From positions 1-44,904 of the IMG/VR virus record IMGVR_UViG_3300031758_000142: DNA of 44,904 bases, one strand, 5' to 3'. Below the pieces are notes generated by a model. That model was not told the DNA's origin. It did no database searches and saw only the letters and a list, made by a program, of their open reading frames with translations. Of the stretch, positions 1-44,904 are shown piece by piece (positions within the stretch are counted from its first letter, which is position 1; every line of letters begins with the position of its first letter). Source of the DNA: a virus. The position numbers and the translations under genes are program-made.

Positions 1-57
1 GTTGTTTTGCTTGGCTATTTGTTCAATAGTGTAAGTTTGTTGTTTATTGTTTGTCAT
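1..57 (-). CDS. Partial hypothetical protein (N-terminus only)
   Basis: An ATG at 57 opens a frame that stays open to the left window edge, giving 19 residues (start MTNNKQQTYTIEQIAKQ). The start overlaps the stop of an 18-codon frame by ATGA, the junction used throughout this operon. The rest of the gene lies outside the window, so no function can be given. Confidence 0.5.
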   Translation of the reverse strand, partial: MTNNKQQTYTIEQIAKQNN

Positions 58-110
58 TGCTTAGATTTTGTTTTTAATTGTCCGTACCATTCTGAAAATT
101 TCTTGTTCAT
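54..110 (-). CDS. Possible 18-aa micro-ORF
   Basis: A short frame (MNKKFSEWYGQLKTKSKQ) is linked by ATGA overlaps on both sides: to an 8-codon frame at 107-133 before it and to the partial gene starting at 57 after it. The 8-codon frame has the best Shine-Dalgarno-like sequence nearby (AGGAGGT, 4 nt before its ATG). The chain could be translational coupling into the next real gene rather than functional peptides. The call rests only on the junctions. Confidence 0.25.
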   Translation of the reverse strand: MNKKFSEWYGQLKTKSKQ

Positions 111-119
111 ATTATTTGT

Positions 120-257
120 TTATTGTTGCTCATTGTTACCTCCTTGTGTATTTAAATAGTCTGCATAGTTCTGAGCCCAATACTCTTGCTGAAATAAACC
201 AATCGGTTTCTTGTCGTAGTACACACGCCATTGCTGTATACCATTAATCGTAGCCAT
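120..257 (-). CDS. Hypothetical 45-aa protein
   Basis: A 45-codon frame starts MATINGIQQWRVYYDKKPIG and ends in a Gln/Asn-rich tail. The aromatic and charged body looks like a small folded phage protein, but I do not recognise the family. It starts 8 nt after the upstream gene ends (265). Its tail encodes AGGAGGT, the ribosome-binding sequence for the next tiny frame. Confidence 0.5.
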   Translation of the reverse strand: MATINGIQQWRVYYDKKPIGLFQQEYWAQNYADYLNTQGGNNEQQ

Positions 258-264
258 AACAACT

Positions 265-528
265 CTAGCCCTCATTCCATTCTCCATTTTGAATTGACTT
301 AATCAAAGATTTGAATCCATCCCAAGTATAAAACTTAACTGAGTAATTCAAGATCGATCCATACCAAACATCATTTCTGTTGTCATCTGGAGCCAAGTGT
401 AGAACAACACTATTGACAGCCAATTCGAAATAATGATAAACTTTAGTGTCTCCGGTTTCGGAGGTTGTTAGCGTTTTTTTCACGAACTGAAAGTTTTTCT
501 TCAGTTGGATTGCATTTCGTAGAGTCAT
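265..528 (-). CDS. Hypothetical 87-aa protein
   Basis: An 87-residue frame with a basic N-terminus, a hydrophobic strand (residues ~35-47) and a C-terminal WDGFKSLIKSIQ segment that looks helical. It overlaps the preceding frame (443-691) by 86 nt, much more than other junctions here. The overlap holds a run of eight A residues on the coding strand, so a shift from the upstream frame into this one is possible. Family not recognised. Confidence 0.55.
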   Translation of the reverse strand: MTLRNAIQLKKNFQFVKKTLTTSETGDTKVYHYFELAVNSVVLHLAPDDNRNDVWYGSILNYSVKFYTWDGFKSLIKSIQNGEWNEG

Positions 529-691
529 ATATTTTTTTTATTTGAGTTTGAAGGTTTTGAAAAAATTCATTAAAGGTAACGGTTTCATCTGGAGAGCAGA
601 CACTTTGTGCCTTGGGGTTATGCTCACAGATTTGAAATGGGATTTCTTTTATCTCAATCATAGTTGCTGGTTTTTTAGTGGGACATTTCAT
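443..691 (-). CDS. Hypothetical 82-aa protein, possibly frameshift-linked to the next gene
   Basis: The start (MKCPTKKPATMIEIKEIPF) overlaps the stop of the 48-aa membrane gene by ATGA, which supports it. Four cysteines occur (residues 3, 22, 32 and 61). The last ~28 codons overlap the 87-aa gene in another frame and are very polar, so the true product may end there or continue by +1 slippage at the A8 tract near 531-538. No family recognised. Confidence 0.42.
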   Translation of the reverse strand: MKCPTKKPATMIEIKEIPFQICEHNPKAQSVCSPDETVTFNEFFQNLQTQIKKIYDSTKCNPTEEKLSVREKNANNLRNRRH

Positions 692-834
692 TCTAATAAA
701 TTAGGTAAAAGATATTTCTTTTCAATGGTACACAAGGCATTCACCTCTCGAATACTAGCCACTACGCCATACAAACATACGCAAATGTAGATGACAAACA
801 GCGTGGCGAGTATTCTTTTCTTGAAACTTTGCAT
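688..834 (-). CDS. Small single-pass membrane protein (48 aa)
   Basis: The 48-residue product has a basic N-terminus (MQSFKKR) followed by one hydrophobic segment, ILATLFVIYICVCLYGVVAS (residues ~9-28), and a short polar tail. This predicts an inner-membrane protein with a cytoplasmic N-terminus. Its stop overlaps the next start by ATGA. A lysis role is conceivable because a membrane-anchored lysin lies about 640 bp upstream in the same operon, but nothing in the sequence proves it. Confidence 0.5.
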   Translation of the reverse strand: MQSFKKRILATLFVIYICVCLYGVVASIREVNALCTIEKKYLLPNLLE

Positions 835-842
835 ACTATATT

Positions 843-1154
843 TTACAATATTATATTATCTTTTTCAAAATTCCAAGTTTTTATGGCAGCCTTCCAATTT
901 TTCATTTTGTTTTTTCCAATCATCCAATTCTTGGACTCATAGAAGTTCCAAAACTTATCCGCTTGCATAAAGGGATGGCGAACATTCTGTCTCTTGAGCT
1001 CCATAGCAACTTCTTGTAGTGCCGGAGGCTCGAATCGTTTACTCTTGGGTTCTCTGATTTTCCCCAATGTTTCCACTACTGCCTCATTGGTTCTCCATTT
1101 CGGTTCTATCTGATTGAGGATGTACTCGAACATATCAACTATTTCTTTGCTCAT
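843..1154 (-). CDS. Replication-accessory-like protein with C-terminal WKxA(I/V)xTW motif (103 aa)
   Basis: Residues ~65-95 read KFWNFYESKNWMIGKNKMKN followed by WKAAIKTW. From memory, this tail is common at the C-terminus of replication-initiator or primosome-like proteins of Bacteroidota phages and mobile elements, where it follows a helical region. Here almost only the tail module is present. The start overlaps the end of the DnaA domain IV-like gene by 20 bp, which fits a shared replication role. That role is inference. Confidence 0.55.
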   Translation of the reverse strand: MSKEIVDMFEYILNQIEPKWRTNEAVVETLGKIREPKSKRFEPPALQEVAMELKRQNVRHPFMQADKFWNFYESKNWMIGKNKMKNWKAAIKTWNFEKDNIIL

Positions 1155-1470
1155 ATAATTTGATTGCTTGGTTTAGTATGTGTAATTGTAATTCATAATT
1201 ATCTGGATCGCTTTTCCATTTCTCTATGCGATTGACCGACTGAAGGATTGTTGAATGCGTCTTGTAATTTAGCAAAACAAACACGGTCTTCAGGGGCATC
1301 TTGACAAGTTCCATCAGCATATAGGCGTAGATTTGACGTAGCATCACTTCGTGTTCATCTAGCGTGCGAACAGTCTCCCATAGTTCACGAGGTACACCAC
1401 TGGCTTCCTCGATGCTTTCGAGCACATAATTCTTACGAACATTGTGCATTTTTAATTCAATGGTAATCAT
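1135..1470 (-). CDS. DnaA domain IV-like DNA-binding protein (111 aa)
   Basis: Residues ~45-82 resemble the origin-binding domain IV of DnaA: a helix RQIYAYMLMELVKMPL, a short helix-turn, then KTHSTILQSVNRI. The last part matches the DnaA signature (R/K)DHTTVLHAxRKI, with Thr71-His72-Ser73-Thr74 in place of DHTT. The protein lacks the DnaA AAA+ ATPase and domain I, so it could bind DnaA boxes without forming an ATP-driven filament. It may be a phage origin-binding protein or a competitor of host DnaA. It sits next to another replication-like gene. Confidence 0.65.
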   Translation of the reverse strand: MITIELKMHNVRKNYVLESIEEASGVPRELWETVRTLDEHEVMLRQIYAYMLMELVKMPLKTVFVLLNYKTHSTILQSVNRIEKWKSDPDNYELQLHILNQAIKLYEQRNS

Positions 1471-1472
1471 AT

Positions 1473-1967
1473 TTATTTCAGATTTTTTAGTTGACGGATA
1501 TAATTTGGATCAGATGCATATACTCCATCTATTTGTTTCAAGTAATGGTCCTGTATGTGGATGTAGCATTTGATGTTGTCTTCATAGGTTTTGTACTTGG
1601 CATAAACACCATACTTACCATCGACATATTTGCATTTGTGGTAGGTGATACCAAACATATTTTTTGCATTTTTTCCTACATTACTCTTCCCAACATTTGA
1701 TTCTAATTTGGCTTGAGCCAATGCCACATTGGGCAGAACGCATCCGTTCTTGTGCAAACAATTAACAATTGCCTCTTCAGACAATTCAATATCTTTAATT
1801 TTATCAGCAGTTGGATTAACTACTTTGTATACTATTTTGATTGATTCCTGGCGAAACGTCAGCAGGATAATACTAATTACGAGTAGGGCTATCAGACCTA
1901 TGCTCAAAGGTTTGTATTTGTTCTTAAAAGGAACAAGCTCAAGGTTACTATTTAGTTTGTAGTTCAT
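1473..1967 (-). CDS. Membrane-anchored glucosaminidase-like peptidoglycan hydrolase (164 aa)
   Basis: The N-terminus is polar, followed by a transmembrane segment at residues ~20-38 (LSIGLIALLVISIILLTF) that would act as an uncleaved signal anchor. The soluble part matches the GH73/LytG-like glucosaminidase fold: LAQAKLESNVGKS around the likely catalytic Glu89, AKNMFGI at 101-107, then a YKTYEDNIKCYIHIQDHYL segment. Such enzymes cut the glycan backbone of peptidoglycan. As the only lysin seen here it may be the endolysin or serve in entry. It overlaps the recombinase gene by 20 bp. Confidence 0.7.
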   Translation of the reverse strand: MNYKLNSNLELVPFKNKYKPLSIGLIALLVISIILLTFRQESIKIVYKVVNPTADKIKDIELSEEAIVNCLHKNGCVLPNVALAQAKLESNVGKSNVGKNAKNMFGITYHKCKYVDGKYGVYAKYKTYEDNIKCYIHIQDHYLKQIDGVYASDPNYIRQLKNLK

Positions 1968-2634
1968 AAATATTATTATTTAGGATTTTTTGTATTGTAC
2001 TTGCATGAAATTTTCCATTTTTAGCACCCGTAATTCCTTGGGAGTTAAAGTGTTGGGCAATTTGACGTAGTGAGTGACCTTCTGCCTTAAGGGTGGAAAC
2101 GGTTTGGACCAACTCCAATTGCTTTGGGTCTTCGACTAAAATACCATTGTCATTCTTATATCCCAATGGAGGGTATGCACAATAGACTTTCTTATTCTTT
2201 TTCAGATTGTTCTTGACGGATCGTGTGTACTCACCGGTAACATCTGATTGGTATTCTGCAAAGACAGCCATAAGGTTACGCATTGCTTTACCCGATGAAC
2301 CGCTCATCTCCGGTTCTTCAATGGAATAGAACTTAATCTTTTTCTTTTCCAATAGGTCCATATGGTTGATAAAGTCCCGAAGGTTACGAGCAAAACGTGT
2401 ACTGTGCCATACGATGAGAGACGAAACTCCACCTTTGTTGATGCGTTTCATCATATCTTGGAAGCCGGGGCGTTTAGTATTTTTTCCACTAAAGCCTGCA
2501 TCTTCATAAATATTTTCCAGAAAGAGCCCCTTCTTCTGACAGAAGTCAATAATTCTTTCCACTTGGTTGTCAAGAGATGTACCCTTGTCAGCCTGCATAT
2601 CGGTTGAAACTCGGATGTAACCAATCGCATTCAT
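1948..2634 (-). CDS. Serine site-specific recombinase (resolvase/invertase type, 228 aa)
   Basis: The start at 2634 is chosen because it gives the canonical MNAIGYIRVST opening and overlaps the previous stop by ATGA. Arg8 and nucleophile Ser10 are present, as are SLDNQ, DAGFSGKNTKRPGF and HSTRFARN. The Asp that usually precedes the conserved Arg in the last motif is Thr79, while Arg80 and Arg83 are kept. After ~150 residues of catalytic domain comes a short Recombinase-type helical region ending in ASTIQKILNN. At 228 aa it is resolvase/invertase size, much shorter than large serine integrases, so it may resolve or invert DNA rather than integrate. Confidence 0.85.
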   Translation of the reverse strand: MNAIGYIRVSTDMQADKGTSLDNQVERIIDFCQKKGLFLENIYEDAGFSGKNTKRPGFQDMMKRINKGGVSSLIVWHSTRFARNLRDFINHMDLLEKKKIKFYSIEEPEMSGSSGKAMRNLMAVFAEYQSDVTGEYTRSVKNNLKKNKKVYCAYPPLGYKNDNGILVEDPKQLELVQTVSTLKAEGHSLRQIAQHFNSQGITGAKNGKFHASTIQKILNNNIYELQTK

Positions 2635-2915
2635 AATCTTGTTCCTTTCATAATTTTTACAATTAATTCTTGTTTGCTGATTCCTTTGATAATACAATAC
2701 TCATTAATGTAGGGTAACATAAAATCTCTTATCGGTATGGAAACCATAACGTGTTGAGGATTATTCTCTAAGTCACGAGCCAATAACTTTCTATTTGTTC
2801 TGATGCGATTCTCAAGGGATACAGATAAATAGTTCATCGCTGTTTTCTGATCATCGTGTTTAGCATAGAACTCTTCGAGCTCAGCCTTGGGTATGTAAAT
2901 TTCAATCGTCCTCAT
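2631..2915 (-). CDS. Hypothetical 94-aa protein
   Basis: A charged protein with a strand-like start (MRTIEIYIPKAELEEFYAK), a helical middle and a hydrophobic C-terminal stretch. It is joined to the recombinase by ATGA and overlaps the acidic 134-aa gene by 14 bp. It might be a small DNA-binding partner of the recombinase, but I see no recognisable helix-turn-helix, so function is unknown. Confidence 0.6.
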   Translation of the reverse strand: MRTIEIYIPKAELEEFYAKHDDQKTAMNYLSVSLENRIRTNRKLLARDLENNPQHVMVSIPIRDFMLPYINEYCIIKGISKQELIVKIMKGTRL

Positions 2916-3306
2916 TGTCGTATATATAACATTCGTTTGCTATGTCGTAAATCTCTTCAGAAGGGATATCCAAAGCCTCGGCTACATCTACTGCTTCTTG
3001 AAATGATTCAAACCATAGATCCATCGTCACCTCATAGAAACTTTCGGTGGCGTTAACATCTATGTACAATGCTTTCTCAAAGTCATAGTCTACCTCGTAT
3101 TCCTTTTCGATATCAGGTATGTCAGCGGTAACTACATCTACTATCTCCTCAAAGGAAACGATATCGATGAGGTCTTCGTGGTAGTACTCGATGGGCACAA
3201 GGAAACCAATTTTTCTAATCGTACCATCAAAGGCGTTGAAACTTACATTGCCTTTGTTAACAAGTAGTTTGACTACTTCACGGAATTCAATACTATCTCT
3301 TTGCAT
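2902..3306 (-). CDS. Acidic hypothetical protein (134 aa)
   Basis: Strongly acidic, rich in Asp and Glu with clusters such as DIPDIEKEYEVDYDFEK and a tail ending YDNEDD. Small acidic phage proteins can mimic DNA or bind basic host proteins, but no specific family is recognised. The gene overlaps the methylase-like gene by 34 bp at its start. Confidence 0.55.
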   Translation of the reverse strand: MQRDSIEFREVVKLLVNKGNVSFNAFDGTIRKIGFLVPIEYYHEDLIDIVSFEEIVDVVTADIPDIEKEYEVDYDFEKALYIDVNATESFYEVTMDLWFESFQEAVDVAEALDIPSEEIYDIANECYIYDNEDD

Positions 3307-3899
3307 AATTCATAGGGGATTTGTGATCGAACATAAGAACCTTTCAGACCTTGGGTGCCGGTCCTGGAGCCACGAGGGGCTGAGATGTGGCAAGACATAC
3401 CATTCTTACACGCAGGGCGAGGACTCCAATCGTAGTTGTTTGTCCAAATATCTGTGGGTTTCATTCGGGTATCGCCATACTGACAATAGGTAACGGTCTG
3501 ACGGATGTGGGGAAGGACATCGAAGGAATTCATCTTACGCATCATACCACGAGGATTCTCAATGTACCAAATAAGGTGAGGATTCAAGGTGCGGAAGTAA
3601 TCGATGATTGCAATGGTCTTCTTGAGGATCTGTAGACCCATCAGAGCATCTTGTGTTTTGGGTCTCCGATTCATATCCCAATGCTTACCTATAGAGGCAA
3701 CAGAGAATGTAGTACACGGAGGAGATGCCCATATCATATCTGGGATGAATGGTACCTTACTTGTATCAAACTGATTGATATCAACTGCATAGTCAATACC
3801 ATCAAATGGTGTCCAATCAGAGGAGAATACCTCGTGACCTAACTCATCGCATATCTTACCGATACTGCGAGAACCTGCGAATAATTCTAATACCTTCAT
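3273..3899 (-). CDS. Cytosine-C5 DNA methylase-like protein, short form (208 aa)
   Basis: It has the AdoMet-binding start MKVLELFAGSRSIG and the catalytic loop ASPPCTTFS with nucleophile Cys62. Motif VI is ENP (114-116) rather than the usual ENV. There is no long target-recognition domain, and at 208 aa it is far shorter than classical C5 methylases (over 300 aa). The fold is clearly of the C5-methylase group, but site-specific methylation is not certain; non-specific methylation or another pyrimidine modification is possible. A second short form lies at 6350-7018 and a full-length enzyme at 14858-15988. Confidence 0.75.
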   Translation of the reverse strand: MKVLELFAGSRSIGKICDELGHEVFSSDWTPFDGIDYAVDINQFDTSKVPFIPDMIWASPPCTTFSVASIGKHWDMNRRPKTQDALMGLQILKKTIAIIDYFRTLNPHLIWYIENPRGMMRKMNSFDVLPHIRQTVTYCQYGDTRMKPTDIWTNNYDWSPRPACKNGMSCHISAPRGSRTGTQGLKGSYVRSQIPYELCKEIVLNSVK

Positions 3900-3901
3900 A
3901 A

Positions 3902-4192
3902 TTAAATGTCTTTTACAATTGCTACAACACCAGGGTTAACCCATTCTGCATACCATCCGTGGTCTCTAAGGAACTTAACAAGTTCATTGTGAACTCCTAA
4001 GTCCCAAAATTCATAGTTCTGAGTCCAATAGTTGAGCAGATCGTATCCATCCGAGGACATTACATCTGAATCCTCAGCTGATATAGAAAAGATGTTTGGT
4101 GATTTGTCAACCCATCCATTACCATCCTTGAAGATGGTCATCTTGGGGTACTTCTTTTGTAACTTGGTGATTAAACTTGCTTTGGTTGTCAT
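3902..4192 (-). CDS. Hypothetical 96-aa protein
   Basis: The product starts MTTKASLITKLQKKYPKM and has a Trp/Tyr-rich second half (YWTQNYEFWDLGVHNELVKF and DHGWYAEW). From memory, similar small proteins occur in other Bacteroidota phages and prophages without assigned function. Its start overlaps the previous stop by ATGA and it ends 2 nt before the short methylase-like gene begins. Confidence 0.6.
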   Translation of the reverse strand: MTTKASLITKLQKKYPKMTIFKDGNGWVDKSPNIFSISAEDSDVMSSDGYDLLNYWTQNYEFWDLGVHNELVKFLRDHGWYAEWVNPGVVAIVKDI

Positions 4193-4365
4193 AATAAATG
4201 TTTGATTTTAATGGTTGGAAATGATTGTTCTGCTTCATCCAAGGAAGCGAAGTATTGTTTGCCGGGGTGGTGTAAATCTTCTGAGATGTAATCCCATACA
4301 GATTCTACAATTGCATCATCTTCGATTGTGAAGTAATGCTGACCTTCTTCAAATGGATAACTCAT
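4189..4365 (-). CDS. Hypothetical 58-aa protein
   Basis: The frame starts MSYPFEEGQHYFTIEDDAIV and contains VWDYISEDLHHPG. It has ATGA overlaps at both ends, which strongly supports it as a translated gene. It is acidic and probably a single small domain. I recall similar short proteins in phages but no known function. Confidence 0.6.
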   Translation of the reverse strand: MSYPFEEGQHYFTIEDDAIVESVWDYISEDLHHPGKQYFASLDEAEQSFPTIKIKHLL

Positions 4366-4586
4366 AATACTATTTCTGTTGGTTCGGGAATGTACATTAA
4401 TTTATATTGTGGTAAAGCAGTACGCAATGCCTGGAGGTACTCGCTGTGGTCATACCACTCTTTTCCCCTTCTTTCTGCATACACCATTGGTTCTAAAACT
4501 TTCTCAATCTCCTCATAAGGAGCATCAGAGATTAATAACATATCCTCCTCAGAATAAGCGGTCGTTTTAATTTGATACAATTCCAT
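4362..4586 (-). CDS. Hypothetical 74-aa acidic protein
   Basis: A 74-residue acidic protein starting MELYQIKTTAYSEEDMLLIS with a helical middle (YEEIEKVLEPMVYAERRG). It starts 1 nt after the YubB-type gene ends and is ATGA-coupled to the next gene. No family recognised. Confidence 0.6.
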   Translation of the reverse strand: MELYQIKTTAYSEEDMLLISDAPYEEIEKVLEPMVYAERRGKEWYDHSEYLQALRTALPQYKLMYIPEPTEIVL

Positions 4587-4587
4587 A

Positions 4588-5283
4588 TTAGTTTAGTTTA
4601 AGTTCTTGTAAAACATTTGTAGGTACGGGGCAAGATGTATCGTAATCGTAATAGTAACCGGCATCTGCACCTTCACCTAAATGGGTATCAGATATGTCTG
4701 TGAGCAATTGACAGATTTCACCTTCTTCTGATTTTGTAGTAACATCAGACCATTGTGGTGCATCATACTCACTATGCTCTACACATATACCGTTCTCGTA
4801 CACAAACTCACCACCCCATCCTTGCTCTTCTTGATAGGCAAGAATGAAATCGGGGAAATCTTGTGCCAGTTTGTTAAGAATCGCAGGTTCAAACAAAGAC
4901 CAGGCGGTGGCGAAAGTGAGAGTATGACCATCGATTTCGTTATCGTAGCATCCCCATTTTGTACCCCAAATGTAATGAGCCCAATCATACCAATTGTCCA
5001 CACCATACTTTTTGAGTAATGCATCTTGCATCTTTTCTGTAATAGGCTTGGGTTCATAATAAAAAGGTTGTGATCGATCGATTTTCTCATTCTCCTTCAT
5101 AATCTTTTTGTATTCGGTCTCAGATACAATTCTTGTAGGAGATGTAGTGTTACGAATCTCATCGGGCATAGGGAAATAATACCCACAGATACCATTGTTG
5201 GTGTTAGCGATGATTTGCAATTTCTCTTCTTGCTCTGGAGTCAAGTTATTCATTGCGAGGTGGTAGTAAACATGATTTGGCAT
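4588..5283 (-). CDS. YubB ferredoxin-like domain protein (DUF1281/Api92-like, 231 aa)
   Basis: It opens with MPNHVYYHLAMNNLTPEQ, the usual start of the Api92/DUF1281 family, followed by YYFPMPDEIR. The central YGVDNWYDWAHYIWGTKWGC block and TLTFATAWS are the most conserved parts of the YubB ferredoxin-like fold. The C-terminal third (DYDTSCPVP region) is acidic. These proteins are common in phages and conjugative plasmids. Their biochemical role is not established; despite the name there is no iron-sulfur cluster signature. Confidence 0.75.
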   Translation of the reverse strand: MPNHVYYHLAMNNLTPEQEEKLQIIANTNNGICGYYFPMPDEIRNTTSPTRIVSETEYKKIMKENEKIDRSQPFYYEPKPITEKMQDALLKKYGVDNWYDWAHYIWGTKWGCYDNEIDGHTLTFATAWSLFEPAILNKLAQDFPDFILAYQEEQGWGGEFVYENGICVEHSEYDAPQWSDVTTKSEEGEICQLLTDISDTHLGEGADAGYYYDYDTSCPVPTNVLQELKLN

Positions 5284-5287
5284 AGTC

Positions 5288-5443
5288 TTAGTTTTCTGAT
5301 TCGTTTATGTCTTCCATTTGTAATACTTTGTCCCACGCCCAATTTAAGGCGTGAATAATTTTCTCTGTTGGTTCGTCTTGCTCAAAGGTCATCATCACAT
5401 TGATTGCATCATCGATACCATTTAAAATTTCTTGCTTTGTCAT
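5288..5443 (-). CDS. Hypothetical 51-aa acidic protein
   Basis: A 51-codon frame starts MTKQEILNGIDDAINVMMTF and continues through HALNWAWDKVLQM, which predicts two helices. It lies between genes with 4-nt gaps on both sides, so it fits the operon spacing. No family recognised. Confidence 0.55.
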   Translation of the reverse strand: MTKQEILNGIDDAINVMMTFEQDEPTEKIIHALNWAWDKVLQMEDINESEN

Positions 5444-5447
5444 AGTT

Positions 5448-5618
5448 TTATTTAAGGATAAGGTTGTTTAAAAGTTCAGCGATTTTTGAAAGTTGTGACA
5501 ATTGCTCGATATATGCTTGTCTTGATTCGGGCTGATGGTTTAGATTCAATTCAAGTTCATCGATGGCTTCGTGCAATGCACCAAGCATTTGGTCTAATTC
5601 TTCTGTTGTGTATTTCAT
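5448..5618 (-). CDS. Hypothetical 56-aa helical protein
   Basis: The product (MKYTTEELDQMLGALHEAID and onward) is almost entirely helix-forming, with regularly spaced Leu and Ile that suggest a two-helix hairpin or coiled coil. It lies 4 nt from the genes on either side. Function unknown. Confidence 0.55.
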   Translation of the reverse strand: MKYTTEELDQMLGALHEAIDELELNLNHQPESRQAYIEQLSQLSKIAELLNNLILK

Positions 5619-5622
5619 TTTT

Positions 5623-5946
5623 TTATTTGTTGAGGTAAATGGTTTGTACTTTAGTTCTGCTTAATTGTCCCCACTTGTCGTAGAATTCACCGATGGTAAT
5701 CTCAAAGATGTAATCATCGATAGATTCGACATCGTATCTGCCCGATTCCATCTTCTGTAGGGCATTGATAATCTTGCGAGAGTTACGCTCCAAGTTGTAG
5801 TAATTACCACCACAACCACATCGGCAACAGTTACCTCTACCTTCATACATCTGATCGATCTGACCCAAGGAAAAAGTAATCTCCTTGGGTTCGGGTACTC
5901 CCAGTTCGGGAGAGTGCATTGGTGTGTGTGTTATCTTAAACTCCAT
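5623..5946 (-). CDS. Cys-rich motif protein (107 aa)
   Basis: A compact CCRCGCGGNYY motif sits at residues ~40-50, with four cysteines in a six-residue span that could bind a metal. The flanks are mixed strand and helix (ITFSLGQIDQMYEGRGN before, SRKIINALQKMESG after). I recall the same cysteine motif in other Bacteroidota phage proteins of unknown function. The start overlaps the upstream gene by 11 bp. Confidence 0.6.
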   Translation of the reverse strand: MEFKITHTPMHSPELGVPEPKEITFSLGQIDQMYEGRGNCCRCGCGGNYYNLERNSRKIINALQKMESGRYDVESIDDYIFEITIGEFYDKWGQLSRTKVQTIYLNK

Positions 5947-6319
5947 AACTATTTTCGATTGTTTTGATTTGTGCTTTGTATGTATCTATTTCTCTTTCCA
6001 ACTTCTCGATAGATTCGATTAGTTCGGCTTTCAAATTTTCCATCTTGAGCAAACTCCAAATGGCATCATCAATAGCCTTAACTTGCTGATCCCAATATGG
6101 TGATGGAAAGAAGAACTCTGGTGAATACAATTCATCTCCTTGTTTCTCAAGTTCACGAATAACGAACGATGTAATTCCTGGATTGTGAGTAGTAAGGAAG
6201 TGGAGATCGATGTCTTCAAGTCCTTGTGAATAACTAACTGATACCAATGAGCCATCCTCGATGGTTAGGTAAATGTTGCGGTCTGATTCTTCTACATAAC
6301 TAATAATTGAGTGTATCAT
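5936..6319 (-). CDS. Hypothetical protein with C-terminal coiled coil (127 aa)
   Basis: The N-terminal ~60 residues look like a small strand-rich domain (IYLTIEDGSLVSVSYSQG). Residues ~90-125 form a clear coiled coil (NLKAELIESIEKLEREIDTY and onward). It is preceded by a TAnnTTTG promoter box at 6339-6346, 19 nt before the ATG, so it may begin its own transcription unit inside the operon. Function unknown. Confidence 0.6.
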   Translation of the reverse strand: MIHSIISYVEESDRNIYLTIEDGSLVSVSYSQGLEDIDLHFLTTHNPGITSFVIRELEKQGDELYSPEFFFPSPYWDQQVKAIDDAIWSLLKMENLKAELIESIEKLEREIDTYKAQIKTIENSYGV

Positions 6320-6338
6320 ATACGATAGGTTTAGTGTA

Positions 6339-6346
6339 CAAATATA
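6339..6346 (-). promoter_or_regulatory. Candidate -7 promoter box TATATTTG
   Basis: On the minus strand this reads TATATTTG, a perfect match to the Bacteroidota -7 element TAnnTTTG. It lies in the 30-bp gap between two genes, 19 nt upstream of the ATG at 6319, an appropriate place for an internal promoter of the left operon. Confidence 0.5.
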
Positions 6347-6349
6347 GTA

Positions 6350-7018
6350 TTATTTATTAAAATTTATTACAAATTCAGAATATTGTTCGGCAATGGCTTT
6401 TGCGATGCCCGGAAAAGTAGTGTTACGAATCTTTTGTCTTTCGATTGGGTCTTTTGTTTTTTGGAATGCATCGGCATACCATTTGGGTTGTCTTTTGGTT
6501 CTACCTGTTTTCTTACAAGTCCATTCGATAAATTCACCTTTGGAAACGATATCTGTGGGAGTGAGAGATGGCAAATTCTTGAGCCATAGGCAAGTAGATT
6601 TTTGGAATGGGTCTCCGAACTGCCACGGCTGAATGATTTGGTCAGCCTTACGAAACTGAGAGGACATAATACCGATTGGATTCTCAACTGCGATGTGAGG
6701 GATAGGAGCATTATACAACTCCATAAAGAAGTCAATAGCATCTTGGCGATCTTGCTGACGAGTCGGATACTTTTCTGCGTATTCGGGCTTGAACCAACGG
6801 TTGCCTGCAAGGGTCAGATAGGTACAAGGTGGATGGGCAATTAACAAATCCCACTCATATGCATTGATGACATTGCGAACATCAGACTGATAATGGTATG
6901 GTGAATTGTCAATTGATGGGACGATGTCACAAGAGAATGCATCGTGTCCAAGTTTACGGAATTCGTTACGGATAGCACCGCTGAACTCACAAGCGATTAA
7001 TACTTTTAGTTTTCTCAT
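6350..7018 (-). CDS. Cytosine-C5 DNA methylase-like protein, short form (222 aa)
   Basis: It begins MRKLKVLIACEFSGAIRNEF (AdoMet-binding strand and loop) and has LLIAHPPCTYLTLAGNRWF with candidate catalytic Cys65. Motif VI is VENPIG (ENP at 112-114) instead of ENV. The catalytic loop replaces the usual PPCQ(P/G)FS by PPCTYLT, and there is no large target-recognition domain. Proteins of this type are often annotated as DNA cytosine methylases in phages, but their activity is poorly defined. It is only distantly similar to the other short form at 3273-3899. Its start overlaps the stop of the FlbD-like gene by ATGA. Confidence 0.7.
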   Translation of the reverse strand: MRKLKVLIACEFSGAIRNEFRKLGHDAFSCDIVPSIDNSPYHYQSDVRNVINAYEWDLLIAHPPCTYLTLAGNRWFKPEYAEKYPTRQQDRQDAIDFFMELYNAPIPHIAVENPIGIMSSQFRKADQIIQPWQFGDPFQKSTCLWLKNLPSLTPTDIVSKGEFIEWTCKKTGRTKRQPKWYADAFQKTKDPIERQKIRNTTFPGIAKAIAEQYSEFVINFNK

Positions 7019-7227
7019 TTTGTTTTTTCGATTAGTTTAATAATTTGTTCGGGCGTTTCTCTGACTGCAAATCCTCCATTGTTGTGGGTAGTTACACCAA
7101 CCATTGTATGCTCTGCGATTGTTCTTGCTCGCTCTGTTTCTTCGGGAACACGATAGCAATGACCAATGTGATCGGGGTTGATGTAGACAAACTTTTTTCT
7201 GTTTGCAAAGGTTAGTTTGATAAGCAT
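7015..7227 (-). CDS. FlbD-like small protein (70 aa)
   Basis: The pattern is a strand (MLIKLTFANRKKFVYINPDH), a regulatory-looking middle (TMVGVTTHNNGGFAVRET) and a helix PEQIIKLIEKTK. This matches the layout of the flagellar FlbD family, in which residues around 'intersheet NG-x-x-x-V-x-E' are followed by a C-terminal helix. Such proteins are frequent in phages with no link to flagella. It overlaps the related 76-aa gene by 16 bp, suggesting tandem duplication and divergence. Confidence 0.55.
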   Translation of the reverse strand: MLIKLTFANRKKFVYINPDHIGHCYRVPEETERARTIAEHTMVGVTTHNNGGFAVRETPEQIIKLIEKTK

Positions 7228-7442
7228 ATTTCTAATTGTTTTTCGATTTGATGTGGTGTTTCTTTTACATAGGTCTCCATAAGAGAGCCATTTGCCCAGC
7301 CGATTGCAGTAACATCCATATCAAAGTTTTCTGCATAGTGTTGACAAAAAACTCTGATGTGCTGAGGATTTACAAAGATGACATTTTCGGTTATCTCGCC
7401 ATTCAATTTAAGGCTGAGTCTGGTTAGGTTTAGGAAGTTCAT
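7212..7442 (-). CDS. FlbD-like small protein, tandem paralog (76 aa)
   Basis: It shares the plan of its downstream neighbour: a hydrophobic start, VIFVNPQHIRVFC, an NG-containing turn (GWANGSLMETYVKETP) and a C-terminal helix PHQIEKQLE. The VNP-x-HI and (K/R)ETP-x-QI features are common to both, which supports paralogy. The 66-aa gene upstream ends inside its start by ATGA overlap. Function unknown. Confidence 0.5.
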   Translation of the reverse strand: MNFLNLTRLSLKLNGEITENVIFVNPQHIRVFCQHYAENFDMDVTAIGWANGSLMETYVKETPHQIEKQLEICLSN

Positions 7443-7639
7443 TTGTTGATTTGTTTTAGGATTAAGGTTTGAAATAGTTTAGGCAACTTAGTACAAGGAA
7501 TAACTATGTCTCCGTGCTGACAATCTGCTTCTGCTTCTGCTTTGTCACCATAGAGAATGATGTCTCCGTTGGCGAATTGTAGTACATACTGATGCTGACG
7601 ATTATAGACTACATAGTCTGTTGGTGATAATTGTTTCAT
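7439..7639 (-). CDS. Hypothetical 66-aa protein
   Basis: A small protein with strand-like segments (YVLQFANGDIILYGDKAEAE) and a C-terminal helix (LPKLFQTLILKQ). The FANGDIILYG turn gives it a loose resemblance in layout to the two FlbD-like genes that follow, but not enough to call it a third copy. It is ATGA-coupled at both ends. Confidence 0.5.
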   Translation of the reverse strand: MKQLSPTDYVVYNRQHQYVLQFANGDIILYGDKAEAEADCQHGDIVIPCTKLPKLFQTLILKQINK

Positions 7640-7818
7640 ATGTTTTCTTGGATCACTTCGTTAATACTGCCAATGGCGAGGTCAATTTCGTGACATTCGG
7701 ATCCACCATCGTGAATTTCATCTATGCATAACCAAAAGAACTCAAGGATTTCCATCTTAAGGTTGGGGTGCAAGTTGATTTGTTCTTGCACCCATTGTTT
7801 AAAGTCTTGTACGTTCAT
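7636..7818 (-). CDS. Hypothetical 60-aa protein
   Basis: The start at 7818 (MNVQDFKQWVQEQINLHPNL) is preferred over the far upstream in-frame ATG at 8019, because that one would overlap the next gene almost completely. The product is acidic and helical with a cysteine pair (residues ~32 and 43). The ATGA junction with the 66-aa gene supports the end. No family recognised. Confidence 0.55.
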   Translation of the reverse strand: MNVQDFKQWVQEQINLHPNLKMEILEFFWLCIDEIHDGGSECHEIDLAIGSINEVIQENI

Positions 7819-7822
7819 ACGA

Positions 7823-8089
7823 TTAAGGTTTGGTTTTAGTGAGAGAAGGTTTGTCTGCTTTGATTGGGGCGATTTGTACATTGCGATACAACTCTGTATA
7901 ATCTTCGGGATAGATACTTGGCATATTGCCATAGGAAGCAATGATATCGAATGCTTCTTGTCTTTGGGTCTCAGATAAGAAAGATGAGAAGTGAGCAAAA
8001 TGCGATAGGGCATCACCAATGTTCTGATACCATTTGAATGCGATTACTTGGGAGTCCCAAGAGACTTGTGCTTTAGATAGATTAATCAT
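7823..8089 (-). CDS. Hypothetical 88-aa protein
   Basis: The start at 8089 (MINLSKAQVSWDSQVIAFKW) is chosen because it leaves only an 8-bp overlap with the upstream gene, whereas an ATG at 8131 would overlap it by 50 bp. It contains one GGGTCTCAGA motif on the opposite strand (encoding Ser-Glu-Thr-Gln). The product is mixed helix and loop with an aromatic N-terminal half. Function unknown. Confidence 0.55.
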   Translation of the reverse strand: MINLSKAQVSWDSQVIAFKWYQNIGDALSHFAHFSSFLSETQRQEAFDIIASYGNMPSIYPEDYTELYRNVQIAPIKADKPSLTKTKP

Positions 8090-8315
8090 TGTTAAGTTTT
8101 TGTTTAAAGTGTGATACAAATTTTTCAGCATAGTAGTGGGTAGTTACCTCAGATAGGTAGGAATAGAGCTCATCATATCCGTGACAGAAACGCCACACTA
8201 CAACGGACTTATCTTGGTAGTCAAGACATTGAACTTCAAACACACCACGAGGGCGTGTTGATACACGGATTATACCACCTACGGCAGATTCACCAATCTT
8301 GATCGACTTAACCAC
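8082..8315 (-). CDS. Hypothetical 77-aa protein
   Basis: A basic protein starting MVKSIKIGESAVGGIIRVST, with VFEVQCLDYQDKSVVVWRFC strands and a C-terminal helix. The strand-rich layout suggests a small beta domain. It overlaps both neighbouring genes by 8 bp. No family recognised. Confidence 0.55.
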   Translation of the reverse strand: MVKSIKIGESAVGGIIRVSTRPRGVFEVQCLDYQDKSVVVWRFCHGYDELYSYLSEVTTHYYAEKFVSHFKQKLNND

Positions 8316-8580
8316 GAGTTACCTCCATTCCATTAATCTTAACGATGGTCTGACTATTAATCAGACGATATTCTTTTTTGCCCATATCCCATATGGTGAG
8401 GTAGCCCATCTCCGCAGGCTTGTATGCTTGTGGCTTGGCGTTAGGCTTGAGATGTTTTTTCACGCCCGATCGTCCGTAAATGTAGCGTACTGAACCGTCC
8501 TTCTTGATGAATTCAGCGGAGAAGAATTTTTTACTTTTGATGATGGCGATTGCTTCTTTAGTTACTAATTTATTTTTCAT
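8308..8580 (-). CDS. SH3 beta-barrel fold-containing protein (90 aa)
   Basis: The start at 8580 (MKNKLVTKEAIAIIKSKKFF) is preferred because the 31 residues added by the in-frame ATG at 8673 would overlap the next gene. The core FFSAEFIKKDGSVRYIYGRS, GVKKHL, LTIWDMGKKEYRLIN and TIVKINGMEV matches, from memory, a widespread phage family annotated as SH3 beta-barrel fold-containing. A role in binding nucleic acid or protein is likely, but no precise function is known. Confidence 0.7.
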   Translation of the reverse strand: MKNKLVTKEAIAIIKSKKFFSAEFIKKDGSVRYIYGRSGVKKHLKPNAKPQAYKPAEMGYLTIWDMGKKEYRLINSQTIVKINGMEVTRG

Positions 8581-8591
8581 ATTTCTTTCTA

Positions 8592-8810
8592 TTAATATTT
8601 GTATTGTTTTGTTGTAGTATATTGATTGTACCAATCTTTCGTCATTATGGTGGCTTCTTCTTTGCTTACCCATAGTTGGTCAATATCACTAATGAGTAAA
8701 TCTAATAAATCTTGGTTGTCGCTTCCGATAACCCACTTGAGTTGTCCCTCGACAAATCTACCAGCATAAAAGCAGTAGAACGGAGTACCTTTAATAGCAT
8801 AGTTTTTCAT
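8592..8810 (-). CDS. Hypothetical 72-aa protein
   Basis: A small protein rich in Tyr and Trp (GTPFYCFYAGRFVEGQLKWV), ending in a Thr/Lys/Tyr-rich tail. It lies 11 nt before the SH3-barrel gene and 3 nt after its upstream neighbour. No family recognised. Confidence 0.55.
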   Translation of the reverse strand: MKNYAIKGTPFYCFYAGRFVEGQLKWVIGSDNQDLLDLLISDIDQLWVSKEEATIMTKDWYNQYTTTKQYKY

Positions 8811-8813
8811 ATC

Positions 8814-9047
8814 TTATTTAGTGAGGTCTTTAAGTTCTTTTTTGATTTGACGGGCTACCGGTCCACGCCAAGTGCTGGCGTTACTAAGGAAGTAGGTGAT
8901 GATTTCTTTAGCGGAATCGTTACGATAATAATCGTCCAATGTTTTGAGTCTCGCCATTACTGATAGGTATGGTACTGCACCATAAAAAGGATTTTTCCAA
9001 TCAGCGTAGATGTCTTCGGCAATTTTGTAGATAGGTCTTGATGTCAT
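8814..9047 (-). CDS. Conserved phage hypothetical protein (77 aa)
   Basis: The sequence IAEDIYADWKNPFYGAVPYL and AKEIITYFLSNASTWRGPVA resembles small proteins that I recall from phages of several phyla, where the WKN-x-(Y/F)GAVPYL and YFL-x-NA-x-TWRG motifs are retained. No function has been assigned to them. The basic C-terminal helix (RQIKKELKDL) is also typical. Confidence 0.65.
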   Translation of the reverse strand: MTSRPIYKIAEDIYADWKNPFYGAVPYLSVMARLKTLDDYYRNDSAKEIITYFLSNASTWRGPVARQIKKELKDLTK

Positions 9048-9059
9048 ATTGTTTATAGT

Positions 9060-9773
9060 TTAGTGTTCTAAGATGATTACTGATTTTGTGCCCTTGCCTT
9101 GTGTACCACTACACAAGCCACATTTTGAGCAGTTAGACTTGAAGCCCATTTCTTCGGACGCAGGGCAAGAAATAAATTGAGCAATTGGCGTAGGTGATGC
9201 TACGAAAGACCGATACCCGATGAGAGAGGCAGTCGCTTCTTCTTCCGTAGTGTGAGTAGATGCCATAAAATAGTGGGCGTAGTTGTGATCGATCTTACGC
9301 CATTGGTGTGTGTAACCCGTCCACGATTTGGCAACAGATACCATTTGCTTGACTAAGTCAATAGGCAAAAGGGACGGTTCGCCATATGTACCAAAGCGGA
9401 CATATCGTGTATCGCACATCTTGACGATGTCATAGCGATGGGTCTCAGACAATGTAGGGATATCATCAAAGGAGGTAAACTTACCAATAGAGCGTAGCAT
9501 AGAGAGAAACCCACTATACTGCATCATCTTGTGAGTATAGCAAGCGGACAACTTGGCACCATTGGATACTGCAAAGGGGCAGTCCATACATACTGCACCA
9601 TCGTGGGAAAAGAAATCACGCATAGATGTGAGACCTTGTGCTTCGTCAAACTGTCCACGGCTGAAGTGGTAGGTTTGTACGATGGTCTCTTTTGCCGTAG
9701 CGATTTTCTTGTTAGATGTTTTACTTGATGAGATGATGTGCAATACATCGTTGTTTCTAAAAATGATTTTCAT
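9060..9773 (-). CDS. Cysteine-cluster protein, GP88/DUF7227-like (237 aa)
   Basis: Two cysteine groups stand out: Cys62, Cys65 and Cys78 (CMDCPF then ACYTHK), and Cys203, Cys215, Cys218 and Cys221 (CPAS then CSKCGLC). Between them lie YVRFGTYGEPSLLP and TGYTHQW. The overall plan matches phage proteins called GP88 family or DUF7227. The paired clusters suggest binding of iron-sulfur or zinc, and a radical-SAM-like or nucleotide-modifying role has been speculated for similar layouts. No activity can be read from the sequence alone. Confidence 0.6.
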   Translation of the reverse strand: MKIIFRNNDVLHIISSSKTSNKKIATAKETIVQTYHFSRGQFDEAQGLTSMRDFFSHDGAVCMDCPFAVSNGAKLSACYTHKMMQYSGFLSMLRSIGKFTSFDDIPTLSETHRYDIVKMCDTRYVRFGTYGEPSLLPIDLVKQMVSVAKSWTGYTHQWRKIDHNYAHYFMASTHTTEEEATASLIGYRSFVASPTPIAQFISCPASEEMGFKSNCSKCGLCSGTQGKGTKSVIILEH

Positions 9774-9774
9774 A

Positions 9775-10059
9775 TTACCAACTATTTAAATTTCTTGTTC
9801 TGTTTTCGTTTTGAGCAAATGCTTCTCTGCATTTTGTTTTGATATCTTCGGACTTAAATGCACCCCAAGGATTGATACCCTTGTATGTGCCATATCGGTC
9901 ACCATAGGTAGAGATTGCCACCAGGGATGACAACTCTTCTACCTCTTGTGGATTGTTACCATCGATGATTCTGAAGATGTCGATGGTTGACATTTGTCCA
10001 TACTGATCGCAACTACAAGTGCGATAGTGATTGATTAATTTTTCTTTAATGTTATTCAT
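9775..10059 (-). CDS. Hypothetical 94-aa protein
   Basis: Starts MNNIKEKLINHYRTCSCDQY and contains IDIFRIIDGNNPQEVEELSS and a YGDRYGTYKG turn. Its start overlaps the stop of the 45-aa gene by 8 bp. No family recognised. Confidence 0.55.
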   Translation of the reverse strand: MNNIKEKLINHYRTCSCDQYGQMSTIDIFRIIDGNNPQEVEELSSLVAISTYGDRYGTYKGINPWGAFKSEDIKTKCREAFAQNENRTRNLNSW

Positions 10060-10189
10060 AATTGTGATGTCTTTTTAAGTGGTCTATGTACATTACTGCT
10101 ACTTCGTAGTTCTTGAAACTGCATATTTTTTGGGTCTCGGACATTACCCAATAGAGGTTGTCAATTAGATGGATTGTTAGATTACTCAT
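10052..10189 (-). CDS. Hypothetical 45-aa protein
   Basis: The frame (MSNLTIHLIDNLYWVMSETQ, then ICSFKNYEVAVMYIDHLKR) fills the gap between two longer genes. It has an ATGA junction upstream and an 8-bp overlap downstream, so it is very likely translated. It contains one copy of GGGTCTCGGA on the opposite strand. Function unknown. Confidence 0.55.
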   Translation of the reverse strand: MSNLTIHLIDNLYWVMSETQKICSFKNYEVAVMYIDHLKRHHNYE

Positions 10190-10446
10190 AGTGTGTAGAT
10201 TATTTTTTCTTCAGCGGTTTCGGTGTAGTTTGAAAGGTATAGCATAGCACCCCCATTGTTGCCTTCGTCATCGGCTTGGGGAAACATAAGAGAGCCATCA
10301 GTAAATTCAATTACTAAGGGTCGTGAGTACCACCCAAAGTATTCGCATTCTTCTGTGGTTAGAAATCGTACTCGTTTAATAGTTTTACCTACTAAGAATT
10401 CAAATCGTTTATTGTGTTGAAAATCGGGATTTATTTTGGGGTTCAT
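10186..10446 (-). CDS. Hypothetical 86-aa protein
   Basis: Strand-rich product with VGKTIKRVRFLTTEECEYFG and PLVIEFTDGSLMFPQADDEG, the layout of a small barrel or sandwich domain. ATGA overlaps join it to both neighbours. From memory similar short proteins occur in phages, with no function assigned. Confidence 0.55.
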   Translation of the reverse strand: MNPKINPDFQHNKRFEFLVGKTIKRVRFLTTEECEYFGWYSRPLVIEFTDGSLMFPQADDEGNNGGAMLYLSNYTETAEEKIIYTL

Positions 10447-10724
10447 ATATGTTCGTTTATATAGGTTTGACTAAGGCTGATGATAGCAAACAGGTCTCTA
10501 CTTCGGTAGTAAGTATTGTGGAGCAAGAGCTCATACTGACCCTTTGAGTCACGAAGAGCATAGATAATTGACCCATCAAAGTCTAAGATAATGACGGCAT
10601 CATATAGGTGAATATGGTCTGAGTGCTCAAGGTAGTATGTCTCCAAGGCTTGGTAATGTACTGACAAAGGATTGTCGAACAAATCCAATGGGCGAACGGT
10701 CGTAATCTCTAATTTGTAGTTCAT
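10443..10724 (-). CDS. Hypothetical 93-aa protein
   Basis: Starts MNYKLEITTVRPLDLFDNPL and has a DAVIILDFDGSIIYALRDSK beta-hairpin and a C-terminal helix. It starts 5 nt after the 76-aa gene. The layout resembles the 86-aa gene downstream (strand, turn with DG, strand), so the two may be remote relatives. Unknown function. Confidence 0.5.
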   Translation of the reverse strand: MNYKLEITTVRPLDLFDNPLSVHYQALETYYLEHSDHIHLYDAVIILDFDGSIIYALRDSKGQYELLLHNTYYRSRDLFAIISLSQTYINEHI

Positions 10725-10729
10725 AGGGC

Positions 10730-10960
10730 TTATATTCTTGTGTGGTTATATTCGTAAACTGCTGACTCAAAAGTGGCTAAGTCCATCCATTCACCAAACT
10801 CACCCACTACCTCCCGGAACGCTTGAGGGTAGTGGCGATAACTTTGGCGAATGTGGGAGGCTCCGATGTGCTTGATGTACTCGAAGACATCATCCATAAC
10901 AAGGAATGGATCTTCACAATGGAAGTCACAATTTTCAATTTTAAAATCAAAGTAGTTCAT
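10730..10960 (-). CDS. Hypothetical 76-aa protein
   Basis: An acidic, His-rich helical protein (MNYFDFKIENCDFHCEDPFL, then YIKHIGASHIRQSYRHY). Its two cysteines near the start could be structural. It lies 4-5 nt from both neighbours, consistent with the compact operon. No family recognised. Confidence 0.5.
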   Translation of the reverse strand: MNYFDFKIENCDFHCEDPFLVMDDVFEYIKHIGASHIRQSYRHYPQAFREVVGEFGEWMDLATFESAVYEYNHTRI

Positions 10961-10964
10961 CGTT

Positions 10965-11297
10965 TTATAGGTTGGTTAAGATTGTTTGAGCAAAGACGCA
11001 TTGTACTGCATCGTGTAGTGAATTGAATACTTCGTTGAGGGTCTCTACATTGTGGTACTCCCTATCAAGGATGACTTGATATGTTCTGTACTCTTCTTTG
11101 AATCCGTTGTCCTCGAAGGAATTCGGTAGAAAGATTAGGTAGGACACGCCATCGATGGTGATATCGATGGACGCACAACGGTCGTTGTGGTAAGTTGAGT
11201 CAGAGACCGAATAGTTCTCAGTCTCTTTGTCACACATTTCTTTGACTTTCTCGATGTGAGCGTCTATGTAGGGCTTGGAAAAGAATAGTTTATTCAT
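10965..11297 (-). CDS. Hypothetical 110-aa protein
   Basis: Residues ~40-75 form strands (ASIDITIDGVSYLIFLPNSF), flanked by helical segments. The stop of the membrane gene and the start of this one share a base. A GGGTCTC site lies inside it, but without the extended VGA. Function unknown. Confidence 0.5.
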   Translation of the reverse strand: MNKLFFSKPYIDAHIEKVKEMCDKETENYSVSDSTYHNDRCASIDITIDGVSYLIFLPNSFEDNGFKEEYRTYQVILDREYHNVETLNEVFNSLHDAVQCVFAQTILTNL

Positions 11298-11521
11298 TAG
11301 TCAAGGGGTGAGGTTAGGATGTCAATAAACCAAATGATAAGCACGACAAACAAAAGGAAGGACAGACAAATCATTACATCCGACCTCATTATTGGTAGTA
11401 GGTTTGACTGCGTGATGATAGCAAACAGGGCTGAGAAAATGGCATTTAAGAAAAGCGTGGTAAGGGCTGACATAAAGACAAGACCGACCAGTCGAGCGGA
11501 TTTTTGGGCTATGGTTTTCAT
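11297..11521 (-). CDS. Two-TM small membrane protein (74 aa)
   Basis: A basic N-terminus (MKTIAQKSARLVG) is followed by two hydrophobic helices, about residues 13-35 (LVFMSALTTLFLNAIFSALF) and 48-69 (VMICLSFLLFVVLIIWFIDI), separated by a short loop. This is a possible class II holin topology, but holin function cannot be claimed because the lysin gene is 9 kb away. A short tail ends LTSPLD. Confidence 0.5.
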   Translation of the reverse strand: MKTIAQKSARLVGLVFMSALTTLFLNAIFSALFAIITQSNLLPIMRSDVMICLSFLLFVVLIIWFIDILTSPLD

Positions 11522-11536
11522 ATGTAGTTAGATTTT

Positions 11537-11581
11537 TGGAAGGCGAGAGGGGAGTCGAACCCCTCTGATTCCTTTTCGCCT
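11537..11581 (-). ncRNA. tRNA-like minihelix with T-arm and CCA end
   Basis: On the minus strand the element starts at 11581 with AGGCGAA, continues with a 10-nt link AAGGAATCAG, a 5-bp T-stem AGGGG/CCCCT closing a canonical T-loop TTCGACT, then CTCGCCT, T and CCA. Six of the seven acceptor positions pair (AGGCGA with TCGCCT), and acceptor plus T-stem give the 12-bp stack of a tRNA. The D-arm and anticodon arm are absent. It follows the 133-aa gene by 15 nt and a GGGTCTCAGA motif by 1 nt. It may be an RNA that mimics a tRNA 3' half, a tRNA remnant or an attachment-site core. Confidence 0.55.
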
Positions 11582-11596
11582 TGGGTCTCAGATCGA

Positions 11597-11998
11597 TTAT
11601 TCACCTATGGCTTCTTCCAATAGACGAGCCTGCACATCCTTGATGATTTCATCGGTGGACATATTACTGCAACGGAGGGCGAACGCTATGATTCGTTCGA
11701 GTCGTTGCTCAAACATAGCACGACCTTTAGGGGTGTTAATTAACTTAAGTTTCGCCTCGGCTTGGATGCTCATCTTTGTATCCCACAGAGTAATCCCATT
11801 GGATTCCATACGGATATTGAAAGGCTCAGTCGCTTTGAAGCACTTAGAACCCACGGCTCGCAGGGTATCATAGTAATCAAAGAAACGATAGACTAAGGCT
11901 TTCTGTACCTTAGCGTTGGACTTTTGGCTTGAAGTTTCAAGATCAAAATTGATGAACGAGCCATTGTTGGCGATGCGGATTGATGTGTTTTTAGTCAT
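11597..11998 (-). CDS. Hypothetical 133-aa protein, first gene after the long leader
   Basis: A basic, mostly helical protein starting MTKNTSIRIANNGSFINFDL, with a middle KVQKALVYRFFDYYDTLRAV and a C-terminal MFEQRLERIIAFALRCSNMS. It is the first gene downstream of the ~460-nt structured leader, so it is the gene most directly controlled by it. No family recognised, and no known nucleic-acid-binding motif is visible. Confidence 0.6.
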   Translation of the reverse strand: MTKNTSIRIANNGSFINFDLETSSQKSNAKVQKALVYRFFDYYDTLRAVGSKCFKATEPFNIRMESNGITLWDTKMSIQAEAKLKLINTPKGRAMFEQRLERIIAFALRCSNMSTDEIIKDVQARLLEEAIGE

Positions 11999-11999
11999 A

Positions 12000-12470
12000 T
12001 GTATATATATAAGGGTTGGCTATCTATGGTCTGACTCGACAGACTGCACCCCATAGGTCAAAGGCTACGGATGGCATAGACAGTTTTGTCGCACCTTATT
12101 TTTTAGGTTTCTCACCCTTGTGGGGTGGTTGAACCAACATAGTGTGATTGGACGGCTTTAGGCTCGCCACTTACACGCCTTCGGATTTCTCCCCAAAGAC
12201 TTACACACGCCTCGCCTATCTTTAGGATAGATTTTTTGACTTGGTCACGAGAGGCTCGCCCACCCTACTATGGTAAGGATGTCACCAAATTGTTCTTCGC
12301 CAATCTCAGCGTAAGGGATTCGCACCCTATAATTTCACGCTGTGTATCTCGCAAGGCAAGGCTTCAAGCGTAAAATGGATTTTACTTTGTTCGATATGTG
12401 TGGTTGTTAACTTTCTTTTTCGTGTGTTTGTGTGGTTGTTAGGTGGATGTTGTTTCGTTGTTGAACGATG
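12000..12470 (-). ncRNA. Candidate structured leader or ncRNA (~460 nt)
   Basis: No reading frame is convincing here, but the minus-strand RNA can form several hairpins. They include one at 12106-12135 (GGTT outside CACCC/GGGTG), one at 12216-12230 (CTATC/GATAG), one at 12247-12257 (CGAG/CTCG), and a T-arm-like element at 12307-12342. GGCTCGCC occurs twice (12161-12168, 12253-12260) and ACTTACAC-type segments recur beside it. It lies between a plausible promoter (12471-12502) and the ATG at 11998. It may be a regulatory 5' leader or an independent structured RNA. Confidence 0.45.
12307..12342 (-). ncRNA. Second T-arm-like stem within the leader
   Basis: The minus strand reads CAGCGT, an 8-nt link, AGGG closing loop TGCGAAT with CCCT, one unpaired T, then ACGCTG. 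The outer stem (6 bp) and inner stem (4 bp) form the same arrangement as the element at 11537-11581. The loop differs from the T-loop consensus TTCRANY at one position. It has no CCA. Confidence 0.4.
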
Positions 12471-12502
12471 CAAAGATGGGGGTAAAATTTGACATATGCA
12501 AA
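12471..12502 (-). promoter_or_regulatory. Candidate promoter for the left operon leader
   Basis: On the minus strand a -33-like TTTG (12502-12499) is followed after 20 nt by CATCTTTGC (12478-12470). The second box fits the Bacteroidota -7 element TAnnTTTG at all but the first T. The spacing agrees with the known Bacteroides promoter layout. Transcription would start near 12463 and run through the leader into the 133-aa gene. The -33 box sits in one copy of the 25-bp repeat. Confidence 0.5.
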
Positions 12503-12575
12503 TCGCTGAAAATCAATAAGTTAGGTGTTTTTTGAGAAATGTAAATTGTTGAAAATCAATAAGTTAGTCGAGTTA

Positions 12576-12887
12576 TTTAGAATCATTCTAAGAAAAAAAA
12601 ATAATTTGTTCGTTGTAACAAATGTGGCAAAAATTCAATTTGTAAGTGGTTGAAATTCAATAAGTTAAATTGTTTATTTAGAATCATTATAAATTTGTTT
12701 CGGAGCGTTTTGAAATCGGCAAAAAGGAGCGAAATCCCGAAAAAATAAATTTGCATCGTATTGGAAAAAACCGTTGATGCGTGTGTGTGCGTGTGTATGC
12801 GAGCGTGTATGCGAGCGTGTGGTGTGCGTGATAAGGGTTTTCGAGCAGAAAAAAAAATTCTTTGAGTAATTTAGAATCGTTCTAAAT
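12576..12887. repeat. Three operator-like palindromes TTTAGAATCRTTCTAAA
   Basis: Sites are at 12576-12592, 12676-12694 and 12869-12887. The third is a perfect 8-bp inverted repeat (ATTTAGAA, TCG, TTCTAAAT). The first is perfect over 6 bp per arm and the second has one mismatch. The size and symmetry fit a dimeric regulator; the 7- or 8-bp arms with a 3-nt centre resemble metal-regulator boxes in form, but the binding protein is unknown. Confidence 0.5.
12777..12830. repeat. GT/GC-rich alternating purine-pyrimidine block 1
   Basis: About 54 bp made almost only of GT, GC and GTAT steps, including two tandem copies of TATGCGAGCG. It is strikingly GC-rich compared with its AT-rich surroundings. 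Such alternation can adopt left-handed Z-DNA. A reading frame across it on the minus strand would be a Thr/His/Arg repeat and is not believed. Confidence 0.6.
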
Positions 12888-12922
12888 AACAAATGAAATT
12901 TTGAAATGCGAGGGAAAAAGCT

Positions 12923-13013
12923 TATGCGTGTGCGTGTGTGCGTATGCGTTGGCGTGCGTGCGTGCCCCGGGCGTGCGTATGCGTGTACCCGTTCGGGCGA
13001 GCGTGTACACACG
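12923..13013. repeat. GT/GC-rich alternating purine-pyrimidine block 2
   Basis: About 90 bp of TGCGTG, GCGTGC and GTAC steps with a CCCCGGGC core. It resembles block 1 and is separated from it by an AT-rich segment that holds the perfect palindrome at 12869-12887. The two blocks probably arose from each other or by slippage. Confidence 0.6.
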
Positions 13014-13098
13014 AGGGATTTGATTTCTTTTGTAACTTGTTGACAATCAACGAGTTAGGGTTAAAGATCCGTTTAACTGATTGAATTTCAGCAATTTA

Positions 13099-13229
13099 GG
13101 GGGGGGATATTTTTTTTATGCATCGTGAGACTTAAAAATGCGTTATTACCTTCACCACTCGTACAAACTCTATTTCTGCACAATAAACCGCCTGGCTTTA
13201 TTAAGCAAAATCAACTTTAGCAGGGGGGG
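13099..13229. other. G-runs in the non-coding block
   Basis: A run of eight G occurs at 13099-13106, followed by a T run, and a run of seven G at 13223-13229. Long G runs are rare in this AT-rich phage apart from here and upstream of the portal gene. No gene is evident between them; a 52-codon frame starting at 13137 has no support. Confidence 0.4.
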
Positions 13230-13247
13230 TCTTTTTGAAACCCTGGT

Positions 13248-13370
13248 ATACCATATGTCGGGGTTATCATACATTAGTATATTTTTTCGCATATAATGTC
13301 GGGAATATCCTACATATTATACCCGAACGCATATAACTTGTCTTATAGGGAACAATTCTATACCCTTTTG
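13248..13370. repeat. Degenerate ~41-bp repeats
   Basis: Two copies share ATGTCGGG, TATC and TACAT at the same spacing (13255-13281 and 13296-13322, offset 41 bp). CGCATATAA recurs at 13288-13296 and 13328-13336 (offset 40 bp), giving a weak third unit. The rest of 13340-13600 shows no gene, only AT-rich sequence. Confidence 0.45.
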
Positions 13371-13603
13371 GGTGCTTTAAGGGACATTATTGCACAATAA
13401 TTGCACATTATAATGGTTAAATGCACCGATTTCGGGGTATTTTAACCAATATATTGTGAAAAAATCACAAAAAAGGGGAATAAGGATTTTCAAACAAATG
13501 CCACTATTTCTATTTACTGGCAAATGTGAGTAATCTACGCAAATGCGTATAGTTATGGTGGAAAAAACTAACAAGTTGAATGAGTTTTATGGAAAAATTC
13601 AGG

Positions 13604-13644
13604 CAGTATAATACCGCTCAGTATAATACCGCTCGGTATAAAAT
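13604..13644. repeat. 15-bp tandem repeat CAGTATAATACCGCT
   Basis: Two exact tandem copies (13604-13618 and 13619-13633) and a partial third (13634-13644, CGGTATAAAAT). Each contains TATAAT. The head-to-tail arrangement resembles iterons or clustered operator sites. Confidence 0.55.
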
Positions 13645-13684
13645 CAATCTATAAATCCTTAAACTAGAATTATACTCCCTATCG

Positions 13685-13734
13685 GTAAAAAGAAAAAGCC
13701 CCACGAGCAGATCTTACGGTATGCAGGTGGGGAC
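13685..13734 (-). terminator. Rho-independent terminator of the middle operon
   Basis: On the minus strand CCCCAC (13732-13727) pairs with GTGGGG (13704-13699), followed by CTTTTTCTTTTT. The loop is 22 nt. It lies about 50 nt downstream of the stop of the GroES-like gene and ends the minus-strand middle operon. Confidence 0.65.
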
Positions 13735-13773
13735 TTTCGGTCTAAGGATACTATCCCTAGGGGGGTTCTTTTA

Positions 13774-13781
13774 CAAAGATA
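13774..13781 (-). promoter_or_regulatory. Candidate -7 box TATCTTTG before the terminator
   Basis: The minus strand reads TATCTTTG immediately after (and touching) the stop codon of the GroES-like gene. Transcription from here would run about 80 nt to the terminator at 13685, giving a short RNA. No clear -33 box is present at the usual distance, so the call is weak. Confidence 0.3.
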
Positions 13782-14069
13782 CTATTTCCAGACTACGGAG
13801 ATATCGGCAGCACGGACAATTATCTTATCCTCTCCCTCTATATCTATGTGTTCTGAGTTCCTGAGGAACATAAGGTTGACTGAGACCCGATCCCCAACCT
13901 CGATGCCTTCTACTTCTTCACCTATGGCGAATACTTCTAGCTGGTTCCACTTCTTCATCTGCTCTTCTAGAATTTCCTTTTCCAAGGCAGCGTTTACCTC
14001 GATAGCACTTTTCTTAATTTCGGGTGGAGTAAGCAATACTCTCTGGCCCCTGACGATATATTTTGTCAT
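13782..14069 (-). CDS. GroES-like co-chaperonin (95 aa)
   Basis: The length and layout match GroES: an early RGQRVLLTPPEIKKSAI segment (GroES: DRVIVKRKEVETKSAGGI), a mobile-loop region, then LEVFAIGEEVEGIEVGDRVS, which parallels GEVLAVG...VKVGDIVIF, and a final DKIIVRAADISVVW strand. The mobile loop here is mostly charged and helical, unlike host GroES, as seen in phage versions such as T4 gp31 that adapt GroEL for folding the capsid protein. The gene is the last of the middle operon, directly before its terminator. Confidence 0.65.
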   Translation of the reverse strand: MTKYIVRGQRVLLTPPEIKKSAIEVNAALEKEILEEQMKKWNQLEVFAIGEEVEGIEVGDRVSVNLMFLRNSEHIDIEGEDKIIVRAADISVVWK

Positions 14070-14075
14070 AATTCT

Positions 14076-14300
14076 TTATTCAAAATTTACTCCATACTTG
14101 TTCATAATGCTAAGTAACTCCTCTCTTGCTTGATAAAGAGCCTCAACTACCTCATTAGGTGTTTCATCAGAGGCATACTTAGTCTTACTACGCAGGTGCT
14201 GATCAATGTCCCAAGCCACGCAGTACCACTTATTTGCGTTAACTACGAGTTCGAACTCAGCCCTTTCCTCATTTAAATCGAATTCTAATATTGCTTTCAT
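14076..14300 (-). CDS. Conserved phage hypothetical protein (74 aa)
   Basis: Starts MKAILEFDLNEERAEFELVV and contains WYCVAWDIDQHLRSKTKYAS, the core of a very widespread small phage family of unknown function, often with ends like LLSIMNKYGV. It lies 6 nt from the GroES-like gene. Its start is 5 nt from the 3' end of tRNA-Thr, so tRNA and gene share the transcript. Confidence 0.7.
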   Translation of the reverse strand: MKAILEFDLNEERAEFELVVNANKWYCVAWDIDQHLRSKTKYASDETPNEVVEALYQAREELLSIMNKYGVNFE

Positions 14301-14305
14301 TTTGA

Positions 14306-14378
14306 GCCACCTGTCGGATTCGAACCAACGACCATCTGATTACAAATCAGAAGCTCTACCAACTGAGCTAAAGTGGCG
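14306..14378 (-). tRNA. tRNA-Thr (anticodon TGT)
   Basis: The minus strand folds as a standard tRNA: acceptor GCCACTT/AGGTGGC (7 bp with one G-U), D-arm GCTC-loop-GAGC, anticodon stem TCTGA/TCAGA with loop TTTGTAA, and T-arm GTTGG/CCGAC with loop TTCGAAT. The anticodon TGT reads ACA. The discriminator is T and CCA is not encoded. It lies between two protein genes in the same orientation. Confidence 0.92.
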
Positions 14379-14384
14379 TAGGCA

Positions 14385-14603
14385 TTAAGCCTTTTCCCAA
14401 GTACCCTCTGTTTCGATTACGCTTTCGCCTACGAAAACATAAACCTTGGTGATACCTTCTTCAGTTTCTTTGTTGAAGATGATACCTTGTTTTTCAGAGT
14501 ACTCGCTTGTGGGACGAGCAGTTGGAATTGTAGCACACAATTCAGCCATGTTCTCCAAGGTTACTTCAATAGCACCTGTGGTTTCTTTTTTGGTTTTAGC
14601 CAT
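14385..14603 (-). CDS. Hypothetical 72-aa protein
   Basis: The product starts with a basic stretch (MAKTKKETTGAIEVTLENMA) and has YSEKQGIIFNKETEEGITKV and VYVFVGESVIETEGTWEKA, a small beta-rich domain. It ends 6 nt before tRNA-Thr. No family recognised. Confidence 0.55.
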   Translation of the reverse strand: MAKTKKETTGAIEVTLENMAELCATIPTARPTSEYSEKQGIIFNKETEEGITKVYVFVGESVIETEGTWEKA

Positions 14604-14607
14604 ATTC

Positions 14608-14874
14608 TTAATTGTTATTTGGTTGTTCTACTTGTTTGTGTTTCATTACTTCCATTATGGCGTATACGTCAGTCATAGAAATATTGGTTGTTCTGAGGCC
14701 GTCCCCTGTCTCCACATAATTGATAGCATCTTCTACCGTATTTGCATCCACAGGATAGTTTTCCATTTGACCTTTTTTGTTTATCTCAAGGAGTTCCTCC
14801 ATCGGTTTCTTAGAAGCCCAAACAAAAGTCTTCATATACCGGAGATAACGCTTTTTGTCAATTGTCTGTTTCAT
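14608..14874 (-). CDS. Hypothetical 88-aa protein
   Basis: A basic protein starting MKQTIDKKRYLRYMKTFVWA, with a helical middle and an Asn-rich end. Its start lies inside the 3' end of the methyltransferase gene (17-bp overlap). A perfect TATATTTG box at 14884-14891 stands 9 nt upstream of its ATG, so it may have its own short-leader transcript. Function unknown. Confidence 0.55.
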   Translation of the reverse strand: MKQTIDKKRYLRYMKTFVWASKKPMEELLEINKKGQMENYPVDANTVEDAINYVETGDGLRTTNISMTDVYAIMEVMKHKQVEQPNNN

Positions 14875-15988
14875 CTATGGTTGCAAATATACGGTAAGCA
14901 ATTTGAGGAACAATGGCGTTACCATAGCCCATTATACTTTCTTTTCTCCACTTAGGAAAGGTAAGTCCGTCCAATTCGTTGGGAAGCCCATCATCTCCGC
15001 TACAAAGTGGGGATTTAGTTGGGAACCAGCCCCAAGCCTCGGATGGTCCACCTTGTTGGGAACAAACATTGTCATCTGTCTTAATGTCATCTGGAGATTT
15101 ACATTGTTTTCCTTGTGTCTCTGAGATCGAGCCAAGTACGTTTCGGGTTTCGTTGCCGTATTCCAATCCTGAGCGTTCGGTGTCGGTAATACTCCCAAGG
15201 TCGCTTTTCCACTCAACATGTTCGCTGTTCCGTCCGATCTCAACTGACCTTTCCAATCCCCGGCTATCGGTGTCGGTAGCATTTCTCTTAATTTTGGATT
15301 TCCCAAACTGAAATTTACTCCACCTTGTGCTTCCCAACTTTTGCTCGTGTTTTTGTCTATGTGGTCCGATGCTTGTGGTGTCGGTATTATTCCCCTCTTG
15401 TAAATGAACCCTGTCGCTACCTCCTGTGCTAAGGTCCCGGAGTTCCCGAACCGCTGCTCCTTCTTCGATAGGTTCTCGCTGTATCCGTCCATCGCTGCTG
15501 GTGTCTTTAGCAATAATCCAAACTCTGTCCCTTCTGTGCGGAGCATTGATGCCGACAGCTGGTAATACAAACGTTTCGACTTCGTAGCCTTCACCTTCCA
15601 AATCAGCGTACACCTCTTCGAGAACCAATCCGTCCGACCAACTAAGGAGTCCACGAACATTCTCCCCCACGACATACCTTGGTCTGATGTCTCGGATTGC
15701 TTGGAGCATATAGGGCCATAAATGGCGTTCATCTTCTTTTCCCATCCTTTTTCCTGCTGTGGAGAAGGGCTGGCAAGGAAATCCACCAGAGAGGACATCG
15801 ATTTTTCCTCTCCAAATTCTAAAGTCAGTTGTCTTGATGTTGTCATAACTTTGGGCCTCAGGCCAATAAAAACTACATAATTTTCTACTAAAAGGATTGA
15901 TGTCGCAATGAAACTTATTCTCCCAACCCATCCACTCCGCTGCTAGATCAAATCCTCCAATTCCACTAAATAAACTACCGTGATTCAT
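14858..15988 (-). CDS. dcm: DNA cytosine-C5 methyltransferase, full length (376 aa)
   Basis: The start at 15988 (MNHGSLFSGIGGFDLA) gives the canonical motif I at the N-terminus; the upstream ATG at 16015 would overlap the HNH gene further. The enzyme has PCQPFS (motif IV, catalytic Cys72), ENV at 109-111 (motif VI), RRDRVWI at 152-158 (motif VIII) and GYGNAIVPQ near the C-terminus (motif X). Residues ~165-330 are the target-recognition region, polar and low in complexity (NATDTDSRG, TDTERSG). The product would methylate the 5-position of cytosine at an unknown site. Its gene fully contains a 304-codon frame in another reading frame (14932-15846). Confidence 0.9.
   Translation of the reverse strand: MNHGSLFSGIGGFDLAAEWMGWENKFHCDINPFSRKLCSFYWPEAQSYDNIKTTDFRIWRGKIDVLSGGFPCQPFSTAGKRMGKEDERHLWPYMLQAIRDIRPRYVVGENVRGLLSWSDGLVLEEVYADLEGEGYEVETFVLPAVGINAPHRRDRVWIIAKDTSSDGRIQREPIEEGAAVRELRDLSTGGSDRVHLQEGNNTDTTSIGPHRQKHEQKLGSTRWSKFQFGKSKIKRNATDTDSRGLERSVEIGRNSEHVEWKSDLGSITDTERSGLEYGNETRNVLGSISETQGKQCKSPDDIKTDDNVCSQQGGPSEAWGWFPTKSPLCSGDDGLPNELDGLTFPKWRKESIMGYGNAIVPQIAYRIFATIDETDN
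14884..14891 (-). promoter_or_regulatory. Candidate -7 promoter box TATATTTG inside dcm
   Basis: Minus-strand TATATTTG lies near the 3' end of the methyltransferase gene, 9 nt upstream of the ATG at 14874. The short distance is the same as at the late-gene promoters in the right arm. Confidence 0.4.
14932..15846 (-). CDS. Overprinted protein encoded inside dcm (304 aa)
   Basis: A 304-codon frame on the same strand as dcm, fully embedded in it. It starts MTTSRQLTLEFGEEKSMSSL and ends in LNPHFVAEMMGFPTNWTDLP. From memory these ends, the LWKVKATKSKRLYYQL segment and repeated LPTPxAxDW motifs define a family of phage proteins found alongside C5 methyltransferase genes and often annotated vaguely as methylase-associated. 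The same DNA encodes the dcm C-terminus GLPNELDGLTFPKWRKESI, so the two conserved ends are dual-coded. The exact role is unknown. Confidence 0.7.
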   Translation of the reverse strand: MTTSRQLTLEFGEEKSMSSLVDFLASPSPQQEKGWEKKMNAIYGPICSKQSETSDQGMSWGRMFVDSLVGRTDWFSKRCTLIWKVKATKSKRLYYQLSASMLRTEGTEFGLLLKTPAAMDGYSENLSKKEQRFGNSGTLAQEVATGFIYKRGIIPTPQASDHIDKNTSKSWEAQGGVNFSLGNPKLREMLPTPIAGDWKGQLRSDGTANMLSGKATLGVLPTPNAQDWNTATKPETYLARSQRHKENNVNLQMTLRQMTMFVPNKVDHPRLGAGSQLNPHFVAEMMGFPTNWTDLPFLSGEKKV

Positions 15989-16259
15989 GATATTCTCTTT
16001 TAAGGCGATCAGCAATCTCCAACGCTCTCGTATGAGTCTTCATCTCCGTCCTCTTCCCAAATTCCCATTTCTGATGACAATCCATACAGTATAGCATCCA
16101 ATTTTCGGGATGTTGCCTCAAACTCGGATAACTTCCTTTGGTAATGATATGTGAGATGAATGCTGGACTGAAATGAGGTAGACGTAGTCCACACTCTTCG
16201 CATTGATGATTCTGTCGTGTTGACCACATAGCCTTGTACCATTGCAGATCGCCTTTCAT
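15975..16259 (-). CDS. HNH endonuclease-like protein (94 aa)
   Basis: It has CEECG (Cys20, Cys23), SHIITKGSYPSLR (His37), PENWMLYC (Asn53, Cys58) and CHQKWEFGKR (Cys61, His62), the layout of a zinc-containing HNH nuclease. Small HNH proteins of this type are common beside phage methylases, and in some phages assist genome packaging. Its end overlaps the dcm start by 14 bp and its start shares a base with the exonuclease stop. Pairing with dcm suggests cleavage of unmethylated DNA, which is inference. Confidence 0.7.
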   Translation of the reverse strand: MKGDLQWYKAMWSTRQNHQCEECGLRLPHFSPAFISHIITKGSYPSLRQHPENWMLYCMDCHQKWEFGKRTEMKTHTRALEIADRLKREYHESR

Positions 16260-17239
16260 TAACTGATTCTGAAAACTCTGGTTCCGTTCTTATTCGGTCT
16301 CCAAGTTACTTTGGCTACTTCGCTATTGATAATCGAGGAGTTACCCATATGTGTCTTAATCATATTGGCGTGTTCTCTCTTATCGTCTTCCAAGCCACTA
16401 ATCTGAGACCCGATGGCCAAATAGTCCAAAATGTGTTGGTCAATCTCCGAGGTAGAAGCAATTGTCTTGTCTTCAGGGTTGGAGAATCGCTCGTTCAAGT
16501 ATTCAGCATAAGCCTCTGTACCATCTGGCGGTGGTGCATACTGATCGTAGTCACCCCCATTGGCGAATGCTTCACGGCCCAAAAGAACACGATTCCAAAA
16601 CTCCGTGGTGATATTAATGATTGAGCTAATGATTTCCTCATCGGCATCGTACTCGTGAACCTTGAAGTTTCTTCCATCTTCCAAAACAACCAAGTACCCC
16701 TTTGATACACCAAGCCCCATCATATAAGTCTGAAGTTGCAAGTAGTAGGATGGCGGTATTCCACCCTCCCATTGTTTGCTACTCCAACCGCTGATAGTCT
16801 TGATTTCAGCAATCGCATCTACATTCTCCAAATTGATTGTAGAATTGCGAACACGGATGTCCTTACTTACAATCAATCGGTCAGGAGAAAAGAACAAATG
16901 GGGGAACAATGGGTTCACAATATAACCTGTAGGTTCATAAAGATGACGAACTTTTACACCTTTACGATAATTTTCAATCATTGTCTTCTCATCCGTTTCC
17001 CAATGTTCAAAAATATCAGCAACGGTTTCCTCAAGGATTGTTCCCATAAACATCGGCATATTTTCCACCTGTTTTTGTGGAATTACACCAATCTTTTGGT
17101 AGTACAACTCTGCTGGAGACTTCCACGAGTTTACACCCATCAAGGTTCCAATCTCAGAAGCACCCAAACCCCTTTCACGGAAGTTTAACCACTCCTGATA
17201 TTGCTCGTCTTTACTTATTCTTACTATCTCCAGTTTCAT
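16259..17239 (-). CDS. YqaJ-like viral recombinase / lambda-type exonuclease (326 aa)
   Basis: The PD-(D/E)xK nuclease layout is clear: GLGASEIGTLMGVN (26-35), an early Glu in FMGTILEETVADIFE (Glu70), Asp120 in FFSPDRLIV, and Glu145-x-Lys147 in AEIKTISGWSSKQWEGG, followed by YYLQLQTYMMGLG. Such enzymes chew one strand from double-strand ends and load an annealing protein for recombination. Here the next genes upstream are an SSB-like protein and an 88-aa unknown, so it belongs to a recombination and replication module. Confidence 0.82.
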   Translation of the reverse strand: MKLEIVRISKDEQYQEWLNFRERGLGASEIGTLMGVNSWKSPAELYYQKIGVIPQKQVENMPMFMGTILEETVADIFEHWETDEKTMIENYRKGVKVRHLYEPTGYIVNPLFPHLFFSPDRLIVSKDIRVRNSTINLENVDAIAEIKTISGWSSKQWEGGIPPSYYLQLQTYMMGLGVSKGYLVVLEDGRNFKVHEYDADEEIISSIINITTEFWNRVLLGREAFANGGDYDQYAPPPDGTEAYAEYLNERFSNPEDKTIASTSEIDQHILDYLAIGSQISGLEDDKREHANMIKTHMGNSSIINSEVAKVTWRPNKNGTRVFRIS

Positions 17240-17477
17240 CTCGTGTTACCCATTTTTCAAACTCCTCGGCCATCTCAAAAGTAAACTTTTTGAAATCGCT
17301 AACTGCAAATTCTCCGTTTAATCTTGGTGCAATAATCTCAACGAAATTAAGTGCCGCCTTTAAACTCGACTGACGAATAATCGAAAGTTGTTCCTGCCCA
17401 TAGTGTTTCATATGAGCAGGTTCAACCCTTTTTCCGATTTTTGCAGCGAGATTAGTATTACTAACTCCTCTTGACAT
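17211..17477 (-). CDS. Hypothetical 88-aa protein in the recombination module
   Basis: Basic N-terminus (MSRGVSNTNLAAKIGKRVEP) and a helical C-terminal half (DFKKFTFEMAEEFEKWVTRD). It lies between exonuclease (29-bp overlap) and SSB (1-bp overlap), so it is probably part of the same process. No family recognised; it could be a small annealing or nuclease-partner protein. Confidence 0.5.
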   Translation of the reverse strand: MSRGVSNTNLAAKIGKRVEPAHMKHYGQEQLSIIRQSSLKAALNFVEIIAPRLNGEFAVSDFKKFTFEMAEEFEKWVTRDETGDSKNK

Positions 17478-18124
17478 TAGAATGGTAAATCGTCATCGTC
17501 AAATGAAGAACTTGAAGCCTCTTCATTTGGCTCTGGCATTAACTTCTGCCAATCTTGTTGCTCTACCTCACCGGCCATCATTTTGTTGGCAGCGGCAGCC
17601 TCTTGGACACGAGTATTGAATTCGTTAATCTTATCCATACGGAAAGCCTCAACCTCGCTCCAATCGATTGAAATCAACTCGCCCTTTTTGTTGAACACTT
17701 CTTCGGGATCCGGCATACCGTCACCTTTCTTGAAGGCCCACTTCAAAGTCGAACCATTCTGATTGATGAACAAAGCAGAACGCTTCTTACCATCAATCTC
17801 TTTCAAAGATGGAATGAACTCAACTTTCTTCGATGGATCAATGTTTGGAGAACAATGAGCCAAAGCGATGAAATACGAAGTCTGCTTAGCAGCTTGTCCT
17901 GGTTTCTCCTCACCTTTGATTCTAATTTGGAATTGGTACAACTTGTCATCCATCAAATCGATGTTCAATACTTGGCCGTACTGCGTATCACGAGTACTCA
18001 TACCAACAATGTAACCTTCAATTGAATCATACAATTCGTACTTCTTCTCACCTAAATACTTGGCAACTTTGCCTTCTCTAATTGTCAGGTACTCACGAGC
18101 ACCTAGTCCTTTGTTTAAACCCAT
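17477..18124 (-). CDS. ssb: Single-stranded DNA-binding protein, phage type (215 aa)
   Basis: The last residues are acidic and end DDDDLPF, matching the SSB C-terminal tip that docks DNA-repair enzymes. The body has strand-rich stretches (EGYIVGMSTRDTQYGQVLNI and YQFQIRIKGEEKPG) consistent with an OB fold, then a polar linker rich in Gln, Ala and Glu. The sequence is unlike classical host SSB, so it is a diverged phage form. It is the first gene of the minus-strand middle operon, behind a divergent promoter, and precedes the exonuclease gene. Confidence 0.7.
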   Translation of the reverse strand: MGLNKGLGAREYLTIREGKVAKYLGEKKYELYDSIEGYIVGMSTRDTQYGQVLNIDLMDDKLYQFQIRIKGEEKPGQAAKQTSYFIALAHCSPNIDPSKKVEFIPSLKEIDGKKRSALFINQNGSTLKWAFKKGDGMPDPEEVFNKKGELISIDWSEVEAFRMDKINEFNTRVQEAAAANKMMAGEVEQQDWQKLMPEPNEEASSSSFDDDDLPF

Positions 18125-18144
18125 ATTTTTTCTATTATGTGATG

Positions 18145-18192
18145 CGAATATAGTAGAATATTTTGTAATTTCAATGTTTTTTCGTAAAATTG
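18145..18192. promoter_or_regulatory. Divergent promoter region between ssb and the regulator genes
   Basis: Minus strand: TTG (18174-18172), 19 nt, then TATATTCG (18152-18145), 20 nt before the ssb ATG. Plus strand: TTTTG (18161-18165), 19 nt, then TAAAATTG (18185-18192), 9 nt before the ATG at 18202. Each -7 box has one mismatch to TAnnTTTG and correct -33 spacing. The two promoters overlap face to face, so RNA polymerase or a repressor bound at one would affect the other. Confidence 0.5.
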
Positions 18193-18201
18193 TAAGAAAT
18201 T

Positions 18202-18444
18202 ATGAATAACGAATTAAAAGACCGGGTGCTTGATTTAAAAGGCAAACTAAAGCGTGGCGATATGGCTCGTATCGTAGACAGAGTTTCTAAGTTTGGTATA
18301 CAGAAATACGATGTATACAACATTCTCAATGGAAAAAGTTTAGTCGATCATCAGAAGTTAATTTTAGTGATGAAGGAAGTAAAACGATGTATCGATGAAA
18401 ATCAAGCCTACCTTCGAGAATTCGAAACTAAAATTTCTGAATAA
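18202..18444 (+). CDS. Small HTH-like regulator (80 aa)
   Basis: The segment KRGDMARIVDRVSKFGIQKY followed by DVYNILNGKSLVDHQKLILV has the spacing of a helix-turn-helix of the small Cro-like type found in Bacteroidota phages, in which a recognition helix precedes the NG-x turn. The product is basic in the first half. Its promoter overlaps that of the ssb operon, so it is well placed to control the switch. Stop and start of the next gene share a base. Confidence 0.6.
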   Translation: MNNELKDRVLDLKGKLKRGDMARIVDRVSKFGIQKYDVYNILNGKSLVDHQKLILVMKEVKRCIDENQAYLREFETKISE

Positions 18445-18857
18445 TGACTTTTGATGACCTCGAAAGAAAAATCATTGAGATTCGCAAAAGAGGTTTAAAC
18501 ATTGTAGTTCAGACAGAACTCATCGGTAACATCAGAGGTGAGTATTATGACAAACTTATCGCAAAGAAACAAAATGCGATAAATGACTTATTCAAAAAGA
18601 ATATAAACTACCTTGCTTCTTTACACAAGCAGAAAGTGACATCGAATCTGATTCAGGAAACTATGGGTATACAACCAGACTTGAATCTAAACAAAGTTAT
18701 TTATGGGAGTTACACCATCAATAGCATCAAAACTGCAATAGCGGTAGCCGAATTTTATGGCTTGCCGGTTGATTTATTGTTATTTAACGATCTAGAAGCA
18801 AATGCCAAAACACTTAAAGAACTCTATCCTTCTATTTTCAGACAGGGTAGAAATTAA
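18444..18857 (+). CDS. XRE-type HTH protein (137 aa)
   Basis: The N-terminal half is helical and basic (YYDKLIAKKQNAINDLFKKN). Residues ~70-120 look like an XRE helix-turn-helix: NLIQETMGIQPDLNLNKVIY, then SIKTAIAVAEFYGLPVDLLL. The last part is the dimer-supporting helix typical of this family. A second transcription regulator next to an 80-aa HTH suggests a lambda-like switch, but lysogeny is not shown. Its end overlaps the RusA gene by 56 bp. Confidence 0.6.
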   Translation: MTFDDLERKIIEIRKRGLNIVVQTELIGNIRGEYYDKLIAKKQNAINDLFKKNINYLASLHKQKVTSNLIQETMGIQPDLNLNKVIYGSYTINSIKTAIAVAEFYGLPVDLLLFNDLEANAKTLKELYPSIFRQGRN

Positions 18858-19209
18858 ACCACTTTCCGTCAATGAATGTTGGCAAGGGAAACGATTCAAA
18901 ACAAAAACTTATCAAGCCTACGAAAAAGAGATGCTACTCAGATTAGCACCTTTTGATTTCAAACAATCCAAAGAGCCTTTGGAGTTATCTCTGATTGTAG
19001 GCGTAAGTAACATCGCCTCAGATGCAGACAATGTCGTAAAGCCATTTGTAGACATCCTTCAAAAAAAATATAACTTCAACGACAAATACATCTTTCGCCT
19101 TGTAATTGAGAAAGTTATGGTTGTCAAGGGAGCGGAATTTATCGAGTTCTACATAAAAAATTGCACTCCTAGACTTTTTCAATTTGATAATTCAAAAAAA
19201 GAGGTTTAA
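18802..19209 (+). CDS. rusA: RusA-family Holliday junction resolvase (135 aa)
   Basis: The family pattern is clear: PLSVNECWQGKRFKTKTYQA near the N-terminus, SDADNVVKPFVDIL at residues 73-86 (Asp74, Asp76 and Lys80 as RusA-type catalytic and binding residues, plus Asp84) and FNDKYIF (Asp94). RusA dimers cut four-way junctions symmetrically during recombination or before packaging. The ATG at 18802 overlaps the previous gene by 56 bp; no better start was found. It is followed by the intergenic region before the late genes. Confidence 0.85.
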   Translation: MPKHLKNSILLFSDRVEIKPLSVNECWQGKRFKTKTYQAYEKEMLLRLAPFDFKQSKEPLELSLIVGVSNIASDADNVVKPFVDILQKKYNFNDKYIFRLVIEKVMVVKGAEFIEFYIKNCTPRLFQFDNSKKEV

Positions 19210-19413
19210 TATTGCAGCACGGTAGAATTTGTAATGGGGGTATTGTTCCAAGCCGTCTGGTGAGTAAAGCAAGTCGCTTGCAGAATCAACCAGCCACTCT
19301 TAACCAATTTTCAAAAAAGCACACGCTTTTTAGGAAAGGGGGGAAAGGGGGGTATGGTTTATTGCTGGTTCCGTAAGCAAATGTATTGTAGTACTCGGAT
19401 AACTTATTATCTA

Positions 19414-19458
19414 AAATGCCCTAACTATGCTCTTTTGATAAAAGGGCATTTCTTTTTT
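19414..19458 (+). terminator. Rho-independent terminator after rusA
   Basis: AAATGCCCT (19414-19422) pairs perfectly with AGGGCATTT (19443-19451), followed by CTTTTTT. The 9-bp stem and U-run form a good terminator. It separates the regulatory unit from the late transcript and lies only 15 bp upstream of the portal promoter box. Confidence 0.8.
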
Positions 19459-19472
19459 ATAACCTTTTTGCA

Positions 19473-19480
19473 TAAATTTG
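19473..19480 (+). promoter_or_regulatory. Late promoter -7 box TAAATTTG (portal)
   Basis: TAAATTTG is a perfect match to TAnnTTTG and ends 6 nt before the portal ATG at 19487. Given the usual distance from -7 box to start site, the mRNA would begin at or within a few nt of the ATG. Confidence 0.6.
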
Positions 19481-19486
19481 TAATCA

Positions 19487-21700
19487 ATGGCGTTTACTAT
19501 AACTAATCAACCAAAGCAGTTTTTGTCAGAAAGTGAGAAAACTAAAATTTGGTACAAGGAGAATCTTCAGTTCATAATGAGTCATTTCAACAAAAGAAAT
19601 GATCGTATTTCTAGAGTTCGTCAATCAGTCGATTTGGAAAATCCTATTGATGAAATTGTTCGTATGTACACATACTACCTTGGCAGACAATCAAACAAAG
19701 ATTACTACTACACAACTCAAGACCAAAACAACTGCGACCTTCCAACAGTATGGATTAATGGACAAAAGGTGACCTCTTTGGTTGACTTTATGGTTGGTAA
19801 CGCCATCAAGATGATTGAGAATATCGAACCATCTGTAAAGGCTCAAAGTAAAGCGGCAATGAACAAGAAAACTGAAATCTTGGAGAAAGCATTGTTGATG
19901 TTTGACGCTCCAGAGATTTTTGAAACATTGGCTGATTACGGAGTTGAATACGCCCCTTTGGGTAACGATACTGAAAAAATGGAAAGTCCTGAAGATGTGT
20001 ATCGTTATATGGAGTATGACTACAGGCAGTACACCGAAGTAATCGGTATGCGTATGGCAGAAGATATTCTTCTTCGTAATGACTATCGCAATAAACTCAA
20101 GCAAGCATTTTTGTATACCTTACTCGGAGGTAGAGTAGGTATTGAAAACAGAGTTGAAAATGCAAAGCAATACTTTGATGTCATACTCCCCCATAACTTG
20201 ATTGTAGATATGGCGAAGGATGATGACTTTAATTCTGATGCCCGATTTGTTGGGAAAGTAGATTGGTTGAATACTACGGATGTAATCGAAAGATATCAGC
20301 AATGGCTTACTACAGAGGAGATTACAGAAATCAAAGAAATCACAATGAACAACCTGTATCAGCTTTTGGATTTGACTACACATCCATATGCAACGAACTG
20401 GGCGTTTAACTTTAACAACCTTCCAACTTTGGCCTGTGTAACCGGCTATTGGATTGGTATGAAAGATTTGGGTTACGAAGAGTCAAAAGATAAATTTGGC
20501 AACACCCATATTTCTAAAATCAGAAACGGACGCAAGAGTAAGTTTTGGACCAAGACGGTTTACAAAGGTACTCTCATCGGAAACAAATATGTTGTAGATT
20601 GGGAAGAGGTTACCAACCAAGTTCGTAAACACGACAATCCCGGAGATGTAGAATTGCCATTGAAAGTGTTTATCCCGAATATGGTAATGGGAGAAAATCG
20701 TTCTGTAGTTGCTCGCTTGCACCAACACCAGGACCGCATCGATTACATCACAAACGAAATAACCAAAATGATGAACCGTGCTAAAGGCAAGGTGTATATC
20801 ATCAACCGACAAAAACTCGGTACTTCAACTGCCAAAGATGTTATCTCTGATTTTGAACGCTTGGGTATCCACGTTACTGATGGCTCTGCTACTGGTGAAG
20901 ACTTTGTGGCAGGTCAAGATGCTCGTATGGTGGAAGTAGTCGATATGACACTCGATCCTAACGTAAACCAATTGATAAATCTTCGTAGAGAAGAAGAGCG
21001 TTTGATGGAAGAGATTGTGAACATTCCAAAAGTTGCTCTTGGTCAACAAAGTGGTTATGTCGGAGCCAAAACTCAGGCAGGTACAATTGCTCAATCTAAC
21101 TTGGGTACATCTTACCTATACCAAGGCTTTATTGAGTTCTTCCAAAAGAATCTTGCCTTCAGTTTGAATCAGTATAAAGTATCATTGATTTCTGAGTCCG
21201 AAGATGAAATTCCTGTAGTTGGTACTCGTGGAAAACAATGGTTGAAGATCACCAAAGATTTCCAAATGGAAGAACTTGGCGTTTACATCAAAGTAAAAGA
21301 CTTTATCGATGACGCATCTCGTGAGCGTTTGTTGTCTTTGGCACAGGCGGCTATGCAGAACCAACAGATTGATATGTTTGATTATCTTACTATCGAACAG
21401 GCGAGAAGTTATACTGAGTTGTTGGCTGACCTCAAATATGCTATGAATAAGAAAAAGCGTGAGGCCCAACAGCAACAGGCAATGATGCAAATGATGCAGC
21501 AGGCTCAACAAGAACAGCAAATGGCTGCACAACAGCAAGTTGCTGGAATGAAAGAGGAAGGTGCAAACTATCGTGCTGAAGTTGGGGCTCAGTCTCAATT
21601 AGCAAAAGAGGCGATGAAATCAGGTATGTCGCAAGAGCCGACCGCTGAAGACGGAGCAGTTGCTGAAGAAGAAATGATGGCTCAAATGATGGGCCAATAG
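19487..21700 (+). CDS. Portal protein (737 aa)
   Basis: The size suits P22-like and crAss-like portals (~725-800 aa). Residues ~395-435 (FIPNMVMGENRSVVARLHQH, then DRIDYITNEITKMMNRAKGK) and the later RREEERLMEEIVNIPKVALG segment followed by AGTIAQSNLGTSY correspond to the portal stem and clip region I associate with these families. The C-terminal ~80 residues are Gln/Met-rich with a coiled-coil character (QQQAMMQMMQQAQQEQQMAA), a possible barrel or DNA-facing extension. It is the first late gene, behind a leaderless promoter, and precedes scaffold and capsid genes as in most tailed phages. No terminase lies before it here. Confidence 0.85.
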   Translation: MAFTITNQPKQFLSESEKTKIWYKENLQFIMSHFNKRNDRISRVRQSVDLENPIDEIVRMYTYYLGRQSNKDYYYTTQDQNNCDLPTVWINGQKVTSLVDFMVGNAIKMIENIEPSVKAQSKAAMNKKTEILEKALLMFDAPEIFETLADYGVEYAPLGNDTEKMESPEDVYRYMEYDYRQYTEVIGMRMAEDILLRNDYRNKLKQAFLYTLLGGRVGIENRVENAKQYFDVILPHNLIVDMAKDDDFNSDARFVGKVDWLNTTDVIERYQQWLTTEEITEIKEITMNNLYQLLDLTTHPYATNWAFNFNNLPTLACVTGYWIGMKDLGYEESKDKFGNTHISKIRNGRKSKFWTKTVYKGTLIGNKYVVDWEEVTNQVRKHDNPGDVELPLKVFIPNMVMGENRSVVARLHQHQDRIDYITNEITKMMNRAKGKVYIINRQKLGTSTAKDVISDFERLGIHVTDGSATGEDFVAGQDARMVEVVDMTLDPNVNQLINLRREEERLMEEIVNIPKVALGQQSGYVGAKTQAGTIAQSNLGTSYLYQGFIEFFQKNLAFSLNQYKVSLISESEDEIPVVGTRGKQWLKITKDFQMEELGVYIKVKDFIDDASRERLLSLAQAAMQNQQIDMFDYLTIEQARSYTELLADLKYAMNKKKREAQQQQAMMQMMQQAQQEQQMAAQQQVAGMKEEGANYRAEVGAQSQLAKEAMKSGMSQEPTAEDGAVAEEEMMAQMMGQ

Positions 21701-21730
21701 AAAATATTTGTAAATTTGTATATATTATAC

Positions 21731-21738
21731 TAAATTTG
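21731..21738 (+). promoter_or_regulatory. Late promoter -7 box TAAATTTG (scaffold)
   Basis: TAAATTTG ends 8 nt before the scaffold-like ATG at 21747. A second TAAATTTG lies about 20 bp upstream at 21711-21718. The gene could be transcribed both from the portal promoter and from here. Confidence 0.5.
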
Positions 21739-21746
21739 AAAAATAT

Positions 21747-22703
21747 ATGAGTGAAAACTTTTTATCGGATATTGCTGATCAATTGAGAAATCAGACTCCC
21801 CCTGTGGCTCCTACAGCAGTAGAGCCAACACCAGCAGAGCCTACGCCTGCTCCTGTAGCAGCAGAACCCACACCTGCTGAGCCTGTTGTTGCTGCTCCGG
21901 TTAATCCTCAGATTACCGATAGCGTAACCGCAGTTGCTAAAGAATGGTGGGAAAGCGATGAACCAGCTCCTGCTGATCCAAAGCCAACAGATAAAAACGA
22001 ACCTCAGCAACCACAAGCCCAAACCGATTTGGATGAAGACTTGAAGTTGTTGATGGAGTATAAGAAATCTGGCAAAACTCTAAAGGACTTTGTCAACGAC
22101 TATAAAGTTGATGACATTAGTACTTGGAGTGAAGAACAGGTTGTAAAAAATGGAATCAAAGAATTTATGGGCTTGGAGGGTGAAGAACTCGAACAAGCAA
22201 TCTATGAATACGATAACGCTTCCATTTTCCAAAAGAAACAATGGGCTGAATCTTTTAAGCAGCAGTACAATCAGAAGAACCAAGATAAACTGAAACAGTT
22301 GACTAGTTCTAATGATAAATTTGCTGAACAAGAACAAGCCGTTGCTCAAAAATACAATGCTGAATTAGAATCATTTTCTCAGCAAGTGGTAGGTCAAGAG
22401 TTGTATGGCATGAAAATCACAGACGAAATGTCCAAGGATTTGAAGAGCTTTATTGACAAAGAGTTTACCCTTCAGAGAGCCGATGGTTCGTTTGACGTTG
22501 AAAAGATGTATTCCATTGGCCTATGGCTAAAGTATGGAAAGGATCTTATGAGGGCCAACATCACCAAAGCCAAAAATGAAGGAAGGGATCAGATAATCAA
22601 AGAGGTTACTAATCCTTCTAAAAATATGACTGGTGGAGGAAGAGTTGTTGGTTCTGGACTTGAGGCCGCACAAGAGGCTTTTGTAGCTATGTTCCCTGGC
22701 TAA
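21747..22703 (+). CDS. Scaffold-like head protein (318 aa)
   Basis: Residues ~15-60 are a Pro/Ala/Glu/Val repeat tract (EPTPAEPTPAPVAAEP), followed by a long acidic helical region (DLDEDLKLLMEYKKSGKTLK to EQAIYEYDNASIFQ and coiled-coil SFKQQYNQKNQDKLKQLTSS) and a short C-terminal domain ending EAAQEAFVAMFPG. This highly charged coiled-coil plan between portal and capsid genes is typical of scaffolding proteins, which shape the procapsid and leave before or during DNA packaging. The identification depends on position and composition, not on sequence motifs. Confidence 0.6.
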   Translation: MSENFLSDIADQLRNQTPPVAPTAVEPTPAEPTPAPVAAEPTPAEPVVAAPVNPQITDSVTAVAKEWWESDEPAPADPKPTDKNEPQQPQAQTDLDEDLKLLMEYKKSGKTLKDFVNDYKVDDISTWSEEQVVKNGIKEFMGLEGEELEQAIYEYDNASIFQKKQWAESFKQQYNQKNQDKLKQLTSSNDKFAEQEQAVAQKYNAELESFSQQVVGQELYGMKITDEMSKDLKSFIDKEFTLQRADGSFDVEKMYSIGLWLKYGKDLMRANITKAKNEGRDQIIKEVTNPSKNMTGGGRVVGSGLEAAQEAFVAMFPG

Positions 22704-22733
22704 ACAAAAAGGGACACTAAAAAAATAACATAA

Positions 22734-24083
22734 ATGGCAACTATTTCAAACCTTCCATTAAGTCAATCTTTATTGCTTAAAGGACTTTCATTGCCTAACA
22801 AAATGGCAATGGTTTATAGCCAAGACTTCGGCTATAACGTCTTGACCCAGTTGACTTCTAAATTGGCGAGTTCTATCTCTAGCCCACAGGCAAAAGTAGA
22901 AATCTCTTCTTTGGGAAACTTGGGTGTTTACTCTAAAATTACTGCCAACGGTGCAATTGTTACTGGTACATCTTTGATGTCTGTACCTGTACAAGATGCA
23001 AGCAAATTCCGTATTGGTGATATCGTTGCTGATGGTAACTTGGTTCAAGCGTTGGTTACTGATGTGGATTTTTCTGGTAACAAAATTTTTGTTGCTCCTC
23101 ACACAACTGCAACTTTGACTGCTGGTACCCACTTTGTGGCTAACACTCAGGCTAAGCGTTTCTTTGATGCTTCTGCTAACCGTAGCTCAATGGGTAAAAC
23201 CACTTTGAACTACACACCTGATACCGACTTTGCTTTGACTGCGGTAACTCGTGAAAGTTCACACCAATCTCGTAGAGATCGTATCGCTTCATTCGTGAAG
23301 TGGAATGGCGATTTCTGGTGGAGGTCTTATGACGATTTGACTTTGAAGGCTTTCGCTAAACAGTTGGAGTATAAATATGCTTTCTCTGAGCGTGCTATCA
23401 AAACTGGACCTAATGGTGAATACTTCACTACTGGTGGTTTGCGTTGGTCAATCATCAACAACGGTGGTTCTTATATGTCTTTGACTTCTGAGTTGACTCA
23501 GTCTGTATTCAACGACTTCTTGGAGCAAATGGTTCGTGTATCTGCTGAAGGTGGACGTAAATTGGTTGCTTTGATGGGATCTGCTGCTATGGCTCGTTTG
23601 CAAACTATCTTGGGTGACTACATTAAGTTCGCTGGTACTGCTAACACCTTGGGTGGAACTTCAGTAACTGGTTTGAACGTAATGAAGTATGCTTACGCTG
23701 GTTTGGAAATCGAATTCGTTCGTTGGTCTTTGTTGGATGACGAGATGTTCCGTGGTGAATTGTCTGCCGTTAACGGTAAGCCTCGTATGAGTAACTCTAT
23801 TTACTTCATCGACTTGACTCCTATCCCTGCTGCTGATGGTTCTGGAACTATTGCTGCTCTTCAGAAATACCACTTCAACCAAGATGAGTTGCTTGCCAAC
23901 TACGTTCCTGGTATGATTGGTTTGGAGTCTAGCGATCCTTCAACCATTAAGGCTGCTTTGAGCGGTGGTCAGTCTGTATCTTTGGGTACTTCTGATGTTG
24001 ACGGAGTTGACTTCCACATTCTTTCTGACTGTGGTTTGTATTGTGTTGCAGACAAAATGGGTCTGATTGAATTTGCAATCTAA
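22734..24083 (+). CDS. Major capsid protein (449 aa)
   Basis: Position after portal and scaffold, size, and a composition rich in Ala, Gly, Ser and Thr point to the major capsid protein. The codons are strikingly uniform (TTG for Leu, GGT, GCT, ACT, CGT), as expected for the most abundant protein. A beta-rich inserted region lies at residues ~70-135, and SHQSRRDRIASFVKWNGDFW followed by LTLKAFAKQLEYKYAFSERA may be the spine-helix region of a HK97-type fold; that fold is inferred, not proved. It lacks its own -7 box and has an A-rich upstream sequence (AAAAAAATAACATAA). Confidence 0.78.
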   Translation: MATISNLPLSQSLLLKGLSLPNKMAMVYSQDFGYNVLTQLTSKLASSISSPQAKVEISSLGNLGVYSKITANGAIVTGTSLMSVPVQDASKFRIGDIVADGNLVQALVTDVDFSGNKIFVAPHTTATLTAGTHFVANTQAKRFFDASANRSSMGKTTLNYTPDTDFALTAVTRESSHQSRRDRIASFVKWNGDFWWRSYDDLTLKAFAKQLEYKYAFSERAIKTGPNGEYFTTGGLRWSIINNGGSYMSLTSELTQSVFNDFLEQMVRVSAEGGRKLVALMGSAAMARLQTILGDYIKFAGTANTLGGTSVTGLNVMKYAYAGLEIEFVRWSLLDDEMFRGELSAVNGKPRMSNSIYFIDLTPIPAADGSGTIAALQKYHFNQDELLANYVPGMIGLESSDPSTIKAALSGGQSVSLGTSDVDGVDFHILSDCGLYCVADKMGLIEFAI

Positions 24084-24099
24084 TTAATTATTTACTAAG

Positions 24100-24867
24100 A
24101 TGTCAATTGCTGTTAAACAATTCGTAATAGGTCCTGCCGCCAGTGCTACTGCTGCCGGTGATGTGGCCGCTTCTGCTGGTGTAATGCGTTTCGATTTGGC
24201 TGATACAAACGTAACAGGTGTTGTGCCTGTGAATTTGAGAAGCTATCCTCTCGTATTGGCTAGTGTTTCTGGTGGTATGTATCAGGCAGGTGCTGCTGAA
24301 GTTTTGCGTGTAATTACTATTACACCAACTGCTGCAAACTCTACTGATTATCGTGTCGTATTGAGTGCTGAGAAAGGTCAAACTTTCAACAACAACTTGC
24401 CTCAGGAAGTGCAGAATGTGTTTTACCACACTACTCCTGTTTCAGGTGGAACTGCTACCACTATTTGTGATGCGTTCCGTGCTGCTATCAACGCACATCC
24501 TTACTGGAACACTCGTGTTGTTGCTTCTGGTACCACTACTTTGATCATCACCGCTAAAGCTGGTTTCCCTATCTTTAGTGCCGCTGGTGGTCCTTTGTTG
24601 GCTACTGTGGTTACTACTGCTGGTTCTCCTTCAGTTGGTATTGGTGCTACTTTGCTTGCAACTGGTACTTTCCCAACTGTTGATGACGGAAATGGTCTTC
24701 CTGTAAGCGGTCAGACTTACAACGTAATCTCTTACGATTACGAAGTTGAGTCTAAGGCTGCTCAGGGTGGTGCTATCCGTGAGAAACACATTATCTATGT
24801 TAACTCAACTGGTAACAACTCAACCTTGTTGAGCTTGTTGCAACCTTTGTTGTCAACTAGATTCTAA
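24100..24867 (+). CDS. Putative decoration or head-surface protein (255 aa)
   Basis: Small, Ala/Gly/Thr/Val-rich and almost wholly beta-strand, with codon use like the capsid gene, which indicates high expression. It follows the capsid gene by 16 nt and ends at a strong terminator. Capsid-decoration or head-fibre proteins often occupy this place, but no family signature was seen, so a tail component is also possible. Confidence 0.5.
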   Translation: MSIAVKQFVIGPAASATAAGDVAASAGVMRFDLADTNVTGVVPVNLRSYPLVLASVSGGMYQAGAAEVLRVITITPTAANSTDYRVVLSAEKGQTFNNNLPQEVQNVFYHTTPVSGGTATTICDAFRAAINAHPYWNTRVVASGTTTLIITAKAGFPIFSAAGGPLLATVVTTAGSPSVGIGATLLATGTFPTVDDGNGLPVSGQTYNVISYDYEVESKAAQGGAIREKHIIYVNSTGNNSTLLSLLQPLLSTRF

Positions 24868-24886
24868 TCTAGCCCCCATTGAAAAG

Positions 24887-24919
24887 AGGGTCGGGAATTT
24901 TCTCGGCCCTTCTTTTTTG
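24887..24919 (+). terminator. Rho-independent terminator after the head genes
   Basis: AGGGTCGGGA (24887-24896) pairs with TCTCGGCCCT (24901-24910) over 10 positions with two G-U pairs and a 4-nt loop, followed by TCTTTTTTG. It closes the head-gene unit. Confidence 0.8.
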
Positions 24920-24938
24920 TTTTAGAAGTAAAATAATT

Positions 24939-24946
24939 TATATTTG
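24939..24946 (+). promoter_or_regulatory. Late promoter -7 box TATATTTG
   Basis: A perfect TAnnTTTG box ends 12 nt before the ATG at 24959 and directly follows a terminator, so the 281-aa gene has its own transcript. Confidence 0.6.
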
Positions 24947-24958
24947 TAAAAAAGTATT

Positions 24959-25804
24959 ATGCGTATAAAAGCCCAATTAATCCCACAACGAACTCGTGGA
25001 AACATTTCCATCGTAGGTTCTTATCGAGACAAAAAGAATGATAAAGAATTATTCTTATTGCACACAGGTAAAAAAGTAGTTTCTCATATCGAAGAAAACG
25101 AAAGAATTTTCCAATACTCTTTTGAGTCTGGATATCCTCTTACGTTGAGTTTTGATGATGAAGACTTTCAAGACAAGAGTGTTATTGATTTTTGGAAGAA
25201 CCACCCTTTGGTTTTTACTGAGGGTTACTCTAATCTTAATTTGGTTTCAGAGCAATTTACATTTGAAATCAAAGAAGAAAGAGTAAAGGTAGAATACGAA
25301 GTATTGCTGTCCAAGTTGGAGTGTGTTTCTATTGTTAGTTCTATGACCGACAAAGAAAGAAGAGACTTGGTATTTGCTTTGGGCTCAGATCCTCGTGGTA
25401 TGTCACTAAAAGAGGTATACATTCATTTGATTGGTTTGGCATTGAATGGCGTTGCCATTGCCAAGAGAGACAGCGTATTTGTATTTAGAAAAGTCCGTGG
25501 CGAAGAAAGAGTTGCGACTATCTATGCGAACAAGGCCGTACAATTGGGTATCGTTAAGCAAGAAGGTGTTGTTTACAAAATTGGTGGTAGAAACTTAGGT
25601 ACAACAATCGATGCTGTAGTTTCAGCAATTATTGCAGATTCAGAATTGTTTGAAAACTATATCAAGCCAGAAGTTGATCGTTTGGAAAAAGACGAACTCT
25701 CTCAAATTGAAACCATTGGTGATTTAGAAATCCCAAAGGAATTAGAGAATTTGATTCCAGCAATTACTGCTTCTGAGAAAAAGAACGCAGGAAGAGCAAA
25801 ATAA
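24959..25804 (+). CDS. Hypothetical 281-aa protein in the structural cluster
   Basis: The product starts MRIKAQLIPQRTRGNISIVG. Its first ~100 residues are strand-rich; residues ~125-200 are helical (SSMTDKERRDLVFALGSDPR then MSLKEVYIHLIGLALNG), and the C-terminus is acidic and ends KNAGRAK. It is isolated as a single-gene unit between two terminators. The location suggests a virion or assembly role, but no family is recognised. Confidence 0.6.
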   Translation: MRIKAQLIPQRTRGNISIVGSYRDKKNDKELFLLHTGKKVVSHIEENERIFQYSFESGYPLTLSFDDEDFQDKSVIDFWKNHPLVFTEGYSNLNLVSEQFTFEIKEERVKVEYEVLLSKLECVSIVSSMTDKERRDLVFALGSDPRGMSLKEVYIHLIGLALNGVAIAKRDSVFVFRKVRGEERVATIYANKAVQLGIVKQEGVVYKIGGRNLGTTIDAVVSAIIADSELFENYIKPEVDRLEKDELSQIETIGDLEIPKELENLIPAITASEKKNAGRAK

Positions 25805-25828
25805 ACTACCTGTTATTGTTTATGAAAG

Positions 25829-25857
25829 AGTGGGGTCAAAAGCCCCACTTTTTATTT
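25829..25857 (+). terminator. Rho-independent terminator after the 281-aa gene
   Basis: AGTGGGG (25829-25835) and CCCCACT (25843-25849) form a perfect 7-bp stem with a 7-nt loop, followed by TTTTATTTT. The next promoter box starts 15 bp later. Confidence 0.85.
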
Positions 25858-25871
25858 TCTTTGAAATTTTG

Positions 25872-25879
25872 TATCTTTG
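25872..25879 (+). promoter_or_regulatory. Late promoter -7 box TATCTTTG (connector operon)
   Basis: A perfect TAnnTTTG box ends 5 nt before the ATG at 25885. It heads the longest transcription unit of the window, from the connector genes to the nozzle-like gene, which are linked by one-base TAATG overlaps. Confidence 0.6.
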
Positions 25880-25884
25880 ATATA

Positions 25885-26676
25885 ATGACAGGTGCACAAT
25901 TTTGGTCATACTTACAACAAAAAATCGATAAAGCATATTCTGCTTATTTAGATAACGCCAAGGCTAATGCTTTGATTGCGGAAACTATGCAGCGTTTGGT
26001 AGATAAGTACTGGCGTAAAGAGTCTTTGGAAGTTGATGCCGATGAGATGATGCCATTTTTGGTTAAGGCTCAAAGCGTTACTCCTGTTGCCGGGGTAGTA
26101 AAGATTAGTACTCTTCTGCCTAACTATATGCACATAATGTATATGACGGCAAACTACGAGCAGTCCTTTACTGTTACTGCTGTTAGCGGAACCACTTTGA
26201 CCGCTGCCAATCACACCCTGCGTAAGGGAGATACAGTTAAGTTTGGTGCAACTTCATACATCGTAACCAAAGTAAAAAACGATACTTTTGATTTAGGTAC
26301 CGCAGGTTTGACTACCGGCACATACAAAAGAGTTTTGGTTCGTAGCGTAAAGCAAATGCAGTCTGATCGTAAGGGAAGTCCCTTCCATAAGGCAAACATC
26401 GTTACGCCTCGTTTCGAACCTCAGACTGATGGAACAAGTACCCCAAAGTCATTTAAGATTTCTCCATCAACTGATTTAGTTACAATAAGTGTAGATTATG
26501 TTCGAACATCACCCCTCGTCATTGACGTTGCGAATACGACTACGACATTGGAAGATTATTATTCTAGTAAGTTCCTTTATCGTCTTATGGATGAGTGCGT
26601 GCTAAATTTTGGGACTCAGACAAAAGACCCAATGACTCGTCAAATGGCTCAGCAAGATATAATTGAAAATCCCTAA
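25885..26676 (+). CDS. Connector or adaptor-type protein (263 aa)
   Basis: The start at 25885 is chosen because the promoter box lies just before it; an upstream ATG at 25816 would place the terminator inside the coding region. The N-terminal ~60 residues are helical (WSYLQQKIDKAYSAYLDNAK), followed by a beta-rich domain and a C-terminal helical stretch (FLYRLMDECVLNFG). The plan fits head-tail connector or ring proteins. It is joined to the next gene by TAATG. Confidence 0.5.
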   Translation: MTGAQFWSYLQQKIDKAYSAYLDNAKANALIAETMQRLVDKYWRKESLEVDADEMMPFLVKAQSVTPVAGVVKISTLLPNYMHIMYMTANYEQSFTVTAVSGTTLTAANHTLRKGDTVKFGATSYIVTKVKNDTFDLGTAGLTTGTYKRVLVRSVKQMQSDRKGSPFHKANIVTPRFEPQTDGTSTPKSFKISPSTDLVTISVDYVRTSPLVIDVANTTTTLEDYYSSKFLYRLMDECVLNFGTQTKDPMTRQMAQQDIIENP

Positions 26677-27314
26677 TGATTTTATTGTCAGAAATAGTAG
26701 AAGAAATCCGCAACGACTTAAACAGCGGAATGACGTACAACGATAGTCGTTGGGACGATGAATACATTGAGTCTAAAGTTCATAATGCAAGGGCTACTCT
26801 CATCGGTCAGTATATGATCAAGGTGGGCAAGTTCATCAATGATGCTTGGGTTCAAACATTGGATATCAGTTTTGAAGACTATGAGAAAGATTGCAGCTTT
26901 GTAACTTTTGAATGTCCTAATGTTATTTCTATTGATGGTCATAATGATGGCTTTGTATATGTTGGTCACGTTAATGGATTCAAGCCTTTTCCAAGAATCA
27001 GAAAAGGTTACAGCACATTGACTAGGCATTCTCTTTTTGCGAAAAAGAAAGAGATTATGTGGGACTACAAACACTTGGAGCAGAATAGAATGCTCTTGCA
27101 GTTTTACAACACCAACAAGTTACAATATGTAACGGTTAGAGGGATGTTCAACAATCCTATTTTGATTCCTAACTTTGATAAAACCATTGATCATTATCCA
27201 GTTGATGCCAACCTGAAAAGGGAGATAGTAGACCTTGTCACAAATGACCTGATTAGAAAAACTCAGCGTCCTGTTGAAGTTACTCAAACTACTCAAACCG
27301 AAATACCTAGATAA
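26676..27314 (+). CDS. Ring or tail-adaptor-like protein (212 aa)
   Basis: Length and position match the ~200-aa adaptor/ring proteins of podoviruses (T7 gp11, P22 gp4). The start MILLSEIVEEIRNDLNSGMT and helical C-terminal segment (DANLKREIVDLVTNDLIRKT) agree with the helix-bundle core of that group, with strands between (FVYVGHVNGFKPFPRIRKGY). The assignment is by context and layout. TAATG overlaps link it to both neighbours. Confidence 0.55.
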   Translation: MILLSEIVEEIRNDLNSGMTYNDSRWDDEYIESKVHNARATLIGQYMIKVGKFINDAWVQTLDISFEDYEKDCSFVTFECPNVISIDGHNDGFVYVGHVNGFKPFPRIRKGYSTLTRHSLFAKKKEIMWDYKHLEQNRMLLQFYNTNKLQYVTVRGMFNNPILIPNFDKTIDHYPVDANLKREIVDLVTNDLIRKTQRPVEVTQTTQTEIPR

Positions 27315-27811
27315 TGAAAATTGATGATATAATCGCAGCGGCTTGCGAAGAGTTAAATACTTCTTATGAAAACAATGCTTTGTGGTTTGAGGTATTGATT
27401 AACCAAGCGATACGGTCTCACAAAACAACCTATAAGTTGATTTTGAAAACTACTGAGCTTACGATCATCGATAAGAAAGCCACAATGCCTAGTGACTTCA
27501 CTAAGTTGGTTAGAGTGTATTTTTGTGGGGGTCAAGTAAATGAATACTATTGTCCTGAGATTGATTACACTATTCAGGGCGATGTTTTAATATTTTACAA
27601 GGCTCTTGATGATAACACCAAAGTTCAATTAGAATACTATGGATTAAATACCGATGCAGATGGCGTGTTTATTATTCCCAATGATTGGGAGCGAATGCTT
27701 GTTGCCTACATCGGATGGAAGTATACCAGAAGATATGCTAAAGACTTTGGAGTTGCTATTATGCAGAATTATCAGCGTGAATATCAAACCCAAAAATTAG
27801 CAAATATATAA
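27314..27811 (+). CDS. Small ring/connector protein (165 aa)
   Basis: A helical N-terminus (IDDIIAAACEELNTSYENNA), a beta-rich middle (TKLVRVYFCGGQVNEYYCPE) and a final helical segment (WERMLVAYIGWKYTRRYAKD). The pattern strongly resembles the preceding protein in order of elements, so the two may form stacked rings below the portal. Identification is by position. Confidence 0.5.
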   Translation: MKIDDIIAAACEELNTSYENNALWFEVLINQAIRSHKTTYKLILKTTELTIIDKKATMPSDFTKLVRVYFCGGQVNEYYCPEIDYTIQGDVLIFYKALDDNTKVQLEYYGLNTDADGVFIIPNDWERMLVAYIGWKYTRRYAKDFGVAIMQNYQREYQTQKLANI

Positions 27812-30800
27812 TGGCACAGGTACGAGTAACACCTAGCGGTAATTTAGATAAGGACGGAGAATTAAGCTACATCAGTAATGGTAACTATGTAGACGCAAAT
27901 GATATTCGTCATCGCCAAAGCGTTGGAAATAACTTTGGGGGTATTATGGGTACCAATGGTAATTTGAATTTAATTACCACGGTCAATGGCTCGGCTGGTA
28001 CTACACTTCCTGCTGTTGGAACTTCTAGTAAAGTTTACAGAATTTATATAGATTTTTCCTACATAGCTAGTGGTGCAGTAACTAATATGTCAGGAACATT
28101 GAGTTTGACTAGAACTTCGGGTGCTAAATCAACAGAAGTAGTAAATTTAAGCCCAAGTACAATAGCAGGTTTTGCTTTTAGTTTACAAGCGGAATTTGGT
28201 TTGTTGCACCTTACTGCTTTTGGTGGCGGTAGTTTTACTTATGTACCTAGCGGTTCGCCATATTATACCTCTACTGGTACCAATACAGGATACTTTACAT
28301 TGACTACCGCAAGTGATACAGATTATGTTTTGCAGGTTACCAACGACAATGAAGAAGTTCCTTTGTGTAAAATTGTTTTGGAGACAGAATATATTGCAAC
28401 TGCTACTACGTTGCGTCCTGTTGGTTCATATCAGTTAGAAGATTATTTGTTTGTTTGGTCGGCAAGTGAGTTAAGCACAGGAACCAAATCAAATGTTTCT
28501 GAAATAGGCGTTGTTTATAGCACTAATCAAGGAGTAAGTTATCAATATAAAACTCTTTGTAGAAGTAGAAATTTAGGTTTGTTCAAAGAAAGAAAAGTTG
28601 ATGCTCAAGTTGAAAGAGTTGGGAATCAGATAAATTTCTATTGGACAGATGGAAATGAAAGACCAAGGGCGATGTACCTTAATTATTCTTTGGTTACAAC
28701 CCAAAACGGCTTTATGTATTGGCAAGGTGGTAGATATGAACTTGACACCATTGATGATGAGTCTTCTTTCTTTTTCAAAGTTCCCAAGGCATATATTGAA
28801 AATATTGCAATCAATAATACAGGTGGTGCAGTAACAAGCGGTAATAAAAGATATACAGGACGATTTTTAACAGAAGATTTAGTTAGTACTGAGTTTTTAT
28901 ATCCTACCAACCCAATAAATATTTACTCTGTAGATACAACAATTCCTTCTTTAATTCACGGTGATGATTCTGGTGTAATAACAACTAAATCTGTAGATAT
29001 GGTTGTAAAGAATATAACTCCGGGTATTTATAAATTTTTTGAATTAGCGGTAATTGAATATGGTAATGAAGGGTTCACAGCAAATATTGTACAGAGATAT
29101 ACATTATCTGACACAGACAGCTTTTTAAGTGTAAAGCATAATGTAACAGGACAAGATAATATACCTTTGGGTGTTAATGAATTAATTGCTATTTACACTA
29201 GATTTCTAAAAGCCGAAAACATACGAATTTTCGACAATCGTATGGTTTTTAGTAACCTTACAGAGCAAATTGATCTTGATTTGCAGAGTTGGGCCTCAGC
29301 AATTGAGCATTCTTTACATTACACCACATTATCAGCCTTAGGAACAATTGTAGGAACAAATAGTAATGGTGCACCTAATCTACACGAATTCGTTTATGAA
29401 GATGCAGGAATTCCTAAAACAGCACAACCTTCTAATATTCCAATTAATCTACACTACGACTTAAACGAGTATCTAAACCCAACTAACACACTAAACTATA
29501 CTTCGTATATGTACAATGATACATATAGATTTGGTGTTCAAGTGAAATGGAAAAGCACAGGAAAATGGAGTAGTTCTTATTGGGTAGATGATGTTCGATT
29601 TGATAGTTTAAGTTCAAATGTTACTTCTCCAAATAGAAGAACATCAAATAGTATAACAAGTAATTTGACTGATGAGTTTACCAATGAAGTTTATATTTAT
29701 CATATAAAATTCCATAACATTAGTTTGAACACTTTGATAAACGGAACTCCAATTAGAGACTTAATTGAAGGTTTTCGTTTTGTGCGAGCAGAGAGAATAC
29801 CTGAGGTATTGAGTACTGGTTATTTTTTCTGCGGAGATGTGGATACGGTAAGCGGAGGTAATTTTAGAAAACCATTTGTCGTTGATTTTATTACAGCAGC
29901 TTCTGGTAATTATGTATACAATGCAGTAGATGTAAATGCTACTAATGACACAATAGATAATGGTACTACTCACGGATTTTACGCAAACCAACCATTGCAG
30001 TACTTGCAAAATATTGGTGGTACGGGATTATCTGATGAATTTTATTACTATGTAGAAATTGTTTCTACTACTAGATTTGCACTAAGAGAAGTTCCAGATG
30101 GACCAAGAGTAAATTTATTTGCGAGTGGTACCAATGAGAACTTAGCAAGAGGATTGGAATCTCGTTTGCATAATATTACAACTACAAATGGCTCGGATGT
30201 TTTATATTACCATTCACCTGATCATTATTTTGTAGATAGAAATTATGATTTTACTATTGGTACTCATAAAATAAAATTATTAGGACCAACAAAAATGTTC
30301 AATGGTTTAATAGCCGCTAACACAAGTGGTAGTGGAGAGTATTTTGATTTGACAGGTTATTTTTCTTCTGCTGCAAGAGAGTACATTACTCTACCAAGTG
30401 CAGGAAAACCAACAATAGAAGATTATGCTTTATTAGATACCAACCAAACTCAACTGCTTCCTACCGCAGGTTTGACAGCACGAAATCAAAATAATTTACA
30501 AAATGATGTTTTTTCATTGGATGCTACTTTGCGTCAATCATCAAGTAGTTATTTTAGTGCGGGTTTGCAGAACAACGAAAACAATGGTGTTTATTATGGA
30601 CAGATCTTTATTGATTTGGGAGCAAATAAAAAATACCCTGCGAATAAAGAAAATACTGTATACCAAAGCACAGGGCATTTTTATTATACAACTCCTACAC
30701 AAACAGGCGTATTGAGTAATATAGAAGTTTTTGGCGGTGATGTTTTTAATCAGAAAACACATTTGCCTTTTACAAGAACGCAAGCAGCCACAGGTGCTAA

Positions 30801-32394
30801 AATGATTGGTTGTTATAGTCAAAATGTTGTTAATACTCAAATGCAAAGTATTGAAGAAGATTTTGATAACACTATCGGATATCGTTGGCCATTTTATCTC
30901 AATCGTTCTACAACTTCAGGTCCTTACATTATACAGCCATTTGGCTTTTACAGTACATTAATTGCTGGAGACGATTCTATATGGATTCCTCTTGCTAATT
31001 TTGTAATGCAGACAGCAATTCCTCAGCGATTTTATAATACAGGCTACAATTATAAAGATGGTAGTTTGCTTGAACAAGGATTTTATTTGAATACAGGTTA
31101 TACAGGGGAATCACCAACAAAAGTTATATGGTCGGCAAAAAAAGCAACTGGTTCAAATAGAGATGCTTATCGATTAGGTTTTGGACCAACTGAATTCGCA
31201 CAATTGGATTTGACCTATGGGCCTATTGTCCATCAAGAAATAATAAATAATTCATTTTATACTTTACAACCATTCTCATTTCAACGACAATACTTTAGAG
31301 ATGCTTCTCTCATCGGTGCTCAAGAAGGAACGGACGTTGTAATTGGAAGTGGTTCTATTTTAGGAGCACCCGGAGTAGAGTTAACATCTATTGGTAGTGA
31401 GTACAAATGGAGTCAGTTAAAAGGTCAAACAGAAGGAGGAAAAGAATCGTTCTATTGGTACAACAATCGCTTAAAGAAAATTATGCGATTTGGTATGGAT
31501 GGGGTTCGACCTATCAGCGAGAAAGGTGTGATTACATTGTTGCAGAAAAACACCAATTGGCTTTTAGACAAAAAGTATCCTTTGAGCGGATCGGGTATTC
31601 ACGGTGTGTGGAATGATAAGTATGGCGAAGCAATATTTACGTTCAAAGCTATAAATCCAAATATTGCTGCTTGGGTGACTTCAACAAGTTATACAGCAGG
31701 TACTTATGTATTCATAACACCGGCTAGTACTTATCTGCACGCTTCAGGGTTGCCGTATGTTTACAAAGCCAAACTTACCCATACTTCTGGAGCTTCTACT
31801 AAACCAGAAACAGGAGCGAGTTGGCAAACAAACTGGGCAAAAATAGAACCCGGCACAGATGCTTTTGCACATACTTGTTTGACTTTGGTTTACGATGAAT
31901 TGAAAAATGGATTTGTAAGTACTCATTCATATTGGCCTGACATTTATTTGCCTTACCAAAATACGTTTTGGAGCCCCAATTCCAATGCTAAGAACACTTT
32001 GTTTTTGCACGATGAGAATGGGTCTCAGACTTATTATGGAGCAACGTATATCCCAACCATAACAGGGGTAATGAATATCGAACCTAACATCTCTAAGAAT
32101 TTCGAAGCCATTCAAGTGAACTCAGAAATTTCTCCATCTTTTGCTGATTTCTATACAAAAAATCATCAGTCTTATTTGGATGAGACCGAATTTGATGCTC
32201 GTGAAGGATATTTTTACAGCCCTATAAAAAATGATATTTTAACTGCTCCGTCTGGGACTCCAGTAGAAAATACCACTAGACTATGGGGTAAGTGGTTAAA
32301 AGTAAAAATACACCTTGAAGGCATAAACAACAACCAAAGGCTTATCAACTTCATCGTCAAGTTTAGAGTAATGCCTCGTTTGTATAACCAATAA
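27811..32394 (+). CDS. Tail nozzle/muzzle-like structural protein (1527 aa)
   Basis: It opens MAQVRVTPSGNLDKDGELSY then ISNGNYVDANDIRHRQS and FGGIMGTNGN, a start that I associate with large tail-nozzle or muzzle proteins of Bacteroidota podoviruses and crAss-like phages, which form the exit channel for DNA. The body is beta-rich with many Asn, Gly, Thr and Tyr. It follows the ring genes as T7 gp12 follows gp11, but it is about twice as long. A receptor-binding or fibre function for part of it cannot be excluded. A GGGTCTCAGA motif occurs at 32020. Confidence 0.6.
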   Translation: MAQVRVTPSGNLDKDGELSYISNGNYVDANDIRHRQSVGNNFGGIMGTNGNLNLITTVNGSAGTTLPAVGTSSKVYRIYIDFSYIASGAVTNMSGTLSLTRTSGAKSTEVVNLSPSTIAGFAFSLQAEFGLLHLTAFGGGSFTYVPSGSPYYTSTGTNTGYFTLTTASDTDYVLQVTNDNEEVPLCKIVLETEYIATATTLRPVGSYQLEDYLFVWSASELSTGTKSNVSEIGVVYSTNQGVSYQYKTLCRSRNLGLFKERKVDAQVERVGNQINFYWTDGNERPRAMYLNYSLVTTQNGFMYWQGGRYELDTIDDESSFFFKVPKAYIENIAINNTGGAVTSGNKRYTGRFLTEDLVSTEFLYPTNPINIYSVDTTIPSLIHGDDSGVITTKSVDMVVKNITPGIYKFFELAVIEYGNEGFTANIVQRYTLSDTDSFLSVKHNVTGQDNIPLGVNELIAIYTRFLKAENIRIFDNRMVFSNLTEQIDLDLQSWASAIEHSLHYTTLSALGTIVGTNSNGAPNLHEFVYEDAGIPKTAQPSNIPINLHYDLNEYLNPTNTLNYTSYMYNDTYRFGVQVKWKSTGKWSSSYWVDDVRFDSLSSNVTSPNRRTSNSITSNLTDEFTNEVYIYHIKFHNISLNTLINGTPIRDLIEGFRFVRAERIPEVLSTGYFFCGDVDTVSGGNFRKPFVVDFITAASGNYVYNAVDVNATNDTIDNGTTHGFYANQPLQYLQNIGGTGLSDEFYYYVEIVSTTRFALREVPDGPRVNLFASGTNENLARGLESRLHNITTTNGSDVLYYHSPDHYFVDRNYDFTIGTHKIKLLGPTKMFNGLIAANTSGSGEYFDLTGYFSSAAREYITLPSAGKPTIEDYALLDTNQTQLLPTAGLTARNQNNLQNDVFSLDATLRQSSSSYFSAGLQNNENNGVYYGQIFIDLGANKKYPANKENTVYQSTGHFYYTTPTQTGVLSNIEVFGGDVFNQKTHLPFTRTQAATGAKMIGCYSQNVVNTQMQSIEEDFDNTIGYRWPFYLNRSTTSGPYIIQPFGFYSTLIAGDDSIWIPLANFVMQTAIPQRFYNTGYNYKDGSLLEQGFYLNTGYTGESPTKVIWSAKKATGSNRDAYRLGFGPTEFAQLDLTYGPIVHQEIINNSFYTLQPFSFQRQYFRDASLIGAQEGTDVVIGSGSILGAPGVELTSIGSEYKWSQLKGQTEGGKESFYWYNNRLKKIMRFGMDGVRPISEKGVITLLQKNTNWLLDKKYPLSGSGIHGVWNDKYGEAIFTFKAINPNIAAWVTSTSYTAGTYVFITPASTYLHASGLPYVYKAKLTHTSGASTKPETGASWQTNWAKIEPGTDAFAHTCLTLVYDELKNGFVSTHSYWPDIYLPYQNTFWSPNSNAKNTLFLHDENGSQTYYGATYIPTITGVMNIEPNISKNFEAIQVNSEISPSFADFYTKNHQSYLDETEFDAREGYFYSPIKNDILTAPSGTPVENTTRLWGKWLKVKIHLEGINNNQRLINFIVKFRVMPRLYNQ

Positions 32395-32402
32395 TAAATA
32401 AT

Positions 32403-32410
32403 TATATTTG
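32403..32410 (+). promoter_or_regulatory. Late promoter -7 box TATATTTG (ejection genes)
   Basis: A perfect TAnnTTTG box ends 6 nt before the ATG at 32417. The in-frame TTG at the box itself is not needed as a start. No terminator precedes it, so readthrough from the nozzle gene is likely as well. Confidence 0.55.
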
Positions 32411-32416
32411 TATAAT

Positions 32417-33166
32417 ATGGGACCATTAGTAATACCAGCAATATCAGCAGGCTTAGAATTGGGCTACAACATATATCGTGGTATCAAATCTGACAAAGCG
32501 TTAAAAGCACTTGCCAAACAAAGAATGCCTCGTTATATGGATGCCGCAGGGCCTCTGCAACAAAATTTAGGTATGGCTACTAGACAATATCAGCAAGGGT
32601 TGTCTCCTCAAGCAGAAGCTCTTGCTAAAGGAACAGCAGCCAATCAAATGGCAGGGCAGTTCCGTGCTGCTACTGATTTAGGTGGTGGTCAGTTGGGTAG
32701 TGCCTTAGGTCGTATAGGTGCATTCAATACTAATCAATTGGGTCTTCAGTTAGGGGCTCAGGATCAAATGGCTCGTGAACGTGGTATGCAGCAAATGATG
32801 AATGTAAATCAGCAGTTGTCAGGTTTACAACAAAGAGATGTTGCACAGGATATTAATATTCGTCTTCAAAAAGAACAGGGTTACGGTCTTGCAAAACAAC
32901 AAGCAATAATGGGCGGCTTAGGTGCTGTTAGCGGTTTTGGACAGGCTGCGATGTATCAAAATATTTATGGTGGTAAGGGAAATCCTACCGATGGTTCCGA
33001 TGGTGCTGATGCTGCCGCTGATGCTATTAGTGGTGGTGATGGGGTATTTGCTGATACAGATGCACTAACAAAAAGATATATGCAAATGAACCCACCACGA
33101 TCTTTGTCTGCACAATACAGAACACCATTGAGTATGCGTAGATTTAATACCAAAATCGGAGGATAA
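32417..33166 (+). CDS. Ejection/internal virion-type protein (249 aa)
   Basis: The start at 32417 (MGPLVIPAISAGLELGYNIY) follows a leaderless promoter. A hydrophobic N-terminus is followed by a Gln/Gly/Ala-rich helical body (LQQNLGMATRQYQQGLSPQA, then AGQFRAATDLGGGQLGSALG and GMQQMMNVNQQLSGLQQRDV) and a Gly/Asp-rich tail. Size and position match T7 gp14-like ejection proteins, which enter the host membrane with the genome. Assigned by context. Confidence 0.55.
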   Translation: MGPLVIPAISAGLELGYNIYRGIKSDKALKALAKQRMPRYMDAAGPLQQNLGMATRQYQQGLSPQAEALAKGTAANQMAGQFRAATDLGGGQLGSALGRIGAFNTNQLGLQLGAQDQMARERGMQQMMNVNQQLSGLQQRDVAQDINIRLQKEQGYGLAKQQAIMGGLGAVSGFGQAAMYQNIYGGKGNPTDGSDGADAAADAISGGDGVFADTDALTKRYMQMNPPRSLSAQYRTPLSMRRFNTKIGG

Positions 33167-33168
33167 AC

Positions 33169-34707
33169 ATGGCAGAACCATCAATAGGAGGAGCAATAGC
33201 CTTACAAGGGCAAACCAATGCCACACAAAGAATGGCTCAAGGCTTGGGCTCGGCTCTTGGGCAACAGGCTGCTAGAAAAGCCAAATCGGATCTGTTTGGT
33301 AAACAAAAAGCAGCGGAAGAAGAAGAGGAGATAAGTAAGTGGTTTCGTCAAAAAGGCAAATTCCATAAACTTGTATTACCAGAGGTTGATAAGGTTCTAA
33401 AAGAAACTATGGAGCAAGTCATTAAAGTTAAAAGTTCTGACGATCCATATTCTTCAAATAAGATAGCTCAGTTGCGTTTGGACCTTGATTCTAAAATGAG
33501 GCAAATTGCATACAATTCTGAGTATCTATTTAAGTTTAACGAATCGATGAAGAAATTGGACCAAAACAAAGTATTTTATGGTCCAACTGCACCTGTAGAT
33601 GACTTTAAAAATTTCTATTTTAATAAAGCCAAAACTCTTGATGACCTTAAACTTTGGGCCTCACAAAATGAGAATAGGTTCAACGATTACTTCGCCATAG
33701 GTGAGGATGGTCTTCCAACCTTAACTGCTAAAGGTGCAATTCCTTTTCAGAGAGATTTGCAGGTTAAAGTTAAAAATTTACAACCTACTATTTTTGGAGA
33801 AGAGGTTGTTTCTATTCCTAATGCATATGGTCAAAAAGAACTTCAGAGAACTTTGGTTAGGCCATTGTTTGATGAAGATGCTAAGGCGGCTTACGAAAAA
33901 AATAAACCTGCTTATCCTAATGGAATGCCTATTTCTATCGAAAGAATAGTTAAGAGTCATTTAGAGGCTAATCCTGAGATTTATGAGCAGGCTGCCGCTA
34001 GAATGAATATTGAGTTGGGCGTATTAGAAGATGGTACTTACAATCCTGCCGATTTAGATAAAATTGAAAAAGCATTAGTTTATGATTTAGCAGAGTTTGC
34101 TAATCCTGAATTGAAAGGTAAATTGTTGACTAAACCAGGTCAAACAACATTTGTAATGCCTGGTGATCAAAAAGCATCTCCTCAGACTTTCAGTTTGGCC
34201 GTTGAAACCATCAATCAAGGTATAGATACTAAAAACGCAAAAGGAGGTAATGTTGAGCATATTTCGTTAGGTTTAAGTGATGTGGGTACAACCAATGTAA
34301 CTATTCCTGCATCTGAACAATTTAGAGATCGTTATAGAAGACCTTTGCCCGGTTCTCAAGGTCAAGCGAGAATTGATAGACTTCGTATGATGGCTTATGT
34401 GACAATAAAAGGTTCTGCTGGTGATGATATTAAAGTTCCTGCTACAAAGAAAGAAATTGAAAGTGGTAAAGCGGAAGGTATCTACCCATTCGTAGAGTTT
34501 GGATATAGTGGAGGTAATGTTTACGCACCAATTGACAACTATAGTAATCCAGAAACATTTGCTGGTGATAAATGGGCTGCCGGTACTTGGGGCCCTATAA
34601 TTTTGAATTACCAAACAAAAGCATCAAAATTCAATAAAGCTTTGGGTGGTAGAAAGATAAAAGATTTAGCAGAATTGAATAACTTTGTAAAAACCAATTT
34701 AAACTAA
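33169..34707 (+). CDS. Internal virion/ejection-type protein (512 aa)
   Basis: It starts MAEPSIGGAIALQGQTNATQ and has a highly charged helical first half, including AAEEEEEISKWFRQKGKFHK. The rest is mixed (QTTFVMPGDQKASPQTFSLA, then IDRLRMMAYVTIKGSAGDD). It lies 2 nt after the previous gene, with GGAGG 9 nt before its ATG, one of the few Shine-Dalgarno-like sites here. Position and size parallel T7 gp15. No direct family match is known to me. Confidence 0.55.
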   Translation: MAEPSIGGAIALQGQTNATQRMAQGLGSALGQQAARKAKSDLFGKQKAAEEEEEISKWFRQKGKFHKLVLPEVDKVLKETMEQVIKVKSSDDPYSSNKIAQLRLDLDSKMRQIAYNSEYLFKFNESMKKLDQNKVFYGPTAPVDDFKNFYFNKAKTLDDLKLWASQNENRFNDYFAIGEDGLPTLTAKGAIPFQRDLQVKVKNLQPTIFGEEVVSIPNAYGQKELQRTLVRPLFDEDAKAAYEKNKPAYPNGMPISIERIVKSHLEANPEIYEQAAARMNIELGVLEDGTYNPADLDKIEKALVYDLAEFANPELKGKLLTKPGQTTFVMPGDQKASPQTFSLAVETINQGIDTKNAKGGNVEHISLGLSDVGTTNVTIPASEQFRDRYRRPLPGSQGQARIDRLRMMAYVTIKGSAGDDIKVPATKKEIESGKAEGIYPFVEFGYSGGNVYAPIDNYSNPETFAGDKWAAGTWGPIILNYQTKASKFNKALGGRKIKDLAELNNFVKTNLN

Positions 34708-34711
34708 TACA

Positions 34712-37700
34712 ATGGCCGAAAACTTCGAAGAGTTATATAATCAACTTTCTAACCAAGAAAGTTTCCCTTTTTATTTTAAAACAAAAGATGATTTTCAGAA
34801 GTTTTTGTTAGAAAATGAAGAAGCAGATAGTGTTGTTGAAAATTTATTTGGTGTCAAGGCTGCTTCGGAATACTTAAAAAAAAAAGACCAGCCGATCATC
34901 CAAAACCTCACAAAAGAAAATTCTTCTTTTCAATTTCCTTCGGGTGGACAGACTGATCAAGTTCCCCAACAGACTCAGGAAATGGTGGAGCAACCCGAAG
35001 TGGGTAGTGACCAAAACGCTGGAGCTGTAGAAGATCCTTTGAACTTAATGCCTCCTGTTTTACCTGCCATAGGCTATGGTAAATCTTTTGAGGCTGGGCC
35101 TGGGCCTCAGATTAAGAAGAAACCAAGTGACATTTTAATCAGCAAAGGAAGTTATGCGTGGAACGACAGAGGTACAGGTAGCAATATTTTTAAGAGGTAT
35201 GGTGAGTTGTACAGAGAGATAAGTAGAGTCTCTAACGATCCAAATGCATCACTAACAAATCTACAGAGCAAAATTAATCAGTTTGTTGATGTTTATCGTC
35301 AGTTGAAACCAACGGATAATGTTGTAGAAGATTTTGATACGCTTTTCAAAATAGTAGAGCAGCAACAACCAAAGTTAAGTTTTAACGTAGATGAAAATGG
35401 AGTAAGAATCAAACCTAAAACTTCTCAGGCTCCAAAACTTATTCCCGGAACTCAACAAGGTCCATTTCTTCCAAAAGAACCAGAGGCTCCAAAACCTCTT
35501 CCTAGTGATGATGCCATAGAAGGATATATTGCTTTTTACAAAGACAGAGGTGGTATTATTGATACACGCTCATCAGAGACGCAACTTACTCAAGAAGTAG
35601 GTTTGGTAAAAGCAGAGAATTCAATAGATGGATTTTTAGTAAAGGAGGCAAATAGACTATTTACAAACATAGGCGGTAACATTAACAAGTTTACATTTGA
35701 CCAGCCTGGTGCCATAGGAGGGGATTTAAATCCAAATCGTAAAACTTTATATGATGGTTTATATTTTGTAAACGATCGTGGTAATATTGCAATAGACGAA
35801 GTTTTTATCAATGACCAAGTAAAAAGGTCTTTGAGTAGCCCTCTAGGTCTTTTGAATCCCAAACTTTTAGAAAAACTCGAACAAAGATTCGATATGTCTA
35901 AAGAAGAAATTGTGGATGTCTTAACTCCTCGACTTACAAGATTAGTAAAAGCACAGGCAGAACAAAATCTTATAACAATTCAAGTTGAAAGCAAATTAGA
36001 AAAAATTGCTCCTGAAATAAAAACAGAACTAGAGGAGGTAAACAGACAGGTTGTTGGTGACTTAGATAAACTTACAAAACAACTAAAACAGGATCAATCT
36101 CTTTATGTAAAAGAACTGAAAATTAGAACAGGCTCTCAAATAGCTGAACTAGAGACAACTGCAAAAAGTGATATTGAATTTAGGTATACTGAGTACAAGT
36201 CAATTGTTGCTAGAGGTGCCATTACAGAAGAGCAAAATGTCAATTTGTATAATCAGTTTCTTGAGTTTGTAAATCAAAGAACTACTGAGTTGAATAATGC
36301 TGAGGCATCTATTTACTCAAATTCCAAAAAAGAGGCTGAAAATTATGCCTTAAAATTAGAGACCCAAGCTCAGAAACAAGTAGAGCAAATCAATAAAAAG
36401 TACGGCATTAAAGAAGAGAATGGCAAAAAGACTACTGCTGCCTATCGTAAATTAAAAGGAGCGTATGATCGAGCATATACTGAGGTTCAAAATGATGCTA
36501 AAAGAAATAGTGATGAATTAGGATGGGGACTTACTGATTTAGTTCAGTCGGGCTTAGAAGGAGTTGCTGCTAGAAGTATTGATGCTTTAAGTGCTGCTGT
36601 TGGTTATGAAAATAATCCTTTTACAGATATGCTTGTGGTTTTAAATACATTACAACAGCAGAGTGCAGTACCAATGGATCAATTCAGTAAGGTATTGGAG
36701 CGAGATGGATTTTTGAGTATGAATAGTTTAAAGACTGTCGTACAACAAATCGTGTCTCAATCAGTTAATATTATACCAGCAATGGCTGCTACTTACTTGA
36801 CAGGTAATCCTTGGGTTGGTGGAGCAATAGGCTGGGCACAAGACTCAGTTCGACAAGTTGGTGAAATTTATAAAACCACTTTTGAAAAGACTGGTTCTAT
36901 AGAAGCGGCCGAAGAAGCGGCAGCCCTTGCGTTGAAAACTCAAGTTTTATTGTATCCTACTTATGCTTTGCAAATGATACCGTTTGCAAAAGGCTTCCTT
37001 ACTAAAATCACACAAGGCACAGGAGTAAGTGGTTTCTTTAAAAAGGCCGCCATAGGTACTACAATTGAAGAAATAACAGAAACTGGGCAAGAAACAACGC
37101 AACAATATGTTAACTACATAAGTACAACTGATGATGCACAACCTAAAACTTTCTTAGAGTATGCTTCTGAAAATGCATTTACTACAGCAATAGATGTTGC
37201 ACCAGCAACTATTGTTTTAGGTGGTTCAGGGGCAGCAATAGAAAACTATTCTGAGACCCAATTAGAAAAGACTAAGACTGCAATTTTAAGTCGTTTGGAG
37301 GACATAGGAATGTCACAGGTTGTAGCAGATATGTTGCAAGTTGTAGGACCAAATGGAATTAGTATTGTTCCAGAATACTTGTACCGTAATGGAGTACTTA
37401 GCGATACTGAGTTCCTTCAAATGAAATCTGTTTTTTCTGAGGTGGCAAAAACATTCCCTCAGATAAAAGAAGTCATTCTAGATAAGGATAGTCAAAAGTT
37501 TTTCGTTAGTCAGTCTATTAAGAAAAAGAAATTAGAAGCTTTGTTAGAAAAAGTTGATAATTCTGACATAAAGATATCGATAGAAGCTCGAATTAAAGAA
37601 ATTGATAAGACTTTAGGTTCTTTGGCAAGTAATGAAAAAGTTCCTTTCAGCAAGGTTACATTTTCTGATGGAACAAGTATAGTTTTGTCGGATATTGAAT

Positions 37701-40700
37701 TCGCAGAACAAATTGCAAATAAGAAATTTATGAATGATTTGGCAAATGAATCTGTTACTGTTGAGACATCAAATGCCAAATTGCAAGATGCGATAGACAA
37801 AGCCAAAGAGAAGATTCAAAAAGAGATACTGAAAGGGCCTCAGGAACTTGTAAATTTAAAAAGCCGCATTACAGATCGTGGTGTTACCGTAGACAATGAA
37901 CAGGCTTTTGAGGAGAAATTAAATAAAGCCGTAGAGCGTGGTCAACAGAATGGCGATATAATTTCTGAACAAGCAAAAAAATTACAAAATTTACTAAATG
38001 CGATTGCTCCTGGTTCAAAAATTATATTTATGAACGAAGAGGAATATAAAAATGCAATGCCTTTAGTTTCTGGCAATGTAGACAGTCGTGGTAATTTTAC
38101 TTTCTTGCGAGGAAAAGATGGCTCTCTTGGCGTGGAGGTTCATATAAATTTAGATAAGGCTCTTTCCAATACACTAGAACACGAGGTTTCTCACGCTTTG
38201 ATATTCAAAACATTAGGTAACGATCCTGAGTTGTTTGATAAAATGGTAACTGCTTTAGAAAATGCTTCAAACAAAGCATTGGGTGCAGAGGCCGACAACC
38301 TCAAGGCTCTTGTTAAAGAATATGTTGGTTCGGAGCGGTCCTTAGAGTTTTTGGCTGAAGCAAGTTCTCTTTTGGCTAGAGATGGTCAAAGAATGAGTTT
38401 GACTACAATTGAAAACATTGCCAAAGTTATTTCTGATGTAGTTGCTTATATTAGTGGCGGTAAAGTTCAGTTATATCAATCAATCAAAACCAAAGAAGGT
38501 TTTATAAATTATATGAATGCCTTGGCCGATACTTTAAGTAGCGGTGAATTCTCAGAAGTTTTAAATCAACCAATACAAAATGCCGTTCAAGAGCAAACAG
38601 CAAGTCAAGTATCTGTACAGCCAGAAGCCACAGTTGGCCAAGAAGTGGAGCAAGGAAAATCCCAAACAGAACCTCAAGGCGTTACCCAAGAAGGTCAAGA
38701 CCAAGAAGTAACTACTCCTACAGAAAAGCAACCAACTCAAAAGAAGAAAAAGAAAAACAAAATTGCAGAACCTGTGGAGTTATCGCCTGAGGTAAATAGT
38801 TACTTGGATGGCGATGAAAATCCACTTGGTACTTTTTTCGCAAGCAGATCGCAAATTGATTTCGAAGAAACAAGTGGTTCTACACAAGTTGCAACGACAA
38901 TTGGTTCTTACAAAAAGGTTGCCGACCTTATCAAAACAGCAAACCTAAAAGGAGATGTTTTAGACTATGGTGCTGGTTTGGGTCTCGGATCTGATGTTAT
39001 GTCCAAAATTCTCGGAAGAGACATTGAAACATTGGAAGGCAACAATAAAAAATGGAAAAGTAAAAAACCAACAACTTATAGGTCTAGCGTTGATATCAAT
39101 AAGAAGTTCGATTCAATTGTTAGTTTGAATGTATTGAATGTTGTTGAGAAAGCAACTAGAGATGCTATTGTATTTGATATTTTTGATAAGTTGAATGACA
39201 ATGGAAAAGCATTTATAAGTACTCGTGGTTGGGAGGGTGATGTCAAGAAAACTAAAAATGGCACTCCCGGCTTAGAGAAAAATAGTTTTTACGTCAACAA
39301 AAAGTCTGGCTTGACATATCAAAAAGGATTTGACTCAGACGAACTAGTAGATTATGTTCAAGATATACTTGGGCCTAATGCTATCGTTCAGAAAAATAAT
39401 AACTTTGGTAAAGTTGGTGTTGTAATCACCAAATTGCCAGAGGAACAAGTTCAAACAACAAGTAAATCACAAAAAATATTTACAGATGAAAAAGGAAACC
39501 CAAGAAATGTCAAAAACCTCGGAAAACTTGCCGAAGACACAATCCCCATCCAAGCCAACGAACAAAGCATTGGAAGTTTGGGAAAAGCGGCCGTTAATGA
39601 AATATTCAGAATTTATCAAGGACTCGGTGTTGACCCATACACCGTCCCTTCCGTTGACTATGGCAAAAACCCTCAAGAAACGGTAAAAGATCCGAACGAC
39701 AGAAACAAAAAGTTAGATGCTCCTTTGATAGAAAAGTGGGCAAGAGACAACAAAGTTTACATTGCTAATTATATGAATCTTTTCCCACCAGAAAGGCAAT
39801 TAGCAAAAGATAGAACTATGGAGTCAATAATTTTTATTTCTGAGGGTTCTAAGTATGTGTACAAGGCAGCTCAGCCTACTTATGCACATAGTTATTTGGG
39901 TCTCATCCGAAAAACTATGGCTCACAACATTTTGTTCCCTGAGACTGCGTATGAAATTGTTGGTTTTACCAAAGTCAAAGGAGATCCTACTCTTCGAATC
40001 ATTTTAAAACAGCCTGCATTTAAATTAGATGAGGTTGTATTATTAGAGCGTCTTCAAGAAAGAGTTCAAATTATTACAGATAGAGTTTTGGAAAGTCCTA
40101 AGTATGGTCCTATAGGAGTAATGAATGATGAGAGAAGAGAGGCAATTGATGATTTTGTTGAAGAGTCTGAAGCCGTGTTTAATGATGTTGTAGAAACACT
40201 TAAAGCAAAGGGTTTGACTGCTAAGTTTGACAAACGAGGTACTTACTTAATTGGTGTTAACGAAGAAGAAGGAATTTTTGTTGATGACCTTCATTCTGGT
40301 GCTATGGATGAAATAATTATGAATGATCCTATGCGTCTTCCTGAAAATGCCGATAGTTCAGCGAATATCTATCTTGATGATGAGCAAAATCTTCTTTTTA
40401 TTGATCCTTATATTGATTTGACAAAAACAGGTCCTGGTTCTTGGCTTGATAAGAATATTAATCCTTTGTTTGATAAATTTATAGGAGAAGCCACAAGTAA
40501 ATCGCAACTTGATTTCACTCAGATTAAACCAGAGTTTGATGCAGCATTGGCTCAAACTTTTGGAACACCAACAGGAGCGTTTCAAGTTTTAATTCAAAAA
40601 GGTTATACTCCAAAGAGAATAAAAGAGGCTCTTGGTGCTTATGATTTCGATAGATACCAATCATCATTTAAACAAGCACAAGCAATTGTAGCAACAAAAA

Positions 40701-43700
40701 CAATGAATGATGTCGGTACTTTATTTGAAGGCCGCCAAGATCAAATTAAATTAGAAATCAATAATAACATAGGTAATGTAGAGGCAATCTATGATGACTT
40801 AATTTCTCAAGGGTTCACCCCATTGGAAATATTTACTGCTGTCAGAGATATGGACTTTATGACAACCGGAGAAATGATTGATTTGTTCGGTGCGGAATAT
40901 CGTCAGACAGTAAAAAGTGCTTTAGAGCAAGAAAATTATCCAACAGATTTCTTAAACGAGTTAGAAGCAGATGCCAAGAATTTAAAAGTTGAACAGAATG
41001 CAGGTGATATAGCAAATTTGCTGCGTGAGGTTGGTTTAGGTGTAGTCGATAGTGCAATTACTATGGACGTATTCCTAGATTACCTGAAGCAAAATGGTTT
41101 TGAGCAAATTGCTATTCAAATGATTACTGCTGTTAAAGATTTCGCAAAGAATAAAAATGCAGATTGGACTCAGGTAATGGCTTCGGGTGCTTTGACAGAT
41201 TCTTTGTATACTCAAGAGGGTATAAATTACGCTTTCCAAGTTTCGTCTGAGTTGTTTAGCCAAGCAGGTAGAATTTTGCAAATGGCAAGATTTTTCAATG
41301 AGGTTGGGACTCAGATGGTAATCGAAAAGCAAATGGATTTGGAGAGCATCATTTTAACTCCAAAACAAAAAGAAATCCTTACCAATCTTGTCAACGACTA
41401 TAAAACAAATCAGCAGCGAAATAAAAAGTTGTTAACTGATTTAGAGGATGATTGGTCAGATGATGCATTCAATGCTTACTTCGAATCTGAGAAGCAAGTT
41501 GGTCTAAGTACAATTCGTCTTGCTCAATTTATCGATGCTAGAAAGCCTGGTTTCTACAACGAAAGAATTACTTCGGGTGGTAGTAGAGGTTTGTTGGGTT
41601 TGAGTACGGCAGTTTTGAGTTTTGTTGCCAACATAGAAAATAATCTTCTTAGTACAAATTTTGTTAGTAAATCAGTTCAAAAACTAAGAGATTACATTGG
41701 ATACGGCATCAAGGGCACAACTTTGAGTGTCAACAATTGGCGTATGGCTAGAGAATTGAGTAAGGCTCGCTCTAAGTTTGATGTTGCAACAAATGCAAAA
41801 TTTGGTGTTATAAACAAAGCACAAATTGAAAGATATTACGACAACTTAGGTCAAGTAAACTTCTTTAAAGATCCTCAATGGATTTGGAAATTTATGGAAG
41901 TTTGGGCAAGAAAATCTACAGGGAAGTCGTTGTCTGAAATGACGCTTGAAGAACAAACAGATGCTTTGGATATGACATTGATAAAACTCAAAGACGGCAC
42001 ACTAGAAATGCGTGACGGAAAGAGTTACACACTTGCTCGCAGTATGGCTTGGAGTTTAAGTCTTGGTCCATTGGGCTCAGAAATAACAGGAAGAGCGATG
42101 TCATACGGAGGTGATATAATGTTTGGTTATATGGCTGCTCAGCGGTCTATGATTGACTACTTTCAAAACATCGAAGGTACTCGTTTCCAAGATGGTGTGT
42201 TTGATTCAATGTTGAAAGATGCAAATGGTAATTTGGATGCCAATGCTCTTCGTGCTTTGAGTACTTTAGTTATGGCTGATTCTGAACTTTATGCCAAATT
42301 TGAGCAAGAAGGTTTGAGGCGTACATTGTTGGGTGACAATATCTTCTCTTCGTTTATTTCTAAAAGCAGAGGTAAAATTCGTAAGAATGTTCGTCAGGCA
42401 TATGTTGCCAATCGATTAGCAACTCCTGGTCAAGGATTTGGAGCAGAAGTTAAAAGGCAATTTACATTGTTGGGCCTCAAAAAGAATGCTATGCAGGTAG
42501 GTGATATTGCACTTTGGACATTGATGCCATTTACAAAAGTTCCTGTAAACTTTTTGGGAAGTGCTTTCGTTAAAACAATGCCTATATTGGCAGCACCTAA
42601 GTATGTCTATTCAGAAGGAGCTTACCAATTAAAATGGAGAAAATTTAAAAAAGATTATCCAATTGGTAACAAATTAAATTCTGCTAAGGCTAAAAGAGAT
42701 TATGAGTTAGCAAAAATTGATTTGTTTTCAGCCAAAAGACAGGCAACCTATGATGCTGCTCAAATGGTAACTAGTTTCGCCATATACTCATTTGCTATTT
42801 CTGCTGTTAAATCAGGAGCGATAATGATTAAAGAGGAGCCAGAAAAAGAAGATGCGTTACGTCCTGCACAATTGCGTAGTGGTTTGTATAATGCTACATT
42901 GCATCGTGAGTATATGCTTCAAAATGGTAAAAACTTAATCAATACAGCAGGTAAAACATTCGGTTTGGACATTTTGAGTTATAGCGGAACAGATAATTTC
43001 ATTTCTCGCAGAGGAGGTTTTGCTAAAGAAGGCGATCAAATATTGAACACCAATAACTTTGGTTATTTGGGCTATGCAATGAACTTGTATGGAAGTGTTT
43101 ACACCAACAAAAGAAAAGACCAAAATGATTTGATGGTTCAGTTGTTGGATGATCAGGCGAATGGTTTTATGACTTTGGTAAATACGGCTTTATCTACAGG
43201 TATAGAAACTCTTCCGATGTTCCAAGGGGTTGCTCGTGTTGGTTCTCTTTTGAATGATTATAAAAACCCTGACACACGAAAGCAAGCTTGGAACAATTTT
43301 GTTTCGGGTACATTAAGTACTTCTATGGCTGTTTTCTTTCCTTCTTTGACTTCGTTTGTTTCAAAAGGAAATGCAGAATTGATTCAAAGTCCCAAAGAAG
43401 TTTTTCCTGAAAGAGAAAATGGAAATTGGACTCAATGGTTTGGTAATGTTTCTGTTAACGTAGTTCAAAAACTCAATAGAAACGTATCTTTTAGTCCGGG
43501 TACTAGAAATGAATTTTATGAGGCTCAGATAGGTCCGTTTGGAGAAGATTTGAGTTATAAAGTAACTTATGCAGACCCTGGTACAATAGGTGCTTACATT
43601 CAAGCAATGTTTGATCCTTTCGCATATAGAAAATATACTTCCGTTAATAGATTCAATAAGGCTGATGAAAATGAAACTTTGAAATACAAAGAGGCTGCTT

Positions 43701-44239
43701 TGTTGAATAGCGGTTTGATTAACTTGGCAACAATGTTTCAGCAAATGACAGGTCGTGATTACGAGTGGAAGTGGGATGGTAAAACTGCTGGTATGTATCA
43801 AATTATCACCAATCCTAAGAAAAACAAGTTTGTTTGGAAACAGGATATTTCAACTGGTGGTTTTGATGCACCCAATACTCCTAACTATTTGGAATATACA
43901 TTACCTAACGATTTGTATCGTCAAGAGTTAAGAGAAAGAGGTCAGTCTATGCGTTTGTCCTTGAGACAATATGGTAAGGTGATTCAAGAAAGCATTATAC
44001 CACAAGTTCAATCGTATGTTGAGGCAGGTCAACTTGATATGGCTCAAAAGACCATAGTTGACTTCTTTAAACTTTACGAAACTGCTTTGGCAGGAGCAAA
44101 TGAAGCCTACGATCAGCAATATGCAAATAGACAGAAAGGCTACATTGTAGAAATGCAGAAGAGAGGTTTGATAACTGAGCAAATGATGACGAAAATGGTC
44201 AATATGGGACTCGCTGATCCAAGTGGTTTGATTCGTTAA
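34712..44239 (+). CDS. Giant polyvalent virion protein (3175 aa)
   Basis: A multidomain protein more than twice the size of T7 gp16. Seen in order: disordered, Pro/Gln-rich N-terminus (~60-260); coiled coil (~420-600); membrane-like helices near 680-770 (NIIPAMAATYLTGNPWVGGA); a zinc metallopeptidase-like motif LEHEVSHALIF with HEVSH at 1157-1161; a Gln/Glu-rich linker and a poly-Lys stretch (~1285-1350); an AdoMet methyltransferase VLDYGAGLGLG at 1416-1426; and a kinase-like segment GSKYVYKA near 1712-1719 with AHNILFPETAY and a later LLFIDPYIDL near 1894. The C-terminal third is helical, with LMPFTKVPVNFLGSAFVKTM near 2606 and a hydrophobic helix near 2690. Such toolkits are known as polyvalent proteins, injected with the DNA to protect it and disarm the host. 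Confidence 0.75.
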   Translation: MAENFEELYNQLSNQESFPFYFKTKDDFQKFLLENEEADSVVENLFGVKAASEYLKKKDQPIIQNLTKENSSFQFPSGGQTDQVPQQTQEMVEQPEVGSDQNAGAVEDPLNLMPPVLPAIGYGKSFEAGPGPQIKKKPSDILISKGSYAWNDRGTGSNIFKRYGELYREISRVSNDPNASLTNLQSKINQFVDVYRQLKPTDNVVEDFDTLFKIVEQQQPKLSFNVDENGVRIKPKTSQAPKLIPGTQQGPFLPKEPEAPKPLPSDDAIEGYIAFYKDRGGIIDTRSSETQLTQEVGLVKAENSIDGFLVKEANRLFTNIGGNINKFTFDQPGAIGGDLNPNRKTLYDGLYFVNDRGNIAIDEVFINDQVKRSLSSPLGLLNPKLLEKLEQRFDMSKEEIVDVLTPRLTRLVKAQAEQNLITIQVESKLEKIAPEIKTELEEVNRQVVGDLDKLTKQLKQDQSLYVKELKIRTGSQIAELETTAKSDIEFRYTEYKSIVARGAITEEQNVNLYNQFLEFVNQRTTELNNAEASIYSNSKKEAENYALKLETQAQKQVEQINKKYGIKEENGKKTTAAYRKLKGAYDRAYTEVQNDAKRNSDELGWGLTDLVQSGLEGVAARSIDALSAAVGYENNPFTDMLVVLNTLQQQSAVPMDQFSKVLERDGFLSMNSLKTVVQQIVSQSVNIIPAMAATYLTGNPWVGGAIGWAQDSVRQVGEIYKTTFEKTGSIEAAEEAAALALKTQVLLYPTYALQMIPFAKGFLTKITQGTGVSGFFKKAAIGTTIEEITETGQETTQQYVNYISTTDDAQPKTFLEYASENAFTTAIDVAPATIVLGGSGAAIENYSETQLEKTKTAILSRLEDIGMSQVVADMLQVVGPNGISIVPEYLYRNGVLSDTEFLQMKSVFSEVAKTFPQIKEVILDKDSQKFFVSQSIKKKKLEALLEKVDNSDIKISIEARIKEIDKTLGSLASNEKVPFSKVTFSDGTSIVLSDIEFAEQIANKKFMNDLANESVTVETSNAKLQDAIDKAKEKIQKEILKGPQELVNLKSRITDRGVTVDNEQAFEEKLNKAVERGQQNGDIISEQAKKLQNLLNAIAPGSKIIFMNEEEYKNAMPLVSGNVDSRGNFTFLRGKDGSLGVEVHINLDKALSNTLEHEVSHALIFKTLGNDPELFDKMVTALENASNKALGAEADNLKALVKEYVGSERSLEFLAEASSLLARDGQRMSLTTIENIAKVISDVVAYISGGKVQLYQSIKTKEGFINYMNALADTLSSGEFSEVLNQPIQNAVQEQTASQVSVQPEATVGQEVEQGKSQTEPQGVTQEGQDQEVTTPTEKQPTQKKKKKNKIAEPVELSPEVNSYLDGDENPLGTFFASRSQIDFEETSGSTQVATTIGSYKKVADLIKTANLKGDVLDYGAGLGLGSDVMSKILGRDIETLEGNNKKWKSKKPTTYRSSVDINKKFDSIVSLNVLNVVEKATRDAIVFDIFDKLNDNGKAFISTRGWEGDVKKTKNGTPGLEKNSFYVNKKSGLTYQKGFDSDELVDYVQDILGPNAIVQKNNNFGKVGVVITKLPEEQVQTTSKSQKIFTDEKGNPRNVKNLGKLAEDTIPIQANEQSIGSLGKAAVNEIFRIYQGLGVDPYTVPSVDYGKNPQETVKDPNDRNKKLDAPLIEKWARDNKVYIANYMNLFPPERQLAKDRTMESIIFISEGSKYVYKAAQPTYAHSYLGLIRKTMAHNILFPETAYEIVGFTKVKGDPTLRIILKQPAFKLDEVVLLERLQERVQIITDRVLESPKYGPIGVMNDERREAIDDFVEESEAVFNDVVETLKAKGLTAKFDKRGTYLIGVNEEEGIFVDDLHSGAMDEIIMNDPMRLPENADSSANIYLDDEQNLLFIDPYIDLTKTGPGSWLDKNINPLFDKFIGEATSKSQLDFTQIKPEFDAALAQTFGTPTGAFQVLIQKGYTPKRIKEALGAYDFDRYQSSFKQAQAIVATKTMNDVGTLFEGRQDQIKLEINNNIGNVEAIYDDLISQGFTPLEIFTAVRDMDFMTTGEMIDLFGAEYRQTVKSALEQENYPTDFLNELEADAKNLKVEQNAGDIANLLREVGLGVVDSAITMDVFLDYLKQNGFEQIAIQMITAVKDFAKNKNADWTQVMASGALTDSLYTQEGINYAFQVSSELFSQAGRILQMARFFNEVGTQMVIEKQMDLESIILTPKQKEILTNLVNDYKTNQQRNKKLLTDLEDDWSDDAFNAYFESEKQVGLSTIRLAQFIDARKPGFYNERITSGGSRGLLGLSTAVLSFVANIENNLLSTNFVSKSVQKLRDYIGYGIKGTTLSVNNWRMARELSKARSKFDVATNAKFGVINKAQIERYYDNLGQVNFFKDPQWIWKFMEVWARKSTGKSLSEMTLEEQTDALDMTLIKLKDGTLEMRDGKSYTLARSMAWSLSLGPLGSEITGRAMSYGGDIMFGYMAAQRSMIDYFQNIEGTRFQDGVFDSMLKDANGNLDANALRALSTLVMADSELYAKFEQEGLRRTLLGDNIFSSFISKSRGKIRKNVRQAYVANRLATPGQGFGAEVKRQFTLLGLKKNAMQVGDIALWTLMPFTKVPVNFLGSAFVKTMPILAAPKYVYSEGAYQLKWRKFKKDYPIGNKLNSAKAKRDYELAKIDLFSAKRQATYDAAQMVTSFAIYSFAISAVKSGAIMIKEEPEKEDALRPAQLRSGLYNATLHREYMLQNGKNLINTAGKTFGLDILSYSGTDNFISRRGGFAKEGDQILNTNNFGYLGYAMNLYGSVYTNKRKDQNDLMVQLLDDQANGFMTLVNTALSTGIETLPMFQGVARVGSLLNDYKNPDTRKQAWNNFVSGTLSTSMAVFFPSLTSFVSKGNAELIQSPKEVFPERENGNWTQWFGNVSVNVVQKLNRNVSFSPGTRNEFYEAQIGPFGEDLSYKVTYADPGTIGAYIQAMFDPFAYRKYTSVNRFNKADENETLKYKEAALLNSGLINLATMFQQMTGRDYEWKWDGKTAGMYQIITNPKKNKFVWKQDISTGGFDAPNTPNYLEYTLPNDLYRQELRERGQSMRLSLRQYGKVIQESIIPQVQSYVEAGQLDMAQKTIVDFFKLYETALAGANEAYDQQYANRQKGYIVEMQKRGLITEQMMTKMVNMGLADPSGLIR

Positions 44240-44249
44240 AAAAATTTCG

Positions 44250-44257
44250 TAACTTTG
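44250..44257 (+). promoter_or_regulatory. Late promoter -7 box TAACTTTG
   Basis: A perfect TAnnTTTG box ends 4 nt before the ATG at 44262, the shortest distance in the window. It starts just after the stop of the polyvalent gene. Confidence 0.6.
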
Positions 44258-44261
44258 ATAT

Positions 44262-44828
44262 ATGCCACTCGAACTCAAAATAGGTATTATTAACAATGAT
44301 GACAATATCATCATTAGTGACGATACCGGTAACTACAATGCGATAAGTAATCTTGGTGGTTGGGGAGCACCTAATGCTGCTTATACCAACCCACCTGTTA
44401 CAGCAATTGCGTTAGATATATTTCTGCCGGGTACAATTACAACTATTGGTTCTTCTGCTCTTTTGGGCACAACCTTTTTTACTACAACCGACAGGGCTTA
44501 CAATCTTTTTACTGATCCATCTACTGTGGTTCCCACATTTGCATTGCAAGATGGAGTTTGGAAGTTCGTTATTACTTACACAATTAGCGGAACACCCAAT
44601 GTAGTTACAAAGTATGCACTTCGTACAAATGTTATTCGTTGTTCAATTGCCAAATTGGCTCTTGGAAATATGGATATGAATAATTTCGAAGAGGCAAAAC
44701 TTTTGTACGATAAAATGGTTCAAGCCTTTGAATGTGAAGACTATACCTTGGCTCAAGAGTTATACGAAGAGATAAACTATTTCTTTACTGATTGTTCTCC
44801 ATATTCAATTAATTCTTGTGGTTGCTAA
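44262..44828 (+). CDS. Structural-type protein with Cys-rich C-terminus (188 aa)
   Basis: The first ~110 residues are beta-rich (MPLELKIGIINNDDNIIISD, then YNAISNLGGWGAPNAAYTNP), the remainder helical with an acidic stretch (NNFEEAKLLYDKMVQAFECE) and a final DCSPYSINSCGC. From memory, similar proteins appear among Bacteroidota phage tail and baseplate genes. Its leaderless promoter indicates a separate transcript. The role is probably in the tail, but this is uncertain. The stop overlaps the next ATG by one base. Confidence 0.5.
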   Translation: MPLELKIGIINNDDNIIISDDTGNYNAISNLGGWGAPNAAYTNPPVTAIALDIFLPGTITTIGSSALLGTTFFTTTDRAYNLFTDPSTVVPTFALQDGVWKFVITYTISGTPNVVTKYALRTNVIRCSIAKLALGNMDMNNFEEAKLLYDKMVQAFECEDYTLAQELYEEINYFFTDCSPYSINSCGC

Positions 44829-44904
44829 TGACTTTTACTACTCTATATAGTTACATTGGAACTTACCTTGCGGTGAGAAAAGCTATTGTTGCTAATGAGA
44901 ATGT
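44828..44904 (+). CDS. Partial hypothetical protein (N-terminus only)
   Basis: The ATG at 44828 overlaps the preceding stop (TAATG) and opens a frame that continues to the window end, with 25 residues visible (MTFTTLYSYIGTYLAVRKAI, then VANEN). The TAATG junction is the same as between the connector genes. Nothing more can be said without downstream sequence. Confidence 0.5.
   Translation, partial: MTFTTLYSYIGTYLAVRKAIVANEN

Follow-up and report, generated by a model that had tools for sequence, protein, structure and literature searches.

Anticodon-less tRNA-like minihelices lie directly ahead of genes in a group of uncultivated phages

Introduction

What does the upper half of a tRNA do between two phage genes when the anticodon arm is missing? 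Free minihelices of an acceptor stem and a T-arm are textbook laboratory models, used for RNase P, CCA addition, minihelix charging and genomic-tag ideas. The locus described here carries one in its own DNA. It lies in a virus record of 44,904 bases, analysed over its whole length and called the window below, in the gap between two small genes. Matches to known types are weak, P22-type for the portal of this phage and crAss-type for its capsid; a serine recombinase is encoded at 1948-2697, and the annotated phage record collection contained no near relative by ORF1, portal or leader RNA. The locus is arranged as follows.

11999-12400, minus strand: conserved structured leader RNA of ORF1, about 400 nt
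11597-11998, minus strand: ORF1, 133 aa, of a family confined to these phages; the element comes after its homologues
11537-11581, minus strand: anticodon-armless tRNA-like minihelix (acceptor stem of 6 bp, T-stem of 6 bp, T-loop, U73, CCA)
11297-11521, minus strand: ORF2, 74 aa, hydrophobic (membrane-like by eye), starting 15 nt after the CCA

Results

Structure of the element

Read from 11581 down to 11537 on the minus strand, the 45 nt are AGGCGA AAAGGAATCA GAGGGG TTCGACT CCCCTC TCGCCT T CCA, and can be divided into these parts.

11582-11592, minus strand: conserved motif TCTGAGACCCA, abutting the acceptor strand on its 5' side
11576-11581, minus strand: 5' strand of the acceptor stem, AGGCGA, pairing with UCGCCU at 11546-11541
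11566-11575, minus strand: 10-nt link AAAGGAAUCA, which replaces the D and anticodon arms and contains GG
11547-11565, minus strand: T-arm GAGGGG-TTCGACT-CCCCTC, with a compensatory swap in the relative L009
11541-11546, minus strand: 3' strand of the acceptor stem, TCGCCT
11537-11540, minus strand: discriminator U11540 and CCA (11539-11537), not conserved across the wider family

Within the T-arm, GAGGGG (11565-11560) pairs with CCCCUC (11552-11547) around the loop UUCGACU (11559-11553). The 12-bp stack is divided 6+6, versus 7+5 in tRNA; in a 7+5 register the pair 7:66 would be A-C, and a possible extra outer pair, A11582-U11540, would leave the minihelix without a discriminator. A reading made from the letters of this DNA (the sequence-only reading) had recognised acceptor stem, T-arm and CCA with the anticodon arm absent, and the minus-strand sequence and its pairing confirm this: the 12-bp stack, the TTCGACT loop, the discriminator, the CCA and the 10-nt link that it had listed are all present. 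It was also right that a complete tRNA has no room here, as the 133-aa gene ends at 11597; the minihelix lies 15 nt downstream of the ORF1 stop codon and 15 nt upstream of the ORF2 ATG. Neither ARAGORN nor Rfam (RF00005) called a tRNA at this place, the tRNA-Thr at 14304-14377 being their only such call in the window, and the short elements of relatives went unrecognised too. The tRNA-type features found are the 12-bp acceptor/T stack (split 6+6 in the window), G53-C61 and a T-loop of the form TTCRANY. Rfam (RF00023) and ARAGORN gave no tmRNA, with its tag frame, in the window. The sequence TTCCAAAAATC comes next after the minihelix, and no intrinsic terminator was called on the minus strand at the site; a weak plus-strand terminator call there corresponds to the shuffle rate.

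The predicted fold has an energy of -20 kcal/mol (ViennaRNA), which 46 of 200 shuffles equalled (z -0.70), so that stability on its own proves nothing for the window minihelix and the case rests on the comparison with relatives. Strict scans of the 44.9-kb window matched the minihelix and the genuine tRNA-Thr only, and shuffled DNA gave no match (30 shuffles of the window, 30 of L067). Two further folds were considered and set aside: a giant tmRNA-like fold joining the GGCGAG motifs of the leader to CUCGCC was dropped, the stem being closed locally in L069, L070, L095 and others, and a second minihelix-like fold at about 12338-12300 (CAGCGT...ACGCTG), not conserved in L003, was taken as chance.

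Recurrence in related phages

Searching with ORF1 returned an identical contig (L002) and one that is 95% identical (L003). The leader-RNA pattern added L009, whose ORF1 is about 54% identical; this pattern, GTGTAAGTGGCGAGCC, gave mostly unrelated matches but yielded this one relative. Compared with the window, the 45-nt element differs in L003 by one base of the link, and in L009 by the same link base together with a swap in the T-stem, from GAGGGG/CCCCTC to GTGGGG/CCCCAC. This is a compensatory change of A-U to U-A, seen in a plain sequence alignment, and the coding DNA beside the element has many changed positions in these relatives while the 45 nt are nearly unchanged. More distant ORF1 homologues (about 52% identical, in L030 and L032-L034) are followed in the same gap by an element of the same architecture and other sequence, with CAA in L033 and L034 where L032 has CCA:

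L030 element: TGTAAAT, 17 nt, GTACG TTCGAGT CGTAC, ATTTACA, G, CCA
L032 element: TCCTATG, 13 nt, GTCTG TTCAAGT CAGAC, CATAGGA, G, CCA

Eighty family loci were gathered by searching with the neighbouring YqaJ-type exonuclease, and strict scans of 941 kb revealed further elements in L086, L089, L095 (two), L119, L127, L131 and L139, compared with a single match in an equal amount of shuffled sequence (941 kb, 7/7-acceptor version). A counterpart of the motif 5' of the acceptor strand, TCTGAGTCCCA, is found in L086, L089 and L095. Independently of any RNA search, an ORF1 profile was used to locate the homologues of this gene: in the 450 nt after each of them, a score of at least 17 of 18 was reached at 10 of the 13 distinct loci, where only 0-1 per 1000 shuffles matched the observed score at each. 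Shuffles served as the background here because random family windows contain real tRNAs. The gap after the homologue fails the scan in L123, L117 and L108, the first two having imperfect acceptor/T-arm folds by eye, ahead of the next ATG. The element thus recurs, with changed sequence, in the gap between ORF1 homologues and the next ORF. The ORF1 family itself (about 130-165 aa, homologues in these phages only) gave no significant Pfam, PHROG, PDB-sequence or fold match and falls in no recognisable RNA-binding family: its weak matches to p19 dsRNA-binding proteins have E-values of 0.27 and worse, and the top PDB folds for its predicted model (pLDDT 77), designed Top7 proteins and the p19 dsRNA-binding suppressor, are not significant.

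Covariation

Across 13 distinct versions the acceptor stem is coaxial with the T-stem-loop at a fixed length of 12 paired columns, and these pairs are formed in 97.4% of cells. Eleven of the 12 have changed on both sides, the exception being G53-C61, invariant as in tRNA, and the sole column with mismatches is 7:66 (in 4 of 13 versions). In total 67 cells are altered on both sides, which none of 500 shuffles reproduced, and sliding the partner strand lowers pairing to 36-50%. Most versions were found by demanding the pairs and the T-loop consensus, which makes this covariation partly circular, and more weight is therefore given to the swap between the window and L009 and to a subgroup that shares the constant linker ATGTAAAGGCAT and the loop TTCGAGT. 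In this subgroup, one member of which (L138) was reached via ORF1 alone, the T-stems differ in sequence and are 100% paired, with four of the five pairs altered on both sides. The sequence-only reading had suggested looking for covariation in related phages, and it is there in the L009 swap, among the 13 versions and within the subgroup. Because the letters change while the shape is kept, the fold has a job. A chance hairpin, which the ordinary folding energy for this composition would allow, has a likelihood close to nil: it is ruled out by shuffles that almost never match, by the conservation and the L009 swap, and by recurrence in the same gap with covariation. A GG is present in all 12 links tested and might contact the T-loop in the manner of a tRNA D-loop; this is only suggestive, and composition alone weakens it.

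Position before start codons

The elements lie between genes and close to coding sequence, the last acceptor base (N72) being 5-28 nt from the next ATG in 14 of 18, and the gene downstream varies among clades. The distance is undefined in L131 (contig end) and amounts to 71 nt in L009, where an insertion is present; no ORF lies within 200 nt of the elements L086a and L089a. The second element of L086 stands 20 nt ahead of the next ATG, and L095 has one element 21 nt ahead of ORF1 and another 16 nt ahead of ORF2. Additional structured RNA lies just upstream of the element in several relatives. A terminator-like hairpin stands between ORF1 and the element in L067/L069 and L070, so the element may there be part of a separate transcript's leader and not stand between genes transcribed together.

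Two other features of these gaps can be recorded. In L009 a D-arm-like hairpin, TACGC-AGCTGGTA-GCGTA (4783-4830), comes right after the CCA; it is absent in the window and L003. In L086, L089, L119, L123, L131 and L138 a recurrent GTTCTTTGACATA-type sequence, followed by further conserved structured RNA, occurs between ORF1 and the next ORF; we take it to resemble the boxA antitermination elements of stable-RNA operons.

The leader of ORF1 and other tRNA-like RNAs

The leader RNA of ORF1 belongs to no Rfam family. Among six relatives, 39 of its 94 predicted pairs have changes on both sides, and it contains repeats of the motifs GTGTAAGT and GGCGAGCC. Its 3' end is a tRNA-like three-way junction followed by CCA, ahead of the ATG; in the window clade the last features, shortly upstream of the ORF1 ATG, are a T-arm-like hairpin, a 9-bp stem and CCA. 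A conserved terminator-like hairpin CCCCACCTGCATACCGTAAGATCTGCTCGTGGGG with a T run lies at about 13690-13740 of the window (minus strand), ahead of a noncoding region; hairpins of this type are also found in L009, L134 and L138, and CCCCACGTGCATACC... in L134.

A second class of tRNA-like RNA was observed in the family, with a tRNA-Leu-like acceptor (AGTCAGG or AACAGAG, GAGAGAG in L113), a D-arm such as TGGCGGAATTGGTAGACGC, a T-arm, and a hypervariable middle of 57-150 nt replacing the anticodon and variable arms. Its members, partly in tandem arrays, are at the following positions.

L083 5448; L085 12678; L086 10363; L094 13474 and 13710; L113 4249
L124 13738 and 14161; L130 2902; L133 6770
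L134 12497 and 12779; L149 14080 and 14503

At L134 12497-12676 a minihelix (ACCCCGT...GTGG TTCGAAT CCAC...ACGGGGT) appears nested in the D-loop of a larger tRNA-like element. L124 and L149 have predicted tmRNAs (13386-13734, Rfam 91.9 bits, and 13728-14074, respectively), with a long predicted tag GNVELSPMAFEDAMSFVSNEYKVAA (ARAGORN), and second-class elements follow directly after them. At L089 6575-6636, outside the ORF1 gap, lies a tRNA-like sequence with D-arm and T-arm and without an anticodon arm (ACCAGAG...CTCTGGT).

Discussion

The conserved parts of the element are those that tRNA-end enzymes read, and it is placed before start codons, which makes cis processing its best explanation. 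We would give a probability of roughly one half to its being an anticodon-armless tRNA mimic that serves as a cis processing signal for RNase P and the tRNA 3'-end enzymes. For this reading we infer transcription across the element, the enzymes involved and the effect on expression: a single transcript would cover both ORFs and the minihelix between them, host RNase P would measure the 12-bp stack from the T-loop and cut 5' of the acceptor strand, and RNase Z, or RNase E with exonucleases, would cut near N73/CCA. ORF1 or an upstream structured RNA would thereby be split from the next mRNA, whose remaining leader would be short (about 5-28 nt), rich in A and unstructured. Sequence plays no part when RNase P measures the T-arm/acceptor stack, which it does from the elbow (PMC4919913), and synthetic hairpins made of acceptor and T-arm are cut at the correct site by the RNase P RNA of E. 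coli (PMC11143913). A processing signal for the structured RNA upstream had already been proposed from the letters of the window; processing has become the best-supported functional guess, by the place of the element and its sequence-free conservation, and that RNA, which the element may perhaps serve, is real and conserved.

CCA and a purine at position 73 aid bacterial RNase P, and their variation across the family counts against processing: the 3' RCC(A) is UCCA in the window and GCCA in L069 and L070, and is absent in several versions, and the window has U73 and a 6+6 stack. The terminator-like hairpins in L067 and L070 count against co-transcription locally. The two elements without a nearby ORF, the three gaps that fail the scan and the ordinary fold stability weigh in the same direction.

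Some of these facts would suit a leader element that acts in cis without cleavage, its tRNA-like fold controlling how the downstream gene is translated or how stable its message is. The fold might, for instance, protect the 5' end, or interact with the ribosome, with ORF1 protein or with some tRNA-binding factor at the elbow. Tight placement ahead of the ATG of different genes fits such a role, the terminator-like hairpins that precede it in L067 and L070 suggest that the element can lie in a 5' leader, and more structured RNA stands just upstream in several relatives. Why a leader should need the full 12-bp acceptor/T stack and a canonical T-loop is not obvious, however, and ORF1 is of no recognisable RNA-binding family; we regard this role as conceivable though doubtful.

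The sequence-only reading also named a chargeable or nuclease-bait mimic. It is unlikely that the element works in trans in this way, as an excised, CCA-ended and perhaps charged RNA of about 45 nt that would be a decoy for acceptor-targeting host toxins or nucleases, or would titrate tRNA enzymes. Several versions do encode CCA, a constant shape with sequence turnover would fit an arms race, and further tRNA-like RNAs that lack a usable anticodon arm occur in these phages, two of which also have a tmRNA. Yet a free decoy need not adjoin start codons, and the CCA is not conserved.

Very improbable, finally, is a remnant: either an attachment core, that is, the 3' end of a host tRNA left by integration, or a decayed phage tRNA lacking its middle. 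Integration commonly leaves tRNA fragments in prokaryotes (PMC9897764), and the record has its serine recombinase. But neither an attachment core nor a pseudogene accounts for compensatory change and conservation beside diverging genes, the same gap is occupied in many lineages, and a complementary 5' acceptor strand of its own is present in each version, for which an attachment core would have no need. An exact-pattern search with the 3' half in 84,980 genomes gave 15 matches, none in Bacteroidota. The attachment core, which the sequence-only reading had offered as one option, is thus poorly supported.

Judged by the features tested, the element falls outside the tRNAs, the tmRNAs and the attachment cores, and several known systems resemble it in part. 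Armless mitochondrial tRNAs, which keep the anticodon arm and lose the D and/or T arms, are likewise very short, with links in place of arms, whereas the phage element has a T-arm and lacks the anticodon arm. tmRNA also combines acceptor and T-arm without an anticodon arm; unlike it, the phage element has no tag-coding region, and its 5' acceptor strand is 10-17 nt from the T-stem (short versions). The tRNA-like structures of plant RNA viruses stand at the 3' end of the genome with a usually pseudoknotted acceptor. They too are viral RNAs mimicking the acceptor/T half, whereas the phage element is internal, belongs to a DNA phage and has a plain acceptor stem; cleavage of the TYMV structure by RNase P is cited in PMC11143913. 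AT1-type RNase P model substrates consist of acceptor stem, T-stem and T-loop (PMC11143913), and have the same architecture as our element, an acceptor stacked on the T-stem, a T-loop and a 3' CCA with hardly anything besides; they are laboratory-made, whereas the phage element, known here from sequence, is encoded, conserved by covariation and placed ahead of start codons. In mitochondria, tRNAs punctuate polycistronic transcripts (PMC8437803): there too tRNA-shaped elements stand between genes, and end-processing would release mRNAs, but those are whole working tRNAs, while the phage element, without an anticodon arm, cannot decode. We rate the element as a tRNA-like structure of surprising natural form and placement, which appears to resemble both the RNase P model substrate and tRNA punctuation.

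The limited open-access literature consulted yielded no report of natural, conserved, anticodon-less minihelices before phage genes. Since the tRNA finders used miss them, the intergenic gaps of phages in general may contain such elements unnoticed. With about a dozen natural sequences of one shape, in vivo acceptance by RNase P, RNase Z and the CCA enzyme becomes directly testable. A group of uncultivated phages carries anticodon-less tRNA look-alikes directly ahead of certain genes, and it is possible, though we put it forward tentatively, that this lineage has made the free-standing top half of tRNA (acceptor and T-arm, with at most a T-loop/GG elbow) into a general, sequence-independent device ahead of genes. 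The device would serve either as processing punctuation or, much like viral IRES elements, as a translation leader that mimics tRNA. It would be one of a wider set of noncoding RNAs in these phages that are built on a tRNA scaffold and have hypervariable middles.
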